NCBI GenBank assembly: GCA_020054095.1 | Contig: JAGVMA010000072.1 | Span: forward strand, 62,001-126,000 | DNA: 64,000 bases | Source of the DNA: Bacteroidia bacterium | Lineage (GTDB): Bacteria; Bacteroidota; Bacteroidia; JADZBD01 | Direction of reading: 5' to 3' | Shown here: positions 1 through 64,000 of the stretch, in pieces | Layout of the letters: each line of letters begins with the position of its first letter | How positions within the stretch are numbered: the stretch's first letter is position 1 | Notes under the pieces: model-generated | What the model saw: only the letters and a program-made list of their open reading frames with translations | Told to the model about the DNA's origin: nothing | Databases searched by the model: none | Position numbers and translations under genes: made by a program

Positions 1-2
1 TC

Positions 3-1349
3 TATACCGAAGTGGCAAACTTGGTTCATAAAAAAGGCGTTACACGGCTTATCGGAATTGGTTATGCTATAGCAAGGCAGCAACATAAATTTAATATTGA
101 AAAATTATTTTTTAATTCAACCCCTGATTTTTTATCCGCTTACAACAATAGTTTTTTTAGAGATGAAACTATTTTGCTGAAAGGCGCTCGCAATTTTGGT
201 TTTGAGGAAATAAGTAAAGTGTTGCAGCAAAAAGCGCATGAAACTGTTTTGGAAATTAACCTAAATGCAGTAGTGCACAACTTAAATTATTTCCGTTCAA
301 AACTAAAACCCGAAACCAAACTGATGGCAATGGTGAAAGCATTCTCGTATGGTAGCGGTAGTTTTGAAATTGCGAATGTGTTGCAATTTCATCGCGTGGA
401 TTATTTGGCAGTAGCTTATGCCGATGAGGGAATTGAATTGCGTAAAGCCGGAATAACATTGCCCATAATGGTGATGAACCCCGAGGAGCAGAGTTACGAC
501 TCGATGATACAATACCAATTGGAACCTGAAATTTTTAGTTTCAGAATTTTAAACTTATTTGAAGAAGCTGCCAAGCGAAGCAAAAAATTAATTGATGCAA
601 ATAAAAAACTTAGCGTCCACATTAAGTTAGATACCGGTATGCGCAGACTTGGTTTTGACGATAAAGATGTGAACGAATTAATCGTGCGGATAAAAAACAA
701 TAAATACCTCGCTGTGAAATCTGTTTTCACACACTTGGCGGCAAGCGATGAACCAGAGCACGATGAATTTACTTTTTCGCAAATAAAAAAATTTAATGAG
801 TTGAGCTCATCAATTGCTAAACATTTTAATTATCCCATCATTAAGCATGTGCTAAACTCTGCCGGAATTGCTCGTTTTCCGGATGCACAATTTGATATGG
901 TTCGTTTAGGAATTGGTTTATACGGCATAGGATGTGATACTGCCGAACAAAAACATTTGCAAAATGTAAATACACTTAAAACCACCATCTCACAAATAAA
1001 AACAGTTGCCAAAGGCCAAAGTATTGGTTACAGCCGCAAGTGGATTGCCGAGCGAAATATGCTAATAGCAACTGTGCCCATTGGTTATGCCGATGGCCTG
1101 AGCAGAAAATTAAGTAACGGAAAAGGAAAAATGCTTTTGCGCGAAAAATTTGCACCCATCGTAGGCAATGTTTGTATGGATATGTGCATGATAGACATTA
1201 CAGATATTCCTGCAACTGAAGGTGAAGAAGTAATTGTGTTTGGCGAGCAATACCCAATTACACAACTTGCCGAAGATATGGGAACAATTTCCTATGAAGC
1301 TTTAACAAGTGTTTCGCGAAGAGTGAAGCGAATTTATTTTCACGAATAA
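3..1349 (+). CDS. alr: Alanine racemase part of a MurF-Alr fusion protein (5' end outside the window)
   Basis: The reading frame is open from the first base of the window, so the protein starts upstream. The first ~85 residues look like the end of a MurF ligase (D-Ala-D-Ala adding enzyme, including an ILLKGAR segment), and the rest is a complete PLP-dependent alanine racemase. This MurF-Alr fusion is typical of Bacteroidota and would join D-alanine supply to completion of the UDP-MurNAc pentapeptide in the cytoplasm. The PLP lysine lies in VKAFSYGSG (codon 336-338), and the catalytic tyrosine is in SIGYSRKW (codon 1029-1031). The GTG at 12 is only an internal codon. The gene ends at a bidirectional terminator shared with the converging mscL. 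Sure of the racemase; the fusion is inferred from the upstream-open frame and the MurF-like residues. Confidence 0.93.
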   Translation, partial: YTEVANLVHKKGVTRLIGIGYAIARQQHKFNIEKLFFNSTPDFLSAYNNSFFRDETILLKGARNFGFEEISKVLQQKAHETVLEINLNAVVHNLNYFRSKLKPETKLMAMVKAFSYGSGSFEIANVLQFHRVDYLAVAYADEGIELRKAGITLPIMVMNPEEQSYDSMIQYQLEPEIFSFRILNLFEEAAKRSKKLIDANKKLSVHIKLDTGMRRLGFDDKDVNELIVRIKNNKYLAVKSVFTHLAASDEPEHDEFTFSQIKKFNELSSSIAKHFNYPIIKHVLNSAGIARFPDAQFDMVRLGIGLYGIGCDTAEQKHLQNVNTLKTTISQIKTVAKGQSIGYSRKWIAERNMLIATVPIGYADGLSRKLSNGKGKMLLREKFAPIVGNVCMDMCMIDITDIPATEGEEVIVFGEQYPITQLAEDMGTISYEALTSVSRRVKRIYFHE

Positions 1350-1394
1350 AAAATCCTGATTACTCTTTAGGAGCTTAAGAGCAATCAGGATTTT
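1350..1394. terminator. Bidirectional intrinsic terminator between alr and mscL
   Basis: An 18-bp stem with one mismatch (1350-1367 with 1377-1394) and a 9-base loop, with A/T runs on both sides. It serves alr on the plus strand and mscL on the minus strand. Confidence 0.85.
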
Positions 1395-1408
1395 AAAAAA
1401 GAGCGAAA

Positions 1409-1792
1409 CTATTTTTTTAGTAAATCGCGAATTTCGGTAAGTAGTTTTTCTTGTGCAGTTGGTTCAGGCGGTGCAACAGGCGCTTCGGCTTCTTTCTTTT
1501 TCAGTTTATTTATTCCTCGAATAATGAGGAACAAAACAAAAGCAATCAAAATGAAAGAAATTATTTGCGATATAAAATTTCCGTACTTAATTGCAGTGCC
1601 GGGCACCACAAGTTGGCTTAGGTCTGTTAAGTTTGCAGCTTTTAATGCAGGAGTTAAAATAGCAGGCGTAATTATATCATCTACCATTGATTTTACAATG
1701 GCGCCAAAAGCACCGCCAATTACAACACCCACAGCCAAGTCAATTACATTGCCTTTTACAGCAAACTGTTTAAATTCTGAAAATAGTCCCAT
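1409..1792 (-). CDS. mscL: Large-conductance mechanosensitive channel MscL
   Basis: 127 residues, normal for MscL, the homopentameric inner-membrane channel that opens under high membrane tension to release solutes during hypo-osmotic shock. The N-terminus MGLFSEFKQFAVKGNVIDLAV is the family signature (amphipathic helix leading into TM1). TM1 spans about residues 15-43 and holds the glycine-rich pore-lining helix. TM2 spans about 73-98 and is followed by a charged KKKEAEAP linker and a C-terminal helix ending in LLKK. It lies 28 bp downstream of the broken DUF3078 gene on the same strand and may share its transcript. It ends at the terminator shared with alr. Confidence 0.97.
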   Translation of the reverse strand: MGLFSEFKQFAVKGNVIDLAVGVVIGGAFGAIVKSMVDDIITPAILTPALKAANLTDLSQLVVPGTAIKYGNFISQIISFILIAFVLFLIIRGINKLKKKEAEAPVAPPEPTAQEKLLTEIRDLLKK

Positions 1793-1820
1793 GTTTTTTG
1801 TTTTTGTTAATTATGTTGAG

Positions 1821-2787
1821 TTAAAATTTATACGAAAATCCTACTGCTAATACTTCTTTGAACTGAGTGCGTGGGCCAGACGCATCTACAACTCCATCGC
1901 TATTATTATCAACAGCAATATTTATATCATGATCGTAAATTAATTGAGTAGTGATAGTTGCTGAAATATATTTATTCACTTTCATTGCAGTTAGTGTTGA
2001 CCAATTTACATCTAAGTTTTGCGGATTATTTAAATAGTTTGAAAACAAATCTAATTGCGTTTGGAAATTTATGTTTTTCATTATATCAAACTTCGCCATC
2101 ATTCTTAGGTAGCCGCCAAACTCAGTACGCACTACTTTTCCGGGCGTAACCAAAAGATTGGTAATAGGGTCGTAAACTGCCTTTACCACACCAAATGCAC
2201 CTGCATCGGCAAGAATTTGATTATTTACAATTGTAACTTTTCCGGTGATGGGCGCAATGAATAAATTGAATTTATCATTTGGTTTGAAGTCCATTCCAAT
2301 TGCGCCTAATAAATATCCGGGCGCTAAAAAAATCAGAAATTTTTACAACCGTGCTGTCATTTGGAAAAGATAAACCCGGAGCCATTTGTGTTCTAAAATT
2401 TAACAAGCCGGCATAATACTATTTTTTACTTGCTGCCATTCCAAGTTTAGATGTAAGATCAATTTTGTCATCTGTTTTTATCCAGCGCGCGTTTTGTCCT
2501 TGTTGCAAAACACCGTAACCTAAATCAAGTGTAGTTTCCCAATTTAAACTGCCGTGGTGATACCTGGCAAATAAACTTAGCAATCCGTTAATTGCCACAG
2601 AGCTTTTTCCACCGGCTGCCCAGTTAGTTAATGATGTTTGAGATAAACCAATATTTACAACACCACCTTTTTTCCAGCCATCTAACGTATCGGCAAATTT
2701 TGTTCTCACTTGCTTTTCTCCATCGGTGGTTTGTGCAGATGCAAAACTTGCAACCGCAGTAAATAAAATAAAAAGATATTTTTTCAT
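1821..2787 (-). pseudogene. DUF3078 family outer-membrane protein, interrupted by a stop codon and a frameshift
   Basis: Two adjoining pieces together make one DUF3078-type protein. The N-terminal piece (2787 to 2422) has a signal peptide ending SFASAQ and the family-typical segment with GLSQTSLTNWAAGGKSS. Its frame is cut by a TAG at 2419-2421 where the family usually has Trp (KK-W-YYAGLLNFRTQ). The same frame then continues until a seven-base homopolymer (2326-2332), where one extra base shifts it. The remaining frame (2294 to 1821) restores DFKPNDKFNLFIAP and ends in a beta-strand with terminal Phe, EVLAVGFSYKF, as outer-membrane barrels do. TAG is an ordinary stop elsewhere here (for example 40653-40655), so recoding is unlikely. 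Function of the family is unknown. It could be true decay or two sequence errors. Confidence 0.8.
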
Positions 2788-2844
2788 ATTTATTGTTTTT
2801 TTGACTCGTAAAAATAACCAACTTGTAAAACAAGATTAGTTGAA

Positions 2845-3750
2845 TTAAAAATTATCAATCCACATATATATGTTAAAATCATTTACTGTATGGAGCGAAG
2901 AAATTTTATCGTACAAATCTTTTTTGGTTAAGCCATTCATCCGCTTATGCTGAATAAGGCGGTATGCTTTTTCGGCAAGTAAAAAATGTTTTAGTCCATT
3001 GCTCTGCGTGTTATTAGTTAATTGCATTATTGCATCTGTTAATTCAGTCGCTCCTTTGTTTTCGGATGCCACCGTTTTTAATACTAATGGCATTTTTCCA
3101 TCGGCATCGTGTTTTGAATTGGCGAGCGATAATAAATTTTTAAAATAAATATCAGCGCCCGGTCTGTCGGCTTTGTTTAACACATATATATCGCCAATTT
3201 CCATAATGCCCGATTTTATGGTTTGCACTTCATCACCGCTTTCGGGAACTAAAACCAATACAGTTATATCGGCTAAGCCTGCTACTTCCACTTCGCTTTG
3301 ACCAACACCTACTGTTTCAATAAAAATAAAATCAAAATCAGCAGTACGCATCACATCGGTTATTTCAATTGTTTTTGCCGATAAGCCACCCAGCGAACCT
3401 CTGGTAGCAAGCGAGCGAATAAAAACATTTTCATTTGTAAAATGCTCAGCCATTCGCAGTCTATCCCCAAGCAGCGAACCAAAATTAAATGGTGAAGTAG
3501 GATCAATTGCAATTACTCCTATTTTTTTTCCACTGTCAGTAATTTCTTTTATCAGCGAATTAATTAACGTGCTTTTGCCGGCACCGGGCGGGCCCGTAAA
3601 TCCTATTACCGGAACACTTTTTTCAAACTTTAAAGATTTTAAAAATTCTCTGCTTCCTCCTAAGTCGTTTTCCACAATTGTGATGCACCTTGCCAACGCA
3701 AGCTTGTCGCCATTTTTTATATTGTTAAGTAGTTCGTTGGTATTTAGCAT
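2845..3750 (-). CDS. meaB: MeaB/ArgK-type GTPase, chaperone of methylmalonyl-CoA mutase
   Basis: 301 residues, a G3E-family P-loop GTPase that protects and loads adenosylcobalamin-dependent acyl-CoA mutases in the cytoplasm. Walker A is GPPGAGKST (residues 53-61). The segment ETVGVGQSEVEVA (about 145-157) is diagnostic of the MeaB family, and NKAD at 192-195 gives guanine specificity. The N-terminal helices and the C-terminal dimerisation part are somewhat shorter than in many homologues (about 320-330 residues). No mutase subunit is in the window, so the partner must lie elsewhere. A TAnnTTTG box on the minus strand (3762-3755) sits only about 4 bases from the ATG, implying a leaderless or nearly leaderless message. 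Divergent from the glycosyltransferase at 3800. Confidence 0.93.
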   Translation of the reverse strand: MLNTNELLNNIKNGDKLALARCITIVENDLGGSREFLKSLKFEKSVPVIGFTGPPGAGKSTLINSLIKEITDSGKKIGVIAIDPTSPFNFGSLLGDRLRMAEHFTNENVFIRSLATRGSLGGLSAKTIEITDVMRTADFDFIFIETVGVGQSEVEVAGLADITVLVLVPESGDEVQTIKSGIMEIGDIYVLNKADRPGADIYFKNLLSLANSKHDADGKMPLVLKTVASENKGATELTDAIMQLTNNTQSNGLKHFLLAEKAYRLIQHKRMNGLTKKDLYDKISSLHTVNDFNIYMWIDNF

Positions 3751-3799
3751 CAGGCAAATATACTAAAGCGCAATTAATTGATATTTTTGTTTACGCATA

Positions 3800-4558
3800 A
3801 TGGTAAAACTATCGGCAGTAATAATAACATTTAACGAGGAGAAAAACATTGCTCGTTGCCTTCAATCACTAAAAGATGTGGCGGATGAGATAGTGGTGCT
3901 CGATTCTTTTTCTGCCGATAAAACGGAAGAAATATGTAAACAATACGGTGCAAAATTTTTCCAACACAAATTTGACGGCCACATACAACAAAAAAACAGA
4001 GCAATTACTTTCGCATCAAATAAATATGTTTTGTCGCTCGATGCCGATGAAGCGCTTAGTGATGAACTGAAAAAATCAATAGCTGCAGTTAAAAATAATT
4101 GGCAGCACGATGGTTATTACATGAACCGATTAACTAATTATTGCGGCCAATGGATTAAGCATTGCGGCTGGTATCCGGATACAAAATTAAGATTGTGGGA
4201 TAGCACAAAGGGCAGTTGGGGTGGTGTAAATCCGCACGATAAATATTTAATGCGCGATGATAAAAGCAACACGGGAAAATTAAAAGGTGATTTATTGCAT
4301 TACAGTTATTACTCAATAGATGAGCACATAAAACAATCGGGGTACTTTGCCACTATAGCTGCCAAAGCAATGTATGCCGAGGGTAAGCGCGCTAATTTCT
4401 TTAATTTGAATATAAATCCGGCAGTAAAATTTATTAAATGTTATTTTTTGAAACTCGGATTTTTAGATGGTTATTTTGGTTTTGTTATTTGCAAAATAAC
4501 TGCGCAATCTACACGCGATAAATACCGGAAACTTAAAAACCTGCAAAGCCCAATATAA
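3800..4558 (+). CDS. Family 2 glycosyltransferase, LPS-core WaaE/KdtX-like
   Basis: 252 residues with a GT-A fold start (LSAVIITFNEEKNIARCLQS, residues 4-23) and a metal-binding DAD motif at 81-83 (YVLSLDADEAL). The middle section with CGWYPDTKLRLW and the HYSYYSIDEHI segment is typical of the WaaE/KdtX group, which adds a sugar to the LPS inner core at the cytoplasmic face of the inner membrane. The exact sugar and acceptor cannot be read from sequence. It is monocistronic, divergent from meaB and convergent with the lipoprotein at 4701. A TATTTTTG box at 3782-3789 lies only 10 bases before the ATG. Confidence 0.88.
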   Translation: MVKLSAVIITFNEEKNIARCLQSLKDVADEIVVLDSFSADKTEEICKQYGAKFFQHKFDGHIQQKNRAITFASNKYVLSLDADEALSDELKKSIAAVKNNWQHDGYYMNRLTNYCGQWIKHCGWYPDTKLRLWDSTKGSWGGVNPHDKYLMRDDKSNTGKLKGDLLHYSYYSIDEHIKQSGYFATIAAKAMYAEGKRANFFNLNINPAVKFIKCYFLKLGFLDGYFGFVICKITAQSTRDKYRKLKNLQSPI

Positions 4559-4700
4559 ATTTTATTGTATCGGTAATTTTTTATTAACATAAGCGGAGTG
4601 AAGATATAACAGGGTGTGGTAGTTGGTGCAACTCTGGTGCTCATGGTTGTTTTATGTGTGGTCTTAAATTTGTTTGTTAATATATCCCAAACAGATAACA

Positions 4701-5054
4701 CTACCAATTGAGTGTGGTGTAAATGCTCACTGGCCCGGTGGGGTTGTCAATAGTTTTTTCTTCCCACAGTTTACCATTGGTGTACATGCGCATAACGTAA
4801 CTTCCGTTTCCGGCATCTAAAGTAAATGTTACCGATGTTCCATAATCTGTAATAACCGTGGGCGATGACCAATTAATGGATGTAACCGGACCAACAGATT
4901 TTGTATTGCCGCCATCCGTGTACGATACATTATAATTAGGGGTGCCGCTACCTATGTATTCTATTTTATAAGCTACAGCCACATTGTTTTCCTCTTTTTT
5001 TTCGCACGAAAAAAGTAACGTGAGCGATAATAGTAAGTAAAGAGTGTTTTTCAT
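4701..5054 (-). CDS. Small predicted lipoprotein of unknown function
   Basis: 117 residues. A short hydrophobic signal is followed by a lipobox, LLFSC, with the lipidated Cys at 17 and then a charged CEKKEE segment. The mature part is a beta-rich sequence with ITDYGTSVTFTLDAGNGSYVMRMYTNGKLWEEKTID, resembling the small beta-sandwich lipoproteins common in Bacteroidota. I recognise no family with a known role. It lies 37 bp downstream of the CotH-like gene on the same strand and is probably co-transcribed with it. Confidence 0.75.
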   Translation of the reverse strand: MKNTLYLLLSLTLLFSCEKKEENNVAVAYKIEYIGSGTPNYNVSYTDGGNTKSVGPVTSINWSSPTVITDYGTSVTFTLDAGNGSYVMRMYTNGKLWEEKTIDNPTGPVSIYTTLNW

Positions 5055-5091
5055 TTCACTAAAAATTTAGTTGCGGGGATTGATTATAAAT

Positions 5092-6699
5092 TTACTGAAT
5101 TATAAGCTTACCTGTTGCAATAATTTCTTTACTGTCGGCAATGGTGTAAAAATACATACCTGCGTTAAGTGCGTTTTTATAAAGTGGTAAAGTGTTTTCG
5201 TTGGTTAATGTTTCTGAAATTAACTTGCCCGTGCAGTCAAATAATTTAAAGGAGAGTAGTGCATTATCATAACGATGAACGGTAAATGTGGTGTAATTGT
5301 TAAACGGATTTGGAAACACATCCACACTTATATAGTTTGCCGAAACATTATTTATACCTGTATTGTAGCAGTTTCCCGGAAGGTTATTATCCATCCACAC
5401 GCTGCGCGATTGAAACCATCCTTTTAAATAATCTATTTCATCCTGATAAGTTTGCCCCACATAATAATTCCAGTTTACATAAGTGCCAAGTATGGGCCAT
5501 TTTATAAAATTACGTTGTTCTGCTTCGTTAAGGTAAGCAGCCGTGGTATCAATCCAGGCATTCACGCTATCGGTGTGCAGCATGTGCTGGCGCAGGTAAT
5601 TCCAGCGGCATTTAACCATGTTGCAATAGTTGGTGTCAAGCAATAATCGTTTCCACCAGTTAGGCGGCTCGGTAGAAAAAGTGGGGCACACAGTTGCAAA
5701 ATTATATTGCCAGCCAGTGGTGTCATAAGCATCGCAATAATCGGCATTGCCGAACGATAAATTAAAATCCCACATGGGGCCGCAAGTAAGTTTGCCGCCT
5801 TTGCTGTCTTTATCTTTATACATAAAACTGCTGGAGCGGTAGCCATCCACGGTTCGTCCTAACTCTTGCATCAGAAAAAAATCAACAAACGAAGCCGTGT
5901 TTATATAAGCCGCATAGCCCGTATTGGGATTAGTAAAATTAGTTCCATACACTGCGTTTTCAAAACTAACGGTGTAATTTTTTATGTAGTTCCGCTGCTG
6001 CGCAGTAAGTTCAGTGTCTTCAGGGTCGTGATAGAGGTATTTTACTTTGTTTTGATAGGGCGATGTCCAGGTGGTATTGCTGTTGCCTGTTGTTTTATCC
6101 ACTTTAATAATGTATCCGCCTGTGAGCGAATCGCCTGCATTGTCGTCAAAATCTAATTTGGCAATATCCACTCTGTTATTGTCGCGCTTAATGCGTTCGA
6201 GTAGTGTGTAAACACCCATGTACTGCCCGTTTATAACCAATTCGCAATACACCCACCGTGGCGACCACGGGTGCATGCGCGAAAAACACTGATAGGTAAA
6301 TTCATTTCTCATTAATGTTTTATCCGGATACGCACCATATAAAATCCAGTCGTTATCGCTTGGCATGCCTAAAAGAGGCACGTTCAAATTATTTCCTGCG
6401 CTGTCTTGTGTTTCTAATCCGTACGATTTTTTGGGGTATTGTTGCGATGTAGATCCTCTTATTTCTATCGCAATTTTTCCGTTGTAATTATTAAACGGGT
6501 CGGTAAAATAATTACGGTTGCCGTTACCGTTCCAGATAATGCCCATATCGCAAAAAATTTTCGGGTCATCGGCTATAGTTTGATTATTGGTATTAATCAC
6601 CACAATCGGCAAATTTGAATCGGTGAAACTTTGTGCCGAAACCGCAGTGTGTAAAGCCAATGTAAAGATTAAAATGCGTGTGTGTAATTTCGCTGCCAT
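5092..6699 (-). CDS. CotH kinase family surface protein with T9SS sorting domain
   Basis: 535 residues. A signal peptide ends near AVSAQ. Residues from about 30 to 430 match the CotH domain, first known from Bacillus spore coat, where it is an atypical protein kinase. Landmarks are IAIEIRGSTSQQYPKKSYGLE, DNDWILYGAYPDKTLMRN, MGVYTLLERIKRD and the CGPMWDFNLSFGN loop. The last ~75 residues (VFPNPFNNYTTF to GKLIIQ) are a type A T9SS sorting domain, so the protein should be exported across the outer membrane. Whether it phosphorylates anything is unknown. Probably in a transcript with the lipoprotein at 4701. Confidence 0.9.
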   Translation of the reverse strand: MAAKLHTRILIFTLALHTAVSAQSFTDSNLPIVVINTNNQTIADDPKIFCDMGIIWNGNGNRNYFTDPFNNYNGKIAIEIRGSTSQQYPKKSYGLETQDSAGNNLNVPLLGMPSDNDWILYGAYPDKTLMRNEFTYQCFSRMHPWSPRWVYCELVINGQYMGVYTLLERIKRDNNRVDIAKLDFDDNAGDSLTGGYIIKVDKTTGNSNTTWTSPYQNKVKYLYHDPEDTELTAQQRNYIKNYTVSFENAVYGTNFTNPNTGYAAYINTASFVDFFLMQELGRTVDGYRSSSFMYKDKDSKGGKLTCGPMWDFNLSFGNADYCDAYDTTGWQYNFATVCPTFSTEPPNWWKRLLLDTNYCNMVKCRWNYLRQHMLHTDSVNAWIDTTAAYLNEAEQRNFIKWPILGTYVNWNYYVGQTYQDEIDYLKGWFQSRSVWMDNNLPGNCYNTGINNVSANYISVDVFPNPFNNYTTFTVHRYDNALLSFKLFDCTGKLISETLTNENTLPLYKNALNAGMYFYTIADSKEIIATGKLIIQ

Positions 6700-6780
6700 G
6701 TTTTGCGATTAGTTGAGATGTGCGAATGTATTTAAAACATTCAAGAATAGCCAATTTCATCAGCAGCAATAAATCAGCCG

Positions 6781-6788
6781 TAAATTTG
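6781..6788 (+). promoter_or_regulatory. Probable dnaG promoter -7 box
   Basis: TAAATTTG matches the Bacteroidota -7 consensus TAnnTTTG and lies 22 bases before the dnaG ATG. No clear TTTG -33 box is seen at the 18-base spacing used by the tRNA and thr promoters, so confidence is moderate. Confidence 0.5.
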
Positions 6789-6810
6789 TAAATTCGTTCT
6801 CCGCAAAAAA

Positions 6811-8793
6811 ATGATAAACAAGCAAACCATTGACAAGATTTTTGAAACCGCTCGTATTGAAGAAGTGGTTGGCGATTTTGTTACGCTGAAAAAACGTGGC
6901 GCCAATATGCTTGGGCTTTGTCCGTTTCATAACGAGCGCACACCGTCATTTAACGTATCGCCTGTGCGTGGTATTTACAAATGTTTTGGGTGTGGCAAAG
7001 CAGGTAATTCGGTTAATTTTATAATGGATCACGAGCAAATGAATTACCCCGAAGCGCTACGTTATCTTGCTAAAAAATACAGTATTGAAATAGAAGAAAC
7101 CGAAATTACTGACGAAGAGAAAAAGAAATTGGCACAAGAGCAAGGCGAAAAAGAAAGTTTGATGGTGGTTTCGTCATTCGCACAAAAACATTTTACCGAT
7201 AATTTGTTTAATACCGATGAAGGCAAATCAATAGGCCTTAGTTATTTTATTGAAGAGCGTGGTTTTAGGCGTGATGTGGTAGAAAAATTTCAGTTAGGTT
7301 ATGCTATGGAAAACCGCAGGTATTTTACCAATGCTGCCATTGAAGCAGGTTACAAAGAAGAGTACATGGTTAAAACCGGATTAACTGTGCAGCGCGAAGG
7401 CGAATTGCCTGAGCGCGCTTTTGATAGATTTGCCGGGCGCGTAATATTCCCGATACACAATATAACCGGCCGTGCCATTGGTTTTGGCGGCCGTGTGATG
7501 AAAAAAGATGCCAAAACGGCTAAGTACTTAAACTCGCCCGAATCGGAAATATATTTTAAAAGCAAAATACTTTACGGATTATATTTTGCCAAAAAAGCAA
7601 TTGTAGAAAACGATAATTGTTTTTTGGTGGAAGGTTATACCGATGTTATTTCGATGCACCAATCGGGGATAGAGAATGTGGTTTCATCATCAGGCACATC
7701 GCTCACGGTTGATCAAATTAAACTCATTCGCAGATACACGCAAAACATTACCATCCTTTACGATGGCGATAATGCCGGCATAAAAGCAAGTTTCCGTGGC
7801 ATTGATATGATTTTAGAAGAAGGGTTAAACGTGCGCGTTTTACTTTTCCCCGATGGCGATGACCCCGATTCATTTGCAAAAAAACACAGTGAGGAAAAAC
7901 TAAAAAATTACATTGATAAAAACAAGCAAGATTTTATTGCCTTTAAAACATCATTGCTTTACAGCGAAGCAAAAAATGATCCTATAAAACGTGCCGAACT
8001 CATAAAAGACATTGTTGCCAGCATTGCACTTATTCCTGAACAAATTACACGATCGGTATATGTGCAAGAGTGCAGCCGCATAATGGCAATGGAAGAGCAA
8101 GTGCTGCTTAACGAACTAAATAAATTACGCAGACGTAAACTCGATGACAAACGCAAGCAACAAGAAAGCGAAACTGCCACCACCGATTTATCAGAAACTA
8201 CTCTTGCCGAAAACGAAAAATTAAAACCTGCCGATGATAATTATCAGGAACGCGATATTGTGCGCCTTATGCTGCAATACACCGATAAAAATTTACTGTT
8301 CCTTGAAAAAGATACCGATGGATTTGAAACCGAAATACAAAAACCGCTGCCCGAATTTATTTTGCACGATTTAATTAACGATGGCGTGGGAATAGAAACC
8401 GAAGCATACAATAAAATATTTGCCGAATACCACCGCCATTATATTGCCGAACAAAAAAAAGAACCATTGCCTAATGCCTATTTTCTTAACAACGAAAATG
8501 ACGAAATAAAAACCACCGCCATTAATTTACTATCATCGCCTTACACGCTCGCTAACTGGGCAAAACATAACATACAAGTAACAGCCGAAGAAACTATTTT
8601 AAAACACAGCGTGCAAAGTGCGCTTTACACACTTAAACTAAAATACATTGAGCAATTAATTTTTACCAAGCAAAATAATTTAACCACCACTCAAGGCGAA
8701 GAAGACGAATATATTTTGCTTAACGAACAACGCAATTTATTAGAAGTAAAAAAAGCATTTTCAATCGAGCTGGGCCGTGTGGTGTTAAAATAA
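6811..8793 (+). CDS. dnaG: DNA primase DnaG
   Basis: 660 residues, full length. It makes RNA primers for the replication fork and works with the DnaB helicase. The N-terminal CHC2 zinc finger has its ligands at C37, H40, C58 and C61 (CPFHNERTPSFN ... YKCFGCG). The RNA-polymerase core includes YFIEERGF and FAGRVIFPI. The Toprim motifs are VEGYTDV (catalytic Glu about 274) and YDGDNAG (Asp about 318 and 320). The C-terminal ~200 residues are charged and poorly conserved, as expected for the helicase-binding part. It has its own probable promoter and converges with the small gene at 8798, with only 4 bp between. Confidence 0.97.
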   Translation: MINKQTIDKIFETARIEEVVGDFVTLKKRGANMLGLCPFHNERTPSFNVSPVRGIYKCFGCGKAGNSVNFIMDHEQMNYPEALRYLAKKYSIEIEETEITDEEKKKLAQEQGEKESLMVVSSFAQKHFTDNLFNTDEGKSIGLSYFIEERGFRRDVVEKFQLGYAMENRRYFTNAAIEAGYKEEYMVKTGLTVQREGELPERAFDRFAGRVIFPIHNITGRAIGFGGRVMKKDAKTAKYLNSPESEIYFKSKILYGLYFAKKAIVENDNCFLVEGYTDVISMHQSGIENVVSSSGTSLTVDQIKLIRRYTQNITILYDGDNAGIKASFRGIDMILEEGLNVRVLLFPDGDDPDSFAKKHSEEKLKNYIDKNKQDFIAFKTSLLYSEAKNDPIKRAELIKDIVASIALIPEQITRSVYVQECSRIMAMEEQVLLNELNKLRRRKLDDKRKQQESETATTDLSETTLAENEKLKPADDNYQERDIVRLMLQYTDKNLLFLEKDTDGFETEIQKPLPEFILHDLINDGVGIETEAYNKIFAEYHRHYIAEQKKEPLPNAYFLNNENDEIKTTAINLLSSPYTLANWAKHNIQVTAEETILKHSVQSALYTLKLKYIEQLIFTKQNNLTTTQGEEDEYILLNEQRNLLEVKKAFSIELGRVVLK

Positions 8794-8797
8794 ATTT

Positions 8798-9046
8798 TCA
8801 CTCCAGCCGCTGCACAAGCCAGCCACTGCCATCGGCAAGTTTGCCATGCCTGTATTTTACGTTTTTAAATCGTTTGCTGATAAGTTTACACATCTGCCCC
8901 ACGCCATATTTTAGCGTGTATTCACTTTTATTAATAACTAAAGCTTCGCCCGGTTTAAGCCCGCATATAGCTCGGTAAAATACCGAACTCCGCCCTGTAC
9001 CACTTACTAATAGTGCATTTGCTTCGTCTGCATTTATTTTTTTCAT
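8798..9046 (-). CDS. Small hypothetical protein
   Basis: 82 residues, no signal peptide or membrane segment. It starts MKKINADEANALLVSGTGRSSVF and ends in a basic/aromatic region (KRFKNVKYRHGKLADGSGWLVQRLE). The composition (many Lys/Arg, Gly turns) would suit a small cytoplasmic, perhaps nucleic-acid-contacting protein, but I recognise no family. It lies at the edge of the repeat-bearing accessory patch. Coding is supported by a clean frame and sensible amino-acid use only. Confidence 0.55.
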   Translation of the reverse strand: MKKINADEANALLVSGTGRSSVFYRAICGLKPGEALVINKSEYTLKYGVGQMCKLISKRFKNVKYRHGKLADGSGWLVQRLE

Positions 9047-9066
9047 TCTATTTTTTCTGATTTAGA

Positions 9067-9227
9067 AACTGTTTAAAATTTATTCTAAAATAATACGAGA
9101 TATGGTATTTATAAGGTCATCGCATTTATTTCGACAAGCTCAATATGACCTCGCGCGCTGTCAGTCTGAGCTTGTCGAAGACATTGCGAGGGCCACATTA
9201 ACTTTTTTAAACATAATTTAAACAGTT
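9067..9227. repeat. MITE-like palindromic element
   Basis: A 161-bp non-coding stretch is bounded by a perfect 11-bp inverted repeat, AACTGTTTAAA (9067-9077) and its complement (9217-9227). Inside it lies a second, perfect 13-bp inverted repeat, TTCGACAAGCTCA (9130-9142) with its complement at 9167-9179. The inner stem extends through a symmetrical 3-base internal loop to TGAC/GTCA (9146-9149 with 9160-9163). There is no open frame and no T-run suggesting a terminator. Nested inverted repeats in a gene-poor patch suggest a non-autonomous mobile or dispersed palindromic element. No target duplication was identified. Confidence 0.5.
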
Positions 9228-9297
9228 ACTTATAGTCTATAAAAAGTATGTTCATGCAACTTTCAATTATGTTCACTTAGCTTTCGAGTATATTTAA

Positions 9298-9405
9298 TTT
9301 GTTTTTATTTATGTTTACTCTACTTTTAATAATATTAAACCTCTATACGATTATATTAAATCTACATTCGATTAGATTAACTATTGATTCAATTAGATTC
9401 AACCT
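9298..9405. repeat. Degenerate AT-rich direct repeats
   Basis: Loosely repeated units of about 19-20 bases built on ATTCGATTAGATTAA-like sequence, clearest at 9347-9402. With the palindromic element and a terminator they fill the 426-bp stretch without genes at 9047-9472. No function is evident. Confidence 0.35.
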
Positions 9406-9433
9406 ATTTTATAGCAGCATTAACAAACAAAAA

Positions 9434-9452
9434 ATGGGGCATTTAGCCCCAT
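9434..9452. terminator. Bidirectional intrinsic terminator
   Basis: ATGGGGC (9434-9440) pairs with GCCCCAT (9446-9452) around a 5-base loop. There is a T-run downstream on the plus strand and an A-run upstream that becomes a T-run for minus-strand transcripts. It sits just past the stop of the minus-strand gene at 9473-9955. Confidence 0.8.
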
Positions 9453-9472
9453 CGGTTTTTTTATTTTCTCAT

Positions 9473-9955
9473 TTATGGATTTATCGGTGATGTTCCGCCA
9501 TTCGATTCTTTATCAAAAAGTGGCGCTAAATCATCCACCACACTATCTGCCCCCGGCACTTGGTTAGCAGCCGCAGTTTGGGCAGTAGTGTAAAGCAAGC
9601 GCAGCCACCTGTAAGCTTCGCTGCCGGCCACTTGCTGCGTATCGGTAACTATTTCAAGTACTTTAAGCAGTTTTTGTTTTATCGCCTCATGCTGGTCAAA
9701 AAAAACTAAATCGTTACTTGCCTCGGCTTGCGTGCCTGCAAAACCGGTAACAAGAGTGGGATTATTAGGCCCGTGTATTTCTATGCCACGTTTCACATAC
9801 GGGTAACGCTCGCTCGATATATTGGGCAATTTTACACGCTCATCTTTTGTTAAATTATATTTCACCGGCAAGGCGGCAAGTAAATTAGTAATAGCGGTAT
9901 CAATAGCTGCCAGTTGCGCTCCGCTTAGTGTAGTGTTAATGTTTGAAAAAGGCAT
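9473..9955 (-). CDS. Hypothetical protein, Bacteroidota-type
   Basis: 160 residues, no signal peptide. The N-terminal part is helical (LSGAQLAAIDTAITNLLAALP), followed by a segment with KLPNISSERYPYVKRGIEIHGPNNPTLV. The rest is helical and ends in a flexible SNGGTSPINP tail. I recognise it as the type of uncharacterised cytosolic protein seen in Bacteroidota, with no known role. It has its own terminator at 9434-9452 and stands alone in the accessory patch. Confidence 0.7.
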   Translation of the reverse strand: MPFSNINTTLSGAQLAAIDTAITNLLAALPVKYNLTKDERVKLPNISSERYPYVKRGIEIHGPNNPTLVTGFAGTQAEASNDLVFFDQHEAIKQKLLKVLEIVTDTQQVAGSEAYRWLRLLYTTAQTAAANQVPGADSVVDDLAPLFDKESNGGTSPINP

Positions 9956-10092
9956 GGTTGTTATTTTTTAGTAATTATTTTTTTGAAAAAAAACTGCCGG
10001 ACTGCCGTACCTAACTAAATCACCCCATTGAGCGGTACCTTCTTACCAATAAGTGCAGCCCAGTCAGTTTTATTTAAGTGCTAATAAATAAA

Positions 10093-10171
10093 AATGAGAA
10101 GGAAGCCCAATCTGCTCTCCCTGATACAGATTGGGCTAATTGAGGCTCATTAATCTATGCAAACAAGCCTC
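10093..10171. other. Structured intergenic element with nested hairpins
   Basis: A perfect 11-bp stem, AGCCCAATCTG (10104-10114) with its complement at 10127-10137, is enclosed by AATGAG/CTCATT (10093-10098 with 10146-10151). It can be followed or replaced by GAGGCT/AGCCTC (10142-10147 with 10166-10171). These pairings partly exclude one another. The 259-bp gap 9956-10214 holds no open frame of note, and neither strand has a clean T-run after the stem. It may be a small RNA, a 3' UTR of the small-ORF pair at 10215-10527, or a dispersed repeat. Confidence 0.45.
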
Positions 10172-10214
10172 CCTCCTACTTTTATTTTTAATATATTTTG
10201 GTTTCGCATTTTTT

Positions 10215-10415
10215 TTAACGCGATGGATTATTAATTAGTAAATGACTTGAGGAATGAACCCCGTAATCGGCTTTACTTTTTTTTACCGGGTTGGCTTTTA
10301 TATCCTGTTTTTTTTCTACAGTATATTTTAGCCCACCATCATTCTGTTTAGTTTCATGTTTGGATGAGACTAAAAAAACTAAATATAAACTTGTCATGAT
10401 TCCTGTTTTTATCAT
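10215..10415 (-). CDS. Putative small exported peptide precursor
   Basis: 66 residues. The first ~18 (MIKTGIMTSLYLVFLVSS) form a hydrophobic signal or membrane segment. The rest is polar and lysine-rich, with KKSKADYGVHSSSHLLINN near the end. Its ATG follows the stop of the 36-codon ORF at 10417-10527 by one base (TAA-T-ATG), which suggests translational coupling. Family unknown. It lies divergent from the TPR-like gene at 10675. Support is the signal-like start, the coupling and a clean frame; a chance ORF remains possible. Confidence 0.4.
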   Translation of the reverse strand: MIKTGIMTSLYLVFLVSSKHETKQNDGGLKYTVEKKQDIKANPVKKSKADYGVHSSSHLLINNPSR

Positions 10416-10416
10416 A

Positions 10417-10527
10417 TTAATATCCTTCTATGAAAATACGTTTTGCTGCACCATCAGTTAATTCAAAAAATTCGTATAACCGTTCACCGATTTCAAACAT
10501 TGTAAGGTTGTTTTCTATTTCTTTCAT
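10417..10527 (-). CDS. Putative 36-residue peptide
   Basis: A short frame beginning MKEIENNLTMFEIGERLYEF and ending in KRIFIEGY. It is amphipathic and acidic in its first half. It directly precedes the 66-residue ORF, with one base between its stop and the next ATG, so the two would be read as a coupled pair. Nothing similar is recognised. It starts about 150 bp from the divergent TPR-like gene. Confidence 0.35.
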   Translation of the reverse strand: MKEIENNLTMFEIGERLYEFFELTDGAAKRIFIEGY

Positions 10528-10674
10528 GGTGATGTAAATTATTTTTTAGCAATTTTAGCCCATTGATTAAAAATTATAAAACCAAATTTTAGTTCTACCT
10601 GTAGTCTCTAAATAACCATATCAAAAAACAAAAAGCTGTATATCAGCACTTTACATTAAAAAATAAAATAGAGA

Positions 10675-12144
10675 ATGGATAACCGATTACACGAATTAAT
10701 ACAATCGCTCACAAAAAACGAGAAGCGCTATTTTACTTTAAGTGCAAATAAAAAAGGTGGAGAAAAAAATTATTTGCAAATATTTTCACAGTTAGAGAAA
10801 AGTGCAACACCTGATATTGCCAAGCTAAAACAGCGTTTCACTAATTACGATAATGCAGCGCGCTATTTATACGATGCAATTTTAAAAAGTATGCGCGATT
10901 ATCATTCAAAAACTTTTTCTTATAATATATTGCTCGATAATTTGGCTGATGTACAATTTTTAATTGAAAAAAATTTATATAAGCAAGCACTTTCGCAAAT
11001 TAAAACCGGCATTGAGCTGGCTGCGTATAACGAATATTATGCACTACAAATAGAATTTTTAGATGCGCAGCAATACGTTTATCGCAAGTTAGGTAATACC
11101 GAAGATGCTGAAAGTACATATTCGCAAATTTTAAAACTTTTAGAAACCCAAAAAAATTTAATAGGTACTCGCGTGCACGAAAACAAGGTAGTTGGCGTTT
11201 ATTACAAATACGGAACTACAAAAAACAAAATGGCGCAAACAAAACTAAAATCACTAAATAAAATATTAGAAACAAAGAAAACTTTTTCGAGCGTTGGCAG
11301 AATAAATAAAATTGTAAAGTATAATTCATCTTTACTTGCCGGCTTTGCAACCGAAGATTATCCTATGGCAAGTAAAATTTCAGATTTGATAATGGGGGAG
11401 TTAGAAGGTTGGCAAAAATCAGATTATTATAAAAAAAAGCATTCATCATTTTTTCTCAATCATATAGCTGCAAAAATTAATAATAACGAATTTGCAAATG
11501 CTAAAACTATTATTAATGATGCCAAACTGGAATATACTCGCGATAAGTCGCCCGAAGCGTATATAAAGCTATTGAGTTATGAAATAGAAATATGTATTAA
11601 TGATGCCGATGTGGAGCAGGGCTTAGTAGTAGCAACCGATTTAATAAAAATACTGAACGAAACACCGGGCATAGTTCCGGACAGAATAGTGGCATACATT
11701 ACCGCTACTTGTATTTTAATGTACCGTATTGCCAATGATTATAAAAATGCATTGCAAACAATAAATTTGTTTTTGCAATCAGCTACTAAAAAGTATTCGG
11801 AAGATGTGGTTTTGTTCGCAAAATTATTTTACCTCTTGTTACATTTTGAACAAGGTAATGCCACCTTAGTAGAATATCATGCACGTGCCACATTGCGCTA
11901 CTTAAAAACTAATGGCGATAAAGATTTACTTGCCCATGAATTAATTAATTTTTTAAAAAACAATGCCTACGAAATTTCTAACGAAAAATTAATGGCTGAG
12001 CGGTATGCTAATTTAAAATTGGCGTTGCAAAAAAATAATGCCATTTTTCTTAATGGTGCTTTTAATTTTAATTGGTGGATAGATAGTAAAATAACAGGGA
12101 AACCTTTGTCGGCAATAATTGCGGAGGGTAAAAAAACTAAATAA
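10675..12144 (+). CDS. All-helical TPR-like protein of unknown function
   Basis: 489 residues, no signal peptide, no membrane segment and no obvious enzymatic motif. The start MDNRLHELIQSLTKNEKRYFTLSA is characteristic of a Bacteroidota-specific family. The rest is helix-turn-helix pairs with TPR-like spacing (for example YALQIEFLDAQQYVYRKLGNTEDAESTY, about residues 122-149, and DYKNALQTINLFLQSATKKY, about 356-375), so it is probably a solenoid that binds peptides or proteins. No DNA-binding domain is evident. Its 3' end overlaps the end of recJ by 8 bp (convergent). The two small ORFs lie divergently upstream. Confidence 0.8.
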   Translation: MDNRLHELIQSLTKNEKRYFTLSANKKGGEKNYLQIFSQLEKSATPDIAKLKQRFTNYDNAARYLYDAILKSMRDYHSKTFSYNILLDNLADVQFLIEKNLYKQALSQIKTGIELAAYNEYYALQIEFLDAQQYVYRKLGNTEDAESTYSQILKLLETQKNLIGTRVHENKVVGVYYKYGTTKNKMAQTKLKSLNKILETKKTFSSVGRINKIVKYNSSLLAGFATEDYPMASKISDLIMGELEGWQKSDYYKKKHSSFFLNHIAAKINNNEFANAKTIINDAKLEYTRDKSPEAYIKLLSYEIEICINDADVEQGLVVATDLIKILNETPGIVPDRIVAYITATCILMYRIANDYKNALQTINLFLQSATKKYSEDVVLFAKLFYLLLHFEQGNATLVEYHARATLRYLKTNGDKDLLAHELINFLKNNAYEISNEKLMAERYANLKLALQKNNAIFLNGAFNFNWWIDSKITGKPLSAIIAEGKKTK

Positions 12145-13852
12145 TATCTTTCAGATTTAGTTGTAAATATTTTTTTTCATTAAACACACTTTCTTCAATA
12201 GTATAACACACTGAGAATTTTTTTCGGTTCATAATCAAGTTGTATTTATCACTCATGCCAAAAGCAATTGCGCTTATATTTTTATCAGCGGTTCTGAAAT
12301 TTAATTTTAAATGACTATCCTTTATGATTTCAGCCCAGCCGTTATCATTCACATTTTTACTCATAAAAACGGGGCTTATGTTTCCCGGCCCGCTTGGTTC
12401 AAATTGCCTCAGCACATTCATCATTTTATCTGTTATATCATCTAAATTAATTTCGGCATCAATAATAATTTCCGGAACAAGCATGTAATCTTTAATAGTA
12501 GCACTCACCACTTCTTCAAATTTTATGGCGAACGCTTCTAAATTTTCGGGCTTAAGTGTTAGCCCTGCTGCATATTTATGTCCGCCAAATTGCTCTAACA
12601 AATCGGCACAAGTATTAATTGCTTCGTATACATCAAAATCTTTTACAGAGCGTGCCGAGCCGCTTATCATTCCATTTGATTGGGTGAGCACAATGGTGGG
12701 CTTGTAATATTTTTCAGTTAAGCGCGATGCCACAATACCCACCACGCCTTTGTGCCAATCGGGATTATAAACTACTGTGGTTTTTTTCTTTTGTAATAAC
12801 TCGCTGTCGGCAATTAATGCAAGTGCTTGCTCGGTTGCTTGTTTGTCAAATTCTTTTCTGTCGCTGTTATCTTGGTTAATAGTTTCAGTCCATTCATGTG
12901 CAGCATCGGCAGAAGTAGTTATTAGCAATTCCACTGCTTTGCGTGCGCTTGCCACTCGCCCGGCAGCATTAATGCGCGGACCTGCAATAAAAACCAAATC
13001 GCTGATGGTTAATTGCTTTTTGTTTTTACTTTTTTCCTCGTCTGGTTTTTTTTGTGCTGCATCAAATAATGTTTTTAATCCAATGCGTGGCGATGCGTTT
13101 ATTTTCTTTAAACCATAATAGGCAAGTGTTCTGTTTTCGCCCGTGAGCGGTACAATATCTGCAGCAATGCTCACTGCCACTAAATCTAAATACTGTTCTA
13201 AATCCTTAAACGGTAATTTCAATTTTTCTGAATATGCTTGTATTAATTTAAAACCTATGCCACAGCCCGATAATTCTTTATAAGGATACTTGCAATCGGT
13301 TTGCTTAGGGTCGAGCACAGCAATTGCCTTTGGCACATCATCACCCGGCAGGTGATGATCGCAAATTATAAAATCTACACCAAGCGAATTAGCATAGTCT
13401 ATTTTTTCGTTTGCTTTTATGCCGCAATCTAATGCAACAATTAGTTTAAAATTATTTTCTTTTGCATAATCAATTCCTTGTGTAGAAATTCCGTAGCCTT
13501 CTTTATATCTATCGGGAATATAAAAATCTATATTACTGTAATGCGAAGAAAAAAATGTGTAAACAAGTGCAACAGCAGTAGTGCCATCCACATCGTAATC
13601 GCCATAAATTAAAATTTTTTCATTTGCTTTTATTGCCGCCTCTATTCTCGATATGGCTTTGTCCATATCTTTCATTAAAAACGGATTGTACAAATGCGTT
13701 AATGATGGACGAAAAAAATGTTCGGCTTCTTTATAAGTTTCAATGCCACGCAATACCAAAAGTTTACTTAGCAGTGGCGAAATATTTAGCTGTGCCGAAA
13801 GTATTGCTGCTTTGTTTTCATCAGCTTGTAATATTCGCCAGCGTTTTTGCAT
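12137..13852 (-). CDS. recJ: Single-stranded-DNA-specific 5'-3' exonuclease RecJ
   Basis: 571 residues, full length. It degrades ssDNA 5' to 3' in RecF-pathway recombination, mismatch repair and base-excision repair. The catalytic metal motifs are all present: YGDYDVDGT (residues 83-91), LDCG (141-144) and CDHHLPGD (DHH at 165-167). The DHHA1 part carries HKGVVGIVASRL, GSARS and FGGHKYAAGLTL. The C-terminal OB-like region follows (about 450-571). It starts 2 bp after the outer-membrane protein gene at 13855 and is likely in one transcript with it and dacB. Confidence 0.96.
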   Translation of the reverse strand: MQKRWRILQADENKAAILSAQLNISPLLSKLLVLRGIETYKEAEHFFRPSLTHLYNPFLMKDMDKAISRIEAAIKANEKILIYGDYDVDGTTAVALVYTFFSSHYSNIDFYIPDRYKEGYGISTQGIDYAKENNFKLIVALDCGIKANEKIDYANSLGVDFIICDHHLPGDDVPKAIAVLDPKQTDCKYPYKELSGCGIGFKLIQAYSEKLKLPFKDLEQYLDLVAVSIAADIVPLTGENRTLAYYGLKKINASPRIGLKTLFDAAQKKPDEEKSKNKKQLTISDLVFIAGPRINAAGRVASARKAVELLITTSADAAHEWTETINQDNSDRKEFDKQATEQALALIADSELLQKKKTTVVYNPDWHKGVVGIVASRLTEKYYKPTIVLTQSNGMISGSARSVKDFDVYEAINTCADLLEQFGGHKYAAGLTLKPENLEAFAIKFEEVVSATIKDYMLVPEIIIDAEINLDDITDKMMNVLRQFEPSGPGNISPVFMSKNVNDNGWAEIIKDSHLKLNFRTADKNISAIAFGMSDKYNLIMNRKKFSVCYTIEESVFNEKKYLQLNLKDII

Positions 13853-13854
13853 GC

Positions 13855-14337
13855 TTAGTTAAAAACGTAACGTATAGAAACTGCGCCATCCCAAAATCGG
13901 AAGCCGGGGTTTACAAAATCAAAAAATGGTTTTATGTCCATGCTGAAATTTATTGGGCTACCAACTATAAAATAATCTATTCCCAATATGGCATCTATTC
14001 CCACTGTTGCAGTTTGTTCGAGGTACAAAATCTTATTTCGTTTCTTGTAGTAAGCGCCATCATAATAACCAATGTGTGCTCCAAAGCCATATACAAGTGC
14101 AAGATTAGCTGCTTTTAAAGCTTTGTAATTATGTATTTCGTACAAGCCGGTTAAAGTGTATCCTTTAAAATCGAACTGGAAAGAGGCAATGCCCTCGATA
14201 GCTGCTTGGCTATTGATAAACGATTTAAAAGTGATGCCTGAGCCCAAGCCAAAACGAATGCCAAGCGCATTGTGATAAGGTTGTGCAATAAGTTTAAATG
14301 AAAAGAAAATAAAAATGATGATGATGGGTTTGCGCAT
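13855..14337 (-). CDS. Small predicted outer-membrane beta-barrel protein
   Basis: 160 residues from the ATG at 14337; an ATG seven codons earlier (14358) is possible but would put seven polar residues before the signal peptide. The signal is MRKPIIIIFIFFSFKLIAQ. The rest is alternating hydrophobic/polar beta strands with glycine turns (GIRFGLGSGITFK, GFGAHIGYYDG, GIDAILGIDYF) and ends RYVFN, as in small 8-stranded barrels. Function unknown. It lies 42 bp after dacB and 2 bp before recJ on the same strand. Confidence 0.75.
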   Translation of the reverse strand: MRKPIIIIFIFFSFKLIAQPYHNALGIRFGLGSGITFKSFINSQAAIEGIASFQFDFKGYTLTGLYEIHNYKALKAANLALVYGFGAHIGYYDGAYYKKRNKILYLEQTATVGIDAILGIDYFIVGSPINFSMDIKPFFDFVNPGFRFWDGAVSIRYVFN

Positions 14338-14379
14338 GGTTCGTGAAAATTTGGACAACGAAAATAAAAAAAATCCTCT

Positions 14380-15963
14380 TTAATCTAACGCAGCCATTAG
14401 TTCCATAATGCGTTCCATTATTAGTTTTGTTTGAGCAGCATCCCAGCCTTGGTTGTTCATTATCATTGCAAATATTAATGTGCGTTCTTTTTGCGATGTT
14501 ACATAACCTGCATAGCTGCGCACACGTGTCATGTAGCCGCTTTTGGCGTGCACTTTTCCGTTCGCTAAACTATCGTCAGCCATTCTCCTTAGCGTTCCAC
14601 TTTGGCCCGAAACAGGTAGCGAGTTATAGAATGAGTTGAACATACTGCTGTCGTTTTTAAACGACAATAGCATATCGCATAAAAATTTGGTGCTAAGCGC
14701 ATCGTACCTCGAAACACCACTGCCATCTACCATAAAAAATCCGTGCAAGTCAACTTTCTTTTGTTTAAAATAATTTATCACACCATTTACTCCACCGGCA
14801 GTGCTGCCATAATTTCCATCGGCAATCGAAATTAAGCGTAACAATGTTTCGGCATAAAAATTTTGGCTCACTTTATTGGTGTGGTAAACAAGTTGTGCCA
14901 GCGATGGCGAATGGTAAGTGTAAAATGTTTTGCGTTCTTTCTTGGATGCATTTTTGGCTTCAAATTTTAATTTTAAATAAGTGGTGCTTGTATCCGAAAT
15001 TTTTATGCCATTGTTTTTTAATTTTTTAAAAAGTGAATAAGCGCAGAATAAAGCAGGGTCGGGCAGAGCGCTTCGGCCTTCGTAATAACCATTTACTTCG
15101 CCAAGTAATATTCGTTCGTTCATGAATGGCGCACCGTTTACAAATGCGTAGCTTTTTGTAAGATTAGCATTAGCATAAACTTGGTTATGCAGTTTCATAC
15201 CCGGAACATCTTGTTTCACTTTATAAGATGTGTAACCATTAGTAGCGCTTATAGATATATCATACATGTTTTCACATATAGATAAACCACATGGTCCCAC
15301 AGCATAATCGCTTTGCATATCTTCCCAGCTCCAGCCAACCGGAATTTGATCTAATTCATAGGCACTTGCATCGCCCACTATATTTCCGTTTATTGAGTCA
15401 ATGCCTAAATTTTGAATAGCAGCAGCCCAGCTATTCATCAGTGCGCTTAATCCATCTTTGTAAAAAACCTCAGAGGCAAGCGAGGGATCACCACCACCCA
15501 TGATGTAAATGTTTCCTTTTAGCGTGCGTGTTGATTTATCTATTTCGCCATCGTATTGTAAGCGTGTTGTAAATCGGTAGCCGCCACCTAATTTTCCTAA
15601 TGCAACACCGGTGGTAACTGTTTTCATTACCGATGCTGGAACAAGTGCTTGGTGTTCGTTGTGCGATAAAATAATTCTATTGCTATCCGGATCGAAAAGA
15701 CAAAAACCAAATCCTGCGTTTTTTAATTCGCTGCAATTAACTATCGAATCAATGTAATAGTTAAGTTGCCCTAATGGCGATAGGTCTTTTTTTTCAGGAA
15801 TAGTTACTGAATCGCGATTAACATTATCGGGGGAATCTACACTTATGTTTTTAGTAGTATCTTTTTTAGTGAGTAAAATAATGGGGGTGATAATGGCTCC
15901 CGTTGCAATAAGAAAAATGGCAATGTGTTTTACGGCAATTGTTTTCGCTAATAATTTTTTCAT
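14380..15963 (-). CDS. dacB: D-alanyl-D-alanine carboxypeptidase/endopeptidase, PBP4 type (peptidase S13)
   Basis: 527 residues. An N-terminal membrane anchor or signal (residues 11-32) leads to a periplasmic serine peptidase that trims pentapeptides and cleaves peptidoglycan cross-links. The active-site motifs are SVMK (S111 and K114), SQN in KVSQNFYAE and KSG at 474-476. The large insert after SxxK, with GGGDPSL and GWSWEDM, is typical of class C (PBP4) enzymes. First gene of a likely three-gene run with the outer-membrane protein and recJ. Confidence 0.95.
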   Translation of the reverse strand: MKKLLAKTIAVKHIAIFLIATGAIITPIILLTKKDTTKNISVDSPDNVNRDSVTIPEKKDLSPLGQLNYYIDSIVNCSELKNAGFGFCLFDPDSNRIILSHNEHQALVPASVMKTVTTGVALGKLGGGYRFTTRLQYDGEIDKSTRTLKGNIYIMGGGDPSLASEVFYKDGLSALMNSWAAAIQNLGIDSINGNIVGDASAYELDQIPVGWSWEDMQSDYAVGPCGLSICENMYDISISATNGYTSYKVKQDVPGMKLHNQVYANANLTKSYAFVNGAPFMNERILLGEVNGYYEGRSALPDPALFCAYSLFKKLKNNGIKISDTSTTYLKLKFEAKNASKKERKTFYTYHSPSLAQLVYHTNKVSQNFYAETLLRLISIADGNYGSTAGGVNGVINYFKQKKVDLHGFFMVDGSGVSRYDALSTKFLCDMLLSFKNDSSMFNSFYNSLPVSGQSGTLRRMADDSLANGKVHAKSGYMTRVRSYAGYVTSQKERTLIFAMIMNNQGWDAAQTKLIMERIMELMAALD

Positions 15964-16093
15964 CTGTATTTTTTAGTTTCTGATTGCCAGATGGAATACG
16001 CCATATATTCATATCGGTTTGTAATGCCTTGATTGATGGCTATTTCATGCAATAATCAAAATTAAGCAAGCTGCTAATTCATTTAGCAATAAA

Positions 16094-16118
16094 AAAAGCG
16101 AGCTATTAACTCGCTTTT
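16094..16118 (-). terminator. Intrinsic terminator after the acyl-CoA dehydrogenase gene
   Basis: AAAAGCGAG (16094-16102) pairs with its complement at 16110-16118 around a 7-base loop. The A-run on the plus strand gives the U-tract for the minus-strand transcript, ending about 25 bp past the stop codon of the gene at 16144. Confidence 0.85.
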
Positions 16119-16143
16119 CAACAATTTATGTTTTTTAGAAAAA

Positions 16144-17286
16144 TTAGTTTGATAGTACCGAGCGACTGATTACAATTTTTTGTACTTCGGTTGTTCCTTC
16201 ATATATCTGAGTAATTTTTGCATCGCGCATTAAGCGCTCCACATGATATTCTTTTACATAACCATAGCCACCGTGCACTTGCACAGCTTCCACAGTTGTT
16301 TCCATTGCCACCCTCGATGCAAATACTTTTGCAATAGAACCCGCTAATGTATAATCCTGATGATTGTCTTTTAACCAAGCTGCTTTTAAGCAAAGCAATC
16401 TTGCAGCTTCAATTTCTGTTGCCATGTCGGCAAGTTTAAATTGAATGGCTTGGTGATTAGAAATTACTTTACCAAAAGCTTTACGTTCTTTAGAGTAGGC
16501 CAGCGCTAATTCATAAGCGCCCGATGCAATGCCAAGCGCTTGCGATGCAATTCCTATGCGACCACCACCCAAAGTTTTCATGGCAAATTTAAACCCGAAG
16601 CCATCTTCGCCAATGCGATTAGCTTTCGGCACTTTTACATCTGTAAACATAAGTGAGTGCGTATCACTTCCGCGGATGCCAAGTTTGTCTTCCTTGTTTC
16701 CTATTTGAAAGCCGGGCATCCCTTTCTCTACAATCAGGCAATTAATGCCTTTGTGCCCTTTTGCAACATCGGTTTGTGCCATCACTAAATAAACAGATGC
16801 CGTGTTGCCATTGGTAATCCAGTTTTTTGTTCCGTTTAGTAAATAGTGATCGCCTTTATCAATAGCAGTGGTGCGCTGCGATGTAGCATCGCTGCCGGCT
16901 TCCGGTTCCGACAAGCAGAATGCACCAATTATTTCGCCTTTTGCCAATGGCACCAAGTATTTTTGTTTTTGATCTTCGTTTCCGAAATTTTCTAAACCCC
17001 AGCAAACAAGCGAATTGTTCACGCTCATCACTACCGATGCCGATGCGTCAACTTTAGAAATCTCTTCCATCGCTAACACATACGATACGGTATCCATTCC
17101 ACCACCGCCATATTTTGGGTCAACCATCATTCCCAAAAATCCAAGCTTGCCTAATTGTTTTATTTCTTCTGTCGGAAATTTTTGTGCGTTATCGCGTTCA
17201 ATAACTCCGGGTTTTAAAACATTTTGTGCAAAATCGCGTGCGGCTTGTTGCACAGCTAATTGTTCTTCGGTTAACTTAAAATTCAT
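16144..17286 (-). CDS. Acyl-CoA dehydrogenase (short/branched-chain type)
   Basis: 380 residues, a full-length FAD flavoenzyme of fatty- or branched-acyl-CoA oxidation. It passes electrons to ETF in the cytoplasm. The N-terminal helical domain begins MNFKLTEEQLAVQQAARDFAQ. The FAD-binding signature is GAFCLSEPEAGSD (around 125-140) with NGTKNWITNG following. The second signature is VQVHGGYGYVKEYHVERLMRDAKI, and the catalytic base is Glu363 in IYEGTTEVQK, the position used by short-chain enzymes. Exact chain length cannot be read. Monocistronic with its own terminator; a TACATTTG box on the minus strand (17323-17316) is a likely promoter element. Confidence 0.96.
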   Translation of the reverse strand: MNFKLTEEQLAVQQAARDFAQNVLKPGVIERDNAQKFPTEEIKQLGKLGFLGMMVDPKYGGGGMDTVSYVLAMEEISKVDASASVVMSVNNSLVCWGLENFGNEDQKQKYLVPLAKGEIIGAFCLSEPEAGSDATSQRTTAIDKGDHYLLNGTKNWITNGNTASVYLVMAQTDVAKGHKGINCLIVEKGMPGFQIGNKEDKLGIRGSDTHSLMFTDVKVPKANRIGEDGFGFKFAMKTLGGGRIGIASQALGIASGAYELALAYSKERKAFGKVISNHQAIQFKLADMATEIEAARLLCLKAAWLKDNHQDYTLAGSIAKVFASRVAMETTVEAVQVHGGYGYVKEYHVERLMRDAKITQIYEGTTEVQKIVISRSVLSN

Positions 17287-17357
17287 AACTGTTTTATTAT
17301 TTAATATAAGCGTGGCAAATGTAAGTTTTTACACGATATTTCACTAAAATTGTGCAG

Positions 17358-18422
17358 ATGAATTTTAGCGATTCATATACTGTAATAGGTGTTATGTCGG
17401 GCACATCGTTAGATGGGTTAGATATTGCGATTTGCGATTTTAAACTGCGTAATAATAAATGGATTTTCAGTATAAAAAAAGCACACACCGTAAAGTATTC
17501 AAAATCGTTTAAAACCAAGTTACAAATAGCGCCCACGCTTAGCGGTGAGCGGTTAACTTTTTTAGATGTAGAGCTGGGCAGATTCATTGGCACTGAAGTA
17601 AATAGGTTTTGTAAAAAACACAATTGCAAACCTCATTTGGTTGCATCGCATGGTCATACTGTTTTTCATCAGCCACAAAAAAGCATGACTTTGCAAATTG
17701 GCAACGGAGCTTTTATTGCCGCGTGTTGTAAAACCACTGTTGTTTCTCATTTCAGAACACTTGATGTAGCTCTTAAAGGGCAGGGTGCACCTTTGGTGCC
17801 TATTGGCGATGAACTACTATTTAAGAATTATGATGCTTGCCTCAACTTAGGTGGCTTTGCCAATATTTCGTTTTCGCAAAATCGAAAAAGAATAGCATTT
17901 GATATATGCCCGGTAAACCTGGTGCTTAACGCATTGGCTAATCAATTAAATAAAGAATACGATGATGCAGGAGAAATTGCTAAAAGCGGAGAACTAAATC
18001 CATCTCTATTAAAACAGCTAAACAATCTTAGCTTTTATAAAAAGGAGGGGCCAAAATCGCTTGGTGTCGAGTGGGTTAATAATTATGTTTTTCCTTTACT
18101 TAAAAATGATTCTGTACCAAATTTAATGCGCACCTTTTGTGAGCATGCAAGCACTCAAATAGCAAATACAATAAATAAAACGCCTAAAATCGAAAAAGTT
18201 TTAGCCACCGGTGGTGGTGCTTACAATGCGTTTTTAATTCAATTGATAAATCAAAAAGCAAATCAATCGTTACTCGTTCCTGATAAAAATACAATTGAAT
18301 ACAAAGAGGCACTAATTTTTGCTTTTTTAGGATTGCTCCGATTTATGGAAAAAACAAATACATTAAAATCGGTAACGGGCGCAATAAAAGATAGTTCGGG
18401 CGGGGCAATTTATTTGCCATAA
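17358..18422 (+). CDS. anmK: Anhydro-N-acetylmuramic acid kinase AnmK
   Basis: 354 residues from the ATG at 17358 (an in-frame GTG at 17352 would add only two residues). It phosphorylates and opens 1,6-anhydroMurNAc to MurNAc-6-phosphate in peptidoglycan recycling. The family signature GVMSGTSLDGLDIA lies at the N-terminus. SHGHTVFHQP, the LNLGGFANIS segment and the C-terminal LATGGGAYNAFL phosphate-binding loop are all present. The gene ends at a very strong hairpin shared with the next minus-strand gene. The window also encodes NamZ (43123), another muramic-acid salvage enzyme. Confidence 0.96.
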   Translation: MNFSDSYTVIGVMSGTSLDGLDIAICDFKLRNNKWIFSIKKAHTVKYSKSFKTKLQIAPTLSGERLTFLDVELGRFIGTEVNRFCKKHNCKPHLVASHGHTVFHQPQKSMTLQIGNGAFIAACCKTTVVSHFRTLDVALKGQGAPLVPIGDELLFKNYDACLNLGGFANISFSQNRKRIAFDICPVNLVLNALANQLNKEYDDAGEIAKSGELNPSLLKQLNNLSFYKKEGPKSLGVEWVNNYVFPLLKNDSVPNLMRTFCEHASTQIANTINKTPKIEKVLATGGGAYNAFLIQLINQKANQSLLVPDKNTIEYKEALIFAFLGLLRFMEKTNTLKSVTGAIKDSSGGAIYLP

Positions 18423-18455
18423 AAAAAGCCCCCGCCTATGGCGGGGGCTTTTTTT
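18421..18455. terminator. Strong bidirectional terminator
   Basis: A perfect 16-bp stem (18421-18436 with 18440-18455) with a 3-base loop, a GC-rich core (GCCCCCGCC) and A/T runs on both sides. It terminates anmK and the converging gene at 18467. Confidence 0.95.
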
Positions 18456-18466
18456 AGTATAGTTTT

Positions 18467-18832
18467 TTAAAATCTATCATCATCAAAATAAACATCATCA
18501 TCGTCATCATCATCGTCATCTTTATCATTAAAGTTGAGGTCTTCTATTTTAATATCATCGTCCGATGAGATATCCATATCATCATCGCCACCTTCGTCTT
18601 CACGGTCGGTTACATCTTCTTCCTCATCTAAATCTTCCTCCTCATCATCATCTGCATCATCATCGTGTTTTTTACTTTTTGATGCTTTACCTTTTTTCTT
18701 TTCGGGTTTTTTAGCGGCTGCAATTTTTGCAGGTTTTTTTGCCGATGGTGCTTTAGCAGGTTTAGCAGGTTTTTTTGCTACTGCCTTGGCAGCGGTTTTT
18801 GCTTTTTTTACTTTTGGTTTCGATTTAGCCAT
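18467..18832 (-). CDS. Bipolar lysine-rich/aspartate-rich small protein
   Basis: 121 residues of almost pure low complexity. Residues 1-55 are Lys/Ala/Pro-rich with AKKPAK-type repeats, like bacterial histone H1-like tails. Residues 56-121 are dominated by Asp/Glu and end in a run of nine Asp followed by VYFDDDRF. No folded domain is apparent. A DNA- or RNA-associated protein with a charge-neutralising acidic tail is a reasonable guess, not a finding. The coding DNA contains repeated GAT/GAC triplets (for example 18476-18521), prone to slippage. It converges with anmK at a shared terminator. Confidence 0.75.
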   Translation of the reverse strand: MAKSKPKVKKAKTAAKAVAKKPAKPAKAPSAKKPAKIAAAKKPEKKKGKASKSKKHDDDADDDEEEDLDEEEDVTDREDEGGDDDMDISSDDDIKIEDLNFNDKDDDDDDDDDVYFDDDRF

Positions 18833-19122
18833 AAGTTCAAATTTTTTTTCCGATTAGGGTTTCTTATTTAGTGCTGTAAAAATAAAAGTCATTTTAATAC
18901 AAAACAAAAAAAATTTTATCACTTTTTTTGAAACCTTTTTGCCTCCTTTTTCGTTTCAAAGGTCAAATTCCTTCCTTATTGATTGTAACACTACTCCGTA
19001 ATTTCCATTCCTGCTGATTAATGTATGGCCATAGCTAAAAAAATTTAGCTCAGTTTATGGAAATTGCAATCTAAATGTGTCTTTATAGTAAAGCATCCCC
19101 AAAACGCTTAAAACTAATAGCC

Positions 19123-19899
19123 ATGTTTAACAATCAACAATTAAACGAACAAGTATTCGAACAAAGAAACAAAGTTTACGGAGCTTATGCTATCCGTAAA
19201 AATTACAACCGCAGCGTATTGGTTTCGGCCTTATTTGCAGCAAGTTTGTTTTTAGCTTTTGGTATTTCATCTGTTTTTAAAATCGAAAACACGGTTGCTA
19301 AACTCGAAATTCCTAAAGATTCATTCGTAATAACCGTAATAGATTTTCCTCCTAAAGTGAAAATTGACCTGCCTGTAAAAGTTGTTCAACCTAAAGTGTT
19401 GCCAAAATTGGTAGAAAATAATAATGTATTTACCCCAAGCGATACAGCCAAAAATACCACCGATATTGACATCACTAAAACAGGCCGGCAAGGCGACCCA
19501 AAAGGAACCGACAGCACAGGAACTATAATAGTGGGCACCGGTGGTGGCGGCAATCAACCGATAGATTCTACATTCTTAAAAACTTTTGAAGGCACAAGCG
19601 TGGATGCAAATCCGGAATTTCCCGGTGGCTATGCTGCAATGATGAAATTCTTAAAAGAAAATATCAAATATCCTACACTTGCAAAAGAAGAAGGAATATT
19701 TGGGACTGTATTTCTTTCTTTCGTGATTGATAGAGATGGCAATGTTACCGGCATCAATAATTTAAATATGGTGGAAGGCGGTTGTACAAAAGAAGCGGTG
19801 AGAGTTGTAGGCAAAATGCCAAAATGGACTCCCGGAAAATACAGGGGACAAAACGTATCAGTAAAATATACCTTACCGATTAAATTTTCATTAAAATAA
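19123..19899 (+). CDS. TonB family energy transducer (first copy)
   Basis: 258 residues from the ATG at 19123; an upstream ATG at 19075 would add 16 residues unlike the family. MFNNQQLNEQVFEQRNKVYGAYAIRKNYN is the usual cytoplasmic start of Bacteroidota TonB proteins. One membrane helix follows (about 24-44), then a periplasmic linker (FPPKVKIDLPVKVVQPKVLP) and a TonB C-terminal domain (EFPGGYAAMMKFLKENIKYPTLAKEEGIFG to LPIKFSLK). It transfers proton-motive energy from ExbB/ExbD to outer-membrane receptors. A 14-bp hairpin lies between it and exbB. Confidence 0.92.
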   Translation: MFNNQQLNEQVFEQRNKVYGAYAIRKNYNRSVLVSALFAASLFLAFGISSVFKIENTVAKLEIPKDSFVITVIDFPPKVKIDLPVKVVQPKVLPKLVENNNVFTPSDTAKNTTDIDITKTGRQGDPKGTDSTGTIIVGTGGGGNQPIDSTFLKTFEGTSVDANPEFPGGYAAMMKFLKENIKYPTLAKEEGIFGTVFLSFVIDRDGNVTGINNLNMVEGGCTKEAVRVVGKMPKWTPGKYRGQNVSVKYTLPIKFSLK

Positions 19900-19910
19900 T
19901 TTTTTAATAC

Positions 19911-19958
19911 TTGCACTAACAGTTAACTGTTTAAAAGTAAACTGTTAGTGCAATTTTT
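19911..19958 (+). terminator. Hairpin between tonB and exbB (terminator or partial attenuator)
   Basis: A perfect 14-bp stem, TTGCACTAACAGTT (19911-19924) with its complement at 19940-19953, followed by TTTTT. It looks like an intrinsic terminator within an otherwise co-oriented gene cluster, so it may set tonB to exbB ratios. The loop contains AACTGTTTAAA (19925-19935), the same 11-mer as the ends of the element at 9067. Confidence 0.75.
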
Positions 19959-20001
19959 AGTTGCGTGTGTAAGGTAATTTTGGATTACAAAAATTATTAT
20001 C

Positions 20002-20679
20002 ATGAGCTATACACTGTTGCAAGTTACAATGCCTGTTACCACCGAGCCACAAGAGGCTCATTTGTCGTTATTCGATTTACTGATAAAGGGCGGCTGGGTG
20101 ATGATACCTATTTTACTTCTGTTAGTAGTTGCAATATGGGTTTTCTTCGAGCGACTAATTGCCATATCAAGGGCAAACAAAGGCGATAAGAATTTCATGG
20201 ATAATATTCGCGATTTGATGCTTACCGGAAATATGGATGGAGCAAAAGCATTTTGCAAAAACTCAAACACTCCGCAAGCGCGTGTAGTAGAAAAAGGAAT
20301 ACAACGACTTGGCAAACCGGTAAACGAAATAGAAGCCGCCATGCAAGATGCCGGAAAGTTAGAACTGTATAAAGTAGAAAAAGGATTAAGCATATTAAGC
20401 ATAGTTGGCCGCATAGCACCCATGCTCGGCTTTATAGGAACAATAATAGGCGTGATAAATATATTTTACAAAATATCGCTTTCAAAAACTGTGGAGATAG
20501 ATGTAATTTCTGAAGGATTGTATCAGAAAATGATTACGAGTGCGGCAGGTTTAACAATAGGTGTTTTTGCATTTGTGTGCTATAATATTTTAAATATGAT
20601 GGTAGATAAAATTGTAAACCGGATGGAAACATCATCAGCGCAATTTATGGATGTAATTAACGAACCTTCAAAACAGTAA
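20002..20679 (+). CDS. exbB: MotA/TolQ/ExbB proton channel protein
   Basis: 225 residues with three membrane helices (about 30-52, 130-155 and 172-197). The conserved channel segment is LSILSIVGRIAPMLGFIGTIIGVINIF, followed by ITSAAGLTIGVFAFVCYNIL. It forms the pentameric proton channel that, with ExbD, powers TonB. It lies 2 bp upstream of exbD. The TonB/ExbD neighbours favour ExbB over TolQ, though the TolA-like second TonB downstream leaves a Tol-type role possible. Confidence 0.93.
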   Translation: MSYTLLQVTMPVTTEPQEAHLSLFDLLIKGGWVMIPILLLLVVAIWVFFERLIAISRANKGDKNFMDNIRDLMLTGNMDGAKAFCKNSNTPQARVVEKGIQRLGKPVNEIEAAMQDAGKLELYKVEKGLSILSIVGRIAPMLGFIGTIIGVINIFYKISLSKTVEIDVISEGLYQKMITSAAGLTIGVFAFVCYNILNMMVDKIVNRMETSSAQFMDVINEPSKQ

Positions 20680-20681
20680 AC

Positions 20682-21083
20682 ATGAATTTGAGAAGAAGAC
20701 ACAAAGAAGGAGCCGAGGTAAGCACCGAATCGTTAAACGACATCATGTTTTTTTTGCTTTTGTTTTTCTTAATTCTATCCACGCTGGTAAACCCCAGTGT
20801 GATAAAAGTTAATTTACCATCATCAAAAAACACACAGCAGATAGACATGAAACCTATTCCGCTGGTGGTTACAAAAGAGCGAAATTATTTTTTAAATAAT
20901 CAGCCGGTGGAATTATCAAACCTCGAAACTGCAATACAGGCAGCCGTTGCACCTATGAAAGAACCATCCATCATTCTGCAAATTGACAACACGCTAAGTG
21001 TTCAGGATTTAGTAGATGTGATGCAAATAGGAGCAAAACTTAAAGTAAAAATGGTTTTGGGAACCAAACCACCTAACGCATAA
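20682..21083 (+). CDS. exbD: ExbD/TolR biopolymer transport protein
   Basis: 133 residues. A basic N-terminus (MNLRRRHKEG) leads to a single membrane helix whose start carries the proton-relay Asp in SLNDIMFFLLLFFLILST. A small periplasmic domain follows (SKNTQQIDMKPIPLVVTK to KVKMVLGTKPPNA). It is the stator partner of ExbB. The spacing of 2 bp before and 10 bp after shows one operon with exbB and the second tonB. Confidence 0.93.
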   Translation: MNLRRRHKEGAEVSTESLNDIMFFLLLFFLILSTLVNPSVIKVNLPSSKNTQQIDMKPIPLVVTKERNYFLNNQPVELSNLETAIQAAVAPMKEPSIILQIDNTLSVQDLVDVMQIGAKLKVKMVLGTKPPNA

Positions 21084-21093
21084 AAAAAATACC

Positions 21094-21903
21094 ATGCAAG
21101 CAACACTCGAAACCAGAAATAAAACACTGGCCACTATTTACACCGCTATTTGTTTGGCAGTTTTTATGTTTATCATTTTCTGGATAAACTTTGTTACGCC
21201 CATTCCGCCATTTGAAGGAAGCGGTGAGCCGGGCATTGAAGTAAATTTTGGTGTTACCGATGAAGGCATGGGAACCGATTACTCATACAATACACCAAGC
21301 AATCCTGAAAACAACACATCACGAAATACAGATGAAAACAATGATGATGGAGAATCGGAGAACAATGAAGTGATAACATCGGATGTGAATGATAACAATG
21401 TAGTGGTGAAGCCCGATAAAAAGAAAAAGCAAGAAGATAAAAAACAAACGGAGCAACAGCCCGACCAAAATTTGCAAAACGCGTTCAATAATTTTAATGA
21501 TAAAAGCAGCGATGGCGATAAAAACAAAAACGGTAACCAAGGGAAACCCGAAGGAGGCGATTCGAAAAATTATAACGGTGATAATAAAAATGGAAATAAC
21601 GGAGATGGTGATAAAGGCAAAGGTGGCTACGGCTACAAAACAAATTTAAAAGGGCGACTGCTTTTAACTCCGCCCGAAAAAATTACAAGTTTTACAGAAG
21701 AGTCAATAATAGTAGTGGAAATAGAAGTGGATAAAAATGGGAAGGTGGTGAATGCGGAAGTGAATAGAAGTAAATCTACCAATCCGAAATACGATGTGTG
21801 CGCCAAAGCCCGGCAAGCGGCAATGAAAATGAAATTTAATGCCAGCCCCGATGGAACAATTGAACAAAAAGGAACAGTTACCTTTGAGTTCAAATTGGAG
21901 TGA
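21094..21903 (+). CDS. TonB/TolA-like energy transducer with an Asn/Asp/Lys/Gly-rich linker (second copy)
   Basis: 269 residues. One N-terminal membrane helix (about 15-37) is followed by about 130 residues of low-complexity linker rich in Asn, Asp, Lys, Gly and Gln (KPDKKKKQEDKKQTEQQP, NGDNKNGNNGDGDKGKGG) instead of the Pro-rich linker of classical TonB. The C-terminal domain (LLTPPEKITSFTEESIIVVEIEVDKNGKVV onward) is the TonB-like beta fold. Its place right after exbD argues for energy transduction, and the linker style resembles TolA. Its stop overlaps the folC start. Confidence 0.85.
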   Translation: MQATLETRNKTLATIYTAICLAVFMFIIFWINFVTPIPPFEGSGEPGIEVNFGVTDEGMGTDYSYNTPSNPENNTSRNTDENNDDGESENNEVITSDVNDNNVVVKPDKKKKQEDKKQTEQQPDQNLQNAFNNFNDKSSDGDKNKNGNQGKPEGGDSKNYNGDNKNGNNGDGDKGKGGYGYKTNLKGRLLLTPPEKITSFTEESIIVVEIEVDKNGKVVNAEVNRSKSTNPKYDVCAKARQAAMKMKFNASPDGTIEQKGTVTFEFKLE

Positions 21904-23189
21904 TGAATTACACACAAACCCTTAATTATTTATATAGCAAGTTGCCCATGTATCAGCGGGTGGGTGCTGCTGCATACAAACCTAATTTGGATAATACCTT
22001 AGCGCTGTGCAAGTTGGTTGGTAATCCCGAAAAAAAAATAAAAACCATACACATTGCCGGCACAAACGGCAAGGGCTCCACATCTCACATGATTGCTTCG
22101 GTATTGCAAGAGGCTGGTTACAAAGTGGGGCTTTATACATCTCCGCATTTAAAAGATTTTAGAGAGCGAATAAAAATAAATGGCAAAATGATTTCGCAAT
22201 CGTTTATTGTAGATTTTGTAAAACAATACCGCGCAGCATTTGAAAACATTGAACCCTCTTTTTTTGAAATGACCGTGGCACTTGCATTTGATTATTTTGA
22301 AAAACAGAAAGTGGATGTTGCAATTATTGAAGTGGGTTTAGGCGGTCGTTTGGATTCCACTAATGTGATTACCCCGCTTGTTTCCGTTATTACCAATATT
22401 AGTTACGACCACATGAATTTGCTCGGCAACACATTGCCAAAAATTGCAGCAGAAAAAGCGGGCATAATAAAACCTAATGGCATTGTGGTTATCAGTGAAA
22501 AGCAAAAGAAAATAAAAGCGATTTTTGAGCAAAAAGCGAAAAAAGAAAATGCCACTCTAATTTATGCAACCGATTTTTTAAAAGTAAAAAATGCTAAAAC
22601 TGTATTCGAGAAAAATAAATGCTTACTCAAATACAGCATAAAAAAAGCCGGAACAAACTTCTGTGAGTTGCCTGGGCTTTACCAGCAAAAAAACATATCT
22701 GCCGTGTTTACCACTTGCTTTTTACTCGATACTTTTTTTGATTTTAATATTTCTAAAAAACAGACGGCCGCAGGAATAAAAAATGTAATTACTAATACCG
22801 GATTATTAGGAAGGTGGCAAGTGCTTGATAAATCTCCGATTACTATTGCGGATACAGGGCATAACGAAGCAGGGATAAAAGAAGTTTTGAAAATGATAAA
22901 GCTTACACCACATAATAAATTACATTTTGTATTGGGTGTTGTAAATGACAAAGACATAAAATCAATTTTAAAATTATTGCCTAAAAAAGCGCACTACTAT
23001 TTTTGTAAAGCCAAAATTGCTCGCGCGTTAAATGAATACGATTTAGAAAGACAAGCATCTGTTTTTGGCTTAAACGGCAAAGCATTTAAAACGGTAAAAT
23101 CGGCTATAAAAGCAGCACGAAAATATGCAAAAAAACGCGATTTAATTTTTATTGGCGGCAGCACATTTACAGTAGCCGATGCGATTTGA
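21903..23189 (+). CDS. folC: Bifunctional folylpolyglutamate synthase/dihydrofolate synthase
   Basis: 428 residues. An ATP-dependent Mur-ligase-fold enzyme that adds glutamate to dihydropteroate and folates. The P-loop is IAGTNGKGSTSHMIASVL (about 52-69). The GLYTSPHLKDFRERI motif, VAIIEVGLGGRLDSTN and ISYDHMNLLGNTLPKIAAEKAGIIK are all family hallmarks, and the C-terminal domain holds ADTGHNEAGIKEV. The ATG at 21903 overlaps the preceding TGA by one base; a GTG three bases earlier is less likely. Translational coupling to the second tonB gene is likely. Confidence 0.95.
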   Translation: MNYTQTLNYLYSKLPMYQRVGAAAYKPNLDNTLALCKLVGNPEKKIKTIHIAGTNGKGSTSHMIASVLQEAGYKVGLYTSPHLKDFRERIKINGKMISQSFIVDFVKQYRAAFENIEPSFFEMTVALAFDYFEKQKVDVAIIEVGLGGRLDSTNVITPLVSVITNISYDHMNLLGNTLPKIAAEKAGIIKPNGIVVISEKQKKIKAIFEQKAKKENATLIYATDFLKVKNAKTVFEKNKCLLKYSIKKAGTNFCELPGLYQQKNISAVFTTCFLLDTFFDFNISKKQTAAGIKNVITNTGLLGRWQVLDKSPITIADTGHNEAGIKEVLKMIKLTPHNKLHFVLGVVNDKDIKSILKLLPKKAHYYFCKAKIARALNEYDLERQASVFGLNGKAFKTVKSAIKAARKYAKKRDLIFIGGSTFTVADAI

Positions 23190-23197
23190 AAAAAGAT

Positions 23198-23227
23198 TTT
23201 GCACATTCATAAAAGTAGTTATATTTG
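23198..23227 (+). promoter_or_regulatory. Promoter of tRNA-Val
   Basis: TTTG (23198-23201) and TATATTTG (23220-23227), 18 bases apart, match the Bacteroidota primary-sigma consensus TTTG-N18-TAnnTTTG. The tRNA starts 14 bases past the -7 box. Confidence 0.8.
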
Positions 23228-23240
23228 CAGCCCTAATTAA

Positions 23241-23315
23241 GGGAGCTTAGCTCAGCTGGTTTAGAGCACCTGCCTTACAAGCAGGGGGTCACAGGTTCGA
23301 ACCCTGTAGCTCCCA
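23241..23315 (+). tRNA. tRNA-Val (anticodon TAC)
   Basis: A 75-base cloverleaf. The acceptor stem is GGGAGCT (23241-23247) with AGCTCCC (23308-23314), and the discriminator is A at 23315. The D arm starts TAGCTCAGCTGG, the anticodon stem CCTGC/GCAGG encloses CTTACAA with anticodon TAC, and the T arm is ACAGGTTCGAACCCTGT. CCA is not encoded. It has its own promoter and is followed at once by a terminator hairpin. Confidence 0.97.
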
Positions 23316-23317
23316 CT

Positions 23318-23348
23318 AATCGCCCCTCAAATTTGTGGGGCGATTTTT
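23318..23348 (+). terminator. Intrinsic terminator after tRNA-Val
   Basis: AATCGCCCC (23318-23326) pairs with GGGGCGATT (23337-23345) around a 10-base loop, followed by TTT. Confidence 0.85.
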
Positions 23349-23350
23349 AT

Positions 23351-23494
23351 ATGCACTATGTTGATATCATATATAGCGATTTAGCTGATAGTTATTATGT
23401 TGGTGAAACCACCGGTGTGGGAGAAAGAGTGGCTCAACATAACACAGGTCTTATAAACGTATCACAAATAATAAATAACCATTGCTTTAACTAA
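23351..23494 (+). pseudogene. GIY-YIG nuclease-like remnant
   Basis: A 47-codon frame starting MHYVDIIYSDLADSYYVGET and continuing GERVAQHNTGL. This is the start of a small GIY-YIG protein (normally about 80-100 residues, beginning HYVYILYS...YYVGES...RLAQHNSG). After the AQHNTG element the homology stops, and the last ~13 residues are unrelated, so the second half is lost. Such small GIY-YIG genes often sit next to tRNA genes in Bacteroidota. It is probably non-functional. Confidence 0.7.
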
Positions 23495-23506
23495 GACTTG
23501 AATTTT

Positions 23507-23536
23507 TTTGACATTATAATTTTCTACATACATTTG
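23507..23536 (+). promoter_or_regulatory. Promoter of the thr leader and thrBC
   Basis: TTTG (23507-23510) and TACATTTG (23529-23536) with 18 bases between, the same geometry as the tRNA-Val promoter. Transcription would begin near 23543, only a few bases before the leader-peptide ATG at 23548. Confidence 0.8.
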
Positions 23537-23547
23537 CGCTCGTAAAA

Positions 23548-23610
23548 ATGAGAACACATAATTCAATAATCAATATTACAATAACAACGATTACTACAAT
23601 TCGATTGTAG
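23548..23610 (+). CDS. thrL: Threonine operon leader peptide
   Basis: A 20-codon frame encoding MRTHNSIINITITTITTIRL. Six residues are Thr and six Ile, with eight Thr/Ile codons in a row at positions 11-18. This is the design of thr attenuation leaders: E. coli thrL is likewise a Thr/Ile string before its thr genes. Its stop codon lies inside the right arm of a 7-bp hairpin (23594-23600 with 23604-23610), and an intrinsic terminator follows before thrB. Uncoupled or scarce Thr-tRNA or Ile-tRNA would stall a ribosome on this string. The symbol is by analogy. Confidence 0.85.
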   Translation: MRTHNSIINITITTITTIRL

Positions 23611-23668
23611 CGAGAGTGTATTGTATTATTTGAAAAACGCCTCGCAAATAATTGCGGGGCGTTTTTTT
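23594..23668 (+). promoter_or_regulatory. Threonine attenuator: pause hairpin, antiterminator and terminator
   Basis: Segment 1 (CTACAAT, 23594-23600) pairs with segment 2 (ATTGTAG, 23604-23610). The following GCGAG (23610-23614) can instead pair with CTCGC (23641-23645), which is also the left arm of the terminator. The terminator is a stem of about 15 bp (23633-23647 with 23652-23666, one G-T pair) with a 4-base loop and an eight-T run. A ribosome stalled on the Thr/Ile codons would cover segment 1, free segment 2 for segment 3 and break the terminator, letting thrB and thrC be made. Confidence 0.8.
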
Positions 23669-23689
23669 TGATTTAAAAAATAAATAAAT

Positions 23690-24634
23690 ATGAAAAATAA
23701 ATTTATTACAGTTTCTGCTCCGGCAACGGTTGCCAATGTTGCCTGTGGTTTTGATGCAATTGGATTTGCCGTAAACAATCCGTGTGATATTGTTTCTGTT
23801 GGCTTAACAAATTTCCCCGGTATTCATATTCATCCAATTGGAGGTGCGTACGGAAGTTTACTTTCTACAAAAGCAGAAATTAATACTGCCGGAGTAGCTA
23901 TACAATCGTTTCTAAATAAAACAAAATACAAAGGAGGAGTTGAAGTAAATTTAACCAAAAACTTGCCATTAGGTAGTGGCATGGGATCGAGTGCCGCAAG
24001 TGCAGCCGCAGCGGTTTATGCAATTAATCTTTTATTTGATAATTTATTTACAGCCGAAGACTTAATACCATTTGCTATGGAAGCTGAGCGCATTGCTTGT
24101 GGCACGGCACATGCAGATAATGTTGCACCGGCATTGCTCGGGGGTTTTGTATTGATTCGCGGCTACAATCCATTAGATGTAGTACAAATTCCATTTCCGG
24201 AAAATTTATATTGTACGATAGTTCACCCGCATATTGAGCTGCGTACCGAAGACTCAAGAAAAGTATTGCCCAAGGAAATATCTTTGAAAAACGGAGTTAC
24301 GCAGTGGAGTAATTTTGCCGGACTCATTTCAGGGCTTACCACAAAAAACTATGAACTTATAGGCCGATCTCTTCAGGATGTAATTGTTGAGCCGGTTAGA
24401 GCAACGCTCATTCCGGGATTTAACGAAGTAAAACAATCGGCAATTAACTCCGGTGTTTTAGGGTGCAGCATTTCCGGCTCAGGCCCTTCCGTTTTCGCAT
24501 TATCGACAGATGAAAGCATTGCAAACAGGGCCGCTATTGCCATGCAGCAAGCATTTGCAAACTATCGTTTAAAAACAGATGCTTACCTATCGCCAATCAA
24601 CATAAATAAGCCACAAATTATTTCTAACAATTAA
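23690..24634 (+). CDS. thrB: Homoserine kinase ThrB
   Basis: 314 residues, a GHMP-family kinase that phosphorylates homoserine in threonine synthesis. The ATP-binding GHMP motif is LPLGSGMGSSAASAAAAV (about 86-103), preceded by SAPATVANVACGFDAIGFAV at the N-terminus. The C-terminal motif is GVLGCSISGSGPSVFAL. It is the first structural gene after the attenuator and lies 12 bp before thrC. The bifunctional aspartokinase/homoserine dehydrogenase gene (thrA), often first in this operon, is not here. Confidence 0.97.
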   Translation: MKNKFITVSAPATVANVACGFDAIGFAVNNPCDIVSVGLTNFPGIHIHPIGGAYGSLLSTKAEINTAGVAIQSFLNKTKYKGGVEVNLTKNLPLGSGMGSSAASAAAAVYAINLLFDNLFTAEDLIPFAMEAERIACGTAHADNVAPALLGGFVLIRGYNPLDVVQIPFPENLYCTIVHPHIELRTEDSRKVLPKEISLKNGVTQWSNFAGLISGLTTKNYELIGRSLQDVIVEPVRATLIPGFNEVKQSAINSGVLGCSISGSGPSVFALSTDESIANRAAIAMQQAFANYRLKTDAYLSPININKPQIISNN

Positions 24635-24646
24635 ATTTTTAGAACA

Positions 24647-25945
24647 ATGAAATATTACAATGTTAGCAATCCATCCGAAAAAGTAGATTTTAAAAATGTA
24701 GTCATGCAGAGTTCAAATAAGAATAATGGGCTATATCTTCCTGAACATATTCCTGTTTTAGATACTACGTTTTTAAAAAATATTAATAAACATAGTTTCG
24801 CTGAAATTTCGTTTCAAGTTGCTAAAGCTATACTTGGTGCTGATATGCCACACAGTGCTTTGCAAAAAACAATTGATGAGGCGCTAAACTTTCCCATTCA
24901 TTTAAAAAATATTCACGATGATAATTATGTGCTTGAACTTTTTCATGGGCCCACAATGGCGTTTAAAGACGTAGGAGCTCGATTTATGTCGGGCTTAGTA
25001 AGCTATTTTATCCAGAGTGAAACTGATGAAATAAATATTTTAGTTGCTACATCAGGAGATACAGGTAGTGCAGTTGCTGCTGCATTTTTAAACAAACCGG
25101 GCATAAAAGTTACCATTCTATATCCATCGGGTCGAGTAAGCTATTTGCAAGAGCAACAATTAACCACAATGGGAAATAATATTACAGCATTAGAAATAGA
25201 TGGCAGTTTTGATGATTGCCAAAGTATGGTAAAAAGTGCTTTTGCTGATATTGATTTGAGCAAAAAATTAAAACTAACATCTGCCAACTCGATTAATTTT
25301 GCCAGACTATTTCCACAGTCATTTTATTATTTCTATGCTTATTCTCAAATTAAAAACAATAAATTACCTCTTGTATTTTCTGTTCCAAGTGGAAATTTCG
25401 GGAATTTAACGGCCGGTATAATTGCGCAAAAAATGGGATTGCCCATTTGGCGATTTGTCGCAGCAACCAATAAAAATAATGTTATTCCGGAATATCTACA
25501 AACCCAAAAATATAATCCTATGCCATCTGTGGCTACTATTTCAAGTGCTATGGATGTAGGCAATCCCAGCAATTTCGAAAGAATAAATGCACTCTACAAT
25601 CATAATTTTTCAGAAATAAAAAATAATATTACTGGTTACGCATTTTCTGATTTTGAAACATGCAAAGCAATAAAAACAGCACTACAAAAACATAAGTACC
25701 TGCTTGAACCTCACGGAGCTGTTGCATATTTAGGGATTTCAAGGTATCTTGAAAAACACAAATGTTGTAGTGTTTTTTTTGAAACAGCTCACCCTGCTAA
25801 ATTTTCGGATGTATTACAATCTGCACTAAATATCGATGTACCAGTGCCCGAAGAATTGAAACATTACTTGGGTAAGAAAAAAAGGAGCATTAAGATGAGC
25901 GCTGATTTTGAGCAACTAAAAGAGTATTTATTAAGCAGTAACTAA
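24647..25945 (+). CDS. thrC: Threonine synthase ThrC
   Basis: 432 residues, a PLP enzyme converting O-phosphohomoserine to threonine. The PLP lysine is K107 in FHGPTMAFKDVGARFM. The phosphate-binding loop is ATSGDTGSAVAAAF, with the FSVPSGNFGNLTAGIIAQKMGLP segment typical of the longer, E. coli-type synthases. The Thr_synth_N domain precedes residue 80. Controlled with thrB by the upstream attenuator. Its last 4 bases overlap the end of the converging histidine kinase. Confidence 0.97.
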   Translation: MKYYNVSNPSEKVDFKNVVMQSSNKNNGLYLPEHIPVLDTTFLKNINKHSFAEISFQVAKAILGADMPHSALQKTIDEALNFPIHLKNIHDDNYVLELFHGPTMAFKDVGARFMSGLVSYFIQSETDEINILVATSGDTGSAVAAAFLNKPGIKVTILYPSGRVSYLQEQQLTTMGNNITALEIDGSFDDCQSMVKSAFADIDLSKKLKLTSANSINFARLFPQSFYYFYAYSQIKNNKLPLVFSVPSGNFGNLTAGIIAQKMGLPIWRFVAATNKNNVIPEYLQTQKYNPMPSVATISSAMDVGNPSNFERINALYNHNFSEIKNNITGYAFSDFETCKAIKTALQKHKYLLEPHGAVAYLGISRYLEKHKCCSVFFETAHPAKFSDVLQSALNIDVPVPEELKHYLGKKKRSIKMSADFEQLKEYLLSSN

Positions 25946-27147
25946 ATGCTAAATACTACTTCAATACAAGCGCCATTATTATTTGTGAAATTTATTGTAC
26001 CGTCTATTTGTCCGGCTAACGAATTCATTAACGATAAACCAAGTGTTTTTTCCGATTCACTTGCGTTGGTATCAAATCCTTTTCCGTTATCAGCAATACG
26101 CAGCGATACAGCATTGTTTTTTTTAGTTAATGTAATGGTTACAACAGCATTGTTTTGTTTATCGAAAGCGTGCTTTAAAATATTTGTAAATGCTTCGTTT
26201 AATATTAGCCCCACCGGAATTGCTTTTGATACGGGCATTTCGCAGGTGCCTAATTGCAAATTTAGTTTTACATCATAGATAGGTTTGTAACCACTAAGTA
26301 TGTCGTTTATTAAATCTTTTGTGTAACTGCTGAATTCTATTTTGCCTAAATCCGGATTTTTATAAAGTTTTTCGTGCACTTTGCTGATACTTAAAATGCG
26401 ATTTTTATTTTCGTTTAATGCTTTAATAGCCTCAGTACTAAGCGTTTTGTCTAATTGTAAATTTATTAGTCCGGTAATAACCGCCATGTTGTTTTTTACA
26501 CGGTGATGAACTTCGGCAAGTAGTATTTCTTTTTCTTTTCTTATTTGCTGTTCCTTATCAAAAAGTGTAAGTAACTCATGGTATTGGTTATTGATAATAC
26601 GCATAAGCAAATAAACAAGCAGGCCTGTAATCCCAATACAAAAAATGATATTGTAAGCAAATAATACACTATTATTTTCAGTACTTATTTCTGGGTTCTG
26701 TATAAAGTTAAAATCGAACAGAAAGCTAATTGCAAAAAATGCAGCCGAAACCATGTAATGAATGATAATGTTGTTTTTTGATTTGTGAGGTGAGTAGAGT
26801 AATGCAATGCAAATTAAAAGCGGGAAGTAAAATAAATAAGGGCTTGTGCTTTCGTCATAAAATTCATTCACAAAAAAAACGGCACCATTAATATTTAACA
26901 TTGCCGCAAATTCTGCTGCACTATGCCGCTGCACATAATTGAGTATAATAGCTGCAACGGCAATTATTAAAAAAATTATTTCTTGCACTAACGGATAGCT
27001 CTCTTTTAAAAATAGTGCGTTACTTGATCCAATAACTAAACCCAAAACAGTGAGCCACGAAAACAGATTTACAGTTCGGATGGTACGTGCTAAATCACGA
27101 TTCATGCCTGAACTTATTCCTATATCAAGTAATTTAATTTTTTTCAT
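25942..27147 (-). CDS. Orphan membrane sensor histidine kinase (HisKA_2 type)
   Basis: 401 residues. About six membrane helices fill residues 28-185, a 6-7TM sensory head without a periplasmic domain. A coiled linker follows. The HisKA_2 box is LAEVHHRVKNNMAVITGLINLQLD (phospho-accepting His at 214/215). The ATPase domain has the N box LILNEAFTNILKHAF, the G1 box DNGKGF and G2 GLSLMNSLAGQIDG. No response regulator is adjacent, so the partner is unknown. Its signal is also unknown. Convergent with thrC. Confidence 0.92.
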   Translation of the reverse strand: MKKIKLLDIGISSGMNRDLARTIRTVNLFSWLTVLGLVIGSSNALFLKESYPLVQEIIFLIIAVAAIILNYVQRHSAAEFAAMLNINGAVFFVNEFYDESTSPYLFYFPLLICIALLYSPHKSKNNIIIHYMVSAAFFAISFLFDFNFIQNPEISTENNSVLFAYNIIFCIGITGLLVYLLMRIINNQYHELLTLFDKEQQIRKEKEILLAEVHHRVKNNMAVITGLINLQLDKTLSTEAIKALNENKNRILSISKVHEKLYKNPDLGKIEFSSYTKDLINDILSGYKPIYDVKLNLQLGTCEMPVSKAIPVGLILNEAFTNILKHAFDKQNNAVVTITLTKKNNAVSLRIADNGKGFDTNASESEKTLGLSLMNSLAGQIDGTINFTNNNGACIEVVFSI

Positions 27148-27382
27148 AAAGATTTAGAAGTGTTAAAAATAAGATTATAGTATTTACCTCAATGAGGATT
27201 TCGCTTAACTCATTGTTTTGCTTGATGAAAATATTTGCACCAATTTATATTAATCTGAAGTATAAGTAAACAACAATGCTTTGCTATTGATACCTGGTAA
27301 TAACGACTAACAGCATAAAATACTTATGGATTGTAATTTGTAAAATAAAAAACCTAAATTTGATTTAACCAAAATTACGTTC

Positions 27383-28804
27383 ATGAAAACTATTTACACC
27401 GCTTTGTTTTTTTCTGTATTAGCAATTAACGCTAGTGCACAATATCCATCGCAAAACATCACTCTATTATCTAATTGGGATAGTGCCCAAGTTCCGCAAG
27501 AGCCCACCTACTATATCCGTTATAACGGAATATGGGGCTGGCATAACACGGTTGATAATAAAGAATATGCCATCATTGGCTCATCTGAAGGAGTACATTT
27601 CGTGGAAGTAACAAACCCGGCAAACCCACGCCAGCGTGATTTTGTGCCCGGCCGCAGAAACCAAACAATATGGCGCGAAATAAAAACCTATCAAAACTAT
27701 TGCTACATGGTTAGCGATGATGGAGCACCCAATAGTTTACAAATTGTTGATATGAGCTATTTGCCCGATTCGGTTTACGTTGTTTATGATAGCAATACAA
27801 TGGTGGAACGCGCTCACGCTATTTTTATTGATGGCAATAAAATGTATTTGGGTATTCCAAAAGGAAATTCGGTGGGCGGTACTTCGCAGCTTGCTGTTTA
27901 CAGTTTAGCAAACCCACAAATACCACAGTTTCTTAAAAAAATAGAAACCGATATTCCATCCGGTTTAGATTTTTGCCACGATATGTTTGTGCGCAACGAT
28001 ACCGTGTATGCTTCCATGAGTTTTACCGGCTTGTTTATTTTCAAATTCAGTAACAATACATTTACACAAATAGGTTCGCTCACTAGTTACCAAAACCAAG
28101 GTTATAACCACAGTAGTGCATTAACCAAAGATGGTAAAACATTAATTTTTTGTGATGAAGTGCCCGCAGGCCTTCCCATTAAGTCGCTCAATGTGCAAAA
28201 CATGAATAACTTAACAGTACTTAGTAATTTCCGCTCAACTACTAACAGCACCGCCACCGCCCACAATGCGTTTATTCGAAAAAACGATAACACACACGTT
28301 ATAGTAGGTTATTACCAAGATGGCGTGCAAATATTTGATATTACAAACCCTGCTAACCCGGTGCGCACCGGCTATATTGATACCAATCCTAACAATTGTC
28401 CCACTTGCCCTAACCCTAATTACAGCGGCTGCTGGGGTGCTTATGTAGATTTACCGAGCGGTATTATTTTGGCATCTGATATGCAAAACGGATTATTTGT
28501 TTTGGATGCCACCGGTGCATTAGTGGTCAATGGTATTGAAAACAGTAGTTTGGTAACCGCCATCACTTTTTTTCCCAACCCAGCCAACGAAAGCGCTTTT
28601 ATAAACATAGCCGCAAAAACCACCACCACCCTGCAGGTGCAATTAACCGATGTAACGGGAAAAATAATTAGCACCCAAACCAATATCATTAATGCAGGCG
28701 CTAACCAACTTGCATTAAATGTGGCTACACTAAGTGGCGGAATTTATTTTGTGAATGTGATTGGTACCGATTTTTCGGTAACACAAAAATTGGTGAAAGA
28801 GTAG
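27383..28804 (+). CDS. Choice-of-anchor B family protein with T9SS sorting domain
   Basis: 473 residues. A signal peptide ends NASAQ. The body carries LVIVD-like beta-propeller repeats (for example EGVHFVEVTNPANPRQRDF and DGVQIFDITNPANPVRTGYID) and matches the choice-of-anchor B family of surface proteins. A Cys-containing CPTCPNPNYSGC segment lies near 340. The C-terminal ~85 residues (FFPNPANESAFINI to VTQKLVKE) are a T9SS type A domain. Ligand and role are unknown. A TAAATTTG box at 27355-27362 is a likely -7 promoter element. The gene is followed by a large palindrome. Confidence 0.92.
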   Translation: MKTIYTALFFSVLAINASAQYPSQNITLLSNWDSAQVPQEPTYYIRYNGIWGWHNTVDNKEYAIIGSSEGVHFVEVTNPANPRQRDFVPGRRNQTIWREIKTYQNYCYMVSDDGAPNSLQIVDMSYLPDSVYVVYDSNTMVERAHAIFIDGNKMYLGIPKGNSVGGTSQLAVYSLANPQIPQFLKKIETDIPSGLDFCHDMFVRNDTVYASMSFTGLFIFKFSNNTFTQIGSLTSYQNQGYNHSSALTKDGKTLIFCDEVPAGLPIKSLNVQNMNNLTVLSNFRSTTNSTATAHNAFIRKNDNTHVIVGYYQDGVQIFDITNPANPVRTGYIDTNPNNCPTCPNPNYSGCWGAYVDLPSGIILASDMQNGLFVLDATGALVVNGIENSSLVTAITFFPNPANESAFINIAAKTTTTLQVQLTDVTGKIISTQTNIINAGANQLALNVATLSGGIYFVNVIGTDFSVTQKLVKE

Positions 28805-28812
28805 TGCAACTT

Positions 28813-28862
28813 TATAAGACCGTGCCTGTCCCGAATTTATTCGGGACAGGCACGGTCTTATA
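28813..28862. repeat. Perfect 23-bp palindromic hairpin
   Basis: The arms 28813-28835 and 28840-28862 are perfectly complementary with a TTTA loop. The core CTGTCCCGAA is GC-rich against an AT-rich background. There is no U-tract on either side, so it is not a standard intrinsic terminator, though it lies between converging genes and could stop transcription both ways. It resembles a REP-type dispersed palindrome. Confidence 0.8.
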
Positions 28863-28885
28863 GGATCAGCTTTGACAGAAAACCG

Positions 28886-29230
28886 CTATAAATTCTGATC
28901 CATTTTTCGGTAAAAAATCAAAAATAAAATAAGAGATACTGTGCCCATAAAACAGTGCAATGCACCAAATTTGCCGATGGCAATAAATAAACTTTGGTCG
29001 GCAAAAAAATTGAGCAGGAATAATTCTACTCCCCATTTTTTCATGTACCACACGCCTATGTAACAAATAAAATTAATGGCAGTAATAATTCCAATCAGTG
29101 CAGGATACCAATCGCTGAGGCGTTTTATTTCGGGCGAAAACATGGATGGAATATTAAACAGCACCCACACAAAACCAATTACGCAAATAACGGATAAAAC
29201 TACTGGGCGCTTATTTATTTGTCGAGACAT
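28886..29230 (-). CDS. Small hypothetical membrane protein
   Basis: 114 residues with about four hydrophobic segments (VVLSVICVIGFVWVLFNIPSMF, YPALIGIITAINFICYIGVWYM, a shorter FLLNFF stretch, and FMGTVSLILFLIFY), so it should be an inner-membrane protein with short loops. No family with a known role is recognised. It is the last gene of the minus-strand run that begins with the PagL-like gene and lies 7 bp after the MacB-type permease; it may assist that transporter, which is a guess. Confidence 0.7.
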   Translation of the reverse strand: MSRQINKRPVVLSVICVIGFVWVLFNIPSMFSPEIKRLSDWYPALIGIITAINFICYIGVWYMKKWGVELFLLNFFADQSLFIAIGKFGALHCFMGTVSLILFLIFYRKMDQNL

Positions 29231-29237
29231 GGTGTGC

Positions 29238-30482
29238 TTAGTTGGAGCGAATAGCTTCTACAGGATCTAACTGCGATGCGGAATAGGATGGCACAAAGCC
29301 CGATATTACACCTATCAGCACAGATATAGTTAAACCTAAAATAATATTAGATGTGGTGAGCGAAATATCCATGCCGGCCGAATCGCCAATGGCGAGCGTT
29401 AAAAGAAAAATAAGCATGAGCCCTATAAAACCACCTATTAAGCAAAGCATAACCGATTCGGTTAAAAACTGAAGAAGTATAAAAATGTTTTTTGCGCCCA
29501 GTGCTTTTTGTATTCCTATCTGATTGGTTCGTTCGCGAACCGATACAAACATAATATTGGCAATACCAAAGCCGCCAACTAAAATAGAGAACACACCAAT
29601 TATCCATCCGGCAGTGCCTATGAAATTAAACATCTCATCGAATTGATTATTGATTAAGCTCGTTTGGTTAAGCGCAAAATCATCATCGGCAAGTGGTTTT
29701 AATTTTCGGATGGCGCGCATGGCACCTGTAAGTTCATCTATCAGTTCGGCATTAGTTACACCCGGTTTTGCTTTCACCATTATAAACGGATCGAAATTAT
29801 CATTGCGTATATCCACCAAATTGCGAACATAGTTTACCGGAATAATTACATTGGCATCTTTGCTCGTGCCCATAATACTTTCGCCTTCTTTTTTAAGTAC
29901 GCCTATCACCATTAATTTATGTCCCATCACTTTTATGCTCTGCCCCACAGGGTCGGTATTCGGGAAAAGTCCATCGGCAATATTAGCGCCCAAAATGGCA
30001 ACTGCTCTGCCGCCATCCGATTCGGCTTCGGTAAAATAGCGACCGTTTATAATATCTAAAAACTGTACATCTTCATAATCGTGCGAAACGGAAATGATGC
30101 CCACGTTTTCGATACTGCTGCTTTTGAATTTTACAGTTTTGTTAAACGAAACAAAAAATGCTGCTGCTTCGTATTTTTTGCAGCGCTTTTTTAATTCTTC
30201 CATTTCGTCTGTATCGGGCACGGGGCGGTTCATGTATTTCCACCAAGGGTAATCGGGGCCAAATGCCCACGGCCATTTTTGTACAAACACCACATTATCG
30301 CCAAGCGATTTTACACTATCGCGCAACGATTTTTCCAATGCATCAACCACCGTAAAAACCGATATGATTGCAAAAATGCCGATTGTGATTCCGAGCAACG
30401 ATAAAAAAGTACGGAGCTTATTTGTTCGCAAGGCGTGTGCTGCAAACAAAAAACTTTCGGAAAAAATGGTGAGTAAAAACAT
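29238..30482 (-). CDS. MacB/FtsX-type ABC transporter permease
   Basis: 414 residues in the usual four-helix MacB layout: TM1 at residues 20-45 (RTFLSLLGITIGIFAIISVFTVVDAL), a large periplasmic MacB_PCD domain (about 50-270), and three helices at the C-terminus (GVFSILVGGFGIANIMFVSVRERTNQIGIQKALGA, then two more) ending SQLDPVEAIRSN. Such permeases work with a separate ATPase to move peptides, lipoproteins or other envelope substrates by a lever mechanism. No ATPase gene is adjacent. It lies 37 bp after the head-GIN lipoprotein gene. Confidence 0.92.
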   Translation of the reverse strand: MFLLTIFSESFLFAAHALRTNKLRTFLSLLGITIGIFAIISVFTVVDALEKSLRDSVKSLGDNVVFVQKWPWAFGPDYPWWKYMNRPVPDTDEMEELKKRCKKYEAAAFFVSFNKTVKFKSSSIENVGIISVSHDYEDVQFLDIINGRYFTEAESDGGRAVAILGANIADGLFPNTDPVGQSIKVMGHKLMVIGVLKKEGESIMGTSKDANVIIPVNYVRNLVDIRNDNFDPFIMVKAKPGVTNAELIDELTGAMRAIRKLKPLADDDFALNQTSLINNQFDEMFNFIGTAGWIIGVFSILVGGFGIANIMFVSVRERTNQIGIQKALGAKNIFILLQFLTESVMLCLIGGFIGLMLIFLLTLAIGDSAGMDISLTTSNIILGLTISVLIGVISGFVPSYSASQLDPVEAIRSN

Positions 30483-30519
30483 TTTTAGTGCAGCAAATTT
30501 ATCATTTAATGTTGTGCGG

Positions 30520-31251
30520 TTATTGTTTTATTAATCGGCCGCTTGAGCTAAGTTCGTTTTCGATAATTGTGGACGGATTGCCATATAAATAAATATTGCC
30601 TGTGCCGGTAATTTTATATTCTATTTTATTGGCAGCATTTACGTAACAATGTCCTTTTGAGCTTGTTTCAATAAGCACATTTTGCGCTGCGGCATTGCGC
30701 GCATCCACACTCATAATTGCTCCGTTCCATAACTTTAAATCGGTTAACTGGCCACGCAATAAAATTTTTCCGCTGCACGGAAAATGATTCCAAAAATAAA
30801 ACGTGTTACAATTAAGTTCTAAATCGGCTTGGTTTAATTTACCACTCACTATCAGTCCAAATTCAGGCGATGTAATTGCATTCACTGTTTTAAGCATACA
30901 TGTTTCGCACAAAATAACACGAGCCGGATTATTACACGAAATATAAATGGCCACTTTATTATTTTCCGGATTAAGCCATTTTCGCTTTGCTTCGTTTTTT
31001 AAATATAAAGTATCGCCCGTGAGGTAATACTCCACACCTTCCATCATTTTATTGGCAGCTTCTATTTTTATGGAACTAATGGTGTCTTGTATCAGAAAAA
31101 TATCAAACGTGCTAAGCGCCTCGATGTGCGAAAAGGAAGGAAGCAATTCGGTTTTTGTTGCCAATCTATTTCCGTCTTTCTTGCACGAAAAACCAAAAAG
31201 CGAAATACTGATTGCCAAATACAGTTGTATATATTTTAATTTTTTCATCAC
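30520..31251 (-). CDS. Head-GIN domain (DUF2807) lipoprotein
   Basis: 243 residues. A lipobox ends at C23 (LFGFSC). The mature part is a right-handed beta-helix-like DUF2807 domain, with repeated short strands (TFDIFLIQD, SGKLNQADLELNCN, SGKILLRGQLTDLKLWNGAIMSVDA) and a closing ITGTGNIYLYGNPS that is typical of the family. Proposed roles are adhesion or surface binding, but none is established. Its ATG overlaps the stop of the PagL-like gene by 4 bases, so the two are probably translated together. Confidence 0.88.
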   Translation of the reverse strand: MMKKLKYIQLYLAISISLFGFSCKKDGNRLATKTELLPSFSHIEALSTFDIFLIQDTISSIKIEAANKMMEGVEYYLTGDTLYLKNEAKRKWLNPENNKVAIYISCNNPARVILCETCMLKTVNAITSPEFGLIVSGKLNQADLELNCNTFYFWNHFPCSGKILLRGQLTDLKLWNGAIMSVDARNAAAQNVLIETSSKGHCYVNAANKIEYKITGTGNIYLYGNPSTIIENELSSSGRLIKQ

Positions 31252-32330
31252 CAGTTAAATCCTACTCCTATTTCGGGATAATCTAAAATGTGCAAGTGCG
31301 ATTTCATGGCTATGCGCACCGAAAAATTTTTGGTTAGCTGATATTTTACAATGCCTCGGTTATACATTGGTTTGTTAACCGCCTTATTCGGAATAAAATA
31401 AAATCCTTCTTGCAAAATAACGCTTAGACGATTATACACCAAGTGCTGACCCAAATGAATGCCCGATGAAAAATCGTACGATTTTTTGTACGCTTGGTTT
31501 TTTGATTTCAGTTCCACTTCTGTTGCCGAATCGTAAAAAACATCGGCTCCTATACTTAAATGAAACGCCCTGAACAGTTTGTATATAGCAGAAAAAGATG
31601 CCGAAGAGGTAAAGTAAAATTTAGATGTAAGTGCACGGGTATGCTTTCCACCAAAGGAATAAAGCGCCTCGTAACTAGTTGTTTTTTTATGCGGCTCTAA
31701 TTCGGTTTTTATTTTTTCGGCTTGCGCTGATAAAAAGTATGCCAAGCCGCCATACACGGTTAAGTTATTTAAGCCCAAATTGGGCTCAGCCAAATTTCCA
31801 TTTGATAAATGATCAAATGAAAATCCCGATCGCAACATTATTTTTTTTGTGATTGAGTATTGAAGCCCGAGTTTGAAATTAAAGTGAATATTAAAGTGAG
31901 ACCCAACTGCAACATTGAGATAATTTTTTTCTAAATCAAATTTTTTGGTAGCATAGCCTAGCCCCACGCCAAGTGTATTATCAATTGAAAACTTTTTCTT
32001 TTGCAATAAATGCAATGTGGCATAAGGGAAAATGGCAAATTCACTTCCATACACATCGGCATTACCAAGTGTGGTGTAAAAAAACGAAATGCCTAACTCC
32101 GGATAATTATACAATTGCTGCCAAGTGGTGGTGCCTATAGTTTGCTTAGAAATTGTTATTGCACCTGATTTTACTTCATCGTTTACCAATTGCAAAATAT
32201 TAGAATATTCGGGTAACACCACACCATACTGGTAGTTAGCACCAAGTACCCATTGATCAGGAAATTTGTTTTGCCCATTTGCTGCAAAAAAAACGATAAA
32301 AAAATAAAGTATAAGCGCTGTTTTTTTCAT
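31248..32330 (-). CDS. PagL-like acyloxyacyl hydrolase (lipid A 3-O-deacylase fold)
   Basis: 360 residues from the ATG at 32330. An in-frame start 21 codons upstream would place an unnatural stretch before the signal peptide MKKTALILYFFIVFFAANGQ. The beta-barrel strands and the catalytic-type motif FDHLSNGNLAEPNLGLNN, with the His-x-Ser pair used by PagL, indicate an outer-membrane lipid A deacylase-like enzyme. At 360 residues it is far longer than Pseudomonas PagL (about 170), so it must have extra strands or a second part. It is the first gene of a four-gene envelope operon. Confidence 0.82.
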   Translation of the reverse strand: MKKTALILYFFIVFFAANGQNKFPDQWVLGANYQYGVVLPEYSNILQLVNDEVKSGAITISKQTIGTTTWQQLYNYPELGISFFYTTLGNADVYGSEFAIFPYATLHLLQKKKFSIDNTLGVGLGYATKKFDLEKNYLNVAVGSHFNIHFNFKLGLQYSITKKIMLRSGFSFDHLSNGNLAEPNLGLNNLTVYGGLAYFLSAQAEKIKTELEPHKKTTSYEALYSFGGKHTRALTSKFYFTSSASFSAIYKLFRAFHLSIGADVFYDSATEVELKSKNQAYKKSYDFSSGIHLGQHLVYNRLSVILQEGFYFIPNKAVNKPMYNRGIVKYQLTKNFSVRIAMKSHLHILDYPEIGVGFNW

Positions 32331-32477
32331 TTTTAAAGGAGCATAAATATCGTAAAAAGGGGCTAAACAAAATTCATAAAAAAAAGGTTGCAATCTGCCT
32401 GTACTTTTGCTTTATAAACATTTTAAAGCATTTATCAACAAAGCGCATAATCAATCACTTACGGCTTTTTTATTTGA

Positions 32478-32485
32478 TAATTTTG
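32478..32485 (+). promoter_or_regulatory. Probable -7 box of the purH-mre operon
   Basis: TAATTTTG matches TAnnTTTG and lies 14 bases before the purH ATG. No TTTG is seen 18 bases upstream. Confidence 0.45.
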
Positions 32486-32499
32486 AACGGAAATAACCT

Positions 32500-34026
32500 A
32501 TGACCAGTACAAAAAAGATTAAAAGCGCCTTAATTTCGGTGTTTTATAAAGATAATTTAGATGCTGTTGTGAAAAAATTAAACGCCCTTGGCGTGAAAAT
32601 TTACAGCACAGGCGGCACTCAAGAATTTATTGAAAAGCTCGGCATCCCCGTAATTCCGGTGGAAGAGCTTACCTCCTACCCGTCTATTTTAGGCGGAAGA
32701 GTAAAAACGCTGCACCCAAAAATTTTTGGCGGAATATTATCGCGCAGAGAATTGCAAGCCGATATTGAACAATTGGAACAATACGAAATTCCGGAAATTG
32801 ATTTGGTGATTGTTGATTTGTACCCGTTTGAAGAAACCGTTACAAAAGGCGGCACCGAGCAAGAAATAATTGAAAAAATAGACATTGGCGGCATTTCGCT
32901 GATAAGAGCTGCCGCCAAAAATTTTAAAGATGTAACCATTATTTCTTCGCGTGAGCAATACAGCAGCTTTCTTCAATTGCTCGAAAATGAAAATGGCGGC
33001 ACCACAGTTAGCCAGCGCAAATTACTCGCAGCACAAGCTTTTGATATTACTTCTCATTACGATTCGGCCATATTTAACTACTTTAATTCTGCCGATGAAA
33101 TTGCATCGTTTAAGCAAAGCATACGCCAAACCAATGTGTTGCGTTATGGCGAAAATCCTCACCAAAAAGGAGTTTTCCATGGCAACCTTGAGGCGCTTTT
33201 TACAAAGCTGAACGGCAAAGAATTATCTTATAATAATCTGCTTGATGTGGATGCAGCAGTATCGCTCATTGCCGAATTTACTGAAACTACATTTGCAATT
33301 TTAAAACACAATAACGCTTGCGGCATAGCTTCCAAACCTAATTTATTAGAGGCATGGAGCGCTGCATTGGCTTGTGATCCAACATCGGCATTTGGTGGCA
33401 TATTAATTACAAACGTGAAAATAGATGCTGCTACGGCAACAGAAATAAACAAACTCTTTTTCGAAGTGCTTATTGCACCCGCTTACGATGATGATGCATT
33501 ATCTGTTTTAAAAACGAAACAAAATAGAATAATACTCGTACAAAAGCCCGTAACCCTTTCGGGAAAATCTTTCAGAAGTTTGCTTAATGGCATCATTGAA
33601 CAAGACAAAGATTTAAAAACCGAAACCGTTGCCGATATGAAAACGGTAACAAACACAAGCCCCTCCACTGCCGAACTCAGTGATTTAGAGTTCGCTAACA
33701 AATTGGTAAAACACACCAAATCGAACACCATTGTGCTTGCTAAAAACAAAGTTTTATTAGCCAGCGGAACCGGGCAAACATCAAGAGTAGATGCACTTAA
33801 ACAAGCAATTGCAAAAGCCGCGCATTTTGGTTTTGATTTAAAAGGAAGCGTAATGGCATCGGATGCGTTTTTCCCTTTTGCCGATTGTGTGGAGATAGCG
33901 CACCGTGCAGGTATAACTGCAGTAATACAACCGGGCGGCTCTATAAAAGACAAAGACAGTATTGACTATTGCAATAAAAATAATTTATCAATGGTATTTA
34001 CCGGAACACGACATTTTAAACACTAA
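32500..34026 (+). CDS. purH: Bifunctional AICAR transformylase/IMP cyclohydrolase PurH
   Basis: 508 residues, full length. It catalyses the last two steps of purine synthesis. The N-terminal IMP cyclohydrolase (MGS-like) domain covers about residues 1-190, with IYSTGGTQEFIEKLGIPV and LGGRVKTLHPKIFGGIL. The AICAR transformylase domain has the catalytic KHNNACGIA segment (FAILKHNNACGIASKPN) and the GSVMASDAFFPFADCVEIAHRAGI motif near the C-terminus. It is followed within 21 bp by mreB and probably shares its transcript with the elongation genes. Confidence 0.97.
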   Translation: MTSTKKIKSALISVFYKDNLDAVVKKLNALGVKIYSTGGTQEFIEKLGIPVIPVEELTSYPSILGGRVKTLHPKIFGGILSRRELQADIEQLEQYEIPEIDLVIVDLYPFEETVTKGGTEQEIIEKIDIGGISLIRAAAKNFKDVTIISSREQYSSFLQLLENENGGTTVSQRKLLAAQAFDITSHYDSAIFNYFNSADEIASFKQSIRQTNVLRYGENPHQKGVFHGNLEALFTKLNGKELSYNNLLDVDAAVSLIAEFTETTFAILKHNNACGIASKPNLLEAWSAALACDPTSAFGGILITNVKIDAATATEINKLFFEVLIAPAYDDDALSVLKTKQNRIILVQKPVTLSGKSFRSLLNGIIEQDKDLKTETVADMKTVTNTSPSTAELSDLEFANKLVKHTKSNTIVLAKNKVLLASGTGQTSRVDALKQAIAKAAHFGFDLKGSVMASDAFFPFADCVEIAHRAGITAVIQPGGSIKDKDSIDYCNKNNLSMVFTGTRHFKH

Positions 34027-34047
34027 CGAAACAACAGATTTTTGCCC

Positions 34048-35070
34048 ATGGGAATGTTTGACCTTTTTACACAAGAAATTGCGATTGACTTAGGAACAGC
34101 CAATACTATCATCATCCATAACGATAAGGTGGTGGTGGATGAACCCTCGATAGTTGCCGTTGATAGGCAAACCGGAAAAGTAATTGCAGTAGGAAAATTA
34201 GCTATGCAAATGCATGGCAAAACGCACGAAAACATAAAAACCATTCGTCCGCTTAAGGATGGCGTTATTGCCGATTTTGATGCTGCCGAGCACATGATAC
34301 GCGGAATGATCAAAATGATAAATCCTGGTAAACGTATTTTTCAGCCATCTCTAAAAATGGTTATTTGTATTCCATCGGGCATTACCGAAGTAGAAAAACG
34401 TGCCGTACGCGATAGCGCAGAACATGCCGGAGCAAAAGAAGTTTACCTCATACATGAACCAATGGCAGCAGCAATTGGTATTGGCATAGATGTGGAAGAG
34501 CCAATGGGCAATATGATTATTGATATAGGTGGCGGTACATCAGAAATTGCTGTAATTGCACTGGGCGGCATTGTTTGCGATAAATCAATTCGGATTGCGG
34601 GCGATGAGTTTACATCGAGCATTGAAGAATATATGCGCAGGCAACACAACATTTTAATAGGCGAGCGCACAGCCGAACGAATAAAAATTGAAGTGGGAGC
34701 GGCTTTGCCCGAAATTGATAATCCACCACCCGATTTTGCAGTGCATGGTCGCGACTTAATGACAGGCATCCCGAAAGAGATTTACGTTTCGTTCCAAGAA
34801 ATTGCACATGCACTTGATAAATCAATATCAAAAATTGAAGAAGCAATTTTAAATGCATTGGAAATGACTCCACCTGAACTCTCGGCAGATATTTACCGAA
34901 CAGGAATTTACTTGGCCGGTGGCGGTTCGTTACTGAGAGGGTTGGACAAGCGAATTTCGTTGAAAACAAAATTACCGGTTCACGTTGCTGAAGATCCGCT
35001 GCGTGCAGTTGCCCGCGGAACAGGCATTGCACTTAAAAATGTGCACCGCTTTCCGTTCCTTATTCGTTAG
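34048..35070 (+). CDS. mreB: Rod shape-determining protein MreB
   Basis: 340 residues from the ATG at 34048; a TTG at 34042 would add only two residues. A bacterial actin that organises lateral cell-wall synthesis beneath the inner membrane. The nucleotide-binding motifs are IAIDLGTANTII, IIDIGGGTSEIAVIAL and IYLAGGGSLLRGLD. The full set of mreC, mreD, mrdA and rodA follows in order, so this is the elongasome operon. Confidence 0.97.
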   Translation: MGMFDLFTQEIAIDLGTANTIIIHNDKVVVDEPSIVAVDRQTGKVIAVGKLAMQMHGKTHENIKTIRPLKDGVIADFDAAEHMIRGMIKMINPGKRIFQPSLKMVICIPSGITEVEKRAVRDSAEHAGAKEVYLIHEPMAAAIGIGIDVEEPMGNMIIDIGGGTSEIAVIALGGIVCDKSIRIAGDEFTSSIEEYMRRQHNILIGERTAERIKIEVGAALPEIDNPPPDFAVHGRDLMTGIPKEIYVSFQEIAHALDKSISKIEEAILNALEMTPPELSADIYRTGIYLAGGGSLLRGLDKRISLKTKLPVHVAEDPLRAVARGTGIALKNVHRFPFLIR

Positions 35071-35112
35071 TTATTTTAATTACAGTACTGCTCTTTCTGC
35101 TAAAGCAAACAC

Positions 35113-35964
35113 ATGCGAAAACTTGTTTTATTTGTCTATAAAAATCATTTGTTATTCCTGTTTTTGTTTTTGCAATCGGTATCGGTTTTATTGCTGATAC
35201 AAAACAATAATTATCAGCGTACAAGTTTTATTAGTTCATCAAATGCTATTTCCGGAAATGCTTTAGCGGCCTATACCAATATTACATCCTACCTCGATTT
35301 GCGTGCTACCAACGAAGTAATAGCAACCGAAAATGCTGATTTAAGAAATCGGCTAAAATCATCTTTCACTAATTACACATCAAAAAACACTGTTGTTTCC
35401 GATTCGGTTTACAAGCAGCAATACATTTATATAACTGCAAAAGTGGTGAACAACAGTGTTACACGCAGAAATAATTACCTCACACTTAACCGCGGTGCAT
35501 TGCAAGGAGTAAAACCGCAAATGGCGGTGATTAGCAGCACAGGAGTAATTGGTATTGTTAAAAATGTATCGGATAATTTTTGCACAGTTATGTCGGTACT
35601 TCACGGCAATGTGAAAGTGCCCGTAATGATAAAACGCTATGGCGAAAATGCAATTTTAAACTGGGAAGGTACTGATTTCAAAACCGGAAATGTGCCAAAC
35701 GTGCCATCTCATTTAAAACTCATAAAAGGTGATACACTTGTAACCAGTGCATATTCCTCTATTTTTCCGCAGGGCATTATGGTAGGCACTATTAATGATA
35801 TTGCGGTGGTGCAAGGAAATACATTTAATAATTTGAAAATTAATTTTTCTACCGATTTCAGAAAAGTGGCTTACGTATATATTGTAAATAATTTATTAAA
35901 AGATGAGCAGCAATCGCTTGAAGATAAAACTCAAGAGGAGGATGCTGCAGCCAATCAAAAATGA
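35113..35964 (+). CDS. mreC: Cell shape-determining protein MreC
   Basis: 283 residues. An N-terminal basic stretch and one membrane helix (about 10-30) are followed by a coiled-coil region (ITSYLDLRATNEVIATENADLRNRL, about 58-82) and two beta-barrel-like domains (KVVNNSVTRRNNYLTLNRGALQGVKPQMAVISSTGVIGIV). It links MreB to PBP2 in the periplasm. The C-terminus (EDKTQEEDAAANQK) is an acidic tail. The stop overlaps the mreD start by 4 bases. Confidence 0.94.
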   Translation: MRKLVLFVYKNHLLFLFLFLQSVSVLLLIQNNNYQRTSFISSSNAISGNALAAYTNITSYLDLRATNEVIATENADLRNRLKSSFTNYTSKNTVVSDSVYKQQYIYITAKVVNNSVTRRNNYLTLNRGALQGVKPQMAVISSTGVIGIVKNVSDNFCTVMSVLHGNVKVPVMIKRYGENAILNWEGTDFKTGNVPNVPSHLKLIKGDTLVTSAYSSIFPQGIMVGTINDIAVVQGNTFNNLKINFSTDFRKVAYVYIVNNLLKDEQQSLEDKTQEEDAAANQK

Positions 35965-36482
35965 TAACGAACATTAGTCAAAATATAATTCGTTTTTTCG
36001 GGCTACTGCTGGTGCAAATTTTTTTGCTGAATAATATTCAGCTTAACGGCTACTTAAATCCTTACCTCTATATCCTGTTCATCATCATGCTTCCGTTTGA
36101 TATTCCGGCATGGCTGCTGTTACTTGCCGGTTTTATTTATGGATTAATCGTTGATATGTTTGCAGACACAATGGGAATGCACGCAAGCGCCACTGTTTTT
36201 TTGTGTTATGCGCGCATAGGTGTGCTCGGCTTTATCGCACCTCGTGAGGGTTACGACTCATCGCACCAACCTACTTTTACTAACATGGGTTTTAGGTGGT
36301 TTTTAATTTACAGTGGCTTTTTAGTTTTTGTTCATCACCTGCTTTTGTTTTTTTTAGAAGCATTTAGTTTCAACAATTTTATGTTTACTTTTTTAAAGGT
36401 AGTTTTTAGCAGTGCATTTACTCTTACACTTATTTTTATAACCCAAATGCTTTTTAAACCAGCCGACAAGGCATTAAGATGA
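35961..36482 (+). CDS. mreD: Rod shape-determining membrane protein MreD
   Basis: 173 residues, almost wholly hydrophobic, with about five membrane helices. Includes LNGYLNPYLYILFIIMLPFDIPAWLLLLAGFIYGLIVDMF, matching the MreD family. Its identity is also fixed by position, between mreC and mrdA with 4-base ATGA overlaps on both sides. Confidence 0.9.
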   Translation: MITNISQNIIRFFGLLLVQIFLLNNIQLNGYLNPYLYILFIIMLPFDIPAWLLLLAGFIYGLIVDMFADTMGMHASATVFLCYARIGVLGFIAPREGYDSSHQPTFTNMGFRWFLIYSGFLVFVHHLLLFFLEAFSFNNFMFTFLKVVFSSAFTLTLIFITQMLFKPADKALR

Positions 36483-38308
36483 ACAGCGCCAACACCGACC
36501 GCAAATATATTTTCGGGGCAATAGTTATTGTGGTAGTTTTAATTTTTGCAGCGCGACTTTTTTACATTCAAATTATTGACGAGAGTTATAAAGTAACGGC
36601 AGATAACCAAGCATTTCGATACGTTACAGATTATCCGGCACGCGGAAATATTTTCGACCGCAATGGCAAACGACTAGTTTACAACCAAGCTGCATTTGAT
36701 TTAATGATAATACCTCGCCAAGTAAAACCATTTGATACACTTGCACTATGTAAATTATTAGAAATAGAAAAAGAAGATTTAATAAAGCGATTGCAAAAAG
36801 CCAGAAAAGAGTCGGTTTACAAACCATCCATTTTTGAGAAAGAATTATCAGTAGAAACTGCCGGACATATTCAAGAGCAACTGTATTTGTACACTGGTTT
36901 TTATATGCAATCGCGCACACTGAGAAAATATCCCATGAGCATAGCAGCGCATTTGCTGGGCTATGTGGGCGAAGCACCGCCCGAATTAGTTGATACAAGT
37001 TCGTATTACCGCATGGGCGATTACATTGGCATAAGCGGAATTGAAAAATCGTATGAAAAAGATTTACGTGGTGTACGCGGAACAAAAATAATAATGGTGG
37101 ATGTGCACAACCGTGAAAAAGGCAGTTACATGAATGGCACATTTGACACTGCTGCAATTGCCGGAAAAGATATTTACACCACGCTTGATTTAGATATGCA
37201 AATGTATGCCGAGCAGTTGCTCAAAAATAAAATAGGAAGCATTGTTGCCATTGAACCTCAAACTGGCGAAATATTAATTTTAGCATCAAGCCCCAGCTAC
37301 GATCCTAATTTATTAGTTGGCAGCATTCGCTCTAAAAATTATAATGTACTCTTGCGCGATACACTAAACCCATTGTTTAACCGTGCTATGATGGCGTCCT
37401 ATCCGCCCGGCTCCACATTTAAAATTGCACAAGCATTGGTTGCTCAGCAAGAAGGAATTTTAAATTCCGAATCGAGATTGCCCTGCAATTTTGTAGTGGC
37501 CGGTAAAAGCATTCATTGCCATCATCATGGTTCGCCTAATCTAAGTGAGTCCATTCAAAAATCGTGTAACCCTTATTATTGCCGAACTTTTATAAACATA
37601 ATAAACAAATACAAAAAAACAGAAGAAGGCTATTTGATTTGGAAAAAGCATATAAACAGCATGGGCTTTGGTGTTAAGCTGGGAGTAGATTTGCCAAATG
37701 AATTGCGTGGCAATGTTCCATCGGTAGAGTTTTATGATCGCTATCATGGCAAAGGCCGCTGGAAAGCTGCGTCAATTTATTCGCTCGGAATTGGCCAAGG
37801 TGAAATGGGTGTAACACCACTACAAATGGCAAGCTATTGTAGTTTACTTGCTAACAAAGGTTATTACATTATTCCGCACATTGCTAAAAAAATTGAAGGT
37901 GGCGATATTGACAAAAAATACAAAGAGAAAAAATATTCAAGCATTGAACCAAAATATTTTGATGTGGTGTATGACGCCATGTATCAAGTGGTGGAAGCCG
38001 GAACCGGAAGTGGCGGTAAAATCCCCGGAATTCCATTTTGCGGAAAAACAGGTACTGCACAAAACCCGCATGGCGAAGACCACTCCATATTTATATGTTT
38101 TGCGCCAAAAGACAATCCTAAAATTGCGCTTGCCATTTATGTAGAAAATGCCGGATTTGGCGCAACTTGGGCCGTGCCCATGGCAAGTTTATTAATTGAA
38201 AAATATTTAACCGGAAAAATAACTCGCACTGAAATGGAAAAGAAAATGATGGAAGGCGTGGTGATGCCGAAATATGTTCTTATCAAAAAAAATCCGTTAG
38301 CAGATTAG
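36479..38308 (+). CDS. mrdA: Penicillin-binding protein 2, peptidoglycan transpeptidase of elongation
   Basis: 609 residues. A membrane anchor (12-30), then the class B PBP dimerisation domain (YPARGNIFDRNGKRLVYNQ ... LLGYVGEAP), then the transpeptidase domain. Active-site motifs are STFK (S312, K315), SCN (362-364) and KTG (523-525, CGKTGTAQNPHGEDH). It cross-links glycan strands made by RodA at the lateral wall. It is shorter by about 20-30 residues than E. coli PBP2. Overlaps mreD by 4 bases; rodA follows after 3 bp. Confidence 0.96.
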   Translation: MNSANTDRKYIFGAIVIVVVLIFAARLFYIQIIDESYKVTADNQAFRYVTDYPARGNIFDRNGKRLVYNQAAFDLMIIPRQVKPFDTLALCKLLEIEKEDLIKRLQKARKESVYKPSIFEKELSVETAGHIQEQLYLYTGFYMQSRTLRKYPMSIAAHLLGYVGEAPPELVDTSSYYRMGDYIGISGIEKSYEKDLRGVRGTKIIMVDVHNREKGSYMNGTFDTAAIAGKDIYTTLDLDMQMYAEQLLKNKIGSIVAIEPQTGEILILASSPSYDPNLLVGSIRSKNYNVLLRDTLNPLFNRAMMASYPPGSTFKIAQALVAQQEGILNSESRLPCNFVVAGKSIHCHHHGSPNLSESIQKSCNPYYCRTFINIINKYKKTEEGYLIWKKHINSMGFGVKLGVDLPNELRGNVPSVEFYDRYHGKGRWKAASIYSLGIGQGEMGVTPLQMASYCSLLANKGYYIIPHIAKKIEGGDIDKKYKEKKYSSIEPKYFDVVYDAMYQVVEAGTGSGGKIPGIPFCGKTGTAQNPHGEDHSIFICFAPKDNPKIALAIYVENAGFGATWAVPMASLLIEKYLTGKITRTEMEKKMMEGVVMPKYVLIKKNPLAD

Positions 38309-38311
38309 TAA

Positions 38312-39583
38312 ATGGCAAGCAGACAAGAAAATATTTTCAGAGATATTGATTGGATAACGGTAGGCATTTACTTACTAATGATTGTTTTGGGTTGGCTTAA
38401 TATCTATTCGGCTGTGTATAACGAAGAACACAATAAAATTTTTGACACCACACAGCAATACGGAAATCAAATGATATTTATTGGCCTCGCTATTTTGGTT
38501 GCTGTGGTTGTGCTCTTCACCGACTCTAATTTATTTACCACATTCGCATTTCCGATGTATGTATTTATAATGCTTGCTTGTGTTGCCGTAATTTTTTTCG
38601 GTACCGAAATTTCAGGCAGTAAATCGTGGTTCAGGATTGGCAACTTTGGCTTGCAGCCGGCCGAGTTTGGCAAATTTGCCACCTGCCTTGCCCTTGCCAA
38701 ATACCTAAGCACACTCAATATACGCATGACCGATTTTAGCACCAAGTTCACAAGTGCAATTATTATTGGACTACCATTCGTCATTATCATCTTGGAAAAA
38801 GAAACCGGCTCGGCATTGGTTTATGCTTCGCTTATTTTTGTAATGTATCGCGAAGGGCTTTCGGGTAATTTTCTGTGGTTAGGGTTCACAGCAGTACTAC
38901 TAATGGTGCTGGCACTCATCATTGATAAAATAATTTTACTGATTGTGCTCGGCAGCATTGCAGTTTTGTTTTTCTTAATCATTCGTAAAACACGAAAAAA
39001 CATATTCATCATTTTAACTTCGCTGCTACTTTCATCCTCGCTTGTATTTGGCTCTAACTATGCGTTTAAAAACTTAGCTCCACACCAGCAAACGAGAATA
39101 AAAGTTTTATTGGGCTTAGAATTATCGCCCGAAGCAAAAAAGAAAGAGGGATACAATGTGTATCAAAGCATGGTTGCAATTGGCTCGGGCGGATTTTCGG
39201 GCAAAGGATATTTACAGGGAACTCAAACAAAATTTAAATACGTGCCCGAGCAAAGCACCGATTTTATATTTTGTACCGTAGGCGAAGAATGGGGCTTTAT
39301 CGGAAGCAGCTTTGTACTTCTGCTGTTTACAACACTTATCCTTCGCATTATTTTTATTGCTGAACGGCAACGCAGTATTTTCTCGAGAATTTACGGCTAT
39401 GGTGTGGCATCTATTTTGTTTTTTCATTTGCTCGTAAATGTTGGCATGACTATTGGATTATTACCAGTAATCGGGATTCCATTACCATTTTTTAGTTATG
39501 GTGGCTCGTCATTAATTGCGTTCACCATATTGCTGTTTATTTTTATCCGATTAGACGCCAATCGCTTACTAGTTTTGCGATAG
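38312..39583 (+). CDS. rodA: Rod shape-determining protein RodA (SEDS glycosyltransferase)
   Basis: 423 residues with about ten membrane helices. SEDS family peptidoglycan polymerase, working with PBP2. Conserved segments are GSKSWFRIGNFGLQPAEFGKFATCLALAKYL, with the catalytic Glu-containing loop KYVPEQSTDFIFCTVGEEWGF, and the C-terminal GLLPVIGIPLPFFSYGGSSL. It is the last gene of the purH-mreBCD-mrdA-rodA run. About 110 bp separate it from the DUF1573 genes, with no clear terminator. Confidence 0.96.
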   Translation: MASRQENIFRDIDWITVGIYLLMIVLGWLNIYSAVYNEEHNKIFDTTQQYGNQMIFIGLAILVAVVVLFTDSNLFTTFAFPMYVFIMLACVAVIFFGTEISGSKSWFRIGNFGLQPAEFGKFATCLALAKYLSTLNIRMTDFSTKFTSAIIIGLPFVIIILEKETGSALVYASLIFVMYREGLSGNFLWLGFTAVLLMVLALIIDKIILLIVLGSIAVLFFLIIRKTRKNIFIILTSLLLSSSLVFGSNYAFKNLAPHQQTRIKVLLGLELSPEAKKKEGYNVYQSMVAIGSGGFSGKGYLQGTQTKFKYVPEQSTDFIFCTVGEEWGFIGSSFVLLLFTTLILRIIFIAERQRSIFSRIYGYGVASILFFHLLVNVGMTIGLLPVIGIPLPFFSYGGSSLIAFTILLFIFIRLDANRLLVLR

Positions 39584-39690
39584 CTGCTCTAATTGCTATT
39601 TATGGCACGATTTTAGCTACATTATTTATTGTAAATTTTTGCTGTTAAATAAAAAAACAGTTTAATTTGTGTAACAATAAAATTATTATC

Positions 39691-40161
39691 ATGAAAAAAG
39701 TACTACTGTCTATTTGCTTATTGATAGCCGCTACTGCTATCACAAATGCGCAAGAAACAACAACTCCTGCGCCCACTCCACCTAACCCTAATGCACCTGA
39801 AATTTCGTTTGAAACCGAAACGCATGATTTTGGCAAACTTGCCAAAGGCGCACCTTGTGAGTTTGAGTTTAAATTCACTAATACCGGAAAAGAGCCATTA
39901 ATCATCACTAACTGCTCAGCAACCTGCGGATGCACAGTTCCTAACTGGCCAAAAGAACCTATTATGCCCGGCAAAACAGGCGTTATAAAAGTAAAATATG
40001 ATAGCAACCGTGTAGGCGCATTCCAAAAAGATGTAACGGTTACATCAAATGGGAAAACGTCATCTAAAAAAGTTACTATCAAAGGCACAATTGACGCACC
40101 ACCAAAAGAAGAACAATTCCCTGGAAATAATACAGGCAATGGTGCTCCGGTTCAAAAATAA
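39691..40161 (+). CDS. DUF1573 periplasmic or surface protein, copy 1
   Basis: 156 residues from the ATG at 39691, chosen because MKKVLLSICLLIAATAITNAQ is a clean signal peptide; an earlier in-frame GTG would add eight polar residues. The single Ig-like DUF1573 domain has the family hallmarks FETETHDFGKLAKG, EFKFTNTGKEPLIITNCSATCGCTVP and TSSKKVTIKGTI. Function is unknown. It is the first of three tandem paralogues. A TTAATTTG sequence (39662-39669) with a TTTG 20 bases upstream is a weak promoter candidate. Confidence 0.9.
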   Translation: MKKVLLSICLLIAATAITNAQETTTPAPTPPNPNAPEISFETETHDFGKLAKGAPCEFEFKFTNTGKEPLIITNCSATCGCTVPNWPKEPIMPGKTGVIKVKYDSNRVGAFQKDVTVTSNGKTSSKKVTIKGTIDAPPKEEQFPGNNTGNGAPVQK

Positions 40162-40205
40162 AACCAACCTATAAATCTGATATCTGTTAATCTAAAACCC
40201 AATCA

Positions 40206-40655
40206 ATGAAAAAAATCATCTTAACTATGGCAGTAGCTCTTACTTCTGTATTAGCCGTAAATGCTCAAACTCCTTCTCCATCCGGTACCAGCGATAATCC
40301 TAATGCTCCTGAAATTACTTTTGAGTCGGAAGTGATTGACTATGGAACAATTGACTATAATGCTAATGGCGATAGAGAATTTAAATTTAAAAACACAGGC
40401 AAAGAACCATTAATTATACAAAGTGCAACCGGATCTTGCGGATGTACTGTACCTACGGCACCTAAAGATCCAATTCCTCCGGGAGGCACCGCAGTTGTTA
40501 AAGTACACTACGATACAAAACGAGTTGGCAGCTTTGAAAAACAAGTTACCATTGTATCGAACGGAAAAGTACCTACTAAAATTTTAAAAATTAAAGGAAC
40601 AGTAAAACCTGATCCTAATACACAACAAAACAACAATACCGTTCAACCTAAATAG
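40206..40655 (+). CDS. DUF1573 periplasmic or surface protein, copy 2
   Basis: 149 residues. Signal peptide MKKIILTMAVALTSVLAVNAQ, then the same Ig-like domain (FESEVIDYGTIDYN, EFKFKNTGKEPLIIQSATGSCGCTVP, KVPTKILKIKGTV) and a short polar tail. Closely related to copy 1 in sequence and length, and clearly a tandem duplicate. It ends with TAG, showing that TAG is a normal stop here. 44 bp after copy 1, 2 bp before copy 3. Confidence 0.9.
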   Translation: MKKIILTMAVALTSVLAVNAQTPSPSGTSDNPNAPEITFESEVIDYGTIDYNANGDREFKFKNTGKEPLIIQSATGSCGCTVPTAPKDPIPPGGTAVVKVHYDTKRVGSFEKQVTIVSNGKVPTKILKIKGTVKPDPNTQQNNNTVQPK

Positions 40656-40657
40656 AA

Positions 40658-41047
40658 ATGGGTAAAAACATATTAACGGCTATCGCGCTAATCATTTGCT
40701 CGGTAGCCGTTTCTTTTTCGCAAAATAAACCGGGTGCTCATTTAAAATTTGATGACACCAAAAAGAATGGTGGCTTCCTTAAAGAAGGCACACCATTGGT
40801 TTTAGAATATAAATTTACTAACACCGGCACCGAGCCCATTATTATTACCGATGCAAAAGCCGCCTGCACTTGCACAACCATCGATTTTCCTAAACAACCA
40901 ATTAAGCCGGGCGAAAAAGGAGTGATTAAAGTAACATTTGATACAAAAGGGAAAATGGACCGACAAGACCGCACGGTTGAACTATTTTCAAATGCAGCGG
41001 GTGCACCGCACCAACTCAGATTTAAATGCGTGGTGCTTAAAAAATAA
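40658..41047 (+). CDS. DUF1573 periplasmic or surface protein, copy 3
   Basis: 129 residues. Signal peptide of MGKNILTAIALIICSVAVSFSQ type, then a diverged DUF1573 domain (HLKFDDTKKNGGFLKEGTPLVLEYKFTNTGTEPIIITDAKAACTCTTIDFP). The middle motif is CTCT where copies 1 and 2 have CGCT. Ends in CVVLKK. Two base pairs after copy 2, so co-transcribed. More diverged than the first two copies. Confidence 0.88.
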   Translation: MGKNILTAIALIICSVAVSFSQNKPGAHLKFDDTKKNGGFLKEGTPLVLEYKFTNTGTEPIIITDAKAACTCTTIDFPKQPIKPGEKGVIKVTFDTKGKMDRQDRTVELFSNAAGAPHQLRFKCVVLKK

Positions 41048-41098
41048 ACTTACACTATTAATTATTTTTTCTGAAATTAGCGTTCCTAAAAAAACAGT

Positions 41099-42319
41099 AT
41101 GCCTAAAATTTCATTAAAAGCGGCTAACATGCCGCAATCGCCAATAAGAAAACTTGTTCCGTTTGCCGAAAAAGCAAAGAAAGATGGTAAAAAAGTTTAC
41201 CACTTAAATATTGGGCAACCCGATATTGAAACGCCTGAAACTCTGCTTAATGCAATAAAAAACTTTGCACCTAAAGTAGTTGAGTACAGCCACAGCGCTG
41301 GTATTGAAAGCTATCGCAAAAAATTAGTAACCTATTACAACCGCTATAACATTGCGCTTGATTATAGCAATATAATGATTACAACAGGTGGCTCAGAAGC
41401 TATTGAAATTGCTATGATGACTTGCCTGAATGAAGGAGATGAAGTAATTATTCCTGAGCCATTTTATGCTAACTACAATGGATTTTCAACTCAGGCAAAT
41501 GTGGTTGTTAAACCCATTCGCTCTTATATTGAAACTGGCTTTGCGCTACCTCCTATTACTGAGTTTGAAAAATTAATTAGTTCAAAAACAAAAGCAATAA
41601 TGATTTGTAATCCGGGAAACCCAACGGGTTATCTGTATTCAAGAGAAGAACTAAATTCATTAAAAGAAATTGTAAAAAAACACGATTTATTTTTGTTCTC
41701 AGATGAAGTGTATCGCGAATTTTGCTATGATGGCAAAGAGTATATATCAGTAATGCATTTAGACGGAATTGAAAATAATGTAGTAATGCTCGATTCCGTT
41801 TCTAAACGCTACAGCGCATGTGGTGCACGCATAGGCGCAATGATTTCTAAAAACAAAGAAGTGATGGAAGCTGCATTAAAATTTGGTCAAGCCCGATTAA
41901 GCCCACCCACATTCGGGCAAGTGGCATCTGAAGCAGCTATTGATACACCCGATAGCTATTTCGAAAAAGTGAAAACTGAATATGTAAGCCGGAGAGATTT
42001 TGTGGTAAAAGCGCTGAACGAAATGGATGGTGTATTTTGCACCAAACCGAGCGGTGCATTTTATTGTATTGCTCGTTTGCCAATTGATAATGCCGATAAA
42101 TTTTGTCAATGGCTATTAGAGGAATTTAATTTTAACAACCAAACTGTAATGCTTGCTCCGGCAACGGGGTTTTACTCAACTGCTAATGCCGGATTAAACG
42201 AAGTACGCTTGGCTTATGTTTTAAATTTAACCGATTTAAAAAATGCAATGCAAAGCCTAAGCGAAGCACTTAAAGTTTATCCGGGCAGAAAAGTAAAAGC
42301 AAAAGAAGCGGTTGCATGA
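41099..42319 (+). CDS. Class I PLP-dependent aminotransferase (aspartate aminotransferase-like)
   Basis: 406 residues, fold-type I aminotransferase. The PLP lysine is K236 in MLDSVSKRYSACGARIGAM. Substrate-anchor and cofactor segments are HLNIGQPDIETPE, TTGGSEAIEIAMM, CNPGNPTGYLYSREEL and DEVYREF. The group includes aspartate and broad-specificity enzymes, so the preferred amino acid is uncertain. Its stop overlaps the GH16 gene start by 4 bases, an unusual pairing. Confidence 0.93.
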   Translation: MPKISLKAANMPQSPIRKLVPFAEKAKKDGKKVYHLNIGQPDIETPETLLNAIKNFAPKVVEYSHSAGIESYRKKLVTYYNRYNIALDYSNIMITTGGSEAIEIAMMTCLNEGDEVIIPEPFYANYNGFSTQANVVVKPIRSYIETGFALPPITEFEKLISSKTKAIMICNPGNPTGYLYSREELNSLKEIVKKHDLFLFSDEVYREFCYDGKEYISVMHLDGIENNVVMLDSVSKRYSACGARIGAMISKNKEVMEAALKFGQARLSPPTFGQVASEAAIDTPDSYFEKVKTEYVSRRDFVVKALNEMDGVFCTKPSGAFYCIARLPIDNADKFCQWLLEEFNFNNQTVMLAPATGFYSTANAGLNEVRLAYVLNLTDLKNAMQSLSEALKVYPGRKVKAKEAVA

Positions 42320-43122
42320 ATTTGATAAGTAGGATTTTATTTTCACTACTTTTCCTTTCAACTTGTGCAAAAGCACAGCAGCTCATTTTGTTTGATGATT
42401 TTAATGACACTACTCTCAATAAAAAAATTTGGAAAACACACCCGCCATGGGGTAATATATATGCACATGGCGAACGCGATTTTTTTGGCCCGGACTCGAC
42501 TATAGAACTAAACAACAATTTACTCTACATGAAACTATTTCCACACATTGACTGTGTGGATGTATTATTCGGCAAACCAAGTAAACAGAAAATTGAATTT
42601 ATTACATCATCGCTCTTTTCTATTGACACTTTTGGATTTGGAACTTTTGAAATTAAATGCAAAGTGCCTTTTGGCACCAAGCCATCGTTATGGCTATATG
42701 GCGAGGGTTGCGAGGAAATTGATGTTTTCGAATTTATTGATCCATGTAATTATTCGCGTACGTATATGAACATACACAAGTGTACTTTTAAACGAAAAGA
42801 GAAGCATCACATGAAATCAAAATGGAAAAACGGAGTAGATTATTCTGCCGATTTTCACACTTATACTTTAATATGGACAGCAGAAAAAGCACAATGGCTA
42901 ATAGATGGAAAAATAATGCGAGAGTGTAACGCAAAGGGCGATAACGCATGTATTAAATATAAGTTGTTTAAAAGTCTTTACCCTAAAAATGGAATGCATG
43001 TGATAGTAACACTTGCCTCAAACGACCCTAAAGCGCCTTGCCAGCCAACCAATGGGGCAATAATGCTGGTAGATTACATAAAAGTTTGGAAAAGTGTACC
43101 CGAAGAATTAAAAAATAAATAG
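42316..43122 (+). CDS. Glycoside hydrolase family 16 protein
   Basis: 268 residues. A signal peptide ends CAKAQ. The GH16 jelly roll carries the catalytic signature EIDVFE (nucleophile E134, D136, acid/base E139), with HTYTLIWTAEKAQWLIDGKIMRE, the usual substrate-cleft strand, after it. GH16 enzymes cut beta-1,3 or beta-1,4 glucans and galactans; which one cannot be told. No T9SS domain is seen, so it is probably periplasmic or released otherwise. Its end abuts the converging namZ. Confidence 0.9.
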   Translation: MNLISRILFSLLFLSTCAKAQQLILFDDFNDTTLNKKIWKTHPPWGNIYAHGERDFFGPDSTIELNNNLLYMKLFPHIDCVDVLFGKPSKQKIEFITSSLFSIDTFGFGTFEIKCKVPFGTKPSLWLYGEGCEEIDVFEFIDPCNYSRTYMNIHKCTFKRKEKHHMKSKWKNGVDYSADFHTYTLIWTAEKAQWLIDGKIMRECNAKGDNACIKYKLFKSLYPKNGMHVIVTLASNDPKAPCQPTNGAIMLVDYIKVWKSVPEELKNK

Positions 43123-44337
43123 CTATTCAAAATCAGGATAAAGCAAATATTTTTTTCTGACTTTTTTAAAATTTGCCAAATCCGCAATCCAAGTTTTACG
43201 AATTTCTTCTTCCGAAAGCCCGGCTATGATTTGCGATTTTAATTTATCTGTGCCACACAAATTCATAAAGTAAGTATTGAAAAAATTGGTTTTGTCGGCT
43301 GAAGTCTTGTAAGAGTTAATTATCCAATACAAATACATTTTTTTGTAGTACTTAATGTATATATCACCATAGCTTGCCACATCATATCCACTACACTCCT
43401 TTCCGTTATACAGTGGATTAGAGCTTGCGCCTTTAATTGGTTTAGGTGTAAATTTAAAAGGCGCATCGGGCATTCCCGGATATCCAAAACATTGAAAAGG
43501 CTTATTAGTTCCGCGCCCCACACTTACTATTGTGCCTTCAAATAAACACATTGACGGATACATGTAAATAGATGACATATTTTGCAAGTTTGGTGATGGA
43601 TTTACGGGTAACTGATAATAATCTTTATGCGTGTAATCATCGCATTTCACTATTGTGAGTTTGCACTGAATTTTATTTGCAAGCCAACCTTCGCCATTTA
43701 TCATTTGTGCGTATTCGCCAATAGTCATTCCATGCACAATGGGTACATTGTGCATGCCCACGAATGATTTGTATTTTTCTTCCATCATCGGGCCATCCAC
43801 ATAAAACCCGTTTGGGTTAGGTCTATCCAAAATAATTAGCGGCTTGTTATTTTCGGCACAAGCTTCCATCACATAATGTAACGTAGATATATAAGTATAA
43901 AAACGAACACCCACATCTTGCAAATCAAAAATCACCACATCAATATCTTTTAAGTCATCGGGCTTGGGTTTTTTATTTTCTTTCCCGTATAGCGACACAC
44001 AAGTGATTCCCGTTTTGTAATCCTTATATGATTTTACATTTGCGCCCGCATCTTTATCGCCACGAAAACCATGTTCAGGAAAAAATATTTTTTTTATGTT
44101 CACTTTTAAAATAAGCAACGAATCAACCAAGTGTGTTTTACCTATAATTGTAGTTTGATTTGCAACGATGGCAACATTTTTTCCATTCAACAATGGAACA
44201 TATTTATCTAAAATAATGGCACCGTATTTAATTTCTTTACCACTATTTTGCGGAATAATAATTTCTGTTACCGGTTGCGAAATAACCGATGCGAAAATTA
44301 AAAGACAAATAAAAAGTGTACCGATTCTTAAATTCAT
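43123..44337 (-). CDS. namZ: Exo-beta-N-acetylmuramidase NamZ (DUF1343, GH171)
   Basis: 404 residues. A signal peptide ends VISQP. The family releases terminal MurNAc from peptidoglycan fragments. Signatures are VAIVANQTTIIGKTHLVDSL, FFPEHGFRGDKDAGANV, DVVIFDLQDVGVRFYTYISTL, PLIILDRPNPNG and VPIVHGMTIGEYA. This would feed muramic-acid salvage that also uses AnmK. It stands alone on the minus strand, converging with the GH16 gene. Confidence 0.93.
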   Translation of the reverse strand: MNLRIGTLFICLLIFASVISQPVTEIIIPQNSGKEIKYGAIILDKYVPLLNGKNVAIVANQTTIIGKTHLVDSLLILKVNIKKIFFPEHGFRGDKDAGANVKSYKDYKTGITCVSLYGKENKKPKPDDLKDIDVVIFDLQDVGVRFYTYISTLHYVMEACAENNKPLIILDRPNPNGFYVDGPMMEEKYKSFVGMHNVPIVHGMTIGEYAQMINGEGWLANKIQCKLTIVKCDDYTHKDYYQLPVNPSPNLQNMSSIYMYPSMCLFEGTIVSVGRGTNKPFQCFGYPGMPDAPFKFTPKPIKGASSNPLYNGKECSGYDVASYGDIYIKYYKKMYLYWIINSYKTSADKTNFFNTYFMNLCGTDKLKSQIIAGLSEEEIRKTWIADLANFKKVRKKYLLYPDFE

Positions 44338-44429
44338 GCACTAAAGCTATAAACGGTTAATGAGATACAACAATCAAACTCATTTTTTTATCCACAGCAC
44401 TAATTAACATTGTAGCTTTGTATAGCAAA

Positions 44430-45659
44430 ATGAATACCGAATTTTTTATAGCCAATCGTATAGCAAAAGACAATAGCGGTGGTAGTAAATTTACCAAACC
44501 AATCATCCGTATTTCTATTGGTGGAATAGCACTGGGCTTAGCTGTGATGATAATTACCACAGCTGTGGTAACAGGCTTTCAAAACGAAATAAGAAATAAA
44601 GTGATTGGTTTTGGTACGCACATTGTAGTTACAAGTTATGATAACAATGAGTCGGATGAAGTAATACCGATAAATAAAAAGCAAAATTTTATTACCGCAC
44701 TAAAGCAAACCGAAGGGATTAATCACTTACAAGTTTTTGCCCGCAAAGCCGGCATTATAAAAGCTAATAATGAAATTTACGGGGTAATTGTAAAGGGCGT
44801 GGGCGCAGATTTTAATTGGAATTTTTTTAACCAAAGTATAGTAGAGGGCAGCGCATTTACTGTTAATGATACGGCTAAAACAAACAGTATAATTATATCT
44901 CAACATATTGCATCGCAACTAAAGCTAAAACTTAACGATACAATTCCAATATTTTTTTTACAGAACAATCAGCAACGTATTCGAAAATTTAATATCATCG
45001 GTATATACAAAACAGGTATGGGACAACAGTTTGATGAAATTTTTGTTTTAGCCGATATTGCACACATACAAAAACTTAATGGATGGGGAAAAGATAGCGT
45101 TGCCGGTTTTGAATTACTCATAAATGATTTTGAAAATATTGACGCACTCACCAACGAAGTAAATGCTATTACAGGTTTTGAATTTAATGCTACAAACATA
45201 AAATCAAAAAATGCTCAAGTTTTTGCTTGGCTCGAAGCGCAAGACATTAATGCCATTATAATAATTGCTTTAATGATTATTGTTGCTTGCGTAAACATGA
45301 CAACAGCACTTTTAATATTAATACTTGAGCGAACAAATATGATTGGAATAATAAAATCGCTCGGGATGACAGACTGGAGCGTACGAAAAATATTTTTGTA
45401 TAACGCAACCATATTAATCGGGAAAGGAATAATATGGGGAAATATTATTGGCCTATTATTTTGTTTTATTCAAGAAAAAACAAAATGGCTAAAACTCGAT
45501 CCCGAATCATATTTCCTGAACGATGTTCCAATTAACTTTAACATTAACTATTGGTTACTACTAAATGCCGGAACTATACTAATATGTTTGCTTGTGCTAA
45601 TTATTCCATCATTCATAGTTACCAAAATAAGCCCTGTAAAAGCTATCCGATTTAATTAA
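44430..45659 (+). CDS. LolC/LolE-FtsX type ABC transporter permease
   Basis: 409 residues from the ATG at 44430 (a TTG four codons upstream is less likely). N-terminal TM with the GIALGLAVMIITTAVVTGFQNEIRNKVIGF segment, a periplasmic domain, and three C-terminal helices (IIIIALMIIVACVNMTTALLILILERTNMIGIIKSLG ... ISPVKAIRFN). This is the LolCDE/MacB superfamily, and the length suits a LolC/LolE-like lipoprotein-release permease. The ATPase must be elsewhere. It lies 1 bp before the DUF2851 gene. Confidence 0.9.
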   Translation: MNTEFFIANRIAKDNSGGSKFTKPIIRISIGGIALGLAVMIITTAVVTGFQNEIRNKVIGFGTHIVVTSYDNNESDEVIPINKKQNFITALKQTEGINHLQVFARKAGIIKANNEIYGVIVKGVGADFNWNFFNQSIVEGSAFTVNDTAKTNSIIISQHIASQLKLKLNDTIPIFFLQNNQQRIRKFNIIGIYKTGMGQQFDEIFVLADIAHIQKLNGWGKDSVAGFELLINDFENIDALTNEVNAITGFEFNATNIKSKNAQVFAWLEAQDINAIIIIALMIIVACVNMTTALLILILERTNMIGIIKSLGMTDWSVRKIFLYNATILIGKGIIWGNIIGLLFCFIQEKTKWLKLDPESYFLNDVPINFNINYWLLLNAGTILICLLVLIIPSFIVTKISPVKAIRFN

Positions 45660-45660
45660 G

Positions 45661-46935
45661 ATGAGAGAAGATTTCTTGCATTATATATGGAAGTATCACA
45701 AAACAGAATTTGAGTCAACTGCTGGCGAATACATCTGTATTGAAAAATTTGGCGAGCACAATACCAACGCTGGGCCTGATTTTATTAATGCGCGAGTAAT
45801 TATTGGCGATCAAAAATGGGCTGGCAATATTGAAATTCACATAAACGCATCGGACTGGAACAAACACGGGCATCAAAACAACAATGCCTACAACAATGTT
45901 ATATTACATGTGGTATATAATAACGATTGTGAATGCAAAACGGCAGATGGCAAACTCCTTACTACACTCGAAATAAAAAAAAGCATTAACAAATACCAAT
46001 ACCAGAAATATTTAAAAATTATCGAATCGGGGAAAACAATACCATGTGCCAATCAAATACACACTACCCCGGAATATGTTTTAACACATTGGCTTGAACG
46101 ATGTGCCATCAACCGTTTGGAAGAAAAATCGAATGTGATTGAAGATATTTTAGTGCAGAAAAAAAACAACTGGGAAGAATTATGTTACACATTAATGGCG
46201 CGTAATTTTGGTTTTAAAACCAATGCTGATGCTTTTCAAATGCTTGCAAATTGCGTTAGCTTACATACATTTCAGAAAAACGCTACGAGCCAATTTAGTG
46301 CCGAAGCATTATTGCTTGGTTCAGCCGGATTTTTAAATGAAAAAATTAGCGATGATTACGCACTTAAGTTGCAAAGCGAATTTAATTACCTAAGCAAAAA
46401 AAACAATATTCATCCGCTCGATAAATCAGTATGGAAATTTTTACGTATGAGGCCGGCTAATTTTCCTACTATCCGAATTGTGCAGTTTGCTGCGCTGATG
46501 CAAAAAAATCCACGACTGTTTTCGGTTTTAATTGAAACAAAAAAACTGAAAGCCCTAATTAGTTTATTGAATGTAACAATTAGTGATTACTGGGATGAGC
46601 ATTATGTTTTTGAAAAGAAAACTAAAAAGCGTTTTAAAAAACTTGGGCAATCGTCCATCGAAAACGTAATTATCAATACCATTGTTCCGCTAAAATTTGT
46701 TTATGGAAAACATACAGGGAAAAACATTTATCAAGACGATGCAATAAAATTATTGGAAGAGTTAAATGCAGAAGAAAATTCAAAAACAAAAGCATTTTAC
46801 TCAATCGGTTTCAAAGCAAAATCGGCAATGGAAAGCCAAGCGTTAATTTTTTTAAAAACAAATTTTTGTGATAATAAATTATGTTTGTCGTGCGAAATTG
46901 GGCACTCGCTATTGCAGCCCACACGAATTGTATAA
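45661..46935 (+). CDS. DUF2851 family protein
   Basis: 424 residues, no signal peptide. The start MREDFLHYIWKYHKTEF, the segment GEHNTNAGPDFINARVIIGDQKWAGNIEIHI and the ending with a Cys-rich NFCDNKLCLSCEIGHSLLQP tail mark the Bacteroidota DUF2851 family. The N-terminal part resembles a nuclease-like fold in spacing, but no active site is established. One base after the permease gene, and its stop lies 1 bp from the converging tatC. No function can be assigned. Confidence 0.88.
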   Translation: MREDFLHYIWKYHKTEFESTAGEYICIEKFGEHNTNAGPDFINARVIIGDQKWAGNIEIHINASDWNKHGHQNNNAYNNVILHVVYNNDCECKTADGKLLTTLEIKKSINKYQYQKYLKIIESGKTIPCANQIHTTPEYVLTHWLERCAINRLEEKSNVIEDILVQKKNNWEELCYTLMARNFGFKTNADAFQMLANCVSLHTFQKNATSQFSAEALLLGSAGFLNEKISDDYALKLQSEFNYLSKKNNIHPLDKSVWKFLRMRPANFPTIRIVQFAALMQKNPRLFSVLIETKKLKALISLLNVTISDYWDEHYVFEKKTKKRFKKLGQSSIENVIINTIVPLKFVYGKHTGKNIYQDDAIKLLEELNAEENSKTKAFYSIGFKAKSAMESQALIFLKTNFCDNKLCLSCEIGHSLLQPTRIV

Positions 46936-46936
46936 A

Positions 46937-47749
46937 TTATTTCCAGCCCTTTTTACGCATCACATAAGCAGAAACAAAAATGCTTATCTCATAAAGCAAA
47001 TACAGCGGAAAGGCAACTAATAGTTGTGAAGATATATCGGGCGAAGGGGTGATAATTGCAGCAACTATCAAAATTACAACTACCGAGTGTTTTCTAAATT
47101 TTCGCATAAACGCAGGAGTAACCAACCCAAACTGTGTGAAAAAATAAACCAAAATAGGCAACTCAAAAACCAATCCGGTAGCAAGCGTAAGAGTTGTAAC
47201 TGTAGAAATATACGAGTCCATTGTTATGGTATTTTTCACTTCGGTTGTAACTTGGTATGAGCCAAGGAAATTTACAGTTAGCGGAACAATTATAAAATAG
47301 GAAAAACAGACTCCTGTTAAAAAAAGTAACGATGCAATAAAAACAAATCCGCGTGTAGTGTTAATTTCTTTCTCTCGCAAAGCAGGTTTAATAAATCTCC
47401 AAATTTCCCAAAGCACATAAGGGAAAGCAAGTATAATACCGCCAATAATTGAAATCCAAATATGCTTGGTAAACTGCCCGGAAAGTTCCGTATTAATTAA
47501 CTCAAATGGCGCTTGACCAATACACATGGTGTCGCCAGCTCCTATCCAATGTGAAAATTTACAGAAGACTCTGTAAGTAATAAAATCAGCGTGTTTAGGT
47601 CCGAAAATAACTTCTCCAAAAACAAAATCGTTGTAGAAAAACAAAGTGCACGATACAATTACTACAGCAATTGCCGAACGAATAAGATGCCACCTGAGTG
47701 CTTCCAGGTGATCAAGAAATGACATAGGGCTTTCTGTTTCTTTGCTCAT
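46937..47749 (-). CDS. tatC: Sec-independent protein translocase TatC
   Basis: 270 residues from the ATG at 47749 (an upstream start at 47764 would add five residues). Six membrane helices with the TatC signatures MSFLDHLEALRWHLIRSA at the N-terminus, FPYVLWEIWRFIKPALREKE, VCFSYFIIVPLTVNFL and the FRKHSVVVILIVAAIITPSPDISSQLLVAFPLYLLYEISI C-terminal block. It is the receptor for twin-arginine signal peptides. No tatA is adjacent. A TACATTTG box (47769-47762, minus) is a plausible promoter. Confidence 0.96.
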   Translation of the reverse strand: MSKETESPMSFLDHLEALRWHLIRSAIAVVIVSCTLFFYNDFVFGEVIFGPKHADFITYRVFCKFSHWIGAGDTMCIGQAPFELINTELSGQFTKHIWISIIGGIILAFPYVLWEIWRFIKPALREKEINTTRGFVFIASLLFLTGVCFSYFIIVPLTVNFLGSYQVTTEVKNTITMDSYISTVTTLTLATGLVFELPILVYFFTQFGLVTPAFMRKFRKHSVVVILIVAAIITPSPDISSQLLVAFPLYLLYEISIFVSAYVMRKKGWK

Positions 47750-47856
47750 TTTAAAAGTTAGCAAATGTACAATTTATCAGCTAACCGCTGTTTACAATTA
47801 GACGCAGGTTACACCTCGGCTCTGAGTAAATATTTTAATTTTGTTATAATCACCAC

Positions 47857-49867
47857 ATGATAAAAAAAATACTCGATCATAAATTTTTTGCCGGAGCAGT
47901 TCTGGTACTTTTCGTACTGCTTTTTTGGGCTTATGGCAATCATTTTAATAATCCATTTCAGTTTGATGATGACCATACTATTGTATCAAATAAATATATT
48001 CGCGATATAGTAAACATTCCACTTTTTTTTTAAAGATGCTTCCACTACAAGTTCGTTGCCGGCAAATCAGGCGTATCGCCCAATGCTTACAACACTTAAT
48101 GCCATTGACTATTGGATAGGCGGCAAGCCCGAGCCCTACCCATTTTATTATCACGTATCTATTTTTATCTGTTTCATCGCATTAAACATTTTGTTGTTTT
48201 ATTTATTTCTGCACATTTTTAATCAAGCAATTGAAAATGATTTTAACAAATGGTTTGCATTATTTGCTTCGGGATTTTATGCCCTGCATACAGCAAATGC
48301 CGAAACAATCAACTATATTATTGCTCGCTCCGATTCATTTTCAACATTGATGATTGTGTTATCATTAGTGATTTATCTATACAAACCGCAATGGCGAAAT
48401 AAATTCATTTACTTATTGCCTGTAGTAGTTGGTCTATTTGTAAAAGAACCTACCATTATGATACTTGCATTACTTGGTAGTTACATTTTTTTATTCAGCG
48501 AAAACGGAAATCTAAAAGAGCTTTTTGCATTTTCAGGATTAAAAAAAATCTTCTCGGTGATAAAAAAATTAATAGCGCTACTTATTTTATGTCTTCTGTT
48601 CTTAGCACTCGTGAATAAAATGACAGCCACAAATTTTGATGTTGGCGGAAATATTTATGCTGATTATGGCAAACACTATATCATAACTCAACCTGCGGTG
48701 GTGCTACACTATTTTGTTAATTTTATTTTGCCCGTTAATTTAAGTGCCGATACCGATTGGATGGTTTTCACCAACATATTTAACGAACAGGCTTTAACCG
48801 GGTTTTTATTCTTAGCTATTTTACTAATTATCGTTTTCGCAACATCGCTAAAAAAAGAAGCCAAGCCAATTACATTCGGCTTGTTATGGTTTTTGTTTTC
48901 ATTATTGCCCACATCGCTTGTGCCGCTTGCCGAAGTGCTAAACGACCACCGTGTTTTTTTGCCATACATAGGGCTCACAATTGCAGTGGTTTGGTTTTTT
49001 GCTTTGCAATTTTATAATCATAAAGAAACCATAACAAACAACAAAATAATCCTATCGCTTATTGTTTTTATATCGTTTTCAATTTTAATTGCGCATAGTT
49101 TTGGGCTTAGACAGCGTTGTAATGTTTGGAGTACTGGCGAGTTGTTGTGGAAAGATGTAACTGAAAAAAGTCCAAAAAACGGACGCGGCCTCATGAACTA
49201 TGGTAATGTGCTAATGGCAAAAGGCGATTACAATAATGCTTTTGAGTATTATAAAAAAGCATCGCAATATGTTCCAAACTATCCCTATTTATGGGTTAAT
49301 GTGGCCATACTACGCAATGCAATGGGATTTCCGCAAGAGGCAGAGCCCTATTTTAAAAAAGCTCTTGAGTTAAACAATAAATTACCTGAAACATTTTATT
49401 ACTACTCTCAATTTTTATTGAATCAAAGTAGATTTACCGATGCTGCAAAGATTATTACCGATGGCTTGGCAATATCTCCGGCACATACACAGCTGCTCGA
49501 GTTAAAAACTATTGCCGACAACGCTCTTGCAAAAAACTTAGTATCAGCCGACAGTACAAAATCCGAATTAGATAAGGCGATAATAAAAGCATCCAACTAT
49601 CCATCGCACGACAACTATATAAATTTAAGTTTACAATATTATCTCGCACAAGATTACAAAAACTGCATCATAGCTGCTGAAGAGGCATTAAAATTAAATC
49701 CGAAAAGCGATGCTGCTTACAACAATATTTGCTCGGCATATAACATGCTTAAAGATTGGGATAATGCAATTATAGCGGGGCAAAAAGGGCTAGCAATAAA
49801 TCCGAATAACCAATTGCTGAAAAATAATTTGAATGTTTCCCTTGAGGAAAAAAACAAAACCTGGTAA
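47857..49867 (+). pseudogene. TMTC-like TPR membrane protein, frameshifted at a nine-T run
   Basis: Reading from the ATG at 47857 gives 58 residues with a signal-anchor (FFAGAVLVLFVLLFWAYG) and the FQFDDDHTIVSNKYI motif typical of TMTC-like O-mannosyl-transferase and related membrane proteins. It stops at 48031-48033, directly after a run of nine T (48023-48031). Dropping one T restores a ~669-residue protein (KDASTTSSLPANQAYRPMLTTL and on). The long part has about ten membrane helices, then TPR units (about residues 420-665, for example GLMNYGNVLMAKGDYNNAFEYYKKASQYVPNYP). Possible glycosyltransferase acting on surface proteins. True decay, slippage-controlled expression and sequencing error are all possible. 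A TAATTTTG box lies at 47836-47843. Confidence 0.75.
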
Positions 49868-49871
49868 TTAT

Positions 49872-50681
49872 CTATTTTACTACACCAAGCAATTTCATAT
49901 CCTTCTCAGCATCGTGAACTTTCATTTCCCTAAGCCCAAACAAGCTATCGGCAGAAATAGATTTCTTGTCAATAAAATTTAAAATATTAATTAAAGTATG
50001 TAACAACCAAAATGGTATTTTTATAAAGCGCACATTTTTATTTTCGGCAGCAGCCATTTTTTCGTAAAACAATTTGTATTTAACAGGATTGTGAGCAAGC
50101 GTATATATACCTGAAATATTTTTTTCTATTACATTATTTACAGCTTCGCACAATTCAGCTAACTCAATTATTTGAATTGGCTGTTTGCCGCCATCAATAA
50201 GCGGCAAAACTTTATTTGCTTTAATGTGATTAAGCATTTGTAAGTATAAGCCACCATTCCCCTTTACCAAGCCCAGACGCAAAACACAATCGTTCTCATC
50301 ATTAAAAATTTGCTCTATTGTATATTTTTGTTTGCCGTATTTCGATTTAGTGGTTGCAGTTGCAGATAAACTTGAAATAAAAATTATTTTTTTTACACCA
50401 TGTTTTTTTGCAAGCACCTTAATTTTTTCTGACGCTGATACATTATTATGAACATCGCTTTTTATGTATGCACAATGAATTAAAACATCGGCATCTTGCC
50501 AAGTTTCATCGGCAATTAAATTCAATAAATCAAATTTTTGATATGTAACATTCGGTAGTTGTTGCTGCGTAATTTTTCGCTGTAAAGCAATTACATTAAA
50601 ATCTTGTTTAGAAAAAACTGCAACCAATTCGGCACCAATAAATCCACTTGCTCCGGTAACAATTATTTTTTTGTTATTCAT
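49872..50681 (-). CDS. NAD-dependent epimerase/dehydratase (extended SDR)
   Basis: 269 residues. Rossmann NAD site TGASGFIGAELV (9-20). A CAYIKSDVHNNVSASEKI segment, FISSLSATATTKSKYGKQKYTIEQIF with the YxxxK pair (YGKQK), and LRLGLVKGNGGLYLQML follow. Slightly short for sugar-nucleotide epimerases (about 300-330), so the substrate is open. Last gene of a five-gene run; it overlaps the GMC gene by 8 bases. Confidence 0.9.
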   Translation of the reverse strand: MNNKKIIVTGASGFIGAELVAVFSKQDFNVIALQRKITQQQLPNVTYQKFDLLNLIADETWQDADVLIHCAYIKSDVHNNVSASEKIKVLAKKHGVKKIIFISSLSATATTKSKYGKQKYTIEQIFNDENDCVLRLGLVKGNGGLYLQMLNHIKANKVLPLIDGGKQPIQIIELAELCEAVNNVIEKNISGIYTLAHNPVKYKLFYEKMAAAENKNVRFIKIPFWLLHTLINILNFIDKKSISADSLFGLREMKVHDAEKDMKLLGVVK

Positions 50682-52278
50682 TTTTCAAAGCATTAAGTGC
50701 TACTAAATGTGCATTTGCCATTAAAGATAATGTTAATCCTTTAGCAGGTAAATATCTAAAGCCGCTACCATCAGCAACAAAAATATTTGCTAAGCCATTT
50801 AATCTGCCATCGGTAGAAAGTGAAAATATTTTCTTTTCATTTGAAAAAGGCAATGTGCCCGCATAATGAATACTTGAGCCGGCACCGGGGTTTATCGTTT
50901 TTATTGAATAGCAACTTAATTTACGCATAGCCGATTTGAATTGCTTTTCGCGTATTTTATTTTTTGATATTTCTAGTTCCGAAAATTGATAGTCAATATA
51001 CAGTTCTGATTTATCATTTTTTTTAGTTAACCATAGTTTTTTATCGGCACTTGCTGCTTCCGGAAAGTGAATTCCCATTATTGTAAGCGCAGGCATCATG
51101 TAGCGAAGAAAAACTTGTGCATCAGTGTACGATAATGGTAATTGTTGAATTAAGCGCATCATCATCAATGAACGGTAACTATATACAGATGCCATTGCAA
51201 CATCCGAATTAGTATTATCTGCATCATGAAAAAGAGAAAGTTGTGCAAAACCTACTTTCATTTCATCATCAACTCCGCCAAGCAAAGACGGCTGTATGCA
51301 TGGCACATAGCAATAATGATTAGAAAGCACAGGAAGCGTAATGTCGTATTTTTTATATGAGTTTAAAACAATTCGCACGGTGCTCAATACACTTGAAGCG
51401 AGTATCAATTTTTTGCACTTAAAAATTTTCTCTTCATTGGTATTTGTGTTTTGAGTAAGTACAGTTACGAGACCGTTATTCTCAGAAAATTCTTTTACTA
51501 AAAATCCCGATTTATATTCAAAGCCATTTTCTTTTTTTAGCTTGTCGGTAGTTATCCATGGTCGGTATGCACTTTTTTCTTCATCCGAATAAAAATCTAA
51601 ATCGCGGTAAGCGTATTTTTTCCTGTCATCTCTATCGGTGGTTAAAAGTGCAAGTGCCGGCCGGCCGAGAAAAAATCCATTACTATTTAATTTCTTTTTT
51701 TGCTTTTCATATTTTCTTAAAAGCAATGCTCCTGTTTTATCGGGCAAAATAGATGGCGAATAATTTTTTAGTGCTCCTATTGTATATTTTGCTGCATCAT
51801 CATTTTCGCAACTAATACCTATTCTGTCGGCTACTAATTGATATGCATCGTGCATCTTATTTTTATCAAGCCCGGCAGCATCCATTTCTGCATCAGAAAA
51901 AACACAGCAGCCCAGGCCCCAGCCATTTCCCAATCCGCCATAAGCAAGCGATTCCATCGGGAAAAAGTTTTGAGAAACAAAAGGCATCAATTCGCTCACT
52001 CGCTCAATCATAAATTTGCGCTGTGGCGTAAGCTGCGCTCCTGTGCCTATTTTATCTATCGGGATGTGTTTAAAATCTTTGCCTAAAAAAAATTCAGTTT
52101 GATTATTTTCAGTTTTTCTGATTTTTAAAAAATCTCTATCGGGCGTACATTTGTTTTCATCGTTTTTTATGCCCACATCCAACATTAAAACTTTTGCTCC
52201 CGCTTCTACTAAAGTTTGTGCAGCCATCGCCCCGGTGCAGCCACTACCAATTATAATGTATTCGTGAACGGTACTCAT
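50674..52278 (-). CDS. GMC family FAD-dependent oxidoreductase
   Basis: 534 residues. FAD-binding YIIIGSGCTGAMAAQTLVEAGAKVLMLDVG (7-36), a middle GMC substrate domain including SLAYGGLGNGWGLGC, and the C-terminal NPGAGSSIHYAGTLPF ... NIFVADGSGFRYLPAKGLTLSLMANAHLVA with the usual GMC His residue. These enzymes oxidise alcohols or sugars; its place in a glycan operon suggests a sugar or lipid-linked sugar substrate. No signal peptide is seen, so it is cytoplasmic unless anchored. It overlaps both neighbours (4 and 8 bases). Confidence 0.92.
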   Translation of the reverse strand: MSTVHEYIIIGSGCTGAMAAQTLVEAGAKVLMLDVGIKNDENKCTPDRDFLKIRKTENNQTEFFLGKDFKHIPIDKIGTGAQLTPQRKFMIERVSELMPFVSQNFFPMESLAYGGLGNGWGLGCCVFSDAEMDAAGLDKNKMHDAYQLVADRIGISCENDDAAKYTIGALKNYSPSILPDKTGALLLRKYEKQKKKLNSNGFFLGRPALALLTTDRDDRKKYAYRDLDFYSDEEKSAYRPWITTDKLKKENGFEYKSGFLVKEFSENNGLVTVLTQNTNTNEEKIFKCKKLILASSVLSTVRIVLNSYKKYDITLPVLSNHYCYVPCIQPSLLGGVDDEMKVGFAQLSLFHDADNTNSDVAMASVYSYRSLMMMRLIQQLPLSYTDAQVFLRYMMPALTIMGIHFPEAASADKKLWLTKKNDKSELYIDYQFSELEISKNKIREKQFKSAMRKLSCYSIKTINPGAGSSIHYAGTLPFSNEKKIFSLSTDGRLNGLANIFVADGSGFRYLPAKGLTLSLMANAHLVALNALKNE

Positions 52279-52673
52279 ATAAAAAGCAAAATAATATTAC
52301 CTGTTAAAATTTTAAATAACGAAGCAATTCCGGTAAAGGCCATTTTTAAAAAACTAATTTTTGTTTTTTTGCTGATGATGAATTTGTCAGATAAATCTTT
52401 ATGTGTTTCTGCAATTGAAAAAAACAAATGGAGTTTTTTTCTAAGCACCGAGTTTTTTCCTGAAAAGCCAAGTGCTGCATCAATACAGCTAATCGTTGCC
52501 GGATTTTTTAAAACGTATTTAAGTATGCGTTCATCTTTAGCGTTTATATCAAAAGCATAATGTGCACATGCTTTGCAGTAAAGCGAAACTAAATCGGGAG
52601 GCGAATTACTTTTTAGCAAATAGTTAAAAAAAACGCGAGCTTCTTGCTCACATGTGTTTACGGATGAACTCAC
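52275..52673 (-). CDS. Small protein, possible accessory subunit of the GMC oxidoreductase
   Basis: 132 residues, no signal peptide. It has a helical, Cys-rich N-terminal part (MSSSVNTCEQEARVFFNYLL, SLYCKACAHYAFD), a central segment with LGFSGKNSVLRKKLHLFFSIAETHKDLSDKFI and a hydrophobic C-terminus (FLKMAFTGIASLFKILTGNIILLFI) that could anchor it to the membrane. Its 4-base overlap with the GMC gene and the general arrangement of GMC dehydrogenases with small partner subunits suggest it pairs with the oxidoreductase; sequence alone does not prove this. Family not identified. Confidence 0.65.
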   Translation of the reverse strand: MSSSVNTCEQEARVFFNYLLKSNSPPDLVSLYCKACAHYAFDINAKDERILKYVLKNPATISCIDAALGFSGKNSVLRKKLHLFFSIAETHKDLSDKFIISKKTKISFLKMAFTGIASLFKILTGNIILLFI

Positions 52674-52679
52674 GCTTAT

Positions 52680-53021
52680 TTATGTTTTGTCTTTTAGTTT
52701 TTCTTTAAGAAGAGCAATGTCTTGAGCAAGCGTTTTATTTTGTTCTTGTAATCGCGATACTGTAATAGACAAATGCAAAAGGTAAATGAGTATTGCAAAT
52801 ATGGCGCCTGTAAAAACCAAATTGGGTGGAGAATAAATTCCCATCAGCTGCGAAACTACATCCAATCCTTTTCTCCAAAACGAAAAAATCACTAATACAA
52901 TAGTGCATAATATCCATATAATGGCATATTCTTCGCGCAACTTTGCCTTGTAAATAAGCCAACCTATGTAGCATAAAAACAACACGCTTGCAGCAATCGC
53001 AATGATTTGAATTTTTTCCAT
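52680..53021 (-). CDS. DUF2304 family membrane protein
   Basis: 113 residues with three membrane helices (IQIIAIAASVLFLCYIGWLIY, YAIIWILCTIVLVIFSFW, LVFTGAIFAILIYLLHLSI) and a coiled tail (RLQEQNKTLAQDIALLKEKL). DUF2304 proteins are nearly always next to GT2 glycosyltransferases of polysaccharide clusters, as here (1 bp after the GT2 gene), and are thought to help membrane-bound sugar transfer. Confidence 0.9.
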   Translation of the reverse strand: MEKIQIIAIAASVLFLCYIGWLIYKAKLREEYAIIWILCTIVLVIFSFWRKGLDVVSQLMGIYSPPNLVFTGAIFAILIYLLHLSITVSRLQEQNKTLAQDIALLKEKLKDKT

Positions 53022-53022
53022 A

Positions 53023-53736
53023 TCAGTTTTTTTTAACTCTTATAAATGTAAAAATAATTCCGAGCGTAACTTTCCACATATAATAAATGGATGCAAAAAA
53101 ACCTATTGACGATTCGCCCCCCTGCCGCTCGAGCATTTGCACAGATGTTTCTATAATTTTTAATTTATTTTTCGCATACAACACTATCGCTTCCGGCTCC
53201 GGATAATCATCCGGATAATATTCATAAACAATAGCAAGCGTTTTTTTATTAATCAACCTAAAGCCCGAAGTGGAATCGTTAATTGTTACCCCCGTTAATA
53301 TTTTATTTAGTGCATTAAAATAATTTATTCCTGCTCTGCGTGCAGCTGATGACTGAAATCCTTTTCCATCAATAAACCTTGAACCAATAACCACATCGGC
53401 ATTCGATTGGCGCTGCGCATTAAGCAGTTTTATTATTTCAGTGGGCGGGTGCTGCCCATCGCCATCTACTTGTATTGCAAAATCGAAATCGTTATCCAAT
53501 GCATATTTAAATCCGGTTTGCACGGCACCGCCTATTCCTAAGTTAACGGGTAAATTAATGGCTACGCAATTCAGCTTCTCAATTATTGCTGCCGTACTGT
53601 CTGTTGAGCAATCGTTAACCACTATAGGTTGCAGAAAAAAATCGGCATCGGAGCATGCGTTAATTTGGCTTACCACACGTTCTATTGCTTTTTCTTCATT
53701 AAAAGCGGGCACTATTACAGCTACTTTTTGAGACAT
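53023..53736 (-). CDS. Family 2 glycosyltransferase, dolichyl-phosphate mannosyltransferase-like
   Basis: 237 residues. GT-A start VAVIVPAFNEEKAIERVVSQIN (5-26), NDCSTDSTAAIIE, NLGIGGAVQTGFKYAL, and the DGDGQHPPTEI metal-binding loop (D91, D93). DPM1-like enzymes transfer a sugar from a nucleotide to a polyprenyl phosphate. It is the first gene of the operon GT2, DUF2304, small protein, GMC and epimerase, so it likely makes a lipid-linked sugar for surface glycans. A C-terminal hydrophobic stretch ends it (YYMWKVTLGIIFTFIRVKKN). Confidence 0.92.
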   Translation of the reverse strand: MSQKVAVIVPAFNEEKAIERVVSQINACSDADFFLQPIVVNDCSTDSTAAIIEKLNCVAINLPVNLGIGGAVQTGFKYALDNDFDFAIQVDGDGQHPPTEIIKLLNAQRQSNADVVIGSRFIDGKGFQSSAARRAGINYFNALNKILTGVTINDSTSGFRLINKKTLAIVYEYYPDDYPEPEAIVLYAKNKLKIIETSVQMLERQGGESSIGFFASIYYMWKVTLGIIFTFIRVKKN

Positions 53737-54082
53737 AAATACCTCGCAATTTACGTGATATTTTATTTAGTCTATTAATTGATTTAGCCAAGTTTATTTA
53801 TTACATTATTATTATTCGAGTGTGGATATAGTTGCCTTGCGGAGCATTAGGCGATGGATGCAAAATATTTTTATCGGCAAATAATAAAGTTTTGCAGAAA
53901 TTTCAGAAATATTTGTTGGGAGTATGCTAATTTCTTATAAATTTACAAATAGAATATTTTTTACTGCTTTTAGAAGCGTAATCACTATTCTGACAAGTGA
54001 AAACGGGTTATTTGTGCCAACCTTCCGCACAAAAAAACTCGTATAAATCGACCAAGGAAGCGAATTAAAATCTTAATTGAAA
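53737..54082. other. 346-bp divergent intergenic region
   Basis: No open frame of note and no strong hairpin. It must hold the promoters of the minus-strand glycan operon and of plus-strand recQ, but no box matching TAnnTTTG with a -33 element was recognised on either strand. Confidence 0.5.
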
Positions 54083-56296
54083 ATGATTGCGGTGGAATCA
54101 TCGTTACACGATTGCCTTAAAAAGTTTTTTGGCTTTAATAAATTTAAAGGCCAACAAGAACAAATAATTAATAGTGTCTTAGAGGGCAAAGATACCTTTG
54201 TTATAATGCCAACAGGTGGCGGAAAATCGCTTTGCTACCAATTGCCAGCACTAATGAGCGAGGGCACTGCAATAATTGTATCGCCACTTATTGCCTTAAT
54301 GAAAAACCAAGTAGATGCGCTGCGCAGTTTTGGAACTAAAGACCAAGATGGGATAGCACATTTTCTTAACTCATCTTTAAATAAAACTGAAATTACAAAA
54401 GTAAAAAGCGACATTTCTAAAGGCAAAACCAAGTTGCTTTATGTTGCGCCCGAATCGTTAACGAAAGAAGAAAACATTGCTTTTTTTAAAGAAATAAAAA
54501 TTTCGTTTTTTGCTATTGACGAAGCGCATTGCATATCGGAATGGGGACACGATTTTAGACCGGAGTACAGAAGATTGCGCCCAATTATTGAAGCCATAGG
54601 CACAGTACCTATTATAGCCCTCACGGCCACTGCCACTCCAAAAGTACAACAAGATATTTTAAAAAACTTAGACATGACTGCGGCTAATGTTTTTAAATCA
54701 TCATTTAATCGCGGTAATTTATATTATGAAGTTCGCCCTAAAGTAAATGTGGGTAAAGAGATTACAAAATTTGTAAAAAAGAATGCCGGCAAATCAGGAA
54801 TTATTTATTGCCTAAGCAGAAAAAAGGTAGAAGAAATTGCACAACTTTTAAAAGTAAACGGAGTTAAAGCATTGCCTTACCATGCGGGATTAGAAGCGAA
54901 AGAACGAGCGCAAACACAAGATATGTTTTTGATGGAAGATATTGATGTGATAGTTGCAACAATTGCATTCGGGATGGGAATAGATAAACCAGATGTGCGA
55001 TTTGTAATTCACCACGACATACCAAAATCACTGGAAGGCTATTACCAAGAAACAGGCCGTGCCGGCCGCGATGGTGGCGAAGGCCAATGCGTTACCTTTT
55101 ATAGTTACGATGACATTGTGAAGTTGGAAAAATTTATGAAAGGCAAGCCCGTTGCCGAACAAGAAGTAGGAAAGCAACTTTTATTAGAAACAGTTTCGTT
55201 TGCCGAAACAGGAAGCTGCCGCAGAAAATTCTTGCTCCATTATTTTGGCGAAGAATTTGACGAAGCAAAATGCACAAACATGTGCGACAACTGCAAAAAC
55301 CCGAAACAAAAAATCGAAGGGAAAGATGATATTGCATTATTAATAGAAGCAGTAATTGCTGTAAAAGAAAAATTTAAAGCAAAAGATGTAATTAATGTTT
55401 TGTTAGGAAACAGCACATCGGTTGCAAAAACTTACAAACATACTGATTTAGAAATTTTTGGCGATGGCGCTGATGATGATAAAGACGAAAAACACTGGAA
55501 CAGCGTAGTTCGCCAAGCACTCGTTGGCGGATTACTCACAAAAGATATTGAAAACTACGGACTTTTAAAAGTAAGCAAAGAAGGTAAAAAATTCTTGAGC
55601 AAACCTACATCGGTGATGATAACCAAAGACCATGACTACGAAGGAACCGATGCAGATGACGATGACGATATAATAGCGGGTGGTGGCCAGCGGGTCGGTG
55701 GTGCAGATGAGGTGCTTTACTCAATGCTGAAAGATTTGTGCAAAAAAATTGCCAAGCAACACAATTTGCCGCCTTACGTAATTTTTCAAGAAACATCTTT
55801 ATCCGAAATGGCAATTCAATATCCCATTAACATGGAAGAGATGACACGCATAACAGGCGTGGGAACAGGCAAAGCACAAAAATACGGCAAACCGTTTATT
55901 GATTTAATAACGAAATATGTAAACGATAATGAGATTGAACGGCCACAAGATTTGGTAATAAAAACAGTTGCCAATAAATCGGCTAACAAAGTTCACATCA
56001 TCCAAAGCATTGACAGAAAATTGAGCTTAGAAGATATTGCTTCGGCAAAAAAACTTAAACTAAAAGATATTATCACCGAAATAGAAACCATTGTATCGTC
56101 AGGAACTAAAGTAAACATCAATTACTATATTGATGATGTGGTGGACGAAGACAAGCAAGATGATATTTATGAATATTTCCGTGAAGCGGAAACCGACTCG
56201 ATAGAAGACGCGCTGAAAGAATTAGGCGAAGATAATTACAGCGAAGAGGAAGTGCGACTAATGCGAATAAAGTTTTTATCTGAGTTTGCGAATTAG
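54083..56296 (+). CDS. recQ: ATP-dependent DNA helicase RecQ
   Basis: 737 residues from the ATG at 54083 (a TTG two codons earlier is unlikely). A 3'-5' helicase for recombination and fork repair. Walker A is MPTGGGKSLCYQLP, and the Walker B box IDEAHCISEWGHDFRPEYR is RecQ-specific. The zinc-binding region has CRRKFLLHYFGEEFDEAKCTNMCDNC. An RQC winged helix and an HRDC domain (VLYSMLKDLCKKIAKQHNLPPYVIF) follow, with about 120 more residues at the C-terminus, including an HTH_40-type segment (IDRKLSLEDIASAKKLKL) that short RecQ lacks. Confidence 0.97.
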   Translation: MIAVESSLHDCLKKFFGFNKFKGQQEQIINSVLEGKDTFVIMPTGGGKSLCYQLPALMSEGTAIIVSPLIALMKNQVDALRSFGTKDQDGIAHFLNSSLNKTEITKVKSDISKGKTKLLYVAPESLTKEENIAFFKEIKISFFAIDEAHCISEWGHDFRPEYRRLRPIIEAIGTVPIIALTATATPKVQQDILKNLDMTAANVFKSSFNRGNLYYEVRPKVNVGKEITKFVKKNAGKSGIIYCLSRKKVEEIAQLLKVNGVKALPYHAGLEAKERAQTQDMFLMEDIDVIVATIAFGMGIDKPDVRFVIHHDIPKSLEGYYQETGRAGRDGGEGQCVTFYSYDDIVKLEKFMKGKPVAEQEVGKQLLLETVSFAETGSCRRKFLLHYFGEEFDEAKCTNMCDNCKNPKQKIEGKDDIALLIEAVIAVKEKFKAKDVINVLLGNSTSVAKTYKHTDLEIFGDGADDDKDEKHWNSVVRQALVGGLLTKDIENYGLLKVSKEGKKFLSKPTSVMITKDHDYEGTDADDDDDIIAGGGQRVGGADEVLYSMLKDLCKKIAKQHNLPPYVIFQETSLSEMAIQYPINMEEMTRITGVGTGKAQKYGKPFIDLITKYVNDNEIERPQDLVIKTVANKSANKVHIIQSIDRKLSLEDIASAKKLKLKDIITEIETIVSSGTKVNINYYIDDVVDEDKQDDIYEYFREAETDSIEDALKELGEDNYSEEEVRLMRIKFLSEFAN

Positions 56297-56306
56297 AGGA
56301 TTTGTG

Positions 56307-58025
56307 ATGAAAAAAGATAGAATCCAACTGATGACAATTGATAATACGACTGGCTTCGTTGACATAGGTCTGCCATTTACTCCAGATCAGTTGCCCACCT
56401 TAAATTCAGGCGACATTAACATCCAAGATTTTATAATACCCACCATACAAAACAATGCTTACAGAATAGGTAATGTGCGAACATTATGGCGCGGGCAAAA
56501 TGGTATTTTAACAAATATTTTTGTAGGGGCTAATGCGGGCAATGCAAACACCACAGGTTTTTGGGGCACATTTGTAGGTGCATTTGCGGGTTTTAATAAT
56601 ACCACCGCTCCCGATAATACGTTTGTTGGATTTAGGTCGGGCTTCTCTACAACATCAGCCCTTGGCAGAGCCAATACCTTTGTGGGAGCCATGTGTGGTT
56701 CAAATAACACCAGAGGCGGGCTAAATACTTTTTTAGGCGATGAAGCCATGAATTTCAATACTACAGGCAATGCAAATATTTCAATAGGTATCTTCTCGGG
56801 TTTAAATAATGTTACCGGGGATAGCAATATTGTTATCGGTCCGTTCGCTAATTTATCAGCAAGTAATTTTTTCAACACTATAGTCATTGGTTCGCATGCT
56901 ACTGTAACAGCAAGTAATAAAATGATATTGGGCAATAATCATATATGGGTCGGCATTGGCTTATCAAATGATGGTAGTCCTAATTTTGGTCCTCAAAGCA
57001 GTTTAGAAATAAATGCTCGCGTAAACGGAACAGGCGCAATTATTCCTAATTGGAGTGGGTTAAAATTTAGGCAATTGAACTCAAACTCCCCACTATTGCC
57101 CAATCCCGGAACGGGAGTTTTGTCGCTTGATGCAACCGGAAATGTAATTTATGTTACACCAGGAGGCACAAATGTTTTTGGCAATGGCTCCTCAAGTGCA
57201 TCTGGACCCAACACCCTTGTATATGGCGGGCGTTTTGTGGCTCAAAACGGAGTTTTAAATTATGGCATACACGCCACAGCACCCATGGGTGGCTCAAGTT
57301 ATGCGGTTTATTCAAATGATGATTTATATATTAACGGAGTAGGAACAGGAAGTAACGGAATATTTTATACTTCTGATGCAATGTTTAAGACAAATATTGA
57401 TACTATTTCAAATGCAGGTCAAATCATTTCGCAGCTACTTCCTAAGCAATTTTATTTTGATACAACCAATTCATATAATATTCGTTTTTCATCGAAAAAA
57501 CAATATGGGTTAGTAGCTCAAGATATAGAAAACGTATTGCCCGAATTGGTTTCATATTCAACAAAACCTGCCGAATTTGACTCAGTTGGGAATCAAATTT
57601 ACCCATCAGTAGTGTACAAAACTTTAAACTATAACGCATTGTTAGGAATACTCATAAAAGGGATGCAAGAGCAACAATCATTAATTGATTCGCTATTTGC
57701 AACGCAAAACAATGTTCGCCTAAGCAACTCATCTGCAAACAACCTAAACGTAGATTTAGTGAGCGATATTGTTTTGTATCAAAACATGCCTAACCCTTTT
57801 GGCGAAAACACCATCATAAAATATTATTTGCCAAGCAGCATTACTACTGCAGTTATGAATTTTATGGATGAAACAAGTCGCATAATAAAAGAAGTGCAAC
57901 TAACGCAAACAGGCGATGGTCAAATCATCATCAATGCCCAAGACCTTGCTAATGGTATTTACACTTATTCGCTTTATGTAAATGGCAAAAATGTGTAAAC
58001 AAGAAAAATGGTGAAGCAAAAGTAA
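56307..58025 (+). pseudogene. Tail-fibre/S74-type surface protein lacking both a signal peptide and its T9SS end
   Basis: 564 codons run from 56307 to a TAA at 57996-57998. Residues about 68-220 are trimeric-autotransporter-like head repeats (FVGANAGNANTTG, FVGAFAGFNNTTA, FVGFRSGF). Residues about 360-450 are an intramolecular chaperone of the peptidase S74 (endosialidase) type, FKTNIDTISNAGQIISQLLPKQFYFD. A T9SS-like sorting domain (LYQNMPNPFGENTIIKY) begins near 490. The stop replaces one codon just before TRKMVKQK, the usual end of such domains (stop at 58023-58025), and no signal peptide precedes the frame. So both export signals are lost, and the gene is probably a remnant. A GTG start 7 codons earlier would not add a signal. 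Eleven bases after recQ. Confidence 0.8.
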
Positions 58026-58101
58026 TTTTTTGCTTGCCACATTGCAAATAAATAACGAGCAAGTACATCAAATATTGTTTTTTTCTGTTAAAAAAAGATA
58101 A

Positions 58102-59550
58102 ATGTCGGTTTACGAAAAATATGAAGCAGTTATTGGATTAGAAGTACACATTCAGTTACTTACCAAAAGTAAAGCTTACAGTAGCGATGCAAATGAATAT
58201 GGTTCATTGCCGAATACAAATGTAAGCGCAATAACATTAGCGCTGCCGGGCACCTTGCCCATGCACAATAAAAAAGCGGTGGAGTTTGCTGTTAAGTTAG
58301 GGCTTGCTGTAAAATCAAGTATCAGAGAGCGAAACGAGTATGCCCGCAAAAATTATTTTTATGCCGATTTGCCAAAAGGCTACCAAATAACACAAGACAA
58401 AACACCAATATGCACCGGTGGTTTTATTTCAATAAAAAATGGGGATGGTAGAAGTAAAAAAATAAATATCACCCGCATCCACATGGAAGAAGATGCCGGA
58501 AAATCTATACACGACCAAGACCCAACCGATTCGTTAATTGATTTGAACCGAGCAGGAGTTCCGCTTGTGGAAATGGTGAGCGAACCGGAAATGTCGAATG
58601 GCGATGAAGCATATAAATACCTTACAGAAGTTCGTAAAATAGTGAGATACATTGATGTGTGCGATGGAAACATGGAAGAAGGTTCGATGCGCTGCGATGC
58701 CAACATATCGGTGCGCCTAAAAGGCGAAAAAAAATTTGGAACAAAAGTGGAAGTAAAAAACATGAACTCGATGCGCAATGTGCAGCGCGCTATTGAGCAT
58801 GAAATAAAACGCCAAATTGATTTGATAGAATCAAATGAAACTGTTAATCAGGAAACAAGAAGTTTTGATGCTGTTAATGGCACCACTTTCTCATTGCGCT
58901 CAAAAGAAGCAGCTAATGATTATCGCTATTTCCCCGAGCCCGATTTACAGCCCGTTATTGTTAGTCAAGAATATATTAATAAGATAAAAGCAACATTACC
59001 ACCTTTGCCCGATGAGCTGTTTAGTAAATACACATCGCAATTTAACCTACCCGATTACGATGCATCGGTGATTACCGAAAACAAACAAACGGCAAATTAT
59101 TTTGAAAAATTAATATCGCACACAAAAAATTACAAAGCGGCATCTAACTGGATTTTGGGCGCAATAAAATCGTACTTGAACGAAAACGCATTGGCAATTG
59201 AGCAGTTCTCGGTTTCGCCTAACCGAATTGCCGAGCTCATTAAATTAGTAGATGATGGTAAAGTGAGTAACAGCGTTGCATCGCAAAATATTTTTCCGGA
59301 AATGGTGAAAACAGATAAATCGCCACTACAAATTGCCGAAGAAAAAAACCTGATACAGCAAAGCGATGAAAATGCTTTACTTGAAATGGCAAAGCAAGCT
59401 GTTGCTCTTTATCCAGATAAAGTGGCGGAATACAAAGGCGGTAAAACCGGAGTGCTTGGTCTTTTTATGGGCGAAGTAATGAAACTAAGCAAAGGAAAAG
59501 CCGACCCTAAAATTGCAAGTAAATTAGTTCGCGAATTATTAGAAAAATAA
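58102..59550 (+). CDS. gatB: Aspartyl/glutamyl-tRNA amidotransferase subunit B
   Basis: 482 residues, full length. With GatA and GatC it converts Glu-tRNA(Gln) or Asp-tRNA(Asn) to the amide form by kinase/transamidase chemistry. Signatures are YEAVIGLEVHIQLLTKSKAYSS, LNRAGVPLVEMVSEPEM, and the conserved DYRYFPEPDLQPV segment. The C-terminal YqeY-like helical domain begins after residue ~330. gatA and gatC are not adjacent. It starts a tight run with the TlpA-like lipoprotein (6 bp), the M1 peptidase and lpxH. Confidence 0.97.
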   Translation: MSVYEKYEAVIGLEVHIQLLTKSKAYSSDANEYGSLPNTNVSAITLALPGTLPMHNKKAVEFAVKLGLAVKSSIRERNEYARKNYFYADLPKGYQITQDKTPICTGGFISIKNGDGRSKKINITRIHMEEDAGKSIHDQDPTDSLIDLNRAGVPLVEMVSEPEMSNGDEAYKYLTEVRKIVRYIDVCDGNMEEGSMRCDANISVRLKGEKKFGTKVEVKNMNSMRNVQRAIEHEIKRQIDLIESNETVNQETRSFDAVNGTTFSLRSKEAANDYRYFPEPDLQPVIVSQEYINKIKATLPPLPDELFSKYTSQFNLPDYDASVITENKQTANYFEKLISHTKNYKAASNWILGAIKSYLNENALAIEQFSVSPNRIAELIKLVDDGKVSNSVASQNIFPEMVKTDKSPLQIAEEKNLIQQSDENALLEMAKQAVALYPDKVAEYKGGKTGVLGLFMGEVMKLSKGKADPKIASKLVRELLEK

Positions 59551-59556
59551 ATTTAC

Positions 59557-60747
59557 ATGATAAAAAAAATCACCAGCATTTTATGTGCAAGTATTTTACT
59601 TGTTGCATGTTCATCGGCCGATGAAACAAAAAAAGAAGGCAACACATCTATTAGTGGCAAACTCGAAAACAGTTCGGGCGAAACAGTTTACTTGGTAGAT
59701 TACAATAGCAAAACGCCTACTAATATTGATTCTGCCGTTTTATCAGAAACAGGCGAATTTAAGTTAGCGGCTAACGTAAGCGAGCCGGGTGTGTATAATT
59801 TACAAATAGATAAAAAGAACTTTTGCACACTTATTCTTTCTACAAAAGACAAAGCAATAATTGGTGGCAGTGCCAAAGATTTAGGCAACACATATACTGT
59901 AAAAGGTTCAAAGGAATCGGAATTGTTTTATGAAGTAAACACGTTCAGCAAAACCAATGCAAATGCAAAACAACTGATTGGCTATCGCCTCGACTCTATA
60001 CAACAAGCATTTGTAGGTGCCGCAAACGCTAACCCCGATCCGAAAAACCTTGAACAACTCAATAAAAATATTGAACCCATTGTAACTGCTTACAAAGAAA
60101 AAAGGCAAACGCTAATGGATGAGGGATTAAATTTTGCAAAAAAATTTATTGACGATAACGAAGGCCGCTTTGCCAGCATCATTGCGCTTAATCTTTTAAA
60201 CCCCGATACCGATTTTGATTACTATAAAAAAGTGGATGCTTCGCTAAAAAAATCGTTTCCTAATTCTCAAAACTTGGTGCCATTTCACAATTTTATTGAA
60301 AACAAAATGTTAGAATTAGCACAGTTTGCCCCTGGCACCCAAGCGCCCGAATTCATTGCATCATCGCCTGAAGGCAAACCAATAAAATTATCGGATTTTA
60401 AAGGAAAAATTTTGTTGCTCGATTTTTGGGCATCGTGGTGCGGCCCATGCCGTTCCGAAAATCCAAACGTGGTAACTGCCTACAACAAATACAAAAGCAA
60501 AGGGCTCGAAATTTTTGCCGTATCGCTCGATCAGGATAAACAAAAATGGTTAGATGCAATTGCAAAAGATGGCTTAACATGGAAACACGCCAGCGATTTA
60601 ATGGGCTGGCAATCGCAGCCGGCAGCTTTATATCAGGTGCAATCTATACCGGCAAATTTCCTAATTGATAAGGATGGAAAAATAATTGCGAAAAATTTAC
60701 GCGGAGCTCAGCTCGAAGAAAAATTAAAACAAGTTTTCGGAAACTAA
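59557..60747 (+). CDS. TlpA-family thiol-disulfide oxidoreductase lipoprotein with DUF4369 domain
   Basis: 396 residues. Lipobox LLVACSS with Cys18. A DUF4369 beta domain covers about residues 30-130 and a helical linker follows to about 250. The redoxin/TlpA thioredoxin domain has ISWASWCGPC-type active site (WASWCGPCRSENP, Cys295 and Cys298) and the cis-Pro near IPANFLID. It is probably periplasm-facing and would reduce or isomerise disulfides in exported proteins. 6 bp after gatB, 3 bp before the M1 peptidase gene. Confidence 0.93.
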   Translation: MIKKITSILCASILLVACSSADETKKEGNTSISGKLENSSGETVYLVDYNSKTPTNIDSAVLSETGEFKLAANVSEPGVYNLQIDKKNFCTLILSTKDKAIIGGSAKDLGNTYTVKGSKESELFYEVNTFSKTNANAKQLIGYRLDSIQQAFVGAANANPDPKNLEQLNKNIEPIVTAYKEKRQTLMDEGLNFAKKFIDDNEGRFASIIALNLLNPDTDFDYYKKVDASLKKSFPNSQNLVPFHNFIENKMLELAQFAPGTQAPEFIASSPEGKPIKLSDFKGKILLLDFWASWCGPCRSENPNVVTAYNKYKSKGLEIFAVSLDQDKQKWLDAIAKDGLTWKHASDLMGWQSQPAALYQVQSIPANFLIDKDGKIIAKNLRGAQLEEKLKQVFGN

Positions 60748-60750
60748 AAA

Positions 60751-63700
60751 ATGAAAAAAAATAAAATTCTTTTGGCAGTTATACTATTGCCATGTATTGT
60801 GGTTGCACAAAACTATTGGCAACAAGAAGTAAATTATAAAATAAATGTATCGCTTGATGATGTGAAGCACGAACTAAATGCCGATGCAAGCATCGAGTAC
60901 ACTAACAATTCGCCAAACGAATTGAGCTTTATTTATTTTCATCTCTGGCCCAATGCTTATAGAGACAATACCACTGCGCTCGCAAAACAATTGCGCGATA
61001 ATAACGAAACCGAATTGTGGTACGCTAAAAAAAACGAACGCGGATACATTGATGGATTAGACTTTAAAGTAAATAGCGAAAAAGTAAAAATAGAATTTGA
61101 TGCCGCCAACATTGATATCTGCAAACTAATTTTAAATGCACCTTTAAAAACGGGTGAACGAATTACCATCACAACACCATTTCATGTTAAAATTCCGATT
61201 GGTGTTTTTTCGCGATTGGGGCACATTGGTCAGCAATACCAAATTACACAATGGTATCCCAAGCCGGCTGTATACGATGCCAACGGCTGGAATCAGATGC
61301 CGTATTTAGATCAAGGAGAATTTTATTCGGAGTTTGGAAGTTTTGATGTAAGCATTACACTGCCAAAAAATTATGTACTGATGGCAACCGGAGATATGGT
61401 GAATGGCGAAAGCGAATATGCCTGGCTCGATGAAAAAGTAAATCAAACAAAAGGCGCTGATTTAGAAAACATAAAAAACAAGCGTGATGAAAAAGGAAAT
61501 GATATTTTCCCTGAATCGGATAAAGAATTAAAAACGCTGCGCTTCAAACAAAGCAACGTGCATGATTTTGCATGGTTTTGTGATAAGCGCTACTTGGTTT
61601 TAAATGGTGAAGTAGAACTACCGAATACAAAACACAAAGTAAAAACCTACTGCATGTTTACCCCCGATTATGCTAAAGCATGGAAAAACAGTATTGAGTA
61701 CATTAATGATGCATTGTTTTTTTATTCGAAATGGAATGGCGATTATCCCTATAATTATTGCACTGCCGTGGATGGTTCATTAAGTGCCGGTGGAGGCATG
61801 GAATACCCTAACATTACTGTGATAGGTGCAACAACCGATAAGTTTACGTTAGAAACTGTTATCATGCACGAAGTGGGGCACAATTGGTTTTATGGCATGC
61901 TCGGCAGTAACGAGCGCTTGCATCCGTGGATGGATGAGGGAATAAATTCGGCTAACGAAAATCGTTACATCCGCACTAAATATCCTAACGAAGGTTTGTT
62001 TGATGGCGTGCCTGATTTTGTTGGCTTGAGCGAATACAAACACAAAGCACAATATGAATTAGCATACATGCTTAATTGCAAACGCAATTTAGACCAGCCC
62101 TGCGAGCTACCAGCGGCTGATTATCTTGTGCTAAACTATGCCGGAATTGTATATTCAAAAACTGCAATTGTATTTGATTACTTACGCGCTTACTTGGGCG
62201 ATACGCTTTACGATAAGTGCATGATGAACTATTTTAATGAATGGCACTTTAAGCATCCGCAGCCAAAAGACATGCGAAAAATTGTGGAAGAAGTTTCGGG
62301 TAAAAATTTTTCGTGGCTTTTTGATGATTTAATTAACACAACAAAACAGTTGGATTATAAAATTTTATCTTTTGTTGACCATAGGCAATTTTACAAGCCG
62401 CCATCAAACACTATAAGTATTAAAGTAAAAAACACAGGTGAAATTGCAGGGCCTTATGTAATTAATCTTGTAAAAGATGGTAAAATAATTAGCCAACAAT
62501 GGTTTGATGGAATTGCGCCCAGTGAAACTAAAACGGTAACCATAACTGCTATGGATGCCGATTTAGTTTGCATAGATTACAACGGTGAAATGCCCGAAGT
62601 AAACAGAAATAACAACCGATTAAAAACACACGGACTGTGTAAAAAAACCGAGCCAATTAAATTTCAATTTTTAGGCAGCTTGGATAGTCCGGCAAAATCG
62701 CAATTTTTTTTGTCTCCGGTGCTTGGCTGGAACAAATACAATAAAGCAATGGTTGGCGTTGCTTTATACAACAATATTATCCCCGAAAAGAAATTAGAAT
62801 ACTTGCTGATGCCCATGTATGCGTTTGGCAACAAAACGCTAAGCGGCCATGCAGCAGTATATTTTAATATGTATTTCGATAAAATTTTTCGTGCTGTGCA
62901 ACTATCCGTGAAGGGAAACAGATATGCATTTGGCAAATACGAAAGCGAAGATGCGCTCAATTTTAATAAACTAAGTGCGCAATTAAAATTTGATATAAAA
63001 AAGAAAAAAGCACGCAGCGATATTAATCAAACTGTATTTCTAAAAAGTACATTCATTGTACGCAATTACTTTGATTTAAAAACAGAATTTTCTCCTTTTG
63101 TATATGTTCCTAAAACCGACACGTTAAATTTTAACGAAATAAGTTATGTGCTCAACAATACGCGCACACTTCATCCGTTTACTATAGGCGTAAACATGCA
63201 ACAGTCAAAAGATTTTACAAAACTTGCGCTTGATGCCACATATAGAATAACGCTGAAGGGGAAAAATAAATTTGTTCAGTTCCGGTTATTTGCGGGCACA
63301 TTTGTAGGAAACCAAACTGCCGATGCCAAGCGCTATGCATTTCGCATGAGCGGATTTACAGGCGCTGATGATTATATGTATGACAATATATTTTTAGGCA
63401 GAACAGAAAACGAGGGCATTTTATCACAGCAGTTTTCAGAAAACAATGGAGCATTTAAAGTTTACAGCTCCATAGGTGCAAGCAATAAATGGATTACGGC
63501 ACTAAACATTAAAGCAAGTATTCCTAAAGTACCAGTTGTGCGCTTGTATGCCGATGTGGGCGCTGCTGCATACGATGGCGTAGCAGCAAACAATGTGATT
63601 TACAATGCCGGTGCTTATATTTCGATGGGCAAAGGATTTTTTGAAGTATTTGTGCCGCTGCTGATGTCATCAGAAATTGAAGAGTATAACTCCAACAATG

Positions 63701-63786
63701 ATATTAATTTTGTGCAACGCATACGTTTTACTTTAAATTTTAACATGGCCAATCCATTTGAATTAATCAGAAATTTCCAGATGTAA
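60751..63786 (+). CDS. M1 family metallopeptidase (gluzincin), exported
   Basis: 1011 residues. A signal peptide ends CIVVAQ. The N-terminal beta domain has the M1 landmarks FIYFHLWPNAYRDN and GGGMEYPNITVIGA (the GAMEN-like exopeptidase loop, here GGGMEYP). The zinc site is HEVGHNW (H373, H377) with the third ligand in MDEG (Glu396). After about residue 560 comes an extra C-terminal region of about 450 residues made of beta strands; it may be an outer-membrane-associated domain. M1 enzymes cut N-terminal amino acids, but the divergent GAMEN loop leaves specificity open. 3 bp after the TlpA-like gene, 2 bp before lpxH. Confidence 0.92.
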   Translation: MKKNKILLAVILLPCIVVAQNYWQQEVNYKINVSLDDVKHELNADASIEYTNNSPNELSFIYFHLWPNAYRDNTTALAKQLRDNNETELWYAKKNERGYIDGLDFKVNSEKVKIEFDAANIDICKLILNAPLKTGERITITTPFHVKIPIGVFSRLGHIGQQYQITQWYPKPAVYDANGWNQMPYLDQGEFYSEFGSFDVSITLPKNYVLMATGDMVNGESEYAWLDEKVNQTKGADLENIKNKRDEKGNDIFPESDKELKTLRFKQSNVHDFAWFCDKRYLVLNGEVELPNTKHKVKTYCMFTPDYAKAWKNSIEYINDALFFYSKWNGDYPYNYCTAVDGSLSAGGGMEYPNITVIGATTDKFTLETVIMHEVGHNWFYGMLGSNERLHPWMDEGINSANENRYIRTKYPNEGLFDGVPDFVGLSEYKHKAQYELAYMLNCKRNLDQPCELPAADYLVLNYAGIVYSKTAIVFDYLRAYLGDTLYDKCMMNYFNEWHFKHPQPKDMRKIVEEVSGKNFSWLFDDLINTTKQLDYKILSFVDHRQFYKPPSNTISIKVKNTGEIAGPYVINLVKDGKIISQQWFDGIAPSETKTVTITAMDADLVCIDYNGEMPEVNRNNNRLKTHGLCKKTEPIKFQFLGSLDSPAKSQFFLSPVLGWNKYNKAMVGVALYNNIIPEKKLEYLLMPMYAFGNKTLSGHAAVYFNMYFDKIFRAVQLSVKGNRYAFGKYESEDALNFNKLSAQLKFDIKKKKARSDINQTVFLKSTFIVRNYFDLKTEFSPFVYVPKTDTLNFNEISYVLNNTRTLHPFTIGVNMQQSKDFTKLALDATYRITLKGKNKFVQFRLFAGTFVGNQTADAKRYAFRMSGFTGADDYMYDNIFLGRTENEGILSQQFSENNGAFKVYSSIGASNKWITALNIKASIPKVPVVRLYADVGAAAYDGVAANNVIYNAGAYISMGKGFFEVFVPLLMSSEIEEYNSNNDINFVQRIRFTLNFNMANPFELIRNFQM

Positions 63787-63788
63787 TT

Positions 63789-64000
63789 TTGAAAGCAGGA
63801 AAAAAAATATACTTCGCCTCCGATTTTCATTTAGGTGTACCTAATTACGAAAGCAGTTTGGCGCGCGAGAAACGTGTTGTAAAGTGGCTCGATGAAATTA
63901 AACACGATGCCGAAGAAATTTTTTTGCTGGGCGATATGTTTGATTTTTGGTTTGAATACAAGCACGTTGTACCCAAAGGATACGTTAGATTACTTGGTAA
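63789..64000 (+). CDS. lpxH: UDP-2,3-diacylglucosamine diphosphatase LpxH-like (3' end outside the window)
   Basis: The visible 70 residues start at TTG 63789 (no ATG is near) and run past the window edge. IYFASDFHLGVPNYE carries the metallophosphatase DxH motif, and IFLLGDMFDFWFEYKHVVPKGYVR the GDxxDxW motif of LpxH. This enzyme hydrolyses UDP-2,3-diacylglucosamine to lipid X in lipid A synthesis at the inner membrane. It lies 2 bp after the M1 peptidase gene. Confidence 0.9.
   Translation, partial: MKAGKKIYFASDFHLGVPNYESSLAREKRVVKWLDEIKHDAEEIFLLGDMFDFWFEYKHVVPKGYVRLLG

Follow-up and report, generated by a model that had tools for sequence, protein, structure and literature searches.

How is the thrBC pair of this Bacteroidia genome controlled, and does the short segment in front of it act as a threonine attenuator? 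Both genes lie on the forward strand of the window (the whole 64-kb stretch of DNA analysed here), downstream of the putative leader, and both pass curated NCBIfam cut-offs: thrB, encoding homoserine kinase (23690-24634; NF002288, 373 bits, and TIGR00191, 227 bits, both above cut-off), is followed by thrC, encoding threonine synthase (24647-25945; TIGR00260, 293 bits, above cut-off). Upstream of the leader are folC and a tRNA-Val gene. An earlier note on this DNA, made from the sequence alone, had read the segment as a ribosome-stalling attenuator, with a promoter, a 20-codon peptide and alternative RNA stems. Bacteroidota promoters carry TTTG at -33 and TAnnTTTG at -7. A promoter of this type was found by direct reading just where the note had put it, on the forward strand at 23507-23536, as TTTG (23507-23510), an 18-base spacer and TACATTTG (23529-23536); a general sigma-70 promoter scan gave 0 forward-strand matches ahead of the leader, in keeping with what is expected of this phylum. 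Only 11 nt downstream of the end of the -7 element, by direct reading, an ATG opens the leader ORF, which encodes MRTHNSIINITITTITTIRL and ends with a stop codon (23548-23610, forward strand). The description of this peptide proved exact: among its 20 codons are six for Thr and six for Ile, of which eight follow one another without a break, T I T T I T T I, as codons 11-18 (23578-23601, forward strand, direct reading), the putative regulatory codons.

We compared this ORF with 2000 dinucleotide shuffles of the region 23316-23689. Its Thr/Ile density, 9 per 10 residues, was reached by 0/2000 shuffles, the best of which gave 7, and the fold of the leader RNA (-37.8 kcal/mol) had a z of -6.1 against shuffles. 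Chance is excluded as the origin of the ORF and of the leader fold. The ORF was also singular in its surroundings: none of the other upstream regions among those of 57 window ORFs contained a comparable Thr/Ile ORF (next best score 5), and no Thr/Ile stretch scoring 8 or more was present on either strand in the rest of the window. A whole-genome search for runs of eight Thr/Ile-type codons revealed no second thr-type leader; the other matches to this pattern, where their surroundings were inspected, all fell within long reading frames.

The RNA that follows can adopt alternative structures. A 7-bp hairpin, CUACAAU-UCG-AUUGUAG (23594-23610, forward strand, by folding), has its arms at 23594-23600 (CTACAAT) and 23604-23610 (ATTGTAG), and its right arm does finish on the stop codon, the last base of TAG being 23610. 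On that same base starts the 5' arm of an antiterminator, GCGAGAGUGU (23610-23619, forward strand), which pairs with ACGCCUCGC (23637-23645, forward strand). The pairing of GCGAG (23610-23614) with CTCGC (23641-23645) noticed earlier is real and turned out to be part of a longer helix of nine pairs and one bulged A, GCGAG-a-GUGU with ACGC-CUCGC, with an energy of -13.8 kcal/mol and shuffle p values of 0.003 and 0.014 in two tests. Both by folding and by direct reading, its 3' arm is identical with the left arm of an intrinsic terminator (23632-23669, forward strand), which was also found by pattern scan. This terminator, strong as had been claimed, consists of a 15-16 bp stem (-23.3 kcal/mol, z -6.6) followed by eight T at 23662-23669. 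Antiterminator and terminator are mutually exclusive, both using the terminator left arm.

We then modelled a ribosome on the leader, assuming that it covers 12 nt downstream from the first base of the A site. Placed on any Thr codon, it left 10/10 bases of the antiterminator arm free; on the last Ile codon (18) it still left eight free, and on the stop codon 0/10. Folding at successive transcript lengths agreed with this geometry: when the ribosome occupied codon 14 or codon 17, the exposed RNA folded the antiterminator in transcripts reaching 23645-23655; when it occupied the stop codon, the competing structure was absent and the terminator had formed by 23660. Thermodynamically, the complete terminator was the more stable structure in all states and far stronger than the antiterminator, and read-through must therefore be under kinetic control. 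Known attenuators likewise switch kinetically.

In the mechanism that we propose, the transcript would begin a few bases ahead of the leader ATG. When Thr-tRNA is ample, the ribosome would reach the stop codon and cover bases 23610-23619; with the arm covered, the terminator would fold and transcription would end before thrB. When Thr-tRNA is scarce, the ribosome would stall on codons 11-17 and leave the arm free to capture ACGCCUCGC as it emerges, so that RNA polymerase would continue into thrBC. On RNA free of ribosomes the arm would tend to pair back onto the ORF and the terminator would prevail. Folding without a ribosome gave a stem of the ORF (23572-23588) with 23616-23630 that tends to mask the arm, and this weakly supported candidate protector stem (23572-23630, forward strand), which belongs to the minimum-free-energy structure of the naked RNA, may hide the antiterminator arm. 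Its pairing was no better than shuffles in the thr leader (p 0.75) and not significant across representative thr leaders (p 0.12); stems of this type between ORF and post-stop region in the same genome gave p 0.012 for the trp leader and p 0.22 for the his leader described below. We infer from these features that the leader is translated, that ribosomes stall on it, that transcription terminates there in vivo and that the outcome responds to threonine, and consider it highly probable that the locus is a ribosome-mediated transcription attenuator coupling thrBC expression to charged tRNA-Thr.

Thr/Ile-rich ORFs were then searched for upstream of thr operons in relatives, a check that the earlier note had proposed. 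ThrB was found in 86/395 genomes of the class; the upstream DNA of 80 matches was taken and pooled with additional loci, and a leader was defined as an ORF that opens with ATG at most 300 nt upstream of the operon and contains a ten-residue stretch in which 6 or more residues are Thr or Ile. Such an ORF preceded 45/72 thrA-led thr operons against 0.85 expected, and 31/72 reached 7 Thr/Ile per ten against 0.09 expected. The same definition selected a single thrB-led operon (1/13), that of the window. The leader thus normally precedes thrABC, and its thrBC-only position in the window is unusual. A second, weaker thrB-led case is locus L120, where a sequence ending in FSTASTATTTLWG stands immediately before thrB. 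There, in genome G127, the Thr-rich leader ahead of thrB reads MNQDSNIFSSGILLPGNAVSLLFSTASTATTTLWG; about 3 kb of upstream contig contained no thrA, and the locus has no strong terminator. The related leader peptides were dissimilar except for the Thr/Ile run near their end, in which Ile is mixed with Thr. TAnnTTTG occurred at most 21 nt from an in-frame ATG in 16/45 related thr leaders (1.8 expected). The very short 5' end, which in the window is read from the position of the promoter, is therefore common in the group and no quirk of this locus.

That every Bacteroidia thr leader has the terminator was considered and rejected, as 35 survey leaders had no terminator of -12 kcal/mol or better; some of these carry AU-rich hairpins with U-runs. 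Outside one family, most Bacteroidia thr leaders lack a strong GC-rich terminator. The terminator-poor leaders share a compact stop-codon hairpin, ACCCC-UUUU-GGGGU or ACAACCC-UAA-GGGUUGU (loci L007, L080-L083, L091-L099, L102, L111, L113, L119, L124, L128, L139 and L144), which is often followed by ACATATAATCC and, in L096, L113 and L119, by an AU-rich hairpin with a U-run.

For the covariation analysis we used the 15 leaders with strong terminators, one being the window leader and the remaining 14 all coming from a single other family. The only genome of the same family as the window's contains no thrB, and the exact leader is known from one genome. Pairing of each stop-codon arm with the terminator left arm of its own leader gave a mean of -11.4 kcal/mol, compared with -9.3 for swapped arms (p 5e-5). 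Because related sequences are not independent, eight representatives were also tested, and an exact test gave p 4e-4. For the window arm the values were -13.8 kcal/mol with the partner from its own leader and no better than -6.6 with one from any other leader. Examples of arm pairs are GGAGGAAG with CTTCCTCC, GGGGG with CCCCC and CGGGGC with GTCCCG. The antiterminator and terminator arms of these leaders coevolve.

The same genome contains two further leaders. A His leader, MKQFTHIHHHHTFP, precedes hisG (L147:1221-1347) and is followed, before hisG, by the terminator AAAAGGGCTTAC...GTAAGCCCTTTT. A Trp leader of 14 residues with three Trp codons, MRIILNNNWWWLNS, followed by a terminator, lies about 180 nt before trpE (L148, reverse strand). 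The distance from TAnnTTTG to ATG was 14 nt in the his leader and 13 nt in the trp leader, and the arm just past the stop codon paired with the terminator left arm at p 0.036 and 0.042, respectively (0.014 for thr). Both leaders match the thr leader in their parts and in how these are arranged, and all three amino-acid operons examined are thus built alike. The ribosome-stalling reading of the thr locus thus came through codon shuffles, ribosome geometry, co-transcriptional folds, recurrence in relatives, arm coevolution and the his and trp parallels within the genome.

If the leader reports on charged tRNA-Thr, one may ask what its Ile codons are for. In E. coli, thrL senses isoleucine besides threonine, and the window leader could do the same: five of its six Ile codons lie at positions 8-18, Ile also accompanies Thr in the leaders of relatives, ilvD was present in 44/47 genomes searched, nearly all of them leader-bearing, and stalling on Ile codons is still physically possible. 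The gene content of this genome speaks against such sensing. Neither ilvC nor ilvD was found in it (it is rated 100% complete, as a draft of 87 contigs), so Thr is not consumed in making Ile, and the Ile codons can carry no signal of a demand for threonine from isoleucine synthesis; they could be inherited or mere AT-rich neighbours of Thr codons. We consider isoleucine sensing less likely than not and regard the Ile codons as probably inherited or neutral. Of the E. coli thrL logic claimed in the earlier note, the stalling and attenuation design stood and the rationale for the Ile codons did not, since ilvD and ilvC are missing. A fused thrA is also absent from this genome, which encodes two separate aspartokinases and one homoserine dehydrogenase, so that the attenuator would govern the threonine-specific branch (thrBC) only. 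The monofunctional homoserine dehydrogenase closes a sulfate-assimilation/sirohaem cluster (L060:6966-13893), which suggests that homoserine supply is linked to sulfur amino acids.

The terminator might instead be constitutive and serve the tRNA-Val gene, which lies 230 bases upstream on the same strand, or a small RNA, with the ORF being incidental or encoding a small functional protein and thrBC being transcribed from elsewhere. We consider this very unlikely: the tRNA-Val gene already has a terminator-like site right behind it (23325-23340, pattern scan), visual inspection of the 20 bases from terminator to thrB revealed no promoter of the Bacteroidota type, and leaders of the same composition recur in place before thr operons while their remaining residues are unrelated. 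Between the tRNA-Val gene and the thr promoter lies a 47-codon ORF (23351-23494) that matches the first 34 positions of a GIY-YIG domain (0.00027, just under cut-off) and is probably a truncated endonuclease gene adjoining a tRNA. Control of the terminator by a riboswitch or T-box, a metabolite- or tRNA-binding RNA, would be equally compatible with the terminator/antiterminator pair by itself, yet it is very improbable, as it explains neither the run of codons nor the geometry at the stop codon, none of the T-box and riboswitch families attained its gathering score anywhere in the window (where the tRNA was the only match) and the best family match to the leader was Thr_leader, below threshold.

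With ribosome-mediated attenuation as the preferred reading, the survey (45/72 thrA-led thr operons tested) indicates that attenuation is widespread in Bacteroidia. Attenuators are common yet little described in Bacteroidota. To judge from the sequences, textbook leader-peptide attenuation serves to control amino-acid operons generally in a phylum whose translation initiation is not driven by Shine-Dalgarno sites. A bolder proposal is that the thr, his and trp operons of Bacteroidota are under a shared, near-leaderless form of attenuation, the ORF starting bases from the 5' end and using no Shine-Dalgarno sequence, and that in many lineages an undescribed stop-codon hairpin with the conserved ACATATAATCC replaces the strong terminator; we offer this tentatively and think it somewhat unlikely to hold as a whole. 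The window leader yields precise and cheap mutational predictions, and its thrBC-only setting without an Ile pathway is a natural test of which thr-leader codons count.

Leader-peptide attenuation in this phylum has precedents. Bacteroidetes/Chlorobi are reportedly included in the abstract of a 2004 paper by Vitreschak et al. A 2010 survey (PMC2965389) stated that leader peptides were known only from Proteobacteria and Actinobacteria until it added Firmicutes. The earlier note had left open how widely attenuation is described in the phylum. It is not undescribed: a Flavobacterium psychrophilum transcriptome study (PMC9723704) reports strong clues to attenuation before amino-acid operons, the same proposed mechanism in the same phylum, and a study of Bacteroides thetaiotaomicron 5' UTRs (PMC7366714) mentions short leader-like ORFs. 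The main texts of these two papers contain no threonine leader and no structures.

Like the E. coli thrL attenuator, the window leader combines a short ORF of Thr and Ile codons, an antiterminator and a GC-rich terminator with a U-run before thr genes. It has no detectable sequence kinship with thrL, which bears out the impression of an unrelated sequence, and it differs in its Bacteroidota promoter, in an ORF start just 11 nt past the -7 element, in controlling thrBC without thrA and in a host without ilvC and ilvD. It aligns end to end with the Rfam family Thr_leader (RF00506) at 36.5 bits, below the gathering score of 55, and Rfam appears to miss such leaders. The mechanism is, on well-supported sequence grounds, that of E. 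coli thrL, and the leader would function like the Thr_leader family though scoring below it. Nearer parallels are the Bacteroidia thrABC leaders (e.g. L117, L126 and L134), which share the promoter, the short Thr/Ile ORF, the stop-codon antiterminator arm and the strong terminator, but precede thrA and differ in peptide and RNA sequence. Within the genome itself, the his and trp leaders resemble it in promoter type, cognate codon run, post-stop arm and terminator, and differ from it in the cognate amino acid (His, Trp).
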